Shown here piece by piece: positions 1 through 41,373 of a stretch of 41,373 bases of DNA. The DNA lies in contig JAJDUQ010000060.1 in assembly GCA_022826505.1 (NCBI GenBank), forward strand, positions 1 to 41,373. The letters are read 5' to 3'. The notes beneath the pieces are model-generated. The model worked only from the letters and a program-made list of their open reading frames with translations, was not told the origin of the DNA and searched no databases. Source of the DNA: Gammaproteobacteria bacterium. GTDB taxonomy: Bacteria; Pseudomonadota; Gammaproteobacteria; HK1. The number at the start of each line of letters is the position of its first letter. Within the stretch, counting starts at the first letter, position 1. The position numbers and the translations under genes were made by a program.

Positions 1-92
1 TCGACCTCGCCGACCACCACCTGCGCCTTGTCGAACGCATCCGCCATATCCCCCTTATAGACGAGGCGCTGCGAAAAAGCCAGACCCCAACC
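1..92 (-). CDS. Fragment resembling a xanthine dehydrogenase-family molybdopterin subunit
   Basis: An open frame runs on the minus strand from just after a stop at 93-95 to the window edge. It reads ...SQRLVYKGDMADAFDKAQ VVVGEV. The phrase KGDxxxAFxxAxVVV is common in the large molybdopterin-binding subunit of xanthine dehydrogenase/CO dehydrogenase-type enzymes, where it precedes the segment that begins the cofactor domain. No start codon or N-terminal part is present, so if the resemblance is right this is an internal piece joined directly to the broken aioR. It could equally be a chance frame: only about 30 residues are visible and the identification is by eye. Confidence 0.3.
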
Positions 93-106
93 TCACGGTC
101 ATGCCG

Positions 107-190
107 TCACCTCTTTGCAGCTAGCATGAAATAGCCCTGCATGATCGGGTCGTCTTCGACGATGCAGAGTGTCTTGTCTCTAGCTTGCAT
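107..190 (-). pseudogene. aioR: Truncated AioR-like response regulator (27 codons)
   Basis: ATG at 190 opens a frame reading MQARDKTLCIVEDDPIMQGY and ends at TGA 107-109 after 27 codons. The stretch LCIVEDDPIM is the first beta strand and acidic pocket of a receiver domain (the two Asp next to IVE). The similarity stops right after DDPIM and no other frame continues it, so the phospho-acceptor Asp, any AAA domain and any HTH domain are absent. It lies 72 nt downstream of the histidine kinase, on the same strand, where aioR sits in aioXSR operons. AioR proteins are NtrC-type activators of sigma-54 promoters, which matches the promoter in front of aioB. The loss is therefore either a real deletion or an assembly junction; the sequence cannot tell. 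Confidence 0.6.
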
Positions 191-262
191 GCGTCCTCCG
201 GTCGTGCCGGCCGGTGCTCGCCCTCCATCCCCTTGCCCGGACGGTCGGCTGTACCGACGTAC

Positions 263-1711
263 TCACATCCATTGTCCACCGCCCGTGAGCGGAAGCTCCA
301 CGCGGAACCGGGTCAGGCCCGGCCGGCTGTCGACCGTCAGCTCACCCTTGAACTGCTGCACGATCTGGTAGGTGACCCACAATCCCAGACCGCTTCCGCC
401 GGCGTGGTGGCGGGCGAACGGCTCGAACAGGTGCTCCACGTGGTCGTCGGGGATCGGATCGCCGTCGTCCTCGATGGTGATGCGAAGCAGTTCCGCATGT
501 CTGCGAATGTCGCAGCCGACCATCCCGCCGTCGTCGACTGCTTCGATGGCGTTGAGGAGCAGGTTGATGAGCACTTGCCGGACCTGGGTCGAAGGCAGCG
601 ACATCGGCCCGTTCACCTTGCTCACCCACTCCAGTCTGGCTTTCTTCTTGTGGACTTCGGGCAGGACGAGGGTGCGCACGTCCTCGATGTCGTGGGCGGA
701 CAGGGGATGGGTCTCGAGCTTCGCCTCGACGAGCAGCGCCGAGACGGTCTCCCGAATCTGCTGAAGGCCGCGCTCCAGCAGCGACACGGTCCGGTTCGAA
801 AGCGCTTCCCGTCCGCCGTGCCGCCGGTACGTGCTTAACGCGGTGAGCATGCCCCCGAGCGGGTTGTTGATCTCGTGCGCGACACCGGCGGACAGTCGCC
901 CGAGGGCCGCGAGGCGTTCCGTCGCCACCATTTGCCGCTCGACCTCGCGCTTCTCTCGCAAGTCCTGCAGCATCGTCCGGAACTGGCCGGTGAGACGTCC
1001 GATCTCGTCGCGGGTCCGGATCTGCGGCAGAGCGATCTCCTCCGGCGCCATCGTCGTGACCTTGGACATGCCGTCCGCGAGGTGCACGAGCGGAGCCGCC
1101 ACCCGGCGCCCCCAGGCCCATCCGAGGGGGATCAGCGCGAGCAGCACCAGGACCGTGGTCCAGACCGTGCCGCGCACGTTCTCGTAGAGCGGCGGCAGCA
1201 GGCGCGAGCGCGGATAGATCAGGATCACGCGCCCGAGGCTCGCTCCCGCGAATTCGATGGGCACCACCATCAGCAGGCGGTCGCTCGCGTCGTCTTCGAT
1301 CGCCGCCGGCCCCCCGCCCCGGCGCTGCGCGGTGCGGCCCGGGGGCGAGTCCGGCACCAGCCCCACGTCCTCGAGCCGCGCGAGGATCGGAAACTGCTCG
1401 GGCCGACTCGACACGAACACCCGTCCCTGGGCATCCGCGACGACCACGGCCAGCGGGTCGGACATCCCGGCCTCGGCGGAGGCGAGCCCCTGGATGGTGA
1501 GGTACGCCGGCCACACCGCGTCCTTTCGAATCGGGTCGGCGAGCGCGCTAGCGAGCACCGCCCCGAGTCCCTCGGCGCTCGCCAGCAGGTCCGAGCGCGC
1601 GGATTCGAAGCTTCTCACCGCCGTCGTCGACGCGAGCGCGATCGCGGTCAGCAGGATGACGCCGGTGAAGGCGAGGGGAATCTTGTACCTATAGCTGAGG
1701 TCCCTGAGCAT
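263..1711 (-). CDS. aioS: Sensor histidine kinase of the arsenite-responsive system (AioS-like)
   Basis: A membrane histidine kinase of about 482 aa. It has an N-terminal membrane helix (KIPLAFTGVILLTAIALAST), a periplasmic sensor region of about 150 residues, a second helix (TTVLVLLALIPLGWAW), a HAMP segment, and a HisKA dimerisation helix with the phospho-accepting His in LSAGVAHEINNP. The HATPase domain follows with N box (LLLNAIEAV), G1 (IEDDGDPI) and G2 (GSGLGL). ATG 1711 is preferred because a GGACGG ribosome site precedes it. It overlaps the end of the upstream binding-protein gene by 23 nt, so translation is probably coupled. An ATG at 1762 in the same frame would add 17 residues lying wholly inside the neighbour. 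Position after an AioX-type protein, and beside aioBA, is the main reason for calling it AioS; the kinase alone would be generic. Confidence 0.82.
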   Translation of the reverse strand: MLRDLSYRYKIPLAFTGVILLTAIALASTTAVRSFESARSDLLASAEGLGAVLASALADPIRKDAVWPAYLTIQGLASAEAGMSDPLAVVVADAQGRVFVSSRPEQFPILARLEDVGLVPDSPPGRTAQRRGGGPAAIEDDASDRLLMVVPIEFAGASLGRVILIYPRSRLLPPLYENVRGTVWTTVLVLLALIPLGWAWGRRVAAPLVHLADGMSKVTTMAPEEIALPQIRTRDEIGRLTGQFRTMLQDLREKREVERQMVATERLAALGRLSAGVAHEINNPLGGMLTALSTYRRHGGREALSNRTVSLLERGLQQIRETVSALLVEAKLETHPLSAHDIEDVRTLVLPEVHKKKARLEWVSKVNGPMSLPSTQVRQVLINLLLNAIEAVDDGGMVGCDIRRHAELLRITIEDDGDPIPDDHVEHLFEPFARHHAGGSGLGLWVTYQIVQQFKGELTVDSRPGLTRFRVELPLTGGGQWM

Positions 1712-2564
1712 ACTGTCCGTCCACGAATCGGATGATCTGCTGGATCCCGTCGTACCAGGCATCCTCGCCTGGCACGAATCCGTCGAGGTTCATGCGCCCG
1801 AGCAGCCGCCGTCCCCCGTGGCTGTCGCCCATCGTCACGAAAACTCGCCGGATCGCCTCGAGATCGTCGGTGGCGAGCGACGCACGGGCGGCGATCGGCG
1901 GGAACCCGTACCAGTCGGATTTCGCGACCACGCGGGTCTCGCGGGTCAGTTCCGGCTCTATCCGGGCAAGCGTCTCCCAGATGTAGCCGTCCACCGCTCC
2001 CGCCTGCGCGAGCCCGACCGCGACCGCGCGCACCGTGTCGTGGTGCGACCAGGTGAAGAAGGTCTTGCGAAACAGGCCGGCGCTGCGAAACCCCTGCGTC
2101 AGCATCTCGAACTGCGGTACCAGGTACCCCGAGTTCGAGTCCGGATCGGAGTAGGCGAACACCGTTCCCTGGAGATCGGCGTAGGAGCGGCGGCGCGTGT
2201 CCGACGCGCGCACGATGAGGTAGGACTGATAGCTTGGCTTGCTATCGGCCAACGGCACCGCGACCAGCCGCCACCGATCGCGATGGCGGACATAGGGGGC
2301 GCCGCACACCCACGCGATGTCGATCTCGTCACTCGACAGCAGCTCGCTGATCTCGGCGTAGCTGCCGCGCTGGACGAACTCCACGTCGCGGCCGAGTCCC
2401 GACTCCAGGTGCGCCTCCCACTGCGCCAGGAATTCGTTCTGGTCCTGCAGGATGACGGCGGTGATGCCGAACTTCAGGGGAGGATCGGATGCCTCGGCGT
2501 GCGCAACCGGGCACGCGCAGCCCAGACACAGAACGGCAAACAGGCGGCGAAGCGTGTGACGCAT
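1689..2564 (-). CDS. aioX: Periplasmic arsenite-sensing binding protein (AioX-like, PhnD family)
   Basis: A 291-aa exported protein with a Sec signal peptide (about residues 1-23, ending AHA) and the phosphate/phosphonate (PhnD) periplasmic binding fold. Signs of the family are LKFGITAV at the mature N terminus, ISELLSSDEIDIAWVCGAPYV, and the later IARIEPEL and FPPIAAR segments. AioX proteins bind arsenite through a conserved cysteine and pass the signal to AioS. Here Cys87 in IAWVCGAPY falls in the segment where that cysteine is expected, and it is the only Cys in the visible mature protein. The gene overlaps aioS downstream and is divergent from aioBA with the HicAB-like pair between. The start has a GGGAG site 8-12 nt upstream. 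A generic PhnD-like binding protein is the alternative, made unlikely by the neighbours. Confidence 0.85.
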   Translation of the reverse strand: MRHTLRRLFAVLCLGCACPVAHAEASDPPLKFGITAVILQDQNEFLAQWEAHLESGLGRDVEFVQRGSYAEISELLSSDEIDIAWVCGAPYVRHRDRWRLVAVPLADSKPSYQSYLIVRASDTRRRSYADLQGTVFAYSDPDSNSGYLVPQFEMLTQGFRSAGLFRKTFFTWSHHDTVRAVAVGLAQAGAVDGYIWETLARIEPELTRETRVVAKSDWYGFPPIAARASLATDDLEAIRRVFVTMGDSHGGRRLLGRMNLDGFVPGEDAWYDGIQQIIRFVDGQYAQGPQL

Positions 2565-2603
2565 GTCGTTCTCCCTCGCAATATGTCGGGAGCCGAGCGG
2601 GTC

Positions 2604-2609
2604 ATTATA
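2604..2609 (-). promoter_or_regulatory. Candidate -10 box for aioXS
   Basis: Read on the minus strand this is a perfect TATAAT, 40 nt upstream of the aioX start. No good -35 hexamer stands 16-18 nt further upstream (the bases there read CAAGGC), so an activator or a different promoter is possible. Confidence 0.35.
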
Positions 2610-2834
2610 CGGGGCGAATCATCACGGCCTTGCCCGGCTGTCATGATGAAAGCATGGCAGCAAGACGGTGTGGGCCGAGGGGCACAGGAGTCGAGGCGCA
2701 ACGGGGCTGTGGTGCGCTCGCGGGCGGATTGACGGGCAGGGTTGGGAACGATGTGGTGGCGGTGCTTGAAGTTCGGGGCGAGCACGCCGTGGTATCGGGT
2801 GAGATGGGCGCGGGGGCGTGGCACGGCCGTAGCG

Positions 2835-3059
2835 TCAGGAAGGCGAATGCTCCGCAGAGCGAAGAACCGTCTCAACGATGCCCGCAAGGGTCTCCGAGTC
2901 TATTTCGCTCATGGAGATGGTGAACGTGAATCCGGTTGGAGCCTCCCAACGCCTGGAGGTTTCCGTAATCCGTTCCACCTCCCGGCAGTTCAGGGCTTCG
3001 AGGCGCTGCTTCACCATCCCGTACGGCAGGTGTTTACCTACCCAGGGGCCGTCAACCAT
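2835..3059 (-). CDS. HicA-like small protein, catalytic His not evident
   Basis: A 74-aa protein starting inside the upstream HicB-like gene (22-nt overlap). The pattern VKQRLEALNCREVERI, then WEAPTGFTFTISM, then IDSETLAGIVETVL fits the helix-strands-helix layout of HicA, the mRNA-interferase partner of HicB. HicA normally carries a GSHH-type motif at the start of the second strand; here the position reads ETSRRWEA with no histidine. It may be a diverged or inactive toxin, or another small dsRBD-like protein. The assignment rests mostly on layout and on the partner gene. Confidence 0.45.
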   Translation of the reverse strand: MVDGPWVGKHLPYGMVKQRLEALNCREVERITETSRRWEAPTGFTFTISMSEIDSETLAGIVETVLRSAEHSPS

Positions 3060-3340
3060 CGGGCGATCCTGGCTTGCGGTTGACGCCGGTAGACGGCAAA
3101 TCGGTGAGGAACGAGCTCGCCACTGGAGTTCCTGGCGGGCATCGCCCAGGGCAGTACTTCCACGTCGAGGTGTCGATTATGCTTGTAGAGCCGCTCGATC
3201 GCCGGTACGACATCGGCAAGTACCGCCTCGGGATCGGAGCCCCACAAGAAGAGTCCCGGTACGTCTTCGCTGGAAATGAAAATGCCCATCGGCCTTTGTT
3301 GAACTCGGATGCTCACGAATTCGAACGGTTGCTCTCTCAT
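3038..3340 (-). CDS. HicB/DUF1902-like antitoxin-type protein
   Basis: A 100-aa protein whose first half reads as a HicB/DUF1902 fold: a strand with the phrase MGIFISSEDVPGLFLWGSDPEAVL, followed by a helix (ADVVPAIERLYKHN). The sequence VPGLxLWGxxPEAVL is the usual HicB GLxxxGxTxEEAL turn. Unlike many HicB proteins it has no obvious C-terminal DNA-binding HTH or ribbon-helix-helix. A strong GGGAGAGAGG site precedes ATG 3340. It is the first gene of a two-gene unit with the HicA-like gene. The pair lies between divergent aioX and aioBA and shows no link to arsenic chemistry. Confidence 0.55.
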   Translation of the reverse strand: MREQPFEFVSIRVQQRPMGIFISSEDVPGLFLWGSDPEAVLADVVPAIERLYKHNRHLDVEVLPWAMPARNSSGELVPHRFAVYRRQPQARIARWLTAPG

Positions 3341-3819
3341 GCCCTCTCTCCCGTGGTGCTGGCGTCCATGGACACGATGGCCGTTACATCCCGGCCGCGC
3401 TCGGTGGTGAACGCCGCCTCGTCCGTCTCCGCGATTTCCGGAGCCGCCCGTCTGGCGTGAGCGCGGGGCGGCGCAGCGGTACGGTGCTGGTCATGTCACC
3501 GGCGTTCCTCTGCCGGCGGCGCCGATGATTGTACCCACACTGGGGGGCCTCATCCGGCAGAATCCGTGCCGCCGCGACGCCCGACAACCTCCCGCGACAC
3601 AGAATCTCGTCCAAGTGGTGTGGGACACAGCCTCCCCGTTCATGCGCGTGGCGCTCGCCATGGCCAAGGGAGGGATCGGCCGAACGATCACGCGTACGGC
3701 GGCACCGCAGTTACGGTTCGGTAACCCGATACGCACGTGCACGCCTCCCGTCCCGCTAGGCATGACGTAACCGACTGAAGCCTGGAAACAATTCCGAGGG
3801 GCGACATCTCCTCCTCCGT
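3341..3819. other. Gene-free control region upstream of aioBA
   Basis: No ORF here has convincing coding character on either strand. It holds the upstream part of the aioBA control region, including an inverted repeat at 3710-3725 and a lone GTAAC half-site at 3767-3771. Confidence 0.5.
3710..3725 (+). promoter_or_regulatory. Inverted repeat, candidate activator site for aioBA
   Basis: GTTACGGTTCGGTAAC has GTTAC arms around a 6-nt centre, and 12 of its 16 bases are symmetric. It lies about 100 nt upstream of the sigma-54 promoter, a usual distance for an NtrC-family activator such as AioR. The same half-site GTAAC recurs at 3767-3771. Binding by AioR is an inference. Confidence 0.5.
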
Positions 3820-3835
3820 TGGCCCGCCATTTGCG
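3820..3835 (+). promoter_or_regulatory. Sigma-54 (-24/-12) promoter of aioBA
   Basis: TGGCCCGCCATTTGCG matches the sigma-54 consensus TGGCACG-N4-TTGCW with the invariant GG (3821-3822) and GC (3833-3834) exactly 10 nt apart. Transcription would start near 3846, giving a leader of about 126 nt before aioB. aioBA operons in several proteobacteria are known to use RpoN with AioR. Confidence 0.75.
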
Positions 3836-3971
3836 CGGCGTTGCGCTGCACGACTCGAGTTCAAGCGATCCGCGCGGCCGTCGATCCGGATGCGTCACGG
3901 CGAGGCGACGAGTGGCCGAGGTTCCGGTTTGCGCCCGCGGGATGCATCACGCAAAGGAGGCGAACCAGGAG

Positions 3972-4487
3972 ATGAACAAGCTCAGCAGACGTGGATTTCT
4001 CAAGGCGAGCGGAAGCGGGGTCGCCGCCGGCGCCGCCGTGACGGTGGGCGCGGTGGTGGCGAGCCCCGACGCGAGGGCGGCGGGCGGGGCGCTACCTGCC
4101 TTCGAGAAGAAGATGGTCGGCCATGCCGGCAAGCTCGCGGTCGGTCAGCCGGTCACCTTCGCGTACCCCGACGACGCATCGCCCTGCACACTCGTGAAGA
4201 TCGGGAGCGCGGTGCCGGGCGGAGTCGGTCCCGACGGCGACATCGTGGCCTACAGCAGTCTCTGCACCCACATGGGATGCCCGGTGGTGTACGACGGCGG
4301 CTCCGCCACGTTCCGCTGTCCCTGCCACTTCAGCACCTTCGATGCCGAGCTCTCCGGCCAGATGATCTGCGGGCAGGCCACCGAGAACCTTCCGCAGATC
4401 GTGCTGGAGCACGATTCGGCGGACGACAGCGTCTCCGCGGTCGCGGTCGACGGCCTGATCTACGGCCGCGTCTCCAACATCCTGTGA
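3972..4487 (+). CDS. aioB: Arsenite oxidase small (Rieske) subunit AioB
   Basis: A 171-aa Rieske protein, the small electron-transfer subunit of arsenite oxidase. The N terminus is a twin-arginine signal ([10 protein letters not shown] followed by a hydrophobic Ala/Val-rich stretch to DARA). The two Rieske boxes are CTHMGC and CPCHFS, which supply two Cys and two His for the [2Fe-2S] cluster. The end of the protein ([18 protein letters not shown] and VDGLIYGR) is typical of AioB rather than of bc1 Rieske proteins. ATG 3972 is chosen because the RR motif lies directly after it and AGGAG precedes it; the open frame upstream (to 3819) would place the Tat signal internally. The gene is first in the aioBA operon, 13 nt before aioA, with which it is exported as a folded complex. 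Confidence 0.95.
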
Positions 4488-4500
4488 GGGAGGACATTCG

Positions 4501-6966
4501 ATGAGCATCAACAAGGACAGAATTCCGCTGCCTCCCACGGACGCCGCGAAGTCGCTCATGACGTGTCACTTCTGCATCGTCGGATGCGGCTATCACGTCT
4601 ACAAGTGGGACGCGAACCGGGAAGGCGGACGAGCTCCGGACCAGAATGCGCTCGGGCTCGATTTCCGCAGCCAGCTTCCGGCTCAGTCGATTGTGATGAC
4701 CCCGGCCATGCACAACGTGATCGCCGGCAACGACGGCCGCAAGCACAACATCATGATCCTCCCGGACAAGGACTGCTCCGTGAATCAGGGGTTGTCCTCC
4801 ACCCGCGGCGGGCAGCTCGCCTCGGTGATGTACACGCCCGACGGCGTCGGCGCCAACCGCCTGAAGCACCCGCGGCAGTCCACCGGCGACGACTGGATCG
4901 ACACCACCTGGGACCGTGCCCTCGCCATCTACTGCGGTCTCGCCAGGCGCATCCTCGACGAGCACGGGCCCGACCAGCTCATGTTCAACTGCTTCGACCA
5001 CGGCGGTGCGGGCGGCGGCTTCGAGAACACCTGGGGCTCCGGCAAGCTCATGTTCTCGGCCTTCCAGACCAAGATGGTCCGCATCCACAACCGCCCGGCG
5101 TACAACTCCGAGTGCCACGCGTCGCGCGACATGGGAGTGGGCGAGCTCAACAACTCCTACGAGGACGCGGAGGTCGCCGACACCATCATCGCGGTCGGCA
5201 CCAACGCCTACGAGACGCAGACGAACTACTTCCTCGCGCACTGGATCCCGAACCTGACCGGGGAGAGCGCCGGCAAGAAGAAGGAGTGGTTCCCGGGCGA
5301 GTCGGCAGAGCGCGCGAAGCTCGTCATCGTGGACCCGCGCCGCACCGTGACCGTCACCGTGGCCGAGCAGGTGGCGGGCAAGGAGAACGTGCTGCATCTC
5401 GACATCGAGCCGGGCACCGACATCGCGCTGTTCAACGGCCTGCTGACCCACGTGGTCGAGCAGGGCTGGCACGATGCGGACTTCATCGCCCAGCACACCA
5501 GCGGGTTCGAAGCCGCGCTCGAGGCGAACCGGATGACCCTGGAGGAAACCAGCAGCATTACCGGCATCTCGGTCGACAATCTCAAGAAGGCAGCGGAGTG
5601 GGCGTATGCGCCGAAGGCGTCGGGGCATCGCAAGCGCACCATGCACGCCTACGAGAAGGGGATCATCTGGGGCAACGACAACTACAAGATCCAGTCGGCG
5701 CTCGTGGACCTCGTGCTCGCGACCCACAACGTGGGGCGCCGGGGCACCGGCGTGGTCAGGATGGGCGGTCACCAGGAAGGATACGCCCGGCCGCCGTATC
5801 CGGGTCCGCGCCCCGCGCCCTACATCGACCAGGAGATCATCAACGGCAACGGGATGATGCTCACCTCCTGGGCGTGCAACAACTTCCAGACCACGCTCAA
5901 CGCCGAGCAGTATCGCGAGGCGGTGCTGAAGCGTTCGCGGATCGTGAAGGCGGCGCTCGCGGGTGCGAAGGGCGCGACGGTCGAGGAGACCATCGACATC
6001 GCCTACGAGGCGGTGAAGAACGGCGGACTGTTCGTCACCGTCATCGACCTCTACCCCGTGAAGTTCATGGAGGCGGGGCACCTGGCACTTCCCTCGGCAC
6101 ACCCGGGCGAGATGAACCTCACGTCCATGAACGGCGAGCGGCGGATGCGGCTGTCGGAGAAGTTCATGGATCCGCCGGGCACCGCCAGGGCCGACTGCCT
6201 GATCGCGGCGGACATCGCCAACACCGTCAAGGCGCTCTACGAGAGGGAGGGCAACGCCGAGATGGCCGAGCGCTTCTCGGGCTTCGACTGGAGCACCGAG
6301 GAGGATGCCTTCAACGACGGCTTCCGCCAGCCCGAGGGCATCGACAGCCAGGGAGGCGGAACCGGCCATCTCGTCACCTACGACCGGCTGCGCGCGATGG
6401 GCAACAACGGCGTGCAGCTTCCGGTGCAGGAGTACACCGACGGCAAGCTCGTCGGCACCCCGATGATCTACGCCGACTACAAGTTCTCCACCGGTGACGG
6501 CAAGGCGCACTTCAAGTCCGCGCCGTGGCCGGGGCTGCCGGAACCGGTGGCGAAGCAGAAGTCGAAGTACAGGTTCTGGATCAACAACGGGCGGACCAAC
6601 CACATCTGGCAGACCGCCTACCACGACAAGTACATCGACTTCCGGCGCAGCCGCTTTCCGATGTCGCCGCTGGAGATGAACCCGGGCGACGCGGAGTCAC
6701 TCGGGATCGAGTCGGGCGACATCGTCGAGGTCCTGAACGACTACGGCTCGACGTTCGCCATGGCCTATCTGGAGCCGGACATCAAGCCGGGGCAGACGTT
6801 CATGATGTTCGCCTACGACAATGGGGTCATGGGCGACGTCACCACGGAGTGGACGGACGAGAACGTTGTACCGTACTACAAGGGAACGTGGGCCGACGTA
6901 CGGCGCATCGGGAGCATGGACGACTACAAGCGCACGGTGAGCTTCAAGCGCCGGCGCTACGGATAG
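4501..6966 (+). CDS. aioA: Arsenite oxidase large (molybdopterin) subunit AioA
   Basis: An 821-aa molybdopterin enzyme of the DMSO reductase family that oxidises arsenite to arsenate in the periplasm. Near the N terminus [11 protein letters not shown] gives C22-x2-C25-x3-C29, the three-Cys binding motif of the [3Fe-4S] cluster that distinguishes AioA from four-Cys relatives. Long matches to AioA continue throughout, for example [54 protein letters not shown] and [17 protein letters not shown]. The length is normal for the family (about 820-850). There is no signal peptide of its own; AioA is carried out with AioB. A GGGAGG site precedes the ATG. A strong terminator follows, and no cytochrome c or moeA gene, often found downstream, is present. 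Confidence 0.97.
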
Positions 6967-6985
6967 ACTTGCACCGCGTTGTTCG

Positions 6986-7020
6986 AGCCCGCGGCCGCCC
7001 GAGCGGTCGCGGGCTTTTTC
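6986..7020 (+). terminator. Rho-independent terminator of aioBA
   Basis: A 13-bp GC-rich stem with one G-T pair (AGCCCGCGGCCGC pairing with GCGGTCGCGGGCT) and a CCGA loop, followed directly by TTTTTC. It starts 20 nt after the aioA stop. Confidence 0.9.
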
Positions 7021-7100
7021 TTGAAACCGCGTTATCCTTCGATCATCGACATGCACCTCGGTGACCAGCGGGGATGATGCCCATGCCAAGGGGGGGAACG

Positions 7101-7238
7101 ATGAACGACTCCACCGCCGAGCGCGGCATCATTCCGGCCCGCCATGGGGCCGCCATCCCCTTGGGACGTGGTTCGGAGCTCGTCCTGGTCAACACGTACG
7201 GCACGCAGGTGTCGATACCGCGCGTCGAGTGGCCCTGA
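7101..7238 (+). pseudogene. Truncated duplicate of the DUF1989 gene
   Basis: Starting at ATG 7101 after a G-rich ribosome site, 45 codons read MNDSTAERGIIPARHGAAIP and continue to GTQV, then SIPRVEWP and stop. Residues 9-37 match 23 of 29 positions of the intact DUF1989 gene at 9374 ([18 protein letters not shown]...GTQV). Just after GTQV one C is missing relative to that copy (GTG-TCGATACC against GTGCTCGATACC), and the similarity ends a few codons later. The leader is also similar (CTCGGTGAC and the GGGGGGAACGATGA start region). It is the remnant of a second copy; no function is expected. Confidence 0.8.
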
Positions 7239-7450
7239 TCGCCTTCAGGATTTCGACGATCCCCAGGTCGCGCTCGGCCGCCAGCCCCTCGAAACCGGGC
7301 CCCGCCTCCATCGCGTCGCAGCCGTTGTTGTTTCCTGAATTCTCCCGTGGGACCCCCATCCTCGGAGGCCGCCCGAGTTCCGTTTTGATCTACATTTCAG
7401 ATATTTGGTTTGCCAGATGCAAGGGGGGCAGACCTCCACGGGATGCTCCA
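7239..7450. other. Region between DUF1989 remnant and the 111-aa gene
   Basis: No complete gene is seen. On the minus strand about 7240-7335 reads NGCDAMEAGPGFEGLAAERD and then LGIVEILKAIRAT, which has coding character and may be the tail of a lost gene. I could not assign it to a family. Confidence 0.3.
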
Positions 7451-7786
7451 TCAGTGGAGCAAATCGGCGAGTCCGAGGCGGTGGAATTCGCCTCTGAGAG
7501 CCTCGTCGAACCCCGGATCAATGCCTTTCCAGTACCTGCGTTCCAGATTCCAGGCGTGGAGCTCGCGCACGGCGGTGACGTACTCGTCGTCGGCCTCGGC
7601 GGTGCGCAGCGTGATGTCGCCTTCGCAGAATTCGAGAATTTGCCTGGTGCTCGGATTCGTCCATGTCCCGAAATAGCTCGCGCCCTGTGTCGTGTCGACT
7701 TGCGCCCAGCCGGCGCCGGCACGGCACAGGCGTGCATCGAACTGGTATCGCTCCCCCAGGGCGTCGAACTTTCGGATCGTCTTCAT
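7451..7786 (-). CDS. Hypothetical protein, 111 aa
   Basis: A small soluble protein (MKTIRKFDALGERYQFDARL...) with codon use and composition like the real genes nearby. Features are GWAQVDTTQGASYFGTWTNP, a Trp/Thr-rich beta-like segment, then ILEFCEGDITLRTAEADDEY and a helical C terminus with the phrase RRYWKGIDPGFDE. Similar short proteins with a WAQVDT...YFGTW...FCEGD core occur, from memory, on plasmids and integrated elements, but I know no function. There is no signal peptide, metal site or HTH. It is alone on the minus strand between the DUF1989 remnant and the AAA ATPase. Confidence 0.65.
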   Translation of the reverse strand: MKTIRKFDALGERYQFDARLCRAGAGWAQVDTTQGASYFGTWTNPSTRQILEFCEGDITLRTAEADDEYVTAVRELHAWNLERRYWKGIDPGFDEALRGEFHRLGLADLLH

Positions 7787-7948
7787 ACTTCACCACCACC
7801 GGCGATCGCTCACCTCAGGACTGGTGACGAAAGCCCAAATGTGTCCACGAGACCGGGGTAACTCCACTTCCTCGCGCACTGGAGCCAATCAGCGCGGCAG
7901 GTTTCCCGCCGGCGAGATTCATTGCACATCGGTGACGGCGATTAAATT

Positions 7949-7976
7949 TTGCAAATTCGGACTCTGATTCCATAAT
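7949..7976 (+). promoter_or_regulatory. Sigma-70 promoter of the DUF4143 ATPase, probably leaderless
   Basis: TTGCAA (7949-7954), a 16-nt spacer and CATAAT (7971-7976) make a plausible -35/-10 pair in an AT-rich patch. The start point would fall at about 7983, next to ATG 7984, and there is no Shine-Dalgarno sequence. Confidence 0.55.
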
Positions 7977-7983
7977 TGCAAAG

Positions 7984-9183
7984 ATGATTGGTCACACCAT
8001 CCCACGACTGCTGAGCAAGCGCCTGGAGGAACGCTTGGGGCTGTTCCCCGCCGTTGCCCTCCTGGGACCGCGCCAGGTCGGCAAGACGACGCTGGCGCAA
8101 GTCTTCGCGGAGACGGACAAGGCACGCGAGCGGCATCCCGTCAAGAAAGGCCTGTATCTCGACCTGGAGAACCCGGTCGACCGGGAGAAGCTGGCCGATG
8201 CATGGGGCTATCTCGTCACGAAACGCGACCACCTGGTGGTGCTTGACGAGATCCACCGCGCCCCGCATCTGTTTCAGACGCTTCGCGGAATCATCGACGA
8301 GCGCATCCGCGGCGGCGAGCCCGTGGGGCAGTTTCTGCTGCTCGGATCGGCCTCGATGGATCTCCTGCGGCAATCGGGAGAGAGCCTCGCCGGGCGTATC
8401 GCGTACCTGGAACTCGGCCCACTGGACATCCGCGAGTTGGCGCGGCGCGATCTGATGCGGCTTTGGATTCGCGGCGGGTTCCCTCGCAGCTTCCTCGCCC
8501 CGACCGATGCCGACAGCGCGATCTGGCGCGAGAGCTTCATCCGCACCTACCTGGAACGTGACATCCCCGCTCTCGGCCCCCGAATTCCGGCCGACACGTT
8601 GCGCCGGTTCTGGACCATGCTCGCGCACTCCCAGGGAGGTCTGTGGAATGCCGCCGCGCTGGCCAGAAGCCTCGCCGTGGACGGCAAGACGGTCGCCCGG
8701 TATGTCGACTTGCTCGTGGACCTCCTGCTCGTGCGGCGGTTGCCGCCCTTTCACGCCAACGTTCGCAAGAGACTGGCAAAGTCGCCCAAGGTCTACGTTC
8801 GCGACAGCGGCATCGTCCACACGCTGCTGCGGCTCGACGACTCCGAGGGCGTGCTCGGCCACCCGATCGCCGGTGCGAGCTGGGAGGGCTTCGTCGTCGA
8901 GACGTTGCTCCGGGCGGCTCCGGATCGCGCCCGGGCCAGCTTCTATCGGACGGCGAGCGGCGTCGAGATCGACCTCATTCTCGAGCTGCCGGGTGCCCGG
9001 GTCTGGGCGATCGAAATCAAGCGGGGACTGGCCCCCACGGTGGAGAAAGGATTTCGCGTGGCGCTCGACGACGTGAAGCCGGACCGAGCGTTCCTGGTCC
9101 ATGGCGGGGACGATCGCTACCCCAAGGGCGGTGGCGTGGAGGCAATCGGGCTGCGAGAGCTCGCAGAAGAGCTGGCAGGCTGA
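7984..9183 (+). CDS. AAA ATPase with DUF4143 domain
   Basis: A 399-aa ATPase of the AAA_14/DUF4143 type. Walker A is GPRQVGKTT near residue 28, Walker B is LVVLDEIH near residue 85, and a sensor segment reads LLLGSASMDLL. The C-terminal DUF4143 region has the nuclease-like pattern GVEIDLI then VWAIEIKRG (Asp, then Glu-x-Lys), reminiscent of PD-(D/E)XK folds. Family members are widespread and mostly of unknown role. They often sit alone among accessory genes and are frequently guessed to be mobile or selfish. The gene stands alone with its own AT-rich promoter. ATG 7984 is the first in frame and lies at the predicted transcription start. Confidence 0.85.
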   Translation: MIGHTIPRLLSKRLEERLGLFPAVALLGPRQVGKTTLAQVFAETDKARERHPVKKGLYLDLENPVDREKLADAWGYLVTKRDHLVVLDEIHRAPHLFQTLRGIIDERIRGGEPVGQFLLLGSASMDLLRQSGESLAGRIAYLELGPLDIRELARRDLMRLWIRGGFPRSFLAPTDADSAIWRESFIRTYLERDIPALGPRIPADTLRRFWTMLAHSQGGLWNAAALARSLAVDGKTVARYVDLLVDLLLVRRLPPFHANVRKRLAKSPKVYVRDSGIVHTLLRLDDSEGVLGHPIAGASWEGFVVETLLRAAPDRARASFYRTASGVEIDLILELPGARVWAIEIKRGLAPTVEKGFRVALDDVKPDRAFLVHGGDDRYPKGGGVEAIGLRELAEELAG

Positions 9184-9373
9184 TTCGACATACCGACCCC
9201 AATCACCAACTCCTCCTTGGCGAGACTGCGTGATTCCGGGTGTCGCTTGACGCCTTATACTGCCGATGGGTCAACCCAGTCTGCGGAGCCCACTGGCCAT
9301 GCCTGGCGGCCTTGCAACGGCCACTGATGCAACTCGGTGACGTGCGGCGACAACGGTCGCGGCGGGGGGAACG

Positions 9374-10000
9374 ATGACAGATCACATCAGCAGACCCGGC
9401 ACCATCCCGGCCCGCCACGGGGTCGCCATCCCGCTCGGGCGCGGTTCGGAAATCGTCATCATCAATACCCACGGCACGCAAGTGCTCGATACCTGGGCGT
9501 TCAACCGCAACGACCCCCGCGAGCACATGTCGATGGAGCACACCCGCTCGCGCCTGAGCCGGCTCGTGCCACGGGTCGGGGATACGCTCTGGACCAGCCG
9601 GCGGCGCCCCATCCTTGCAATCGTCGAGGACACTTCGCCCGGCGTGCATGACACGCTGCTCTGCGCGTGCAATGCGGCAATCTATCGTGAGCACGGTTGT
9701 GCCGAGGGCCATCGAAGCTGCGAGGACAACCTGCACGAGGCGCTGTCCGGAGTCGGTATGGCCATCGACTTTACCCCCGGTCCGCTCAATCTCTTCATGA
9801 ACGTGCCCTGGGACGGCAGCGGCGCGCTCGATCGCGAACCGCCGCAATCGCGTCCCGGCGACCGGATTCGGCTGCGCGCGGAAATGGATGCCATCGTGGT
9901 GCTCTCGGCCTGTCCGCAGGACGTGACGCCCATCAACGGCGCCGAGTGCACGCCGCGCGACGCCCACTACGAGGTGGTCGAGGCGGGAGCGTTCCGGTGA
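9374..10000 (+). CDS. DUF1989 (urea carboxylase-associated family) protein
   Basis: A 208-aa protein of the DUF1989/urea-amidolyase-associated family. Typical phrases are [45 protein letters not shown]...[18 protein letters not shown]-type (here [10 protein letters not shown]) and [17 protein letters not shown]. Members occur beside urea carboxylase and related guanidine or urea-derivative genes and with ABC transporters; the conserved Cys residues suggest a metal or redox site, but the reaction is not settled. It is the first gene of a transporter operon, and its TGA overlaps the GTG start of the ABC ATPase (GTGA). A TATACT hexamer at 9256-9261 could be a -10 box. A truncated paralogue lies at 7101. 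Confidence 0.88.
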
Positions 10001-10785
10001 ACGACGCGTCCGCTCCGCTGCTCCGGATTGCCGGCTTGCGCAAGCGCTTCGCCGATCTCGAGGTGCTCAAGGGGGTCGACTTGAACGTGGCCAAGGGCGA
10101 GGTCATCGCGATCATCGGCGTGAGCGGATCCGGAAAGAGCACGATGCTTCGCTGCGTCAACCTGCTCGAGGAGCCGACGGGCGGCACCATCGTGTTCGAC
10201 GGCCAGCCGGTGGAGTTCGGAGCGGCGAGCGGCGGATGGCTCCGCCGCGAACGGGCGCGAGCGACGCTGCGGGCCGAGATCGGCATGGTGTTCCAGCAGT
10301 TCAACCTGTGGCCGCACAAGACGGTGCTCGAGAACGTCATCGAGGCGCCGATCATCGTCAAGGGCACCGCCCGTGCCGACGCCGTCGCCGCCGCGGAGGG
10401 GTTGCTGGACAGCATCGGCCTGATCGACAAGCGCGACGAATACCCGTCGCGTCTCTCGGGAGGTCAGCAGCAGCGGGTCGCGATCGCGCGTGCACTTGCG
10501 ATGCAGCCGAAGCTGATGCTTTTCGACGAGGTCACCTCCGCCCTGGACCCGGAGCTCGTGGGCGAGGTGCTGGAGTTGATGGCGGCGCTCGCCCGGGGCG
10601 GAATGACGATGCTCGTGGTCACTCACGAGATCGGTTTCGCCCGGGCGGTGAGCGACCGCACGGTGTTCATCGACGAGGGCCTCATCGAGGAGGAGGGTCC
10701 GTCCCGAGAGCTCCTCAGCAATCCGAAGAGCGAGCGCACCCGCCGTTTCCTGGAACGGGTGCTGCACGACGTCAGCTCAGCGTGA
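9997..10785 (+). CDS. Polar amino-acid ABC transporter ATP-binding protein
   Basis: A 262-aa cytoplasmic ATPase of the GlnQ/HisP/ArtP group. Walker A is GVSGSGKST, the Q-loop segment is [19 protein letters not shown], the signature is LSGGQQQR, and Walker B is [14 protein letters not shown], followed by the switch His in VVTHEIGFA. The start is GTG 9997, overlapping the DUF1989 stop by four bases, which implies translational coupling. The same frame stays open for 100 codons upstream inside DUF1989 but is not coding there. With the permease and binding protein it forms a complete importer; the substrate cannot be read from sequence. Confidence 0.95.
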
Positions 10786-10816
10786 CCGAGTCGCGCACAC
10801 AGGAAAGGACGGCAGC

Positions 10817-11524
10817 ATGAACGAATCCGGCAGCAGTGTAGCCAGCTACTCGGACATGTACCTGGCGGTCGACGGTTGGTGGGGCCAGATCGAAGCCTAC
10901 CTGCCGCAGTTCTGGCCCGCATCGGTCGTGGTCGTGGAGGTCACCATCCTGTCGATCCTGCTGTCGTGGGTGTGCGGCCTCGCGTGCGCACTGATGAAGG
11001 CCTCGCAGTTCCGCATGCTCCGCTACCCGGCCGAGTTCTATCTCTGGTTCGTGCGCGGCACGCCGCTGCTCGCCCAGATATTCCTCATCTACTTCGGGCT
11101 GCCGCAGATTGGCCTCGACTTCGATCCATTCACCGCCGGCGTCATCGCGCTCGGACTGAACGGGGGCGCCTACGTCGCCGAAATCATCCGCGGCGGTCTG
11201 CTCAGCATTCCGAAGGGGCAGAGCGAGTCAGCCTCCGCGCTCGGCATGACGTATTTCCAGCTCATGCGGCGTATCGTGCTTCCCCAGGTGGTGCGGGTGA
11301 TCATCCCGCCCATCACCAACGACGCGGCGACCACGCTCAAGAACACGTCGCTGCTGTCGACGATCACGATCATGGAACTCATGCTTCAGACCCAGGTGAT
11401 CGTGAGCTCGACGTTCCGTCCGTTCGAGTTCTACATTCTCGTCTCTCTCATCTACCTGGTGATGACGACGATGCTCATGGTGCTGCTGCGCTGGGCGGAG
11501 ACGCGCTACGAGGTCGCATACTGA
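10817..11524 (+). CDS. Polar amino-acid ABC transporter permease
   Basis: A 235-aa inner-membrane permease of the HisM/GlnP type with about five membrane helices. It has the family helix-loop pattern LWFVRGTPLLAQIF and the EAA loop that contacts the ATPase (ESASALGMTYFQLMRRIVLPQ). It lies 31 nt after the ATPase gene with AGGAAAGG upstream. Only one permease gene is present, so it probably works as a homodimer, whereas many systems of this class use two. Confidence 0.94.
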   Translation: MNESGSSVASYSDMYLAVDGWWGQIEAYLPQFWPASVVVVEVTILSILLSWVCGLACALMKASQFRMLRYPAEFYLWFVRGTPLLAQIFLIYFGLPQIGLDFDPFTAGVIALGLNGGAYVAEIIRGGLLSIPKGQSESASALGMTYFQLMRRIVLPQVVRVIIPPITNDAATTLKNTSLLSTITIMELMLQTQVIVSSTFRPFEFYILVSLIYLVMTTMLMVLLRWAETRYEVAY

Positions 11525-11586
11525 GGGACGATTTCACCGGCGGCGCCGCGCGCCGCCGTTCATCGGTGCACAGGAGGAGGAAGACG

Positions 11587-12387
11587 ATGCATGTGAAGAC
11601 GAAGCTGCGTGGACTGGCGGCGGCCGCCGTGATCTCGATGGGCCTCGGGGCCAGCCCCATCGCCGCCGAAGAGCTGGAGCTGCTTACCCCGGGGGTGCTC
11701 AAGTGCGCGTTCTCCGGCAGCTACGCGCCGTTCGCGATGCAGGATGCCAACGGCAAGTGGAGCGGACTCGCGATCGAGGTGTTCCGGGAAGCGGTCGACC
11801 GCACGGGGCTCGAGATCGAGTACGTCATCACCAAGTGGGAGTCCCTGCTGGTCGGGCTGTTCGCCAACAAGTACGACATGCTGTGCGACACCATGGACAT
11901 CACCAAGGAGCGCCAGGAGCGCGTGCTGTTCGTCGACGGCTGGCTGGAATCGGGCGGCCGCCTGGTCGTGCACAAGGACTCCGACGTCGCGTCGCTCGAG
12001 GGCTTCAAGGGCAAGACGATGGGCGTGCTCGTCGCCTCGACCTGGGCGGAGCTCGCCAAGCCTCTCGGCCCGGGTGAGACCAAGTACTACCAGACCGAGG
12101 CGGACGCGTTCCGCGACGTCGCCAACCAGAACGTGGACGGGATGATCACGGACTCGATTGCCGCGGCCTGGGCGATCGAGAAGTCGGGTCTGCCCCTGAA
12201 GATCATTCCCGGCTATCTGAGCCGCATCCAGAAGGGGTTCGCGGCGAAGAAGGACCATCCGAACCTGATACGGGCGATCAACGAGAAGCTGGCTGAAGTC
12301 GTGGCCGACGGCACCTACGAGAAGATCACCTCGAAGCTCATCGGCTACAGCCCGGCACCGGAGGAGCCCATTCGCACCAAGTTCTAG
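11587..12387 (+). CDS. ABC transporter substrate-binding protein (amino-acid type)
   Basis: A 266-aa periplasmic binding protein of the SBP_bac_3 family. A signal peptide ends near SPIAA/EE (residues about 1-27). The mature start reads LTPGVLKCAFSGSYAPFAM, and KWSGLAIEVFREAVDRTG and DITKERQERVLFVDGW are the usual ligand-domain segments. A GGAGGAGG site precedes ATG 11587; the frame stays open upstream but without a start that keeps the signal peptide terminal. Last gene of the ABC operon. Relatives bind polar amino acids, opines or similar compounds. Confidence 0.93.
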   Translation: MHVKTKLRGLAAAAVISMGLGASPIAAEELELLTPGVLKCAFSGSYAPFAMQDANGKWSGLAIEVFREAVDRTGLEIEYVITKWESLLVGLFANKYDMLCDTMDITKERQERVLFVDGWLESGGRLVVHKDSDVASLEGFKGKTMGVLVASTWAELAKPLGPGETKYYQTEADAFRDVANQNVDGMITDSIAAAWAIEKSGLPLKIIPGYLSRIQKGFAAKKDHPNLIRAINEKLAEVVADGTYEKITSKLIGYSPAPEEPIRTKF

Positions 12388-12419
12388 CGCGAATACTTCA
12401 CCGATTCGCGGCTGCGCAC

Positions 12420-12477
12420 ACGGATCCGACCGGACTCGCCGTGCTGCGGCGCGCGCCCTGCGGGCGCCCGGATCCGT
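12420..12477 (+). other. Nested inverted repeat after the binding-protein gene
   Basis: ACGGATCCG (12420-12428) pairs with CGGATCCGT (12469-12477) around a GC-rich loop that itself holds a GGCGC/GCGCC stem. There is no T-run, so it is not a simple intrinsic terminator. It could stabilise the 3' end of the transporter mRNA or be a Rho-dependent end. The rest of 12388-12616 shows no gene. Confidence 0.35.
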
Positions 12478-12616
12478 TCCCGGCCGGACTCGTGAACGCG
12501 GCCCGGGCGCCCGAGTCCTGCGTGCCGTCGGGTTGTCTCCGGATGGAGAGGGAGAGCCATCTCATGCTTTACATCGAATTCCCGATTGCACCCTTTCGAC
12601 CGGCGGACGGCGGGAG

Positions 12617-13582
12617 ATGAGCGGGTTCCTTCCGGTCGATTCGTTGGACAGCCCCCGCTTTTGCGGGCTGCCGACCTTCATGCGATTGCCGCAGGCGAGC
12701 GTCGAGGACGTCCTCGACGCGGCGATCATCGGCCTTCCGTGCGACTCCGGAGCTCCCTACCGCACCGGGGCGCGCTTCGGGCCGAACGCGGTCCGGTCGA
12801 TGTCGGTCATGCTGCGTCCCGTGAACCCGTACCGGGGCAACCTCAACGTGTTCGAAAGGCTGCGGATTGCCGACGCCGGCGACGCGAGCGTAGTGCCCGG
12901 CTACATGCAGGCGACGATGGACCGAATCGAGGCCGCCATCGATTCCCTGGTGCGAAGAGACATCCTTCCGGTCGGCATCGGCGGCGACCACTCGGTCTCC
13001 CTGCCTGCCCTGCGCGCTGTGGCCCGGCAGCACGGACCGGTCGCGCTCGTGCACTTCGATGCCCACTCCGACACCTGGCCGGGCTACTTCGGGGGCGAGC
13101 TCTACTCCGCCGGCACGCCTTTCCGACGAGCGGTCGAGGAGGACATTGTCGAGCCGGAAGCCTCCATCCAGATCGGCATGCGCGGATCGCTCTTCCGGCC
13201 GGACGACGTCAGCCAGTCGATCGACCTCGGCTACGAGGTGATCACGGGCGACGCGATGTTCGACCTGGGAATGGCCGGCACCGCCGCGCGCGTTGCAAAG
13301 CGGGTCCGCGCCCGGCCGGTCTATTTCACGTTCGATCTCGACTTCGTCGACCCTTCCTGCGCCCCGGGCGTTCAGACGCCGGAGGCGGGCGGGCCGTCCA
13401 CCCGGGAGACGCTGACCCTGCTGCGGGCCCTCTCTGCGATGAACGTGGTCGGAGCCGACGTGGTGGAGACGAATCCGCTGTTCGACGGCCCGGGCCAGAT
13501 CACTGCGCTGCTTGCCGCGACTGTCGTGCACGAGGTCCTGAGCCTCATCGCGGCCGGTCGTGGTGCAAGTTCCGGCCCCTGA
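12617..13582 (+). CDS. Agmatinase/arginase-family ureohydrolase
   Basis: A 321-aa ureohydrolase with all six expected Mn ligands: H125 in GGDHS, D148, H150 and D152 in FDAHSDT, and D240 and D242 in FDLDFVDPS. Such enzymes hydrolyse guanidino compounds (arginine, agmatine, guanidinobutyrate, guanidinopropionate and similar) to urea plus an amine or amino acid. The N-terminal PRFCGLPTFMRLP and GLPCDSGAPYRTGARFGP segments are more like agmatinase/guanidinobutyrase than arginase. ATG 12617 follows CGGGAG; an upstream ATG at 12533 would add 28 residues of low similarity. Its neighbours (importer, DUF1989, amidohydrolase, M24 protein) fit breakdown of a guanidino compound, but the exact substrate is unknown. 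Confidence 0.9.
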   Translation: MSGFLPVDSLDSPRFCGLPTFMRLPQASVEDVLDAAIIGLPCDSGAPYRTGARFGPNAVRSMSVMLRPVNPYRGNLNVFERLRIADAGDASVVPGYMQATMDRIEAAIDSLVRRDILPVGIGGDHSVSLPALRAVARQHGPVALVHFDAHSDTWPGYFGGELYSAGTPFRRAVEEDIVEPEASIQIGMRGSLFRPDDVSQSIDLGYEVITGDAMFDLGMAGTAARVAKRVRARPVYFTFDLDFVDPSCAPGVQTPEAGGPSTRETLTLLRALSAMNVVGADVVETNPLFDGPGQITALLAATVVHEVLSLIAAGRGASSGP

Positions 13583-13808
13583 TTGATGTCGCGCCCGGCT
13601 CGGGAGCATCTGTATCGGGTCTGCGACGGCGAGTCGACGCCGGGGCTTGCAGCCATGGACGAATACCTGGGCTGCGCCGCGGAGTGCCGGCAGACGTCCG
13701 GCCTGCGGCGTGCGATACACTTTCGATGTGCAGTCGTTCATTGAGTGCGCGTTGCCGCATCCGGTCAATGCCGTGGCAAGCGTCGCCGCACCCGGAGGAG
13801 AAAGAGAC

Positions 13809-15494
13809 ATGGCATCGACGATTGACCCCGGCGCCGACCCCATCACCCTCGAAGTCGTGCGCAACAAGCTCGACGGTATCGCCAACGAGATGCAGTCGAC
13901 CCTGGTTCGGAGTTCGTTCTCGCCGATCGTGAAGGAAGGGCTCGACGCCTCGGCGAGCCTGTTCACGCTCGAAGGCGAGACCCTTGCCCAGGCGACCGCC
14001 ATCCCCATCCATCTCGCAACCCTCATTCCGGTGGTGCGGACGGTCATCGGGAAGTTCCCGCCAGGAACGATGCGAGAGGGCGACATCTACATCATGAACG
14101 ACCCCTACCACGGGGGCACCCACCTGCCGGACATCGCGCTCGTCATGCCGATTTTCTCCCGTGGACGGCCCATCGCCTTCAGTGCCGCGATGACCCACCA
14201 TCAGGATGTGGGCGGAATGTCGCCGGGCTCGGTCCCCCCGAACGCAACCGAGATCTACCAGGAAGGGATCCGCATTCCGCCGCTGAAGTACCGGGACGGA
14301 GACGAGGTCAACCAGACCCTCGTCGACCTGATGGCCCTCAATGTGCGAGTGCCCGAAACGTTCATGGGCGACCTCAACGCCCAGGTCGCGGCATGCTCCA
14401 TCGGTGCGCGCCGCGTCGGCGAGCTGGCGGAGCGTTACGGCTCGAACCACTTGCCTGCAATCGCGGAAGAGCTTCTGCGCCGCTCCGAACGACTGGCCCG
14501 ACGGGCTGTCGAGCGCATGCCGGACGGTCGCTACCACTACGTGGACTGGCTGGACAACGATGGCGTCGCACTCGACGAGCCGGTGCGGATCGAGGTCACG
14601 GCGATCATCGATGGAGACCGGGTGCTCGTCGATTTCGAAGGGACGAGCCCTCAGGTTCGGGGGCCGTTCAACTGTGTCCCGTCGGGGGCGTATGCGGGCG
14701 CTTACTTCGCGGTGCTCGCCATGACCGATTCGTCGATTCCGATCAACGGAGGATGTTTCCGGCCAATCGAGCTCCGGCTTCCGGAAGGGAGCATCGTGAA
14801 TCCGCGCGAACCGGCGCCCGTCAACTCCCGCACCTCCACAATCAAGCGTATCGCGGGGGCAATCATCGGTGCGCTGCGCGAGGCGAGGCCCGCGGATGCT
14901 CCGGCCGATGCCGCCGCCGCTCTGCACGTTCTTGCGTTCGGCGGTGCGCGCGAGGACGGCTCGCCATACGTGGTGGGAGAGCTCATCGCGTCCGGGAGCG
15001 GTGCGAGCCAGGGCAAGGATGGCGTGGACGTCATCGAGACCGACGGCTCCAACTGCATGAACCTCCCGGTCGAGGCACTGGAGATGGACGTGCCGATTCG
15101 GATGCGTCGTTCCGAGCTGCGGGCAAATTCCGGCGGACCGGGTGAATTCCGGGGCGGCCTCGGCATCAGTCGGGAGTACGAGGTGCTGGCGGGCGAGGTC
15201 GTGTTTACCCACCGGGGAGAGCGACATCGGCGTCCGGCTCAGGGTGCGGCGGGTGGCCACCCGGGCGCGTGTGCGCATTCGGTCATTCGACGGGCAAACG
15301 GCGAGGAGGAGGTCATCCCGTCGAAAACACTCGTTCGACTTCAACCCGGAGATCGCGTGGAAATCAACACCGCCGGCGGGGGAGGCTACGGCGAGCCCGC
15401 CGCCCGAACCACCGATCGACTCGCGGCGGATCTGGCAGGCGGCAAGATCAGCGAGTCGGCCTGGACACGGGCTGCGGCGGCCGGGGGCGACTGA
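13809..15494 (+). CDS. Hydantoinase B/oxoprolinase family protein
   Basis: A 561-aa protein of the HyuB family (ATP-dependent hydantoinase, 5-oxoprolinase or N-methylhydantoinase beta subunit). Family markers are DPITLEVVRNKLDGIANEM, STLVRSSFSPIVKEGLDAS, the metal-site region YIMNDPYHGGTHLPDI, SAAMTHHQDVGG and NSRTSTIKRIAGAIIGA. HyuB normally works with HyuA, which binds ATP; no HyuA gene is in this window, so the partner is missing, distant, or the protein acts differently. An AGGAG site stands just before ATG 13809. The gene lies 226 nt after the ureohydrolase on the same strand and may share its pathway: cyclic ureides such as hydantoins are chemically close to guanidino compounds. Confidence 0.9.
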   Translation: MASTIDPGADPITLEVVRNKLDGIANEMQSTLVRSSFSPIVKEGLDASASLFTLEGETLAQATAIPIHLATLIPVVRTVIGKFPPGTMREGDIYIMNDPYHGGTHLPDIALVMPIFSRGRPIAFSAAMTHHQDVGGMSPGSVPPNATEIYQEGIRIPPLKYRDGDEVNQTLVDLMALNVRVPETFMGDLNAQVAACSIGARRVGELAERYGSNHLPAIAEELLRRSERLARRAVERMPDGRYHYVDWLDNDGVALDEPVRIEVTAIIDGDRVLVDFEGTSPQVRGPFNCVPSGAYAGAYFAVLAMTDSSIPINGGCFRPIELRLPEGSIVNPREPAPVNSRTSTIKRIAGAIIGALREARPADAPADAAAALHVLAFGGAREDGSPYVVGELIASGSGASQGKDGVDVIETDGSNCMNLPVEALEMDVPIRMRRSELRANSGGPGEFRGGLGISREYEVLAGEVVFTHRGERHRRPAQGAAGGHPGACAHSVIRRANGEEEVIPSKTLVRLQPGDRVEINTAGGGGYGEPAARTTDRLAADLAGGKISESAWTRAAAAGGD

Positions 15495-15564
15495 CCGGCT
15501 TCAGGGCGCCGATTGCCGTACGGCCCACGTGAGGGCGCAGAATTTCCTGTCATCTTCCCGGTAG

Positions 15565-15655
15565 CCCTCATGCGGCGGACGCTGCGGGCGGCGTTTCCAG
15601 GTCGCTGGGAAGGAATCCCGCAACGAGCGCATACATGGCAATTGGTTCGAGGGGA
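15565..15655 (-). pseudogene. Decayed fragment of an RND transporter gene
   Basis: On the minus strand this stretch reads PLEPIAMYALVAGFLPSD, closely matching PLALLAMYALMAGFLRSY in the intact RND gene (about 20.36-20.43 kb). At the DNA level the similarity continues past an apparent one-base indel (GACCTGGAAACGCC against TA-CTGGAAGCCGC). No flanking RND sequence survives in frame. The rest of 15495-15863 has no convincing gene. Confidence 0.5.
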
Positions 15656-15863
15656 GCCGCCATCGGAATCTCACGGACCATGGACGGCAGATGATGTCCG
15701 GCATGTACGAACCGACTTGCGGCGGCGCTCCATCTCGTCGCGATTTCGGCATTTCCCGGGTTGCCCAATCCAGTGTCGGCGAGTCGTGCCCGGTTGGCCG
15801 CGCCGCTTCTCATCACCTGTCCATGCTCTCCGGCGCCGCTTCTCTCCCTCGGCTGGTATCGAA

Positions 15864-16955
15864 GTGACGGCACGAACGCGATGGCGTCTTCTTCAGGGCA
15901 TCGCCGCCCTGGCGGTGGTCGTACCGGGGACCTGGTTCGTGGTTGCAGAGGTCAAGCAGCGATTCACCCATGTGCACGAAAACGATGCACGCGTGACTGC
16001 GGACCTCATCACGGTGAGCGCTCGGGTGGCGGGTCGACTGGTCGAGTTTGCCGCCGCGTCGGGCGATCGCGTCGCTCGCGATCAGCTCATTGCACGAATC
16101 GATGCACGCGAGCAGGTCCTGCTGCTCGAACAGCTCGAAGCCCGCTTCGCCGCCGCACGCGCCGAACGAGAACGGCTCGCGGCAGAACGCAAACTCGTCG
16201 ACGAGCAGACGAGGAGCCGGCTGCAGACTGCGCGTTCGACCCATCGTGCGGCGAGAGGTTCGGTGGCGGCACTGGAGCCGCAGCTCGAACTTGCACTGGC
16301 GGAACTCGATCGCGCGCAGTCGCTCCATGACAAGCGGGTCATTTCGGTGCAGCAGCTCGAACAGACGCGGGCGGAGGCGCGGCGGATCGAAGCCGAGCAC
16401 CGCATGGCGGTGGCCGAGCTCGAGGAGTCCATGGCCAAGGTGGACGAAGCGCGGGTGGAACGCGTCCGTCTCGATGTGCTCGATCGTGAGTTCGACAAGC
16501 TCGGTCATCGGGAGACGGAGATGCGGGGGCGAATCGAGCAGCAGCGACTCGATGTCGCGGGCCGCACCATTCGAAGCCCCATCGACGGGGTGGTGGACCG
16601 AGCATTCGCGCAGGCGGGCGAATACGTGAGACCGGGTCAGCGTCTTGCGATCGTGCACGACCCGAAGCGCGTCTGGATCGAGGCGAATGTCAAGGAGACG
16701 CAGATTCGCAAGCTCGTGGTCGGGCAGCCGGTGGACGTTCGGGTCGACGCTTACCCGGGAGAGGTCTTTCCTGGACGGGTGCAGACCATAGGCAGCGCGA
16801 CGACCGGGAGTTTTGCGTTGCTGCCGAACCCGAATCCGAGCGGAAACTTCACCAAGATTACCCAGCGGCTGCCGGTACGCATCGAGCTCGAGCCGACCGG
16901 AGAGCGTCTGGCGCCGGGAATGATGGTCGAGGTCGACATCGACGTCCGTGGCTGA
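15864..16955 (+). CDS. EmrA-type membrane fusion protein (HlyD family)
   Basis: A 363-aa periplasmic adaptor. An N-terminal membrane anchor (LLQGIAALAVVVPGTWFVVA) is followed by a lipoyl-like half (NDARVTADLITVSARVAGRL), a long coiled coil (about residues 80-220, rich in Arg/Glu/Leu) and the second half (TIRSPIDGVVDRAFAQAGEYV), then beta-barrel segments with VWIEANVKETQI, the usual EmrA signature. GTG 15864 is taken because the membrane anchor begins a few residues later; the frame continues upstream to 15513 but that part looks non-coding and overlaps an RND relic on the other strand. It overlaps the MFS gene by 8 nt, as in emrAB operons. Confidence 0.88.
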   Translation: MTARTRWRLLQGIAALAVVVPGTWFVVAEVKQRFTHVHENDARVTADLITVSARVAGRLVEFAAASGDRVARDQLIARIDAREQVLLLEQLEARFAAARAERERLAAERKLVDEQTRSRLQTARSTHRAARGSVAALEPQLELALAELDRAQSLHDKRVISVQQLEQTRAEARRIEAEHRMAVAELEESMAKVDEARVERVRLDVLDREFDKLGHRETEMRGRIEQQRLDVAGRTIRSPIDGVVDRAFAQAGEYVRPGQRLAIVHDPKRVWIEANVKETQIRKLVVGQPVDVRVDAYPGEVFPGRVQTIGSATTGSFALLPNPNPSGNFTKITQRLPVRIELEPTGERLAPGMMVEVDIDVRG

Positions 16956-18528
16956 CGCGCGAGAGCTGCCGGCCGGGCGCTCCATGTCCGCCGAGCCGTC
17001 AGCGAGCGTTGCCGGTCGTTGGGTGGTGACCGGAACCGGCATGGTGGCGGCGTTCACGATGGTGCTGTCCGGAACCATCGTGAACGTGGCGGTACCGGAC
17101 GTGATGGGAACGTTCGGAATCGGTCAGGGCCTGGCCCAGTTCCTCGCCACCGCCTACCTGGCGACGATGACCGCGAGTCAGTTGCTGGGTCCGTGGATTA
17201 CCGGTTGGCTGGGCCGGCGACTCGCGTTCATGGCGGTCCTGGTGCTCTTCGCGACCGGGGGCCTCGTCTGCGCGGCCAGTCCGTCAATCGACTTTCTGAT
17301 CGCCGGACGAGTGATGCAGGGCTTCTCGGCAGGAATCGTCCAGCCGCTGGTGCTCACGACCATTCTCGGCGCATTTGCGCTGGAGCGGCGGGGGATGGCA
17401 ACCGGCATCTACATCAGCGGCCTGGGGCTCGCACTCGGCTTCGGCCCGGTGGTCGGCGGGCTGACGATCGACGGGCTCGGATGGCGCTACATTTTCCTGG
17501 TCCCGCTGCCCTTCGTCGCGGTTGCACTGGTTCTCGGCGCATTCTTCATGCCGGACGAGGATGGTCCCACGCGGCGAGTGCGGTTCGACTGGACGGGATA
17601 CGCGCTGCTGTGCGTATCGCTCGTCTGTCTGATGTCCGGTGTCGCGAATGGACAGCGCATCGGATGGGCGTCGGACTTCATCACCGGCTGCCTCGGCCTG
17701 GGATTGGTGACCGGTGTGCTGTTCGTCCGCTCTCAACTTCAATCGGACCGCGCCATTCTCGACCTCTCATTGCTCTCGAATCCACGGTTTGCGGCGGCGA
17801 TTGTCGTCACCCTCATCTACGGGGCCGGAAACTTCTGCATTACCTATCTGACGCCGGTGTTCGGCCAGTTCGTGCAAGGACTTACGCCCACCGCGGCCGG
17901 CTTGCTGCTGCTGCCGGCGGGTCTTGTCGTCGTCGTCGTGACGCCCCTGTTCGGGCGCGCGGCGGACCAGTTTCCGCCAGCCGGCCTCATCACCGCGGGA
18001 TTGCTGATTTTCGCGGGCGGAACGTTCCTGCTATCCGGTGCCGACGGGAATACGCCGTACGTTCACATCATGCTCTTCGCGGTCGTGTGCCGCTTCGGCA
18101 TGGCGTGCATCACGCCAACCCTGACCGCGACCGCGATCGCTGCCGTGCCCGAGGACAGACTCAAGCACGGGACCGGGACCATCAACTTCTTCCGCCAGCT
18201 TGGCGGCGCGTTCGGCATCAACACCCTGGTCGCCCTGCTGGAGCGACGGACGGAGTTTCACGTCGATGCAATGGCGGCCACGCAAGGCGCGGACAATGCC
18301 GCCATGCGCGAGATGCTGAACCATGCCCGCGATCTCGTCGCCCCGAGCGGGCTGCCCGACGCGACTCATGATCTCGTCGCCCTGGACTACCTCGGGCAGA
18401 TGATTGCGGCCCAGGCTTCCACCGTCGCGTACCAGGATGGCTTCCTGCTCGTGGCGTTTGTATTCGTCGCTGCGCTGTTGCCCACCTGGTTGATTGGCTG
18501 GCTGGACCGGCGCCGGTTGGCAGCGTAG
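16948..18528 (+). CDS. EmrB/QacA-type MFS drug exporter (DHA2)
   Basis: A 526-aa inner-membrane proton antiporter with the 14 helices of the DHA2 family. Diagnostic segments are LSGTIVNVAVPDVMGTF (motif D1 region), WITGWLGRRLAF (motif A) and the antiporter motif C-like GLGLALGFGPVVGG. It overlaps emrA-like and would form a tripartite exporter with it and an outer-membrane factor that is not encoded here. The start is GTG 16948; ATG 16984 is an alternative that would remove 12 residues without touching the first helix. Confidence 0.9.
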   Translation: MADARELPAGRSMSAEPSASVAGRWVVTGTGMVAAFTMVLSGTIVNVAVPDVMGTFGIGQGLAQFLATAYLATMTASQLLGPWITGWLGRRLAFMAVLVLFATGGLVCAASPSIDFLIAGRVMQGFSAGIVQPLVLTTILGAFALERRGMATGIYISGLGLALGFGPVVGGLTIDGLGWRYIFLVPLPFVAVALVLGAFFMPDEDGPTRRVRFDWTGYALLCVSLVCLMSGVANGQRIGWASDFITGCLGLGLVTGVLFVRSQLQSDRAILDLSLLSNPRFAAAIVVTLIYGAGNFCITYLTPVFGQFVQGLTPTAAGLLLLPAGLVVVVVTPLFGRAADQFPPAGLITAGLLIFAGGTFLLSGADGNTPYVHIMLFAVVCRFGMACITPTLTATAIAAVPEDRLKHGTGTINFFRQLGGAFGINTLVALLERRTEFHVDAMAATQGADNAAMREMLNHARDLVAPSGLPDATHDLVALDYLGQMIAAQASTVAYQDGFLLVAFVFVAALLPTWLIGWLDRRRLAA

Positions 18529-18767
18529 AGGCGGTGGGAACGGACGATGATGAGTGCCAGAATCAGTCCGAGTGTCGAAACGAAATGCGCTCAACACCGG
18601 AGACCCGCCACCTCCCGACAACGGAATGCCGAATGCGCAGCGCGACGCCACGTCTCGATGTTCCTGTGTCAGGAGGCTTCGGCACGGGACGGCTTCCATG
18701 GCGAAATCCGGATTCGGCCGGGTCTTCGAGAATCCGTCAATGACATGGAAGCCGGGACCAGACCGCC

Positions 18768-19895
18768 ATGAACACCAGGAAGAACATCGCCAATGTCGAG
18801 CGCCTGCATGCATTGATGGACCGGGACGGATTGTCCGCGGTGGTGCTGCGCTCGGGAACGAACTTCACCTATCTCGCGGGTTTCGACTACGCGGGGACCC
18901 TGGCTCGGCACCTCGATTTCTCCGATTCTCCGCGGGGGGTGCTCATCGTCTGGCCACGGTCCGGAACGCCGGTTCTGGTGCTCAACCGCTTTGCCGTCGA
19001 TCGTGCACGGCGAGACTCGTGGGTTGAAGACATCGTGGTCTTCGACGATTACGGCGAGTCGCTCTACGCGCGAGCGTCGAGGGTGCTCCACGACCTTGGC
19101 CTTGCGGGCGAACGCGTCGGTTTCGAGAAGACGGTGGTCAGCGCCGCGGACTGGGACGAGCTCGAAGGCGAGCTGCCGTGCGCGGAGATTGTCGACTGCG
19201 CCCGCATGATGGAGGAGGTGCGCTGGATCAAGACTGCGGGAGAGGTCGCGCGCATCCGCGATGCGGCCCGGATTCTCGACGAGGTGTATCTGGACGTGTA
19301 TCCGACGGTACGCGCCGGCGAGAGGGAATGCGATCTCCATGCCCGCCTTGTCGCGGGCTGCCTCGTCAGAGGCGCGAACTGGGCGCATGGAATCTTGAAT
19401 TCGAGTCGGAACACCGTGGTCTACGGCGGCGAGAGCACGTTCGAGTTCAGGGCTGGCGACGTCATCCGCAACGACTACGTCATGTGGTACCGGGGTTACC
19501 CCGGACACCAGTCTCGCACCGTCGTCATCGGGGAGCCGCCGCCCGAGCTGCTCCGGAGGTACGAGACGGTACGCGACATCTACCGGGCAACCGTCGCCGA
19601 GGCGCTTCCCGGGGTTCGGGCCTGCGATGTCCACCGATCTGCTCAGACGGCGTTTGCGCAGGCGGGGCTGGAGGGGCGGGTCGCCATCGCCGGACACAGC
19701 GTGGGGGCGTGGTGGCACCAGCAGGCTCCGTATCTGGTTCCGGCGTGTGACACTCCCATTGAAGCCGGCATGGTGCTCGCGTTCGAACCGCACGTGAACG
19801 AGTTCCATCTCCAGGACATGTACCTGATTCACGGCGACGGCCAGGAGAACCTGTCGCCGCTGTTCTCGACCGATGCTCCCCTGGTGGTCGGATGA
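18768..19895 (+). CDS. Creatinase-like M24 protein with incomplete metal site
   Basis: A 375-aa protein with the two-domain layout of creatinase/prolidase: an N-terminal domain (LHALMDRDGLSAVVLRSGTN FTYLAGF) and a pita-bread C-terminal domain. Metallo-M24 enzymes use Asp-Asp-His-Glu-Glu. Here the first Asp (D236), the His (H310 in GHSVG) and the first Glu (E340 in AFEPH) are kept, but the second Asp position reads His (H247 in GHQSR) and the last Glu reads Gln (Q349 in HLQDMYLI). This argues against a dinuclear metallopeptidase; creatinase itself works without metal. The gene closes the plus-strand cluster, 239 nt after the exporter, and converges on the RND operon. A non-peptidase C-N hydrolase role is likely; the substrate is unknown. 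Confidence 0.85.
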   Translation: MNTRKNIANVERLHALMDRDGLSAVVLRSGTNFTYLAGFDYAGTLARHLDFSDSPRGVLIVWPRSGTPVLVLNRFAVDRARRDSWVEDIVVFDDYGESLYARASRVLHDLGLAGERVGFEKTVVSAADWDELEGELPCAEIVDCARMMEEVRWIKTAGEVARIRDAARILDEVYLDVYPTVRAGERECDLHARLVAGCLVRGANWAHGILNSSRNTVVYGGESTFEFRAGDVIRNDYVMWYRGYPGHQSRTVVIGEPPPELLRRYETVRDIYRATVAEALPGVRACDVHRSAQTAFAQAGLEGRVAIAGHSVGAWWHQQAPYLVPACDTPIEAGMVLAFEPHVNEFHLQDMYLIHGDGQENLSPLFSTDAPLVVG

Positions 19896-19948
19896 CGCTT
19901 GCCGGCCGCTCCCGTGGGAGGAGTCGGCGGTCATCGAGTTGCGCGTCA

Positions 19949-22900
19949 CTATTCGTGACGGCCCTCGGCGATCATGACCAGCGTCGGCAGGATGAAGAGA
20001 ATGAACAGGCCCGACAGGACCAGCCCGCCCAGCATGCTGACGACGAGAGGCACCAGGAATATCAGCTCGTCGCTTCGCTCGTAGAGCAGGGGAGACAGTC
20101 CCAGCACCGTGGTCAGGCTGGTCAGCAGCACCGCACGAAAGCGGTGACGGGTCGCCGCGGACACCGCGGCAATCGCCGGAATCCCGGCGCCTTCCCGGCG
20201 AATCGTGTTGTAGCGGTGGAGAAGAACCAAGGCATCGTTCACGATGACACCGCCGACCCCGATCACGCCGAACAGCGACATGGCGGTGAAGTCCCACCCC
20301 AGGATCCAGTGACCCAGCACCGCGCCGGCAAATGCGATGGGGATACCCACCACGGCAACGAGCGGCTTCCAGTAGCTGCGAAGAAAACCCGCCATGAGCG
20401 CGTACATGGCAAGCAGCGCCAGCGGAACCGTCACACCCAGGGTTTCCAGCATGGCCCTGGTGTCTCGGGCGGCTCCGTGGGGCTCGATCTTCAGGCCGGG
20501 ATAGGTAGCGAGAAGATCGGGAATGAACTCCTGGTTGATCTTTCGCCTCGCCTGAATGGGGGTGATGGTCGCGTTGTCGGAACGGCCGCTGACCAACGCA
20601 GCGCGTTTTCCGTCGACACGCGTCAACGTCGCCATCTCGCGCCTCTCGGTGAGACGCGCCACCGTGGACAACGGAACCTCCGAGAATGTCGGTGCGTCGC
20701 CGGCACGCGATCGCCCGCCGAGCCCTCCTCCCGAGGGACGAAGAATGCGTTCGTTTGCGAGATCGCGGAGGCTTCGCCGCTGTTCGGTGGGATATCTCAG
20801 CATCACCCTGATTTCGTCGTGCCCACGCTGAATGCGCTGGACCTGTGCGCCATTGAAGTTGGCGCGCAACTGCCTTCCCAACGACGCCGGCGTCAATCCG
20901 GCAGCCTTCCCCGCGGGCGTCAATTCAATCTCGAAATGCCGCTTGCCGAGTGACAGGCTGTCGGAAATCTCGTAGAGGCCCGACATGCCGGCCATGAAGC
21001 CCCTCAGCTCCGTTGCCGCGTGCCTCAACACGTCCTCGTCGTCATGCTTGAGCGCGAAGGCGACGCTCGGCCGCTCCCGAGTTCGCGCGGTCTGGAACTC
21101 CACACTCTCCAGATAGGAGACGTCTCCGATCCGGAGTCTCCACCGTCGCTCGATCTCCGCGGGCGAGGCGGTGCGCATCGGGCGTTTGTGCAGGTGCAGC
21201 CTCACCGACGCCAGGTGACTGGCGTTGCCGTCGTCCTTCCCCATCAACCCGGTCGACGCAATGTTGCCGGCGACGATGCTGATTGAACGAATTGCAGTTC
21301 CGCCAAACTGTTCATTGACGGCGTGGCCGGCGCTGACGAAATGCTCCGCGGTCGCGAGGGTCGCGTCGAACGGCGCCCCGACGGGAAGCCGCAGATCGGC
21401 CTGCACATTGCCGGAAATGCTTGCATTCCTGTCGAGGATGATGATGCGGACGCTCTCCGATCTCAGGAGATATACCGCGGCGACAACCACCAGGGCCGCG
21501 CACGCGAGGGTCAGCGTGATGTTGCGCACGGACCACGAGACCACGGGGCCCACCATTCGATCTCGGACTCCCTCCAACCAGCCACGCAGGTAGTTCTGCA
21601 CTTCGCTCAGCGGAGAGGCGCTCCATGGTCGCTCGTGCGAGAGATGGGCCGGCAAGATGAAGAATGCCTCGATGAGCGACACCAGAAGGACGAAGAACGC
21701 GACGTAGGGGAAGACGTTGACGATCTGATAGTTGGTAGCGGTGATGAAGAGGAATGGCAGGAACCCCAGCACCGTCGTGATCACACCGACGGTGATCGGG
21801 CCCGCGACCGCCCTTGCGCCGGAAATCGCGGCATCCAGCGAGGCCTTCCCCCGTTCGCGTTCCGCGGCAATGCTCTCCCCGACCACCACTGCGTCGTCCA
21901 CGACAATGCCGACCATCAGGAAGAATCCGAAGATCGTTCCCATGTTCAGCGTGAGGTCCGCGGGACCGAAAAAGAGCAGCGAGCCGATGAAGGAGAGCGG
22001 GATCCCAACCGTCACCCATGTCGCGACACGGAGGTCGAACAGCAACACGAGGCAGAGGAAAACCAGCAATGCCCCGATCAGTCCATTTCTCATGATCCCC
22101 GACAGACGATCCAGAGAAGGCTGCGCCCTGTCGTTCCAGATGCTGACGGTGACGTCCCGGGGGGGCTCGTACTTCGCGAGCCAGCGATTGATTTCCCGGG
22201 CCATCCCGACCACGGACTCCACCTCGCTGGCATCGACCCGCACAAGCACCGTGGGCTGACCGTCGAACCGCGTGACGATGGCCTCGTCGACGAACCCGTC
22301 TCGGACCTCGGCGACGTCGCCGAGCGTCACGATGGTGCCGTCGAGTCTCGTGATGATCGGAATGTCCTCGAACTCCTCGCCGAAGCGCCGCTTGGAGACA
22401 GTGTGCAGAACCACCCCGCCAGCTTCGGTTTTCAGCTCGCCGAATGTGAGGTTGAGGGAAGCTCTTTGCAGAATGTTGGACAATTCGTTGAACGTGAGAT
22501 TGTGCCGGCGCAACTCCTCCTCGCTCAGCTCGATGGCTATCTCCCGGTCGCGGGTGCCCTTCAGTTGCACCTGGGAAATGGCCGGCAGCTCCAGCAGTTC
22601 TTCGCGCACGTGCTCCGCCGCGATTCGAAGCTCGTTCTCGTCGGCCGTCGTCGAGGACACCGCGAGCGTCATGACTTCGAGCGCCAGTTGCTGGAGCTCC
22701 ACTTCCGGCTGGTCCGCCGTCACCGGTGGAAAATTCTCGATGCTGTCGACCGCGGCCTGAATATCGTCCAGAACGGTTCCCGCTTCGGCGAACGTCGCCA
22801 GCTCGATACGGATCTGTCCGAAGCCCTCGTTTGCGGTGCTGACGACCCGCGTCACCCCGGCCAGACCGATGACGCTCTCCTCGATACGACGATTGACGTC

Positions 22901-23134
22901 CGCCTCCACTTCCCGAGGCGATGCACCGGGGAAGGGGACCGTGACGGTCACCGTCCGCACGTCGACGGGAGGAAAGTGCTGAACGGCGAGGTGGGTGCCT
23001 GCGAGGATCCCGCCAATGATGAAGAACAGCATGAGCAGGTTGGCGGCGACGGGATTCGCGGCGAAGTACGCGATCGGTCCCGGCAGCGCGGCAGCGCCCG
23101 GCTGACTCACTGATCCGGTGTGCGAGGTAGCCAT
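19949..23134 (-). CDS. RND efflux transporter (AcrB/MdtB type)
   Basis: A 1061-aa inner-membrane proton-driven exporter of the HAE RND group. The first helix is ANPVAANLLMLFFIIGGILAG. The porter-domain start (TVTVPFPGASPREVEADVNR) and TM4 with the proton-relay Asp pair (GIVVDDAVVVGES) are intact. The second half starts with GPVVSWSVRNITLTLACAA and ends with the TM10-12 block (IVNDALVLLHRYNT, LTTVLGLSPLL). Twelve helices and two large periplasmic loops fit the usual length of 1020-1060. It follows its adaptor gene by 12 nt. No outer-membrane TolC-type gene is present, so a shared one must be used. The substrate is unknown. Confidence 0.95.
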   Translation of the reverse strand: MATSHTGSVSQPGAAALPGPIAYFAANPVAANLLMLFFIIGGILAGTHLAVQHFPPVDVRTVTVTVPFPGASPREVEADVNRRIEESVIGLAGVTRVVSTANEGFGQIRIELATFAEAGTVLDDIQAAVDSIENFPPVTADQPEVELQQLALEVMTLAVSSTTADENELRIAAEHVREELLELPAISQVQLKGTRDREIAIELSEEELRRHNLTFNELSNILQRASLNLTFGELKTEAGGVVLHTVSKRRFGEEFEDIPIITRLDGTIVTLGDVAEVRDGFVDEAIVTRFDGQPTVLVRVDASEVESVVGMAREINRWLAKYEPPRDVTVSIWNDRAQPSLDRLSGIMRNGLIGALLVFLCLVLLFDLRVATWVTVGIPLSFIGSLLFFGPADLTLNMGTIFGFFLMVGIVVDDAVVVGESIAAERERGKASLDAAISGARAVAGPITVGVITTVLGFLPFLFITATNYQIVNVFPYVAFFVLLVSLIEAFFILPAHLSHERPWSASPLSEVQNYLRGWLEGVRDRMVGPVVSWSVRNITLTLACAALVVVAAVYLLRSESVRIIILDRNASISGNVQADLRLPVGAPFDATLATAEHFVSAGHAVNEQFGGTAIRSISIVAGNIASTGLMGKDDGNASHLASVRLHLHKRPMRTASPAEIERRWRLRIGDVSYLESVEFQTARTRERPSVAFALKHDDEDVLRHAATELRGFMAGMSGLYEISDSLSLGKRHFEIELTPAGKAAGLTPASLGRQLRANFNGAQVQRIQRGHDEIRVMLRYPTEQRRSLRDLANERILRPSGGGLGGRSRAGDAPTFSEVPLSTVARLTERREMATLTRVDGKRAALVSGRSDNATITPIQARRKINQEFIPDLLATYPGLKIEPHGAARDTRAMLETLGVTVPLALLAMYALMAGFLRSYWKPLVAVVGIPIAFAGAVLGHWILGWDFTAMSLFGVIGVGGVIVNDALVLLHRYNTIRREGAGIPAIAAVSAATRHRFRAVLLTSLTTVLGLSPLLYERSDELIFLVPLVVSMLGGLVLSGLFILFILPTLVMIAEGRHE

Positions 23135-23146
23135 GTCCGGACTCCG

Positions 23147-24328
23147 CTATTGCGACGCGGCGGCATCCGCCACCGCGACCGCCAGTCCCTCCCTGGCGCC
23201 CGGCAACGTGCCTGTGACGACACCTTCGCCCGCGTCGAAGGGCTCCACCACCCAACCTTCGTCCGTGCGTCCCAAAGTCCGTGGTTCGAATGCGCGCAGG
23301 GTGCCCTCCTGAACGACCCAGATGCTGCCTTGATCCTGCAATACCGACTCGGGCACCACGTACACGTCTTCGTACGAAGGTCCGCTGATTTCAATCTCGG
23401 CGAAGGTGCCCGGCAACGGCAGGGAATCCGGTGCATGGTCTTGCGAGAACTCGAGGAACACCGTCGCGAGTCGAGTCTGAGGTGCGATCACCGACGAAAC
23501 GCGGGCCACGGTGGCCTCGTACGTTCCGCCTCGCGTGCGAATCCGCGCGGATCGCCCGATGATGGGGGTCAGGTATTCCAGGTCCCGCGGTTCGATCGGT
23601 GCTTCGATCCGCAACGCCTGCACGCGGTACACGAGGCCCAGATGCGGCGACCGGCCTTCCGCGTCCGGTCCAACGTACTCGCCGACCTCGATCCGGGACG
23701 CGATGACCCGGCCGGGATACGGGAGGGAGACGTCGGTTCGCGCGAGGTCCAATCGCGCCAGCTCCAGCTCGACCCGGGCCTTCGTGAGTTCGGCCCGGGC
23801 CTTTGCCATGTGTGGCTGGCCGCGGATCCAGGATGGAATCTCGGCGCCGGGGTTGTCGCGTTCGAAGGTTCTGGTGCGCTCTTCGCTCCGAGCCTCCTCG
23901 ATTTGGAGCTGGGCCGCGGCGGCTTCGACCGCCGAGGCGGCCGCGTCAACCTGGAGCTTGTATTCGGTCGGATCGATCTTGACGATTCGCTCCCCCGCCT
24001 CGATTGAACCCCCGTTGTCGAATTCCGGAGAAATCCAGACCACGCGGCCCGTCACTTCCGATATGAGTCTCGCCTTTTTCGACAGACCGATCGCGCCCGT
24101 GAGCTCCACGGTCAGTGCCTGACTTGTCGGCGTCGGCTGCACGACGCTGACGACCGGTTTGGTATCTTCCGCCGACAGAGTGGAAACGGTACCGCGTTCT
24201 GTCCGATCGGGCGCCCGTGCGAAGTACAGAGCGACCGCGACGACAGTGAGAATCAGGACAATCTGAAGGAACCCGAGCCAACGGGACGGACCGGCCCGGC
24301 CTTTTGAGTCGTCCGATTTCTGTGGCAT
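23147..24328 (-). CDS. RND periplasmic adaptor (membrane fusion protein)
   Basis: An adaptor of about 393 aa with an N-terminal membrane anchor (LGFLQIVLILTVVAVALYFA), a lipoyl half (LISEVTGRVVWISPEFDNGG SIEAG), a coiled-coil hairpin rich in Ala/Glu/Arg, the second lipoyl half (LPYPGRVIASRIEVGEYV), a beta-barrel (RIEAPIEPRDLEYL) and a membrane-proximal domain with VYVVPESVLQ. ATG 24328 has a GATAGAGAG site; an in-frame ATG at 24373 would add 15 polar residues. It is the first gene of the two-gene RND operon and diverges from tatD. Confidence 0.93.
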   Translation of the reverse strand: MPQKSDDSKGRAGPSRWLGFLQIVLILTVVAVALYFARAPDRTERGTVSTLSAEDTKPVVSVVQPTPTSQALTVELTGAIGLSKKARLISEVTGRVVWISPEFDNGGSIEAGERIVKIDPTEYKLQVDAAASAVEAAAAQLQIEEARSEERTRTFERDNPGAEIPSWIRGQPHMAKARAELTKARVELELARLDLARTDVSLPYPGRVIASRIEVGEYVGPDAEGRSPHLGLVYRVQALRIEAPIEPRDLEYLTPIIGRSARIRTRGGTYEATVARVSSVIAPQTRLATVFLEFSQDHAPDSLPLPGTFAEIEISGPSYEDVYVVPESVLQDQGSIWVVQEGTLRAFEPRTLGRTDEGWVVEPFDAGEGVVTGTLPGAREGLAVAVADAAASQ

Positions 24329-24689
24329 CTCTCTATCCCATTGCTTGTCTGGAACTTCTTCAGGTACTGGCACGTGAACAGAGTGAGGGTGCGGGAAGCA
24401 TCAGAGCGCTCGTGGCGCTTCCGGAATCGGACGGCGTTGTGCCGAAGAGACATCGTCCGGATGCGATGCACCGGTGCCCCGGAAAACAGCATGAGGACCT
24501 GGAGCCATTGCCGGTCGTTGGGGCGAATCGCCCCGTGTCGATCGCATTGCGGCAGTCAGGACCGCCACGACCTTGTGCCGTGTCAGTCTATCACCATGAA
24601 TCTGCGAGAAAACCTCGTAGCCCGATGAATTGTCGACCTGAAGCACAAGGACTGTCGAGGTATCGGAAGGAGTGTGTGCGGGAGCTGAC
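24329..24689. other. Divergent intergenic region, RND operon/tatD
   Basis: No gene is supported. It must hold both divergent promoters, but no clear -35/-10 pair stands out. A perfect GGGGCG-AAT-CGCCCC hairpin lies at 24520-24534 without a T-run. Confidence 0.4.
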
Positions 24690-25487
24690 ATGGAGCTTGT
24701 CGATATCGGTGCGAATCTCGGCCACGAATCGTTCCATGATGATCGTGAGCGAGTGATCGCACGTGCGCGAGAAGCCGGCGTCGCGCATATCGTGGTGACC
24801 GGTGCGAGCGAGTTGGAGAGCGTGACTGCGCTCGATGTTGCCCGCACCGTGCCGGGGGTTCTGTTCTCCACCGCCGGAGTCCATCCGCATCATGCGAAGG
24901 AGTGGCATCCGGGAACCGCCAAGGCGCTGGAGTGTCTGGCCGCGGAGCCCGAGGTCGTGGCGATTGGAGAGACGGGGCTCGACTTCAATCGCGACTTCTC
25001 GCCGCGTCCCGATCAGGAACGGGCATTCGAAGCCCATCTGGAGCTGGCGGCGGGGCTCGGGATGCCCGTGTTTCTGCACGAGAGAGATGCGCACGAACGG
25101 TTCCTCGCCATTGTCGCGCGGTGGCGCGACCGGCTTTCGCGTGCCGTCGTGCACTGCTTCACCGGTGACGAAGCGGCGCTGGACGCCTATGTCGATCTGG
25201 ATCTCCATGTCGGGGTGACCGGCTGGATATGCGACGAACGCCGCGGCCTGCACCTGCGGGACATCATCGCGCGGGTTCCGCTCCATCGACTCATGATCGA
25301 GACCGACGCGCCGTATCTCCTTCCTCGCGATCTCGTTCCGAAGCCGAAGTCGCGCCGCAACGAGCCCATGCATCTTCCCCATATCCTTCGGGCCGTGGCG
25401 GGCGCTGTCGGCTGCGAGCCGGACACGCTCGCGCAATCCACGACCGAGACGGCAAGACGGTTCTTCGGGTTGCCGAATCCGGGTTGA
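24690..25487 (+). CDS. tatD: TatD-type metal-dependent DNase
   Basis: A 265-aa amidohydrolase-fold nuclease matching E. coli TatD closely by eye. It opens with ELVDIGANLGHESF (TatD-type DIGVNL rather than the YcfH-type DSHCHL), then AGVHPHHAKEWHP, VVAIGETGLDFNRDFS, HERDAHERF, AVVHCFTGDE, GVTGWICDERRGL and IETDAPYLLPRDLVPKPKS RRNEPMHL. The metal-binding Glu (GETG), His and Asp (ETDAPY) residues are present. TatD is a 3'-5' exonuclease linked to DNA repair; despite its name it is not part of the Tat exporter. ATG 24690 gives the family start; the gene stands alone. Confidence 0.95.
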   Translation: MELVDIGANLGHESFHDDRERVIARAREAGVAHIVVTGASELESVTALDVARTVPGVLFSTAGVHPHHAKEWHPGTAKALECLAAEPEVVAIGETGLDFNRDFSPRPDQERAFEAHLELAAGLGMPVFLHERDAHERFLAIVARWRDRLSRAVVHCFTGDEAALDAYVDLDLHVGVTGWICDERRGLHLRDIIARVPLHRLMIETDAPYLLPRDLVPKPKSRRNEPMHLPHILRAVAGAVGCEPDTLAQSTTETARRFFGLPNPG

Positions 25488-25654
25488 TGCACGGGCTGAC
25501 AAATGCGAGGTTCCGACCTTCCCGCATGCACCCTCCCTTCAAGGCGAAATTCGAGTAGCGTATCGGTACCCTTGCTTGCCGGGGGTTTGACCGGTTCAAG
25601 CTGTCGAACGGGCGCTTGCGCTGTCGGCAACCAAGATCCGTCGAGGAATCGAGC

Positions 25655-26527
25655 ATGATTTCGCAACACCAGGTCGACGAATTCTGGCGCGACGGCGTTC
25701 TCGTCGCCGAGGACGCGGCGGACTCGGGACAACTTGCGGCCCTGCGCGAGGTCCTCGACGGGTGGATCGACGAGAGCCGCGCGCATGACGCGCCCTTCGG
25801 CCCGCCCACTGTCGATGGACGGGCACGATTCGATCTCGCGCCGGAGCACACCGCCGAGGTCCCCGCTCTGAGAAGGGTCAACAACCCGAGCGAGGTCGAC
25901 GACACCTACATGGAGGTCATGCGCGACTCCGCGATGACCGACATGGTTGCCGCCCTCATCGGTCCGGACGTCAAGCATCATCACTGCAAGATCAACCTGA
26001 AGCTGCCCGGCACCCACACCGAGGTGCGCTACCACCAGGACTTCGCCTACACGCCGCATACGAACGACGATGTGGTGACCGCCCTGCTCATGCTCGACGA
26101 CATGACACCGGACAACGGCTGCCTGATGGTGGTGCCGGGCAGCCATCGAGGGCCGATGTACTCGCTGTTCGACGGCGACCGCTTCACCGGCTTCGTCGCT
26201 CCCGGCGAGGAGCGAACGCTGCGCGAGTGCGAGGAGCCCATCCTCGGTCGCGCCGGCAGCGTGTGCCTGATGCACACTCGACTCGCGCACGGCTCGGAAC
26301 CCAATCGGTCGGCGTCGCCGCGCGGGCTCTACATCTGCGTCTACAGCGCCGCCGATGCCTTCCCCATCGCGCGCAATCCCATGCCCAACCGGAACGAGGG
26401 CATGGTCGTGCGCGGCCGGGCCACGCGCCGGGCGCGGCTTTCCGAGGCGGTCATCGAGCTTCCGGAGCAGCCGGTACGGGCCTCGTTCTTCACCGTGCAG
26501 GAGGAGGCGGGCGGCGAGGCGGTGTGA
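25655..26527 (+). CDS. PhyH-family Fe(II)/2-oxoglutarate dioxygenase
   Basis: A 290-aa phytanoyl-CoA dioxygenase-like enzyme. The iron ligands are H127-x-D129 in RYHQDFAY and H212 in RLAHGSEPN, with R218 placed to hold 2-oxoglutarate. LMLDDMTPDNGCLMVVPGSH RG is the usual core. The N terminus MISQHQVDEFWRDGVLVAED is typical of PhyH enzymes and supports ATG 25655. Bacterial members hydroxylate varied small molecules (ectoine, phosphonates, halogenated or amino compounds). It is followed after 190 nt by an aminotransferase on the same strand and, further on, by an HD-domain protein; the three may share a pathway. Confidence 0.92.
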   Translation: MISQHQVDEFWRDGVLVAEDAADSGQLAALREVLDGWIDESRAHDAPFGPPTVDGRARFDLAPEHTAEVPALRRVNNPSEVDDTYMEVMRDSAMTDMVAALIGPDVKHHHCKINLKLPGTHTEVRYHQDFAYTPHTNDDVVTALLMLDDMTPDNGCLMVVPGSHRGPMYSLFDGDRFTGFVAPGEERTLRECEEPILGRAGSVCLMHTRLAHGSEPNRSASPRGLYICVYSAADAFPIARNPMPNRNEGMVVRGRATRRARLSEAVIELPEQPVRASFFTVQEEAGGEAV

Positions 26528-26717
26528 GCGCCGTAGCAAACGCACGCCCCGAAGCCGGAGGGCGGTGTCGGGGGGACAACGGGATGCCGGCGCAGCGCCT
26601 GCTGCCGTTCACGAGCGTTGCCCGTTGCGGCGCCGCCGGCAGGTCCAGGGTCGTCGCGCGCGGATTGAACGACCACGTCGGTTCCAAAACGGAGACACGG
26701 ACAATGGAGCGTACACA

Positions 26718-27638
26718 ATGACCCAGCGCACCAACGAGCGAGTCGCGTACCACAACGGCGAGATCAAGCCCGAGAGCCGGGTGCTCGTCTCGTTCCGCGA
26801 CCGGGGGTTCACGCTGGGCGAGGCGGTCTTCGACACCGCTCGCACCGTGCGCCACAAGCCGTTCAAGCTCGAGGAGCACATCGACCGGCTGTTCCGCTCG
26901 ATGCGCTATCTCCAGATCGACGCGGGCCTCGGCCCCGACGAGTTCGTGTCGATCTCCCACGACGTGCTGGAGCGCAACCTGCACCTCATCGCGCCGGACG
27001 AGGACTACTGGCTGTTCCAGAGAGTGAGTCCCGGCATCCGGGATCCGTTCTTCGGCGAGGAGGCGGGCGAGCCCACCGTCATCGTCGAGTGCACGCCGCT
27101 TCCGCTGAAGGCCCGTGCGCCGCTCTTCAGAGACGGCGTGCGCGTGCGGATACCGGCGACCCGCCGCACCCCGCCGGACGCGATGAGCCCGCGTGCGAAG
27201 ACCCACAACTACATCAACCTCCAGCTCGCGGACCGCGAGGTGCGTGCGCAGGACCCCGATGCCTGGGCGATTCTCCTCGACCACGACGGCAACATCGCGG
27301 AAGGGCTCGGCAGCAACATCTTCTTCGTGCGTGACGGCGAGCTTCTCACCCCGCGCGCGCGGTTCGTGCTGCCGGGCATCAGCCGGGAGACGGTCATCGA
27401 CCTCGCGGGCGAAGTGGGCATCGCGGTGCGCGAGGCCGACCTCGATCTCTACGACGCCTTCACCTGCGACGAGTGCTTCTTGACCTCCACGAGCCTGTGC
27501 ATGGTGCCGGTGTCGTCGGTCAACGGCCGCCCGGTCGGCGACGGAGCGGTGCCGGGACCGGTCACCGCACGGCTCGTCGAAGCCTACAAGCGGCTGCTCG
27601 ACTTCGACTTCGTGGCGCAGTACACGAACAAGCTGTAG
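26718..27638 (+). CDS. Class IV aminotransferase (branched-chain/D-amino acid type)
   Basis: A 306-aa PLP enzyme of fold type IV. The opening VAYHNGEIKPESRVLVSFRD RGFTLGEAVFDTAR matches the IlvE/DAT family. K161 in PRAKTHNYINLQLA is the PLP lysine, and NIAEGLGSNIFFV holds the cofactor-phosphate region. CDECFLTSTSLCMVPVSSVNG closes the active site. The family includes branched-chain aminotransferase, D-alanine aminotransferase and aminodeoxychorismate lyase, and it cannot be narrowed by eye. It lies 190 nt after the PhyH gene. Confidence 0.9.
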   Translation: MTQRTNERVAYHNGEIKPESRVLVSFRDRGFTLGEAVFDTARTVRHKPFKLEEHIDRLFRSMRYLQIDAGLGPDEFVSISHDVLERNLHLIAPDEDYWLFQRVSPGIRDPFFGEEAGEPTVIVECTPLPLKARAPLFRDGVRVRIPATRRTPPDAMSPRAKTHNYINLQLADREVRAQDPDAWAILLDHDGNIAEGLGSNIFFVRDGELLTPRARFVLPGISRETVIDLAGEVGIAVREADLDLYDAFTCDECFLTSTSLCMVPVSSVNGRPVGDGAVPGPVTARLVEAYKRLLDFDFVAQYTNKL

Positions 27639-27733
27639 CTCGCGAGCGAGGCGCCGCCGAGTCCGCTCCTCGCGACATTCCATCCGTGGTCGGTGAACGA
27701 ACTCACGCGCCACCATTCAGCACAGAGTTCATT

Positions 27734-27762
27734 GATTCCCGCTCTCCGCCTTCGCGGGAATC
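27734..27762. repeat. REP-like palindrome (GATTCCCGC type)
   Basis: GATTCCCGC and GCGGGAATC flank an 11-nt loop. Short palindromes of this sequence are dispersed repeats in many beta- and gammaproteobacterial genomes. It sits between the converging aminotransferase and HD-domain genes, the usual place for such elements. Confidence 0.6.
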
Positions 27763-27838
27763 CATACGGCCTTGATTGAGTACGAAGGCCCGACATTCGT
27801 AGAAGACGCGGGGTCTGTCCCGGCCGTCCGCCGAACCT

Positions 27839-28585
27839 CTACAGCGCGTTGCACGGCCGGCGCAGCGTTCGCCACATGTGCGAGGCGGGGGTGTTGTCGT
27901 TGCCGAGCCCCTCGGGAGGCTGCCGGAAATGCCGCCCGATGATGTCCCCGAACTGCTCCAGCTCGACCTCCACATCGGGGTCGAACGAGTAGAGGTCGTT
28001 CACGCAAATCATGCGGGCGGACATGTACCAGCGGTGTTTCCTTGCCCGTTCGTACTCGGCCACGATGTACGGCTCGGGCCGGTAGTCCTCGCCGAACATC
28101 GTCCGGTAGAGATCGGGGTATTCATATCCGACCGATTCGTCCGGGAAGAAGCGCAGCGCCTGGTGCACCCGGATCGCCCAGCTCACCTCCTCGTCCACGT
28201 AGGGCTCGACGAGCTGCGCGCCCCAGTAGCCGTGGTCGGCGCGGATGAATCCGACCACCGCGATGTCGTGGAGCAGGCAGGCGAGCACCATCTTCTCCGG
28301 GAGTCCGTTCTTCTGCGCGAGGTTCGCGCTTTGCAGCAGGTGGGCCTGCGTCGGCGCCAGGCGCAGGCGGAAGAAATCGAGCAGGGTGGGCTTTTCCGGC
28401 ATGGGCGGGAGCCGGGGATCCTCGCCCATGAGCAGGCGCTTTCCTTGCGGTCGTGGACCGAGCGTGCGCTCGCCGCCTGCGAGGTGGTAGAGGAACGACT
28501 TGACGACGACGCGCTCACCGAGCTCCTGCATCTGACGATGCTCGAGATCGTCGGCCAGTTCGGACAGCGTAGGTGCGGTGCTCAT
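27839..28585 (-). CDS. HD-domain protein with PhnZ-like ligand spacing
   Basis: A 248-aa protein (from ATG 28585; ATG 28612 would add 9 residues). The putative metal ligands are H82, H106-D107 (LLHDIAVVG), H118 (DHGYWG), H141 (IRVHQAL) and D197 (CVNDLYSF). The steps of 24, 12, 23 and 56 residues resemble the 24, 22, 24 and 57 steps I recall for PhnZ, a mixed-valence di-iron oxygenase of the HD fold, but the extra His of the HDxxH turn is absent here. It may be an oxygenase or an ordinary HD phosphohydrolase. The nearby PhyH gene is suggestive because PhnY/PhnZ and TmpA/TmpB are PhyH plus HD pairs. It is on the opposite strand to PhyH, so no operon links them. Confidence 0.7.
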   Translation of the reverse strand: MSTAPTLSELADDLEHRQMQELGERVVVKSFLYHLAGGERTLGPRPQGKRLLMGEDPRLPPMPEKPTLLDFFRLRLAPTQAHLLQSANLAQKNGLPEKMVLACLLHDIAVVGFIRADHGYWGAQLVEPYVDEEVSWAIRVHQALRFFPDESVGYEYPDLYRTMFGEDYRPEPYIVAEYERARKHRWYMSARMICVNDLYSFDPDVEVELEQFGDIIGRHFRQPPEGLGNDNTPASHMWRTLRRPCNAL

Positions 28586-28612
28586 CGGGCCTCCCACCGG
28601 GAAACTCGCCAC

Positions 28613-29100
28613 GGTTGCGGAAGGCGCAGGCTAAGGTGGGGGTCCGGTCGCGTCAATCGGACTGGTTGTTTGGGTTCCAATGCTTCCGATCACTCGCACC
28701 GGCATGACAAGAACACTCCGCCTTGCCTGGCGTCGTCGATTACCCGTCTCCCGGCGACAGTTCGCCCGGGCCCGGCTCAATCGTGAAAATCGTGGCGCGC
28801 ACGAGGAGACGAGGGCGCCGGCGATGACCAAGAGCGCACCGTGCGCAAGCCCGACTTGCCGGTCCGAATCGTCGCGGATGTACCGGGCGCCGGCGACGTA
28901 GTCGGACCAGAACACGAGCTGCCGGGACCGGTTCTGGGCTGCAAAAGGGATGCGGGCCACGCCTCGAGCCGCGGCTCGCTCGCGGTGACCGGGCGAGTGA
29001 GTCGGGCACCGATTCGTTGCGAATGGGTCTATTCTCCCCGAACCGCCCGCATCAGAACCATCGTTGCCGCCGACAGCCACTTCCGGGAGGCCCGGATCCG
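28613..29100. other. Intergenic region without a supported gene
   Basis: About 490 nt between the HD-domain gene and the crotonase, which point away from each other. ORFs on both strands are Arg-rich with no recognisable motif. I see no clear promoter or hairpin. Confidence 0.4.
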
Positions 29101-29901
29101 ATGACCCATGACCACGTCTCCGTTCGCAGGCAGGGACGCATCGCCGTCGTCACGTTCGATTGCGGCGATTCGCTCAACGCCCTTTCGCTCCGGGCCATCG
29201 AGGAACTGACCGACGTCGCCCGAAGTTTCGAACGCGATCTGGATACCTCCGCCATCGTGCTGACGACCCCGACCGGAAGCGGGTTCTCCGCCGGCCGCGA
29301 CCTCGCCGATCCGGCAATGGACCTGCGCCGGGACATGCCGATGCTGGAGCGCCGCCACGCGGCCGGCGCCGGAAAGCGGCTCTGCGCTGCGTGGGAGTCG
29401 ATCGAAGCCATCACCGTCGCGGCGATCGAACGGTTCGCGATCGGCGGGGGACTCGCGCTGGCGCTGGCGCTCGACCTTCGAGTCATGGGGCGAGGGGCGC
29501 ATGTGCGGGCGCCGGAGGTGTCGCTCGGACTCTCGATGAGCTGGGGCACCATTCCGCGCCTGGTCAACCTGGTCGGCCCGGCCCGCACCAAGCAGATCCT
29601 GTGCCTCGCGCACGACCGGATCGCCGCCGAGGATGCGCTCGCCTGGGGTCTGGTGCAGGCGGTGGTGCCCGACGGCGAGGCCGCAGCCCACGCCCGGACG
29701 CTGGCGGATCGGGCGGCGGCCATGCCCCCGGTGCCGCTGCGCATGACCAAGGCCACCGTCAACGCGGTGGCCGCCTCCGGTGCGGCGGGGACGGTTCACA
29801 TGGACACGGAGGAGGTCATGCTGACGGAGCTGACCGAGGATTTCGAGGAGGCGATGCAGGCGTTCCGGGGGAGGCGGGAGCCGGTCTTTCGGGGTGCCTG
29901 A
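29101..29901 (+). CDS. Enoyl-CoA hydratase/isomerase (crotonase) family protein
   Basis: A 266-aa crotonase-fold protein. The oxyanion-hole segments are GSGFSAGRDL (about residue 60) and AIGGGLALALALDL (about residue 114). In enoyl-CoA hydratase the latter reads GGGCELAMMCD; here the catalytic Glu position is Ala119, while the second Glu (E139 in RAPEVSLGL) remains. This makes a plain hydratase less likely than an isomerase or another crotonase reaction. ATG 29101 is chosen because the protein begins THDHVSVRRQGRIAVVTFD, as in the family. It stands alone; no CoA ligase or dehydrogenase is nearby. Confidence 0.88.
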   Translation: MTHDHVSVRRQGRIAVVTFDCGDSLNALSLRAIEELTDVARSFERDLDTSAIVLTTPTGSGFSAGRDLADPAMDLRRDMPMLERRHAAGAGKRLCAAWESIEAITVAAIERFAIGGGLALALALDLRVMGRGAHVRAPEVSLGLSMSWGTIPRLVNLVGPARTKQILCLAHDRIAAEDALAWGLVQAVVPDGEAAAHARTLADRAAAMPPVPLRMTKATVNAVAASGAAGTVHMDTEEVMLTELTEDFEEAMQAFRGRREPVFRGA

Positions 29902-30114
29902 AGACCGGAGCTCGCGAAGCCGGCCACGACTTCCGATCCCCGCGCGCGTCGCTCGCCGATACCGTTCATTCCGCCAATGTTCGACCGCCAAGGAGCTGTT
30001 CGAGGGGCTCGACGTTCACGACCGCCGGGACCGCTCGGTGCGAAAATCCAGATTATCATCGCAATTCGACGACCAGCCGGGATGTCCCCGGAGAAATCCG
30101 GGAAGGAGACGAGC

Positions 30115-30582
30115 ATGAGATGTACACGGAGCATCCGGCGCAGGGTGATTGCCCCACTGCTCACGGTGGCACTGAGCCTGGCCGCCGGCGCCGCCTCGGC
30201 CATCGAGCCGGTGTTCTCCACCGCGTTCGGCGGCGCGATTCGCGGCTACGACCCCGTGGCCTACTTCACGCAAGGCCGGCCGGTGGAGGGAAAGCGCGCC
30301 TACCGCCACGAGTGGATGGATGCCACATGGTCATTCGTGAGCGCGGAGAACCGCGCAGCGTTTGCGGCGGACCCGGAGAAGTTCGCCCCTCGCTACGGCG
30401 GCTACTGTGCCTGGGCGGTGAGCCAGGGCTATACCGCATCGATCGACCCTGATGCGTGGCGGATCGTGGACGGAGCGCTCTATCTCAACTACAGCCTCGC
30501 GGTGCGAGAGCAGTGGGCGAAGGATATTCCCGGGAACATCGCCAGCGCCGACGTGAACTGGCCGCGCCTCCTCCGCGAATAG
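30115..30582 (+). CDS. Secreted YHS-domain protein
   Basis: A 155-aa protein with a Sec signal peptide (RRRVIAPLLTVALSLAAGAASA, cut after about residue 29) and a YHS domain: IRGYDPVAYFTQGRPVEGKR, then TWSFVSAENRAAFAADPEKF and RYGGYCAWAVSQG. Family proteins are periplasmic, 150-170 aa, and annotated as YHS-domain (seleno)proteins; the role is unclear, with metal binding proposed from the similarity to YHS/TRASH domains. Here the position in GGYCAWA is an ordinary Cys. A GGAAGGAG site precedes ATG 30115. Confidence 0.88.
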   Translation: MRCTRSIRRRVIAPLLTVALSLAAGAASAIEPVFSTAFGGAIRGYDPVAYFTQGRPVEGKRAYRHEWMDATWSFVSAENRAAFAADPEKFAPRYGGYCAWAVSQGYTASIDPDAWRIVDGALYLNYSLAVREQWAKDIPGNIASADVNWPRLLRE

Positions 30583-30645
30583 TCGCCCGCGTGTCGCCTG
30601 CCGTGGCGCAGGTCTCACGGTTTGCCCCGTCGTCGGTTCCCGCCT

Positions 30646-31300
30646 ATGGCGCATGATTCTCGACCGACCAATCAGCCGCACGAGATGGGCCGGGGGAGGT
30701 GTCGTTTGTACTCGTCAGTACGAATCTCGGGCTATCGCGGGCTCGACTCGTTCCGCCTCGATGGCCTTGGCCGCATCAACCTGCTCGTCGGGACCAACAA
30801 CAGCGGCAAGACCTCGATTCTGGAGTGCATCGAGCTGCTTCGATCGGCGGGCAACGCGCGCGTCGTGACGACCATCCTGGGTCACCGCGGTGAATGGGGA
30901 TACAGCAGCGACGAGGAGCGTCAGGACTACCTCGACATCGCTCATCTATTCGCGCACCGCGATCCGTCCGGCAAGGATCACCTCAGCAGGATTTTTGCGG
31001 TGGTCTTGGGCACGACATCCACTGCGCTTTCGAGACGGCCCGAGCCAAGCCGTTCAGTTCATTGGAACCAACGGCATGACCGCGTTGGATGTCGTCCGGC
31101 TGTTCGACGACGTCGTTCTCACCGAGCGTGAATCCCACGTCACGGAAGCGCTTCGAATCATCGATCGGTCGAGCGCATTGCTTCCGTCGGGGCCGAACCA
31201 AGGCCCCTGCTGCGCGAAGCGCCGAGTGGCGTATTCCTGAAGCTGCGCGGTGCTCGACATCGCATCCCGATCGGCAGCTTGGGGGACGGATGGAGTCCTG
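30646..31300 (+). pseudogene. Frameshifted AAA-family ATPase relic
   Basis: ATG 30646 opens a frame with SVRISGYRGLDSFRLDGLGR and INLLVGTNNSGKTSILECIE (Walker A), the N terminus of an SMC/OLD-like AAA ATPase. Near 31000-31060 the reading moves to another frame, which gives TALDVVRLFDDVVLTERESH VTEALRIIDR. Near 31165-31175 it moves again to ERIASVG followed by GVFLKLRGARHRIPIGSLGDG. The signature region that should follow GDG (and Walker B) is missing. At least two frameshifts and a lost C terminus make it a dead gene. It marks the left edge of the defence island, pointing towards res. Confidence 0.75.
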
Positions 31301-31424
31301 GACCCCGAGAAACCGGAGTCGCGTCCGTTCGTCGACTGGTTCCGGCGCCTGTTTCGGGTGTAGTTCCGGGCAATCGCCACTTGGGATCAACCGCAAGGGA
31401 CGACACCCGGAGCCGACCTCGGCC

Positions 31425-33992
31425 TTACGCCGCGAGCATCGCGTTCAGCCGCTGCTCCCATTCGTCCTCGTCGACGATCTCGAAGCGCATGACCTTGTTG
31501 CGCATCGCCGGCACGAACTCCGCCCAGTCCCTCTTCGATGCGTGCTCGGTGCAAATATCGAAGACGGACCGCTTGTAGGCGGTGTCCTTGATGTCCCGGA
31601 AAATTCCCTTGGTCTCCATGACGAATACCTGATGGAATTCGTCGCCGACGTCCGCCTCGTCCGGCCTGAGCGTAAAGATAAAGTCCGCGTAGATCCGCCC
31701 GCGTTTCCATCCCTGCACGTAGTAGTCCTTGCGCGCGCGGTTCCGGTACCAGAAGAACAACCGCTCCTGCCGGTCGAGATACGTGGCGACCTTGTTCTCC
31801 AGCCCGTTCAACTCGTCCTCGTGCGTGCGCTCGAACAGGTTGAGCAGATACTGGCCGCCGTCCTCGCGGTTGGCCTGCTTTCCCATCGTGGTGTCGATGG
31901 TTCGGGGCAGGCGATTGAGCTTCAGATCGTCCATCACGACGAGAAACCGCATCGTTCCCGCCGCGAGCATTTCCTCGAACACGCGCCTGGACAGCCGGTC
32001 GCGTTCGGCCTCCAAGTGTTTGCGCAGCGCTTCGAGGATGAACACGTAGTTCCCGGTGACCTGCTTGCGCGGGTGCCGCTCCAGGAGTGCGCCGAATACC
32101 CGCCGGGCCGTCTCGTGGCCTCGCCACGGATTGGGCATCGCGTCCAGCAGGTGGCTGGCGGCGAAGTAGTAGTCGATCTCGCTCCCCGGCGACTCCCCCG
32201 GAGGCAGCCCCTTGCCGGACGTCGGCGATCGATTCGCCGCAGCTTCAGGATTGTCCAGCAATGGTTCGTCATCCAATCCTGCACGCAGCTCGACATCTTC
32301 CGGCACCCCGCGGCCGAGCGACAGATCGAACAAGGGGCTGATGTCGACCTCGTCCCACGGCACGCGCGACAAGATATCCGTCTCGTACTGCACCGGCCGC
32401 CATTCTCGTCCGTCCCTGATCATGAACGCCGGCAGCACCAGATCGCGGGTCGCATTCCGATAGCGCGCACGCTGCTCGAGGGTCACCGTTCCACTGGGTC
32501 GTGCCGGTCCCTCTTCGGGGTCGGTCACGATCTTGCCTTCCAGGTCGTAGAGCCCTTCCAGGCCGAACCCCTTGCGCACTTCCCGCAGGAGATCGGCGCC
32601 CTTGCGCTGAAAGCAGAAGACGTAGCATTCATCCAGCCAGGGAATGCGGGTCTTCTTCGCGTAGGGCTGGCGGAGAATGCGGCCGACGAGCTGGGTCAGT
32701 GCGCTCCTGGAGCCGGGGTTCGTCAGGATCGTCAGGACGTAGGCGAACGAGCAGTCCCAGCCTTCCTGCAGCGCCTGCTTCGTGATGATGAACCGGATGG
32801 GGCACTCGCGCGACAGCAGGCCGCCGGCCTCGTCCACGTCTTTCAGCTCGTCCTTCTGGCTCGTCTTGACGGCGATCAGCTCTTCACTGATGCCCGGATG
32901 GCGCAGCAGGTAGTCCCGAACGTCGTCCGCGTGCACTACACCCGGCCGCCGCTGATCCCTGCCCGTGCGTTCCACCTGGATCACGCAGATGGGGCGGATG
33001 TAGACACCCGTGCTCGCCTCGTGCGTTCGTGCCTCCTCCTCCAGTCGCCAGCGGTGCTCGATGGACGCGAGGAGCGTGTCTTTCCAGCTTGTGCTCGCAC
33101 GGTTCCTGATGTGCAGATCGAGCTTGATCATCTCCTCGTCGTTCAGCTCCCGACCCTTGATGTCGACGAGCACGTTCGCTCCCCTTGGCGGTGTCGCCGA
33201 CAGCTCGACGATCATGCAGGGATTGAATCCTTCCAGCGTGGCCTTGGCGTTCCGGCTGTACGCCTTGTGTCCTTCGTCGAGGATGATCAGCGGGCGCAGC
33301 AGGCGGAGGGTATTGCCGAGGGAGGTCTTCGCGTGCCGCCCCCAGAAGCCGCCTTCCTGCTCGAACGTGTCGAGGTTCGACACTTCGTCAAGGAGCTTCC
33401 GATGGCTGTCCACGTCGTCGTCCGCGGGGAAGAAGCGGTCGAAGCCGCCGCTGTCCCGGAACATCCGGAGTTGTTCCCTGGTCTCCCGGTTGGCCGACGG
33501 AAGCATGAGCAGCAGCACGCACAGGTTCTCCAGGACATCCCGGGGGCTGAATCCGCTGGTCTTCTCGAGCGTCAGCGTCCGGCCGGCCGACGCCATGTCG
33601 AGCTGCTGGCGATAGGGATGGTCGCGATCCTTCAGGGCCTTCAGCGTCTGGTTGTATATCTGCGTGGTGGGGACGATCCACAGCACAAGTCCCGTTTGCC
33701 GCCTGCGGTAGTGCGTGTTGACGAGGCCCACCACCTTGGTCGCGAGCAGCGTCTTGCCACCGCCGGTGGGAATCTTGAGGCAGAAGGACGGAAGCGGCTC
33801 GTCCAACCCGTTCCTGCGTGGATGGTAGATGCGTGACGGGGCGCTCTTCTCCCACGCTTTGTGTACCCAGTCGAAATCCAGCTCCGGGTCGACTTCAAGC
33901 GCCGCCGCGACCTTGCCGCGCCACTCCGTCAGCCCTTCGAGAAACTCCCGGACCGTCGCAAGGGTTCGCTTCTGATACTCCTTCAGGATCAT
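31425..33992 (-). CDS. res: Type III restriction enzyme Res subunit
   Basis: An 855-aa helicase-nuclease. Superfamily 2 motifs are present: Walker A IPTGGGKT (75-81), DEGH (239-242), SATPP, and motif VI QLVGRILRQP. Near the C terminus YADFIFTLRP (D770), then VFVMETKG (E793-x-K795), forms the PD-(D/E)XK endonuclease site. With Mod it would cut unmodified DNA after ATP-driven translocation. It lies 48 nt after mod, same strand, and is shorter than classical EcoP1I Res (about 970) but within the family range. ATG 33992 (ILKEYQKRTL) is the normal family start. Confidence 0.93.
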   Translation of the reverse strand: MILKEYQKRTLATVREFLEGLTEWRGKVAAALEVDPELDFDWVHKAWEKSAPSRIYHPRRNGLDEPLPSFCLKIPTGGGKTLLATKVVGLVNTHYRRRQTGLVLWIVPTTQIYNQTLKALKDRDHPYRQQLDMASAGRTLTLEKTSGFSPRDVLENLCVLLLMLPSANRETREQLRMFRDSGGFDRFFPADDDVDSHRKLLDEVSNLDTFEQEGGFWGRHAKTSLGNTLRLLRPLIILDEGHKAYSRNAKATLEGFNPCMIVELSATPPRGANVLVDIKGRELNDEEMIKLDLHIRNRASTSWKDTLLASIEHRWRLEEEARTHEASTGVYIRPICVIQVERTGRDQRRPGVVHADDVRDYLLRHPGISEELIAVKTSQKDELKDVDEAGGLLSRECPIRFIITKQALQEGWDCSFAYVLTILTNPGSRSALTQLVGRILRQPYAKKTRIPWLDECYVFCFQRKGADLLREVRKGFGLEGLYDLEGKIVTDPEEGPARPSGTVTLEQRARYRNATRDLVLPAFMIRDGREWRPVQYETDILSRVPWDEVDISPLFDLSLGRGVPEDVELRAGLDDEPLLDNPEAAANRSPTSGKGLPPGESPGSEIDYYFAASHLLDAMPNPWRGHETARRVFGALLERHPRKQVTGNYVFILEALRKHLEAERDRLSRRVFEEMLAAGTMRFLVVMDDLKLNRLPRTIDTTMGKQANREDGGQYLLNLFERTHEDELNGLENKVATYLDRQERLFFWYRNRARKDYYVQGWKRGRIYADFIFTLRPDEADVGDEFHQVFVMETKGIFRDIKDTAYKRSVFDICTEHASKRDWAEFVPAMRNKVMRFEIVDEDEWEQRLNAMLAA

Positions 33993-34040
33993 GTCCGGGT
34001 GTTTCGGGATCGGGTGTTCCGAGGTCGAGGCGTTTCGGGC

Positions 34041-35675
34041 TCAGCCGGAGTCGGCGCCCGACTGGCCGACCGCTTCGTAGATCTGGAACGGAAGCTGTTG
34101 AAAGGTGATGCGGTACCGGTGCAGGAACTCCGGCTCGAGGTACTTCGTTGGGGCGAACACGAGCTTGTCCCGGTTCGTGCGGGGCAGCTTGCGCGCGACC
34201 TCCAGGGTCAGCGCCATGTCCTTGAGCTTCTCGGTATCGGCTTCGTAGATCAGGAACACGTCGTAGAGCCGGCTCGTGCCGATGAGCCAGCGATCGCGTC
34301 GGAGCTGCTCGGGCGCGAACTCCTCGCCCGTGGCGGTGAAGAAGAGATAGCTCGCCAGCTTCTCGTAGTCCGGCAGGTTCGACCCGTCGAGCAGCGACTC
34401 CTGGCGCATCGGCTTGCCGAGCCTGAAGTAGCTGAACGTGCCGCCCAGCCCTTCCTTGAGCGCTGCGTCCTTCGCGGATGGAATGCCCTTGATGACCCGC
34501 CGCACCCGCTCGGCGGTGATGAAGTCCACGTAGTCCTCGCACTCGATCAGCACGAAGCGCCGGTTGCCGCCGTCCTCCTTGTTCAACGCGAGCACCGAGT
34601 GCGCGGTGGTGCCGGAGCCGGCGAAGGAGTCCAGGATGATGGAGTCCTTGTCGGTCGCGATTTCGAGAATGCGTCTGATCAGATTGGTCGGCTTGACTGT
34701 ATTGAATACGTCCTCCGATCTCTCGAAATCCAGCACGGAGACGAGCTCCTTCTTGGCGTCCTGTGTATGCCCGACCTCCGAATGAAGCCACAATGTTTGC
34801 GGCACTACACCCTTCTTGACCTCGGAAAGATACCGCTTCAATCGGGGCATGCTGCCGCCCCTGGGTCCCCACCAGATCCGGCCGTCCTTGTCGAGTTCCG
34901 CGAACTTGTCGGGAGATACCCGGAAGTAGTTGCCGACCGAAGGTTTGAACGTCTTTCCGGACGGACTCGTGACTTCGTAGGTGCCGAGACTGTAGTAGTT
35001 TCGTGCAGTCAGATCGCTTGAAGACCACACTCCACGAGGATCATCGTCCGGGTTCTTGTACCGCTGGATCGCCTGCTCGCTGCGCCCCAGGAGGTTTGGT
35101 GTCCACTCATCGATGCTTCGCGCGTAGACCAGAATGAAATCATGGTCTTCCGAAAAGTACTTGGCGGTGTTCTTCGGAGAGAAGTTCTTCTGCCAGATTG
35201 CGGTCGCCAGGAAATTGTCTTCGCCGAAGACTTCGTCCATCAGGAACCGGAGCCGATGAACCTCGTTGTCGTCGATGGAGACGAAGATGGCGCCGTCGTC
35301 CCGGAGCAACTCGCGCAGGAGCTTCAGGCGGGGCAGCATCATGCAGCACCACTTGTCGTGACGCGTCAGATCCTCGCGGTCCACGACCTTGCCGAGCCAG
35401 TCGCGCATCATCGGCGAGTTGACGTTGTCGTTGTAGACCCACGATTCGTTGCCGGTGTTGTACGGCGGGTCGATGTAGATGCACTTGACCTTGCCGTGAC
35501 AGGTCGGCAGCAGCGCCTTCAGCGCGGCCAGATTGTCCCCCTCGACGATGAGGTTGTCGTGCAGACTCGCCTTCTTGCTGAGTCCCCTGGAGCGGACCGG
35601 TTGCAGCTCGTGGAACGGAACCACGAGATGGTGGTTCTCCACGAACACCTTTCCCTTGAATTGCAGTGATGGCAT
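34041..35675 (-). CDS. mod: Type III DNA methyltransferase Mod subunit
   Basis: A 544-aa beta-class N6-adenine methyltransferase. Motif IV DPPYNTG (D69-G75) precedes motif I SFAGSGTT (350-357), the permuted order of the beta class. Between them is a variable target-recognition region of about 200 residues. The N-terminal LIVEGDNLAALKALL and VKCIYIDPPYNTG, and the AdoMet segment ILDSFAGSGTTAHSVLALN, are typical of type III Mod. Mod recognises the site for both methylation and restriction. It is encoded directly upstream of res. ATG 35675 begins MPSLQFKGKVFVENHH; its ribosome site is weak, and it lies one base after the stop of a 45-codon ORF, so coupling is possible. Confidence 0.93.
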   Translation of the reverse strand: MPSLQFKGKVFVENHHLVVPFHELQPVRSRGLSKKASLHDNLIVEGDNLAALKALLPTCHGKVKCIYIDPPYNTGNESWVYNDNVNSPMMRDWLGKVVDREDLTRHDKWCCMMLPRLKLLRELLRDDGAIFVSIDDNEVHRLRFLMDEVFGEDNFLATAIWQKNFSPKNTAKYFSEDHDFILVYARSIDEWTPNLLGRSEQAIQRYKNPDDDPRGVWSSSDLTARNYYSLGTYEVTSPSGKTFKPSVGNYFRVSPDKFAELDKDGRIWWGPRGGSMPRLKRYLSEVKKGVVPQTLWLHSEVGHTQDAKKELVSVLDFERSEDVFNTVKPTNLIRRILEIATDKDSIILDSFAGSGTTAHSVLALNKEDGGNRRFVLIECEDYVDFITAERVRRVIKGIPSAKDAALKEGLGGTFSYFRLGKPMRQESLLDGSNLPDYEKLASYLFFTATGEEFAPEQLRRDRWLIGTSRLYDVFLIYEADTEKLKDMALTLEVARKLPRTNRDKLVFAPTKYLEPEFLHRYRITFQQLPFQIYEAVGQSGADSG

Positions 35676-35676
35676 G

Positions 35677-35814
35677 TCAGGTGCTCATGTCACCCGGAGA
35701 GCCGATGAGCGGTGCCCGCTGCGACTTCGAGATGCGCTTGTAGTGACCGCTCGAGAGGCCGTCGGTACCGGATTCTTCGGGGGCGAGCATACGCTGTCGC
35801 GGAGTGGTGCACAT
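35677..35814 (-). CDS. Possible small ORF upstream of mod (45 aa)
   Basis: ATG 35814 starts MCTTPRQRMLAPEESGTDGL and runs 45 codons to a TGA one base before the mod start. It is polar, without a known motif. The tight junction suggests a leader peptide or coupled small protein, but it may be chance or the tail of a lost gene. It fills most of the 167-nt gap between the NACHT gene and mod. Confidence 0.25.
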   Translation of the reverse strand: MCTTPRQRMLAPEESGTDGLSSGHYKRISKSQRAPLIGSPGDMST

Positions 35815-35842
35815 GTTTTCTCCCGGTTCCAGTTCTGTCCGG

Positions 35843-38800
35843 TCAGGAGCTTCCGGGATGCACGGACGCGAGCGGTGGATCCGTGAGGTCGAGGCCGAAT
35901 GCCGCAATGCGGACATCATGCATGGAATCCGTCTCGATGACGCGCGCTTTGTCGTTGAGGAGTACGATCAATTCCGGAAATGTTGTCCGTTTCCTGGTTT
36001 CGGGGTGTACCCAGTACTGCTTTTCTCCGTGATAGGTCAGTAGCAGACAACCGGCCTTGCAGATCGAGTGTCGCAGATACTGCCCTGCCAGTTGGTTCCG
36101 GAGTGCTCGTTCGAGTTCGGCTGGCGTCCACTTGTCCGCGATCTTCACCTCGATGACCGCCTTCAGATCACGGTTCGCGACCGAAAGCCGGATATCCGGA
36201 TGCTTGTTGTCGGCGACCTCTTCCTCTCTGGCGACCTCGTAGGCGCCGTTCGCCCGTTGGCGGATTTCCCTGGCAAGGTTCCTCTGCATCTCCGGCTCGG
36301 TGCCGATTCCCCTGAGAGTCGGTCGGTTGGTGAAGTCGTCATGGGCCAAGTCATACGCGAGGTCGCCCAGCCGATCCATCATCACGGCGAACAGTGCGTC
36401 GCGGTCACGCGGTGGGGTCTCATGGCGGGCATCCAGCGCAATCACGTCTTCCGGATTGAACGCTGTGAACTCGGAGTCGATCGCCGCTCGTTGGCGAGCC
36501 TGGAACCGCAGCCGGTCCGCTTGGTGCGCAAAATCGCGTTCGTCTGCGAGTTCCAGCAGGACACGTCGGGCCTCGGATCCGGGGGTGTCGAGCAGCATCG
36601 AAAGCAGGAAGTTCCGAGCTTCCTGGGCATGATCCCGGGTATTCGGGGTGTGGACTCCTTCGTGAACCTGATCGTCCTCCCGTCGGACGAAGGCGTAGGC
36701 GTACCGGACAAGTTGCCCAAGGAGGTGGGCGCGTTGAGCCGCGTCCTCGACCTCGAACGCGACGGGGCTCCGGTCGCCAAAAAGCGCTGCGAACGTCTCG
36801 GTCGCACGATCGGATGAACCGGCGGCCTTCCCGTCTCCGAGACTCTGGATCAGCACCTGTGCTCCCTGGATCGTATCGAATTGGAACAAGCCCCTGAGCC
36901 AGGCGAGTGCAAGCGCACCGAGGGGATTCGTTTCGTAGCGGCTGGCACATTCCCGGGCGATCGTCTCCCGGTCCGCCACATCATCGGCCTCGGCCAGAAT
37001 GCGCAGCACACTGTCGAGATGACGTGCCCAATGCGGCTCGGTATCGATCGCGAAGTCGGTCGGCCACGACCGCAACTCGGTAATCATGCGAGGGACGAAG
37101 ATCAGCTTGAGACTGCTATCCGAGTGCGCCAAGTTCTGCAGGGTCCGGAGATGGCTATGGTCACCTCCCATGCCGAGTTCCGCGCTCACTTCTCCGCCTA
37201 TCACCTCTTTCACTTCCGTTGGATGCGACTTGGCCAAGTCGGTGATGAACGGCGCGAAGCCACCGATCTCGATGGTTGCGTACACTACCGCCGTGCGGGC
37301 TTCGCAGGACGACAGGGAGGCCGTCCACCCCGGAGTCGCGGCCTCGGCCGAGACACCCGTCAGCCCATGAGCCCAGTCGGGACGAATGCTGCCTTTCTCG
37401 TCGATTGGCCGTGCCGACCAGAGTACCGGGGGAGCAACACGCCAGAGCGCTCGGAGAGCGGTCTCGGCACGGTCGGCGATATCCCTCCTGAAGGCCTGCA
37501 CCAGCGCCTCCTTGTCCCATAGATTGAAACGATTCCGAGTTGGTTCATTCGCTTCGAGCCACGAGTAGAGGTTGGACACCGTCGCTCGTCCTTTTTCCGC
37601 CGAGAACGCGTCGTCGGGGCCGGCCAGCAACTCGTCACGCCATTTCCGCCATTTCTCCAGGCGCTGCGCTTCGCAGTAGGCCTGGTCGCGTTTCCAGCGC
37701 TCGTGATCGCGCTCCATCTCTTCGAACTTTTCGTTTGGCTCGGGCGGCTGAGTGCGCTGTTCCAGTATCCGAACAAGGAGCGCGTCTTTCCTCAGATGTG
37801 CGCGAATCGCATCAAGCTCCGTCGCTACCCGCCCTCGCTGATACCAGCCGTCAATCCAGGCATGCAGGGCAACCGTGTGTCGCTCCAGACGGCGCTCGTC
37901 CGCAAGAGCCGCCTCGAGCCAGGGTCGGTCAGCCTCGGTCAGATATCCTGCAATGCCTTCCTGCTCTGCGTGATGGAGACGTTGTCGGCCGTCGTCGGAC
38001 GGACTGACTTCGTCCATGAACGCCAGCTCAGCCCAAAACGCATCACTTCGCAGGGCAGCGTTTTCGTTGAAGTGCGCCCTGAGCTTGCGAACCGTCTCGC
38101 GTCCGCCGACCCTGCGACCTCCGAATCGCGAAGCGATCACGCTGGCGCGGATCAAGTCGGCATGCGGCTTGCCCGTCGTCGCCGACAACTGCCGATCGCA
38201 CAACATAGCGAGCGCAGGCGCGAGGTGACCGAACACGCTTTGAGCCTGGTACGAATCCTCCGTCCGTGTATGCCCCCGCCGGATGAGATCCGCCATCCTG
38301 TCCCGCAAGGCGGTGGCCGAATCGGATCCGGTCTCGATGTACCTGACAATCTGTCGTGACGCCCAATCAAACCCGCCAACGCTTTGCTTCGGCTCGCGAG
38401 TCCGCTCCATGAACGCAACCAACTCGTCGGCCGTGATGATCGCTGGAAATAGATCGGCTGCGACACCGTGCACGAGTCTATCGGGCCAGGACGTCGGTTC
38501 AGCCAACATCGCACCCGCAAGTTCACGCACGCTGCCGTTCCAACCGCAGGCAAGGAGGGCTCGGATTGCGGCAATGCGATCGTAATCTGGCGCTGCCGTG
38601 TCGAGTGCGACGCCATGGACCAAGTCGGCACAGGCCTCGACCGGCCCCAGGCGGATCAGATGGATCAGCAATTCGCGGACTTCTTCGTTCGCCGGCCCGC
38701 CCCCCCAGCACTCGCGTATCACCGTCGCAAGCTCCGGGTGTGCCAGCCTGCGCACTTCGGTGAACGGGATGTTCAGGCCGCGCCAGTCTCCTTGACCGTA

Positions 38801-40375
38801 CCTGGAAACGAACGCTCGCAGCAGTGCGCGGCGGGTCGCAAGGTCGAGCGACCCGGGATCGCCGTATGAGATCAGGGTCTCCGGCTCGCGTTCGATCAAC
38901 TCCTTGCGTACGGCATCGACCCAGAGGGCGAGCCACGCGGCAATCGCACGCATTGACGGAAGCACGACTTCGACGCCGTAGCGTTCGGCGAACAGCAGGC
39001 GGAATAGCGCCTTGATGGGCATGCCCGCCTCATGCAGAGCCCGCAAGCGTCGAGCCGCGAGGTACTCCTGAACCGAACGATGATGGAAACGAACACGGCC
39101 GTAGGTGGCGGGGTCGAAGAGGGCACGCCTGAGCAGCGCCTGCTGCTTCGCCGCAGTCCAATCGTGATCGCGAAGAACCTCCCCGGCATCAAGAACGCCC
39201 TCCGCACGGTAGCGGTCGAGTGTCTGATCGGGCGACCGGATGGTGCGTGTACGGATAAGCGCCAGAGCGAGCGCGAGACGCTCCGCGCCGAGTCGGGCCT
39301 GAGCATCGGCGAGCACATCTCGGTCTGGTCGGTCGGGGTCGCCCTCCAACTTGGCGATCACGTTTTCCTCATGTTGCTCCGCCCGAGTGCCGAGACGCCC
39401 CGTGCTCGACCAAGCCTCGATCAGATGGGTCAGGTCGAGAGGCCGGCGAGCGAAGACCCACGCATCCTGCCGTGCGATCTCCGCGAGAAACGCGGTCACG
39501 TCGTTCAGCCCGCGCCACTCCGCAAAGCATTCGATCTGCTCGCCGTTCATCGGAAGCATGGCAACCGTTCGCACGGTCTCTTGATTCGGAGGTTCCTGTT
39601 GTCCGTTGGCGGTATGCGGCGGTCTACCGCGCTGGCTGCTGAGCGCGTCGATGAACACCTCCTCCGATGACCGGGCGGACGAATCGCGACGTACCTCCGG
39701 CACCGGCAACCAGTGATGCACCGCGTTCAGGTCCGAACCTGAACGCCAATCGCTGGGACGACACGAGATGATGATGCGGGCGCGGTCGAGGTGACCGTCG
39801 ATTGCCCTTGCGAGCCGATTCAGTGCCCGGTGCAGCTTCCCCTGGGTCAGCTTCAGCTCGTCCACCGCGTCGAGGAAGAACCAGGCCGTTTCCTCGCCAT
39901 TGGTTCTCCACCGTCCGAGCCGTTCCTCCTCGGCAGCCGAAAGGATGTCGGCCACGGGATCTCGATCCAACGATTCCAGTGGGAGAAAAAAGGCGAATCG
40001 ATCTTCCCCTTTGAGGCGATTCGCCAGCTCCCGCATTTCGGCGGTTTTTCCGGCCCCAGCCTCCGCCAGCAGGATGACCCGGGTGTACTCCAGCAGCTTG
40101 GACCAGCCGATATCCGGGCCGAATTCGGACCCGCTCCAGGAGACAAGTACGTCGATATCTTCGAGCTCCGAGTCTGAAAGCTCGCGAAATCGCCGCTGAA
40201 GGTCGACAAATCCGGTCATGCGAGTCTCGATGTGAACATCGGCGAGGCTCTCGTTGTGCGAACTGACAGCCAATCCGCGAATTCGTGAGTCGCGTGCCTC
40301 AGCACCCATGGTCGGGAAACAGCCATATGTTGGCTCGCTGGTCGGCGTCCAGCCGGCGCGCCGACGAACAGTCAT
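35843..40375 (-). CDS. NACHT/STAND NTPase with C-terminal PD-(D/E)XK nuclease-like domain
   Basis: A giant 1510-aa protein. The N-terminal NTPase has Walker A LLAEAGAGKT (about 102-111), Walker B AWFFLDAVDEL (164-174) and IIISCRPSDW (201-210), the NACHT-type order. RFHHRSVQEYLAARRLR (429-445) is the conserved helix that closes many NACHT modules. Residues 450-1300 are mostly helical, repeat-like, with a charged helix near 880-920, suited to sensing a ligand. The end holds a nuclease-like motif: HPDIRLS (D1394), then VIEVKIADKW (E1409-x-K1411), then a Gln-containing helix (LRNQLAGQYL). Bacterial STAND proteins such as Avs sense phage proteins and then trigger an effector; Avs nucleases are usually N-terminal, here the order is reversed. 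The start is unsure (ATG 40309 and 40219 also possible). The antiphage role is inferred. Confidence 0.82.
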   Translation of the reverse strand: MTVRRRAGWTPTSEPTYGCFPTMGAEARDSRIRGLAVSSHNESLADVHIETRMTGFVDLQRRFRELSDSELEDIDVLVSWSGSEFGPDIGWSKLLEYTRVILLAEAGAGKTAEMRELANRLKGEDRFAFFLPLESLDRDPVADILSAAEEERLGRWRTNGEETAWFFLDAVDELKLTQGKLHRALNRLARAIDGHLDRARIIISCRPSDWRSGSDLNAVHHWLPVPEVRRDSSARSSEEVFIDALSSQRGRPPHTANGQQEPPNQETVRTVAMLPMNGEQIECFAEWRGLNDVTAFLAEIARQDAWVFARRPLDLTHLIEAWSSTGRLGTRAEQHEENVIAKLEGDPDRPDRDVLADAQARLGAERLALALALIRTRTIRSPDQTLDRYRAEGVLDAGEVLRDHDWTAAKQQALLRRALFDPATYGRVRFHHRSVQEYLAARRLRALHEAGMPIKALFRLLFAERYGVEVVLPSMRAIAAWLALWVDAVRKELIEREPETLISYGDPGSLDLATRRALLRAFVSRYGQGDWRGLNIPFTEVRRLAHPELATVIRECWGGGPANEEVRELLIHLIRLGPVEACADLVHGVALDTAAPDYDRIAAIRALLACGWNGSVRELAGAMLAEPTSWPDRLVHGVAADLFPAIITADELVAFMERTREPKQSVGGFDWASRQIVRYIETGSDSATALRDRMADLIRRGHTRTEDSYQAQSVFGHLAPALAMLCDRQLSATTGKPHADLIRASVIASRFGGRRVGGRETVRKLRAHFNENAALRSDAFWAELAFMDEVSPSDDGRQRLHHAEQEGIAGYLTEADRPWLEAALADERRLERHTVALHAWIDGWYQRGRVATELDAIRAHLRKDALLVRILEQRTQPPEPNEKFEEMERDHERWKRDQAYCEAQRLEKWRKWRDELLAGPDDAFSAEKGRATVSNLYSWLEANEPTRNRFNLWDKEALVQAFRRDIADRAETALRALWRVAPPVLWSARPIDEKGSIRPDWAHGLTGVSAEAATPGWTASLSSCEARTAVVYATIEIGGFAPFITDLAKSHPTEVKEVIGGEVSAELGMGGDHSHLRTLQNLAHSDSSLKLIFVPRMITELRSWPTDFAIDTEPHWARHLDSVLRILAEADDVADRETIARECASRYETNPLGALALAWLRGLFQFDTIQGAQVLIQSLGDGKAAGSSDRATETFAALFGDRSPVAFEVEDAAQRAHLLGQLVRYAYAFVRREDDQVHEGVHTPNTRDHAQEARNFLLSMLLDTPGSEARRVLLELADERDFAHQADRLRFQARQRAAIDSEFTAFNPEDVIALDARHETPPRDRDALFAVMMDRLGDLAYDLAHDDFTNRPTLRGIGTEPEMQRNLAREIRQRANGAYEVAREEEVADNKHPDIRLSVANRDLKAVIEVKIADKWTPAELERALRNQLAGQYLRHSICKAGCLLLTYHGEKQYWVHPETRKRTTFPELIVLLNDKARVIETDSMHDVRIAAFGLDLTDPPLASVHPGSS

Positions 40376-40456
40376 GCGTACAAGGTATCGATCTCCATTA
40401 CGTCAATGATGTGCTGAATCAAGCATTGTCGGGCATCGGTCCCCGGTCCGGCGGAC

Positions 40457-40494
40457 TCGAATGAATTCGAACGGATTTCGATGCGCATCGAAAT
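40457..40494. promoter_or_regulatory. Two palindromes upstream of the NACHT gene
   Basis: TCGAAT-GA-ATTCGA (40457-40470) and the perfect 20-bp palindrome ATTTCGATGCGCATCGAAAT (40475-40494) lie side by side, with centres 21 bp apart, i.e. two helical turns. Both contain TTCGA arms. They sit 82-120 nt upstream of the NACHT start and just after the XRE gene, as expected for an operator pair. Confidence 0.6.
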
Positions 40495-40534
40495 GATTGC
40501 GTTAACCGGGGACAGAGAGGGCCGGCCGAGCCGG

Positions 40535-40945
40535 TCAGTCGTCGCCTTCCGGTTCATTGCCGCGATTTCGATTGGCCAGCATGGCCGTAATGATGCCGCC
40601 GAGCACCGCGCCGCCGAGAAACGCGACCGCCGCCGCCCCGCCTGCCCTGGCGGATGCCGACCGGGCCTGATCCCGGCTGTCGTGCACTTCGACGCCCTGC
40701 CTTTTCAGCTCCCGGACGATCTCGTCCACCTCCAGCATCAAGTCGCCGAGGGACACGCCGAGCGCGCTGGCGGCCTTGGCCAACTGGTCCATGTTGAGCG
40801 CAGAGGACCCCGCCTCGATGCGTGACCATGTCGAGCGGCTGACTCCGACACGCCGCGCCATCTCCTCCTGATCGATTCCTCTTTCCTTGCGCTTTTGCGC
40901 GATCAGTCGCCCCAGGACCGTCTGATAGGTGGTTTCGTTCTTCAT
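40535..40945 (-). CDS. XRE-family regulator with C-terminal membrane segment
   Basis: A 136-aa protein. Residues about 8-65 form a Cro/XRE helix-turn-helix (LIAQKRKERGIDQEEMARRV GVSRSTWSRIEAG, then LAKAASALGVSLGDLM). A short charged linker (residues 70-98) leads to one hydrophobic segment of about 24 residues (GGAAAVAFLGGAVLGGIITAML) and a polar tail. The membrane segment is unusual for an XRE regulator and suggests tethering to the inner membrane, or sensing there. It diverges from the viperin-like gene and lies upstream of the NACHT gene on the same strand. It may repress one or both through the palindromes on each side. Confidence 0.85.
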   Translation of the reverse strand: MKNETTYQTVLGRLIAQKRKERGIDQEEMARRVGVSRSTWSRIEAGSSALNMDQLAKAASALGVSLGDLMLEVDEIVRELKRQGVEVHDSRDQARSASARAGGAAAVAFLGGAVLGGIITAMLANRNRGNEPEGDD

Positions 40946-40959
40946 GTGGGAAAGATCTC

Positions 40960-41006
40960 TTGACTAATGTGCACTCTATGCACATGATTACATATGCGCG
41001 CATATG
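40960..41006 (+). promoter_or_regulatory. Promoter of the viperin-like gene with overlapping operators
   Basis: TTGACT (40960-40965) and CATGAT (40983-40988), spaced 17 nt, give a plausible sigma-70 promoter with a start near 40995. ATGTGCA-CTCTA-TGCACAT (40967-40985) occupies the spacer and touches the -10 box. CATATGCGCGCATATG (40991-41006), a perfect 16-bp palindrome, covers the start point. Centres are about 22 bp apart. A repressor bound here would block transcription. Confidence 0.6.
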
Positions 41007-41065
41007 CTCCTGGGGGCCATGTGCTTCGGGCGCCATTATGGTCCGCGCGACAATGGAGGGGCAAG

Positions 41066-41373
41066 ATGAAATCCGACGGCAGCGGCGGCTCGGGGCTGTC
41101 GATCAATTTCCACCTGATCGAAGCCTGCAACGCCAGATGTGCATACTGCTTCGCCACATTCCCGCACTTGGGCAAACGCGCCCGGCTCTCCTGCTCCGAC
41201 CGGGAGGCGCTGGTCGACCGGCTGGTCGACGTCGGCGTCGGCAAGATCAACTTCGCCGGCGGCGAGCCGACACTGATGCGTGACCTGGGGCCGCTCTGCA
41301 AGCGCATCAAGATTCGGAGCCGAGGACGGTGTGCGGTATCCCTCGTCACCAACGGCGCGCGGCTCGGGCCGTT
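41066..41373 (+). CDS. Prokaryotic viperin-like radical SAM enzyme (partial)
   Basis: The first 102 codons of a gene that runs off the window. INFHLIEACNARCAYCFATF carries the radical SAM cysteines C21-x3-C25-x2-C28. The CFATF tail of that motif, KINFAGGEPTL and SLVTNGARL are the phrases that mark prokaryotic viperins (pVips) and echo viperin's CNYKCGFCFHT and KINFSGGEP. Viperins convert nucleoside triphosphates to 3'-deoxy-3',4'-didehydro forms that terminate RNA synthesis, and pVips protect bacteria against phage. GGAGGGG lies 5 nt before ATG 41066. The C-terminal substrate region, and any linked nucleotide kinase, are outside the window. Confidence 0.88.
   Translation, partial: MKSDGSGGSGLSINFHLIEACNARCAYCFATFPHLGKRARLSCSDREALVDRLVDVGVGKINFAGGEPTLMRDLGPLCKRIKIRSRGRCAVSLVTNGARLGP

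Follow-up and report, generated by a model that had tools for sequence, protein, structure and literature searches.

A divergent HyoA-family NACHT protein with a predicted C-terminal nuclease domain in a gammaproteobacterial genome

The window analyzed here, a stretch of 41,373 nucleotides from a gammaproteobacterial genome, encodes a large protein which is, judged by its profile match, a divergent member of HyoA, an antiphage family that has already been named, and not a new system. We consider it likely that it acts as a single-gene antiphage protein, composed of a NACHT module, a helical solenoid and a tail nuclease that would cut DNA upon sensing of a phage. The view taken in the first-pass annotation, a STAND/NACHT protein with a role in defense, is supported as very probable. 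Coordinates of all features are collected in Table 1.

Table 1. Features of the HyoA-family gene and its surroundings, in window coordinates.
Feature	Position	Strand	Evidence and remarks
HyoA-family protein	35843..40375	-	longest ORF, 1510 codons; likely start ATG 40219 (residue 53), giving 1458 aa
NACHT NTPase domain core, residues 100-241	39653..40078	-	Pfam NACHT, conservation, model and fold search
FHHRSVQEYLAARRL segment, residues 430-444, end of NACHT module	39044..39088	-	R433 in 78/78
Alpha-helical solenoid, about residues 474-1345, probable sensor and spacer	36341..38956	-	two models; importin-type HEAT matches; sensor role inferred
C-terminal PD-(D/E)XK-type nuclease domain, residues 1360-1497	35885..36298	-	E1384, D1394, E1409-x-K1411, Q1428, Y1433, 78/78 each; topology; weak fold matches
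XRE regulator	40535-40945	-	Gly/Ala-rich hydrophobic stretch near C terminus, GGAAAVAFLGGAVLGGIITAML
Viperin-type radical SAM gene, first part	40994-41371	+	pVip, E 3.4e-21; runs off the contig end
Broken AAA_15/OLD-type ATPase gene remnant	30622-31240	+	PADLOC PDC-M38A, E 1.6e-20; beside the type III R-M genes

Family assignment and relatives

In NCBIfam release 20.0, the protein matches NF058534, 'NACHT domain-containing antiphage protein HyoA', a model of equivalog type, with 1304.2 bits at a cut-off of 1200; the genome search gives the same score. The alignment extends over positions 1-1428 of the 1430 model positions and residues 59-1498 of the protein. By this equivalog match a new family is ruled out, and the proposal of an uncharacterised defense family in the first-pass annotation does not hold, as NF058534 covers the protein end to end above its curated cut-off. 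That annotation had named close identity to a described family as an argument against novelty; here, the membership was found, at an identity to the higher-scoring HyoA members of 23-34%, compared to 57-60% for the nearest relatives.

Six scanned relatives score 1259.7-1386.4 bits against the HyoA model, and five other genome-search matches over the cut-off reach 1538-1617 bits, which places the window protein low in the range of accepted scores. Since its score is only about 100 bits over the cut-off, a distinct, unnamed defense family adjoining HyoA has to be weighed. The gap between the window protein with its six relatives (1260-1386 bits) and the five others points in this direction, as do the two ranges of identity. 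However, the end-to-end alignment, the same active site, the same domain order and scores above the equivalog cut-off all argue against a separate family, which we regard as very improbable. Like HyoA, the window protein has a NACHT module, a helical middle, the tail nuclease residues and no conserved partner gene. Among the 20 genomes behind the loci selected for the neighborhood survey, 19 carry a copy over the HyoA cut-off.

PADLOC 2023, the library of which includes Avs, returned no family for the protein at E values up to 1, and therefore the gene can look new. In the open-access literature, neither HyoA nor an antiphage EruA was found as the subject of a paper; the name HyoA occurs there only in mouse lung metabolism, and EruA denotes an E. 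coli regulator, not an antiphage protein. Because the primary paper was not found there, the antiphage activity of HyoA is taken from the NCBIfam name only.

For conservation analysis, 82 relatives were fetched, the best 80 of 369 from named genomes and two from viral contigs. The alignment comprises 78 full-length proteins, i.e., the window protein and 77 of the 82 relatives; L033, L059, L071, L094, and L107 were dropped for broken or short ORFs. Together with L105, these make up the six of 82 relatives that lack a complete HyoA frame as fetched. In L105, the match begins only at residue 171 and the Walker A motif is missing.

The sister family EruA (NF058535), likewise an equivalog model for a NACHT domain-containing antiphage protein, shares the tail residue set with HyoA but is separate from it. 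Against EruA, the window protein scores 190.8 bits over residues 267-1437 and does not reach the cut-off of 1000. EruA is the best match of seven proteins that are more distant; three exceed its cut-off (1210-1290 bits), the others do not reach it (841-921 bits), and in four of the seven the sequence is cut at the end of the locus. All six tail residues (E...D...ExK...Q...Y) are present in all seven, and on this basis we assign the order with NACHT first and nuclease last to both HyoA and EruA.

Domain architecture from start codon to tail

The ORF is uninterrupted on the minus strand, with 1510 codons (1510 amino acids) and no internal stop, and at E 0.001 it is the sole match in its own genome of 346 contigs. 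Translation more likely starts at ATG 40219 (M53) than at ATG 40375, because residues 1-50 are not conserved (mean 6% in the 78-protein alignment), the HyoA model aligns from residue 59 onwards, and the open frames of the four nearest relatives (L026, L027, L030, and L034) start at the equivalent of residues 28-47. By eye, a clear Shine-Dalgarno site is absent at both ATGs.

Pfam NACHT matches residues 100-241 (E 5.5e-8) and exceeds its gathering score. The Walker A motif reads EAGAGKT, with K110 kept in 77 of the 78 proteins, and the Walker B motif FFLDAVDE, with D169, D172, and E173 each kept in 77; L105 is the lone exception for K110, D169, and E173. In the RSVQEYLAARRL helix, R433 is invariant and E437 occurs in 77/78. 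Thus, Pfam and conservation bear out the Walker motifs and the RSVQEYLAARRL helix which the first-pass annotation had recognized in the N-terminal part. Its 'SCRP' segment holds in part: R206 is found in 78/78, while the serine (25/78) and the cysteine (23/78) are not conserved. Within the protein, the key positions of NACHT and tail fall between the 96.9th and 98.4th percentiles of conservation.

The NACHT module is followed by a long helical region. From about residue 474 to about residue 1345 the models show helices, and strands of at least three residues are absent; this amounts to about 870 residues and agrees with the claim of some 850 helical residues made before. Residues 53-1251 were modeled from 41 sequences (the window protein and 40 of the 77 relatives), yielding the NACHT module and then helices at a mean pLDDT of 84.6 and a pTM of 0.58. 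A Foldseek search of this model against the PDB matched 13 chains at E 0.001, headed by two chains of Avs4 in complex with a phage portal (8dgf; E 2.7e-7 and 1.5e-6), with NLRC4 in third place (E 7.2e-5); next come importin beta (1.2e-4), SAMD9 (1.3e-4) and further proteins of solenoid type. An N-terminal model with a search for the NACHT fold had been suggested in the first-pass annotation, and the matches to Avs4, NLRC4, and SAMD9 answer to this expectation. Many of the matches are solenoid proteins outside the STAND class. Normalized by query length, the TM-scores of the first ten matches reach only 0.12-0.19, with 0.18 for Avs4 (8dgf); we attribute these low values to the length and flexibility of the solenoids. 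We therefore take the matches as a similarity of kind.

The six tail residues listed in Table 1 are identical in all 78 aligned proteins. The last 286 residues were modeled with AlphaFold2 from 53 sequences (the window protein and 52 of the 77 relatives) at a mean pLDDT of 91.4 and a pTM of 0.76. In model numbering, to which 1224 is added to obtain that of the window protein, a helical part is followed by helix 136-149, strands 156-159, 171-174, and 181-188, helix 194-206, strand 215-224, helix 242-259, and strand 265-272. E1384 is located just after strand 1 and D1394 just before strand 2; strand 3 carries both E1409 and K1411, Q1428 lies in the next helix and Y1433 just behind it. The PD-(D/E)XK core has the order alpha-beta-beta-beta-alpha-beta. 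The modeled core follows this order and bears D...ExK on its beta sheet, in accordance with the arrangement of the superfamily.

Similarity searches with the tail gave less. Foldseek against the PDB found nothing at E 0.001, the best match being FokI (E 6.5e-3). McrBC, SwaI, BspD6I, PaqCI, MUS81-EME1, HindIII, PspGI, and an archaeal Holliday junction resolvase are among the 50 listed matches, mixed with unrelated folds such as acetyl-CoA carboxylase, caspases, and NSF. At E 1, no Pfam model matched the tail of the window protein itself; over all 53 tails, the matches listed (best 25 of 32 families) include no credible nuclease family, PDDEXK_4 appearing weakly in a single tail (E 0.17). Three PDB searches by sequence detected no credible solved relative (a single match at E 0.45 in one, best E 0.19 and 0.14 in the others), the profile search at 0.19 leading to superantigen-like proteins and to no nuclease. 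Because Foldseek is only weakly in favor, with no match at E 0.001, the fold call rests on residues and topology. Judged by these, the tail is a domain of PD-(D/E)XK type whose active site is complete. The nuclease signature D1394...E1409-x-K1411 proposed from sequence alone is thus supported by the invariant residues and the modeled topology. Of the C-terminal fold check proposed along with it, the core topology was obtained (pLDDT 91) and a Foldseek match at E 0.001 was not.

Nothing in the sequence or the model fixes the substrate of this domain. Folds of PD-(D/E)XK type include RNA-acting members, and the tail might be an RNase, or another nucleic-acid enzyme on this fold, that halts translation instead of cutting DNA. 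The nuclease entries among the 50 listed fold matches are, however, restriction or junction enzymes, which act on DNA, and the closest characterized analogues, bNACHT25 and bNACHT32, are DNases according to the available text of PMC12169576. We thus hold an RNA-directed tail to be highly unlikely and retain a DNA-cutting nuclease as our reading.

The position of this nuclease sets the protein apart from known systems. Fewer than 50 residues separate the likely start M53 from the NACHT match at residue 100, so there is no N-terminal effector. Avs4 (AVAST) is the best structural match of the NACHT-plus-solenoid model, which is a likeness of working parts and not of membership. Avs proteins carry their effector at the N terminus, the window protein at the C terminus, and membership in Avs/AVAST is ruled out by the C-terminal nuclease and the absent PADLOC match. 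In NLRC4, too, a repeat solenoid follows the NACHT module; this protein signals via an N-terminal CARD and has no nuclease. As far as the available part of PMC12169576 extends, bNACHT25 and bNACHT32 of clade 6 share a NACHT module and a PD-(D/E)XK DNase with the window protein; in both, however, the nuclease is N-terminal and the sensor C-terminal. An N-terminal PD-(D/E)XK effector is absent from the window protein, which does not belong to bNACHT clade 6 as described there (PMC12169576). The same text gives the usual bacterial NACHT order as N-terminal effector, central NACHT and C-terminal sensor (PMC12169576), and the DefensePredictor study, in the portion available, states that NACHT domains typically activate an N-terminal effector (PMC13092281). 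The reversed order with the nuclease at the C terminus, as read in the first-pass annotation, is borne out and is opposite to this usual arrangement (PMC12169576, same portion).

Distribution and genomic neighborhood

Of 299 genomes sampled from the phylum, 6 exceed the HyoA cut-off, the genome of the window among them; any match to the model at E 1e-20 occurs in 15 of the 299 and in none of 14 control genomes. A search of 274 genomes of the class with the window protein found matches in 8, again including its own. Among 72,556 plasmid records 62 match, 18 of them with a coverage of at least 80%. The nearest relatives (57-60% identity) belong to Thermohalobaculum, a Binatia, an uncultured gammaproteobacterium, and an Entotheonella. 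As these sit in different bacterial classes and phyla, we infer horizontal spread.

Two plasmid-borne homologues are annotated as hypothetical. The one on a Gluconobacter plasmid (L130) has a CHAT-domain gene and two hypothetical proteins upstream, while that on a Pseudomonas aeruginosa plasmid (L131) is located among IS elements.

In the window, the gene is accompanied by the XRE regulator (Pfam HTH_3, 1.2e-14) and by type III Mod and Res (PADLOC 3.4e-171 and 1.4e-163). By eye, the hydrophobic stretch of the XRE regulator suggests membrane anchoring. The viperin-type gene may continue on contig C197 of the same genome, since the window part covers positions 3-88 of the pVip model and the start of C197 (bases 30-626) matches positions 78-262. 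The AAA_15/OLD-type remnant is, from its sequence, a decayed gene; 92 residues match positions 3-95 of the 383-position model, and visual inspection suggests a frame change before the gene ends.

When these neighbors were used as queries at E 1e-5, the 82 relative loci, 50 of which hold at least 24 kb and the remainder shorter flanks, revealed one XRE-like, two Mod-like, and one AAA-like ORF; Res-like and radical-SAM-like ORFs were found in none of the 82. An operon with XRE, viperin or type III R-M as a general feature is therefore ruled out (at most 2/82 loci), and we regard these genes as local island content. Of the setting between an XRE regulator with viperin and a type III R-M system, emphasized in the first-pass annotation, the genes themselves are real, viperin as a first part only, but the setting is not common to HyoA loci. 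Nor was a conserved partner gene found: the commonest neighbor cluster occurs in 11 of 76 loci. We take this cluster to be a tyrosine-integrase-type ORF, which direct BLAST detected in 7 of 82 loci and in none of 20 control stretches.

The first-pass annotation had also suggested a neighborhood survey for defense enrichment. For this survey, 20 long-contig loci from the best 80 of 369 were each paired with a 20-kb stretch from another part of the same contig; the PADLOC scan covered 18 of the 20 pairs, with 214 neighbor ORFs and 247 control ORFs. Families listed were the best 25 of 53 and 25 of 94 for the HyoA loci, and all 7 and the best 25 of 53 for the controls. Among the matches listed, the 18 HyoA loci show IetA/IetS, SIR2-pAgo, SoFic, type III R-M, DISARM DrmA/DrmD, AbiEi, Septu PtuA/PtuB, ZorD, and a CBASS cyclase and effector. 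The matches listed for the 18 control stretches are mad3 (10 ORFs), DndA/SspA, RtcR types, orphan and type II methylases, GajB, DinG, RTasHel, PDC-S07, and PDC-S11. We read most of the control matches as housekeeping relatives; since PDC-S07, PDC-S11, and RTasHel are candidate-defense names, raw counts do not separate HyoA loci from controls. Two-partner systems, i.e., IetA with IetS, DrmA with DrmD, type III Mod with Res, PtuA with PtuB, and cyclase with effector, appear only at HyoA loci among the matches listed, a criterion chosen after the lists had been seen, with pairs counted across loci and not per locus. The survey gives moderate support to a preference of HyoA genes for defense islands, which would differ from their surroundings in kind rather than clearly in number.

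Proposed mode of action and its meaning

In the resting cell, the protein would be kept as a monomer, with its nuclease inactive, by the solenoid and the ADP-bound NACHT module. The trigger binding to the solenoid would be either a phage product or a change that the phage brings about in the host; ATP exchange would then let the NACHT modules oligomerize and bring the tail nucleases together, which would cut phage DNA, host DNA or both. Infection would be ended by DNA destruction and probably also by stopping the cell.

As a different possibility, the protein could be a targeted cutter of phage DNA rather than a suicide effector, its solenoid or NACHT module recognizing a phage nucleoprotein or DNA end and its tail cleaving the invading DNA alone, so that the cell would suffer little. 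A C-terminal nuclease could act directly on bound DNA, and the weak fold matches of the tail include FokI, McrBC, and PaqCI, which cut near recognized DNA. However, the fold matches of the NACHT part include the STAND proteins Avs4 and NLRC4, which are signal-gated oligomerizing proteins. Furthermore, for bNACHT25 and bNACHT32 the available text of PMC12169576 reports that protection needs the nuclease active site and that plasmid DNA, a proxy for host DNA, is degraded after infection. Targeted cutting is thus in our view unlikely, and we favor the signal-gated nuclease outlined above.

Tentatively, HyoA and EruA could together represent an 'effector-last' branch of bacterial NLR-like immunity, with the nuclease beyond the sensor solenoid and an activation differing from that of Avs and bNACHT25. 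If this reading is true, activation must join the tips of the solenoids and not domains beside the NACHT ring, because the nuclease lies beyond the solenoid. The order then raises the question of how the solenoid between NACHT and nuclease relays the signal.

The present analysis adds to HyoA a divergent member with a clear set of residues for mutation. It also shows how a gene that seems to be a new defense family, being absent from PADLOC 2023, may already be contained in NCBIfam. The protein is a bacterial relative of the NLR immune receptors of animals.
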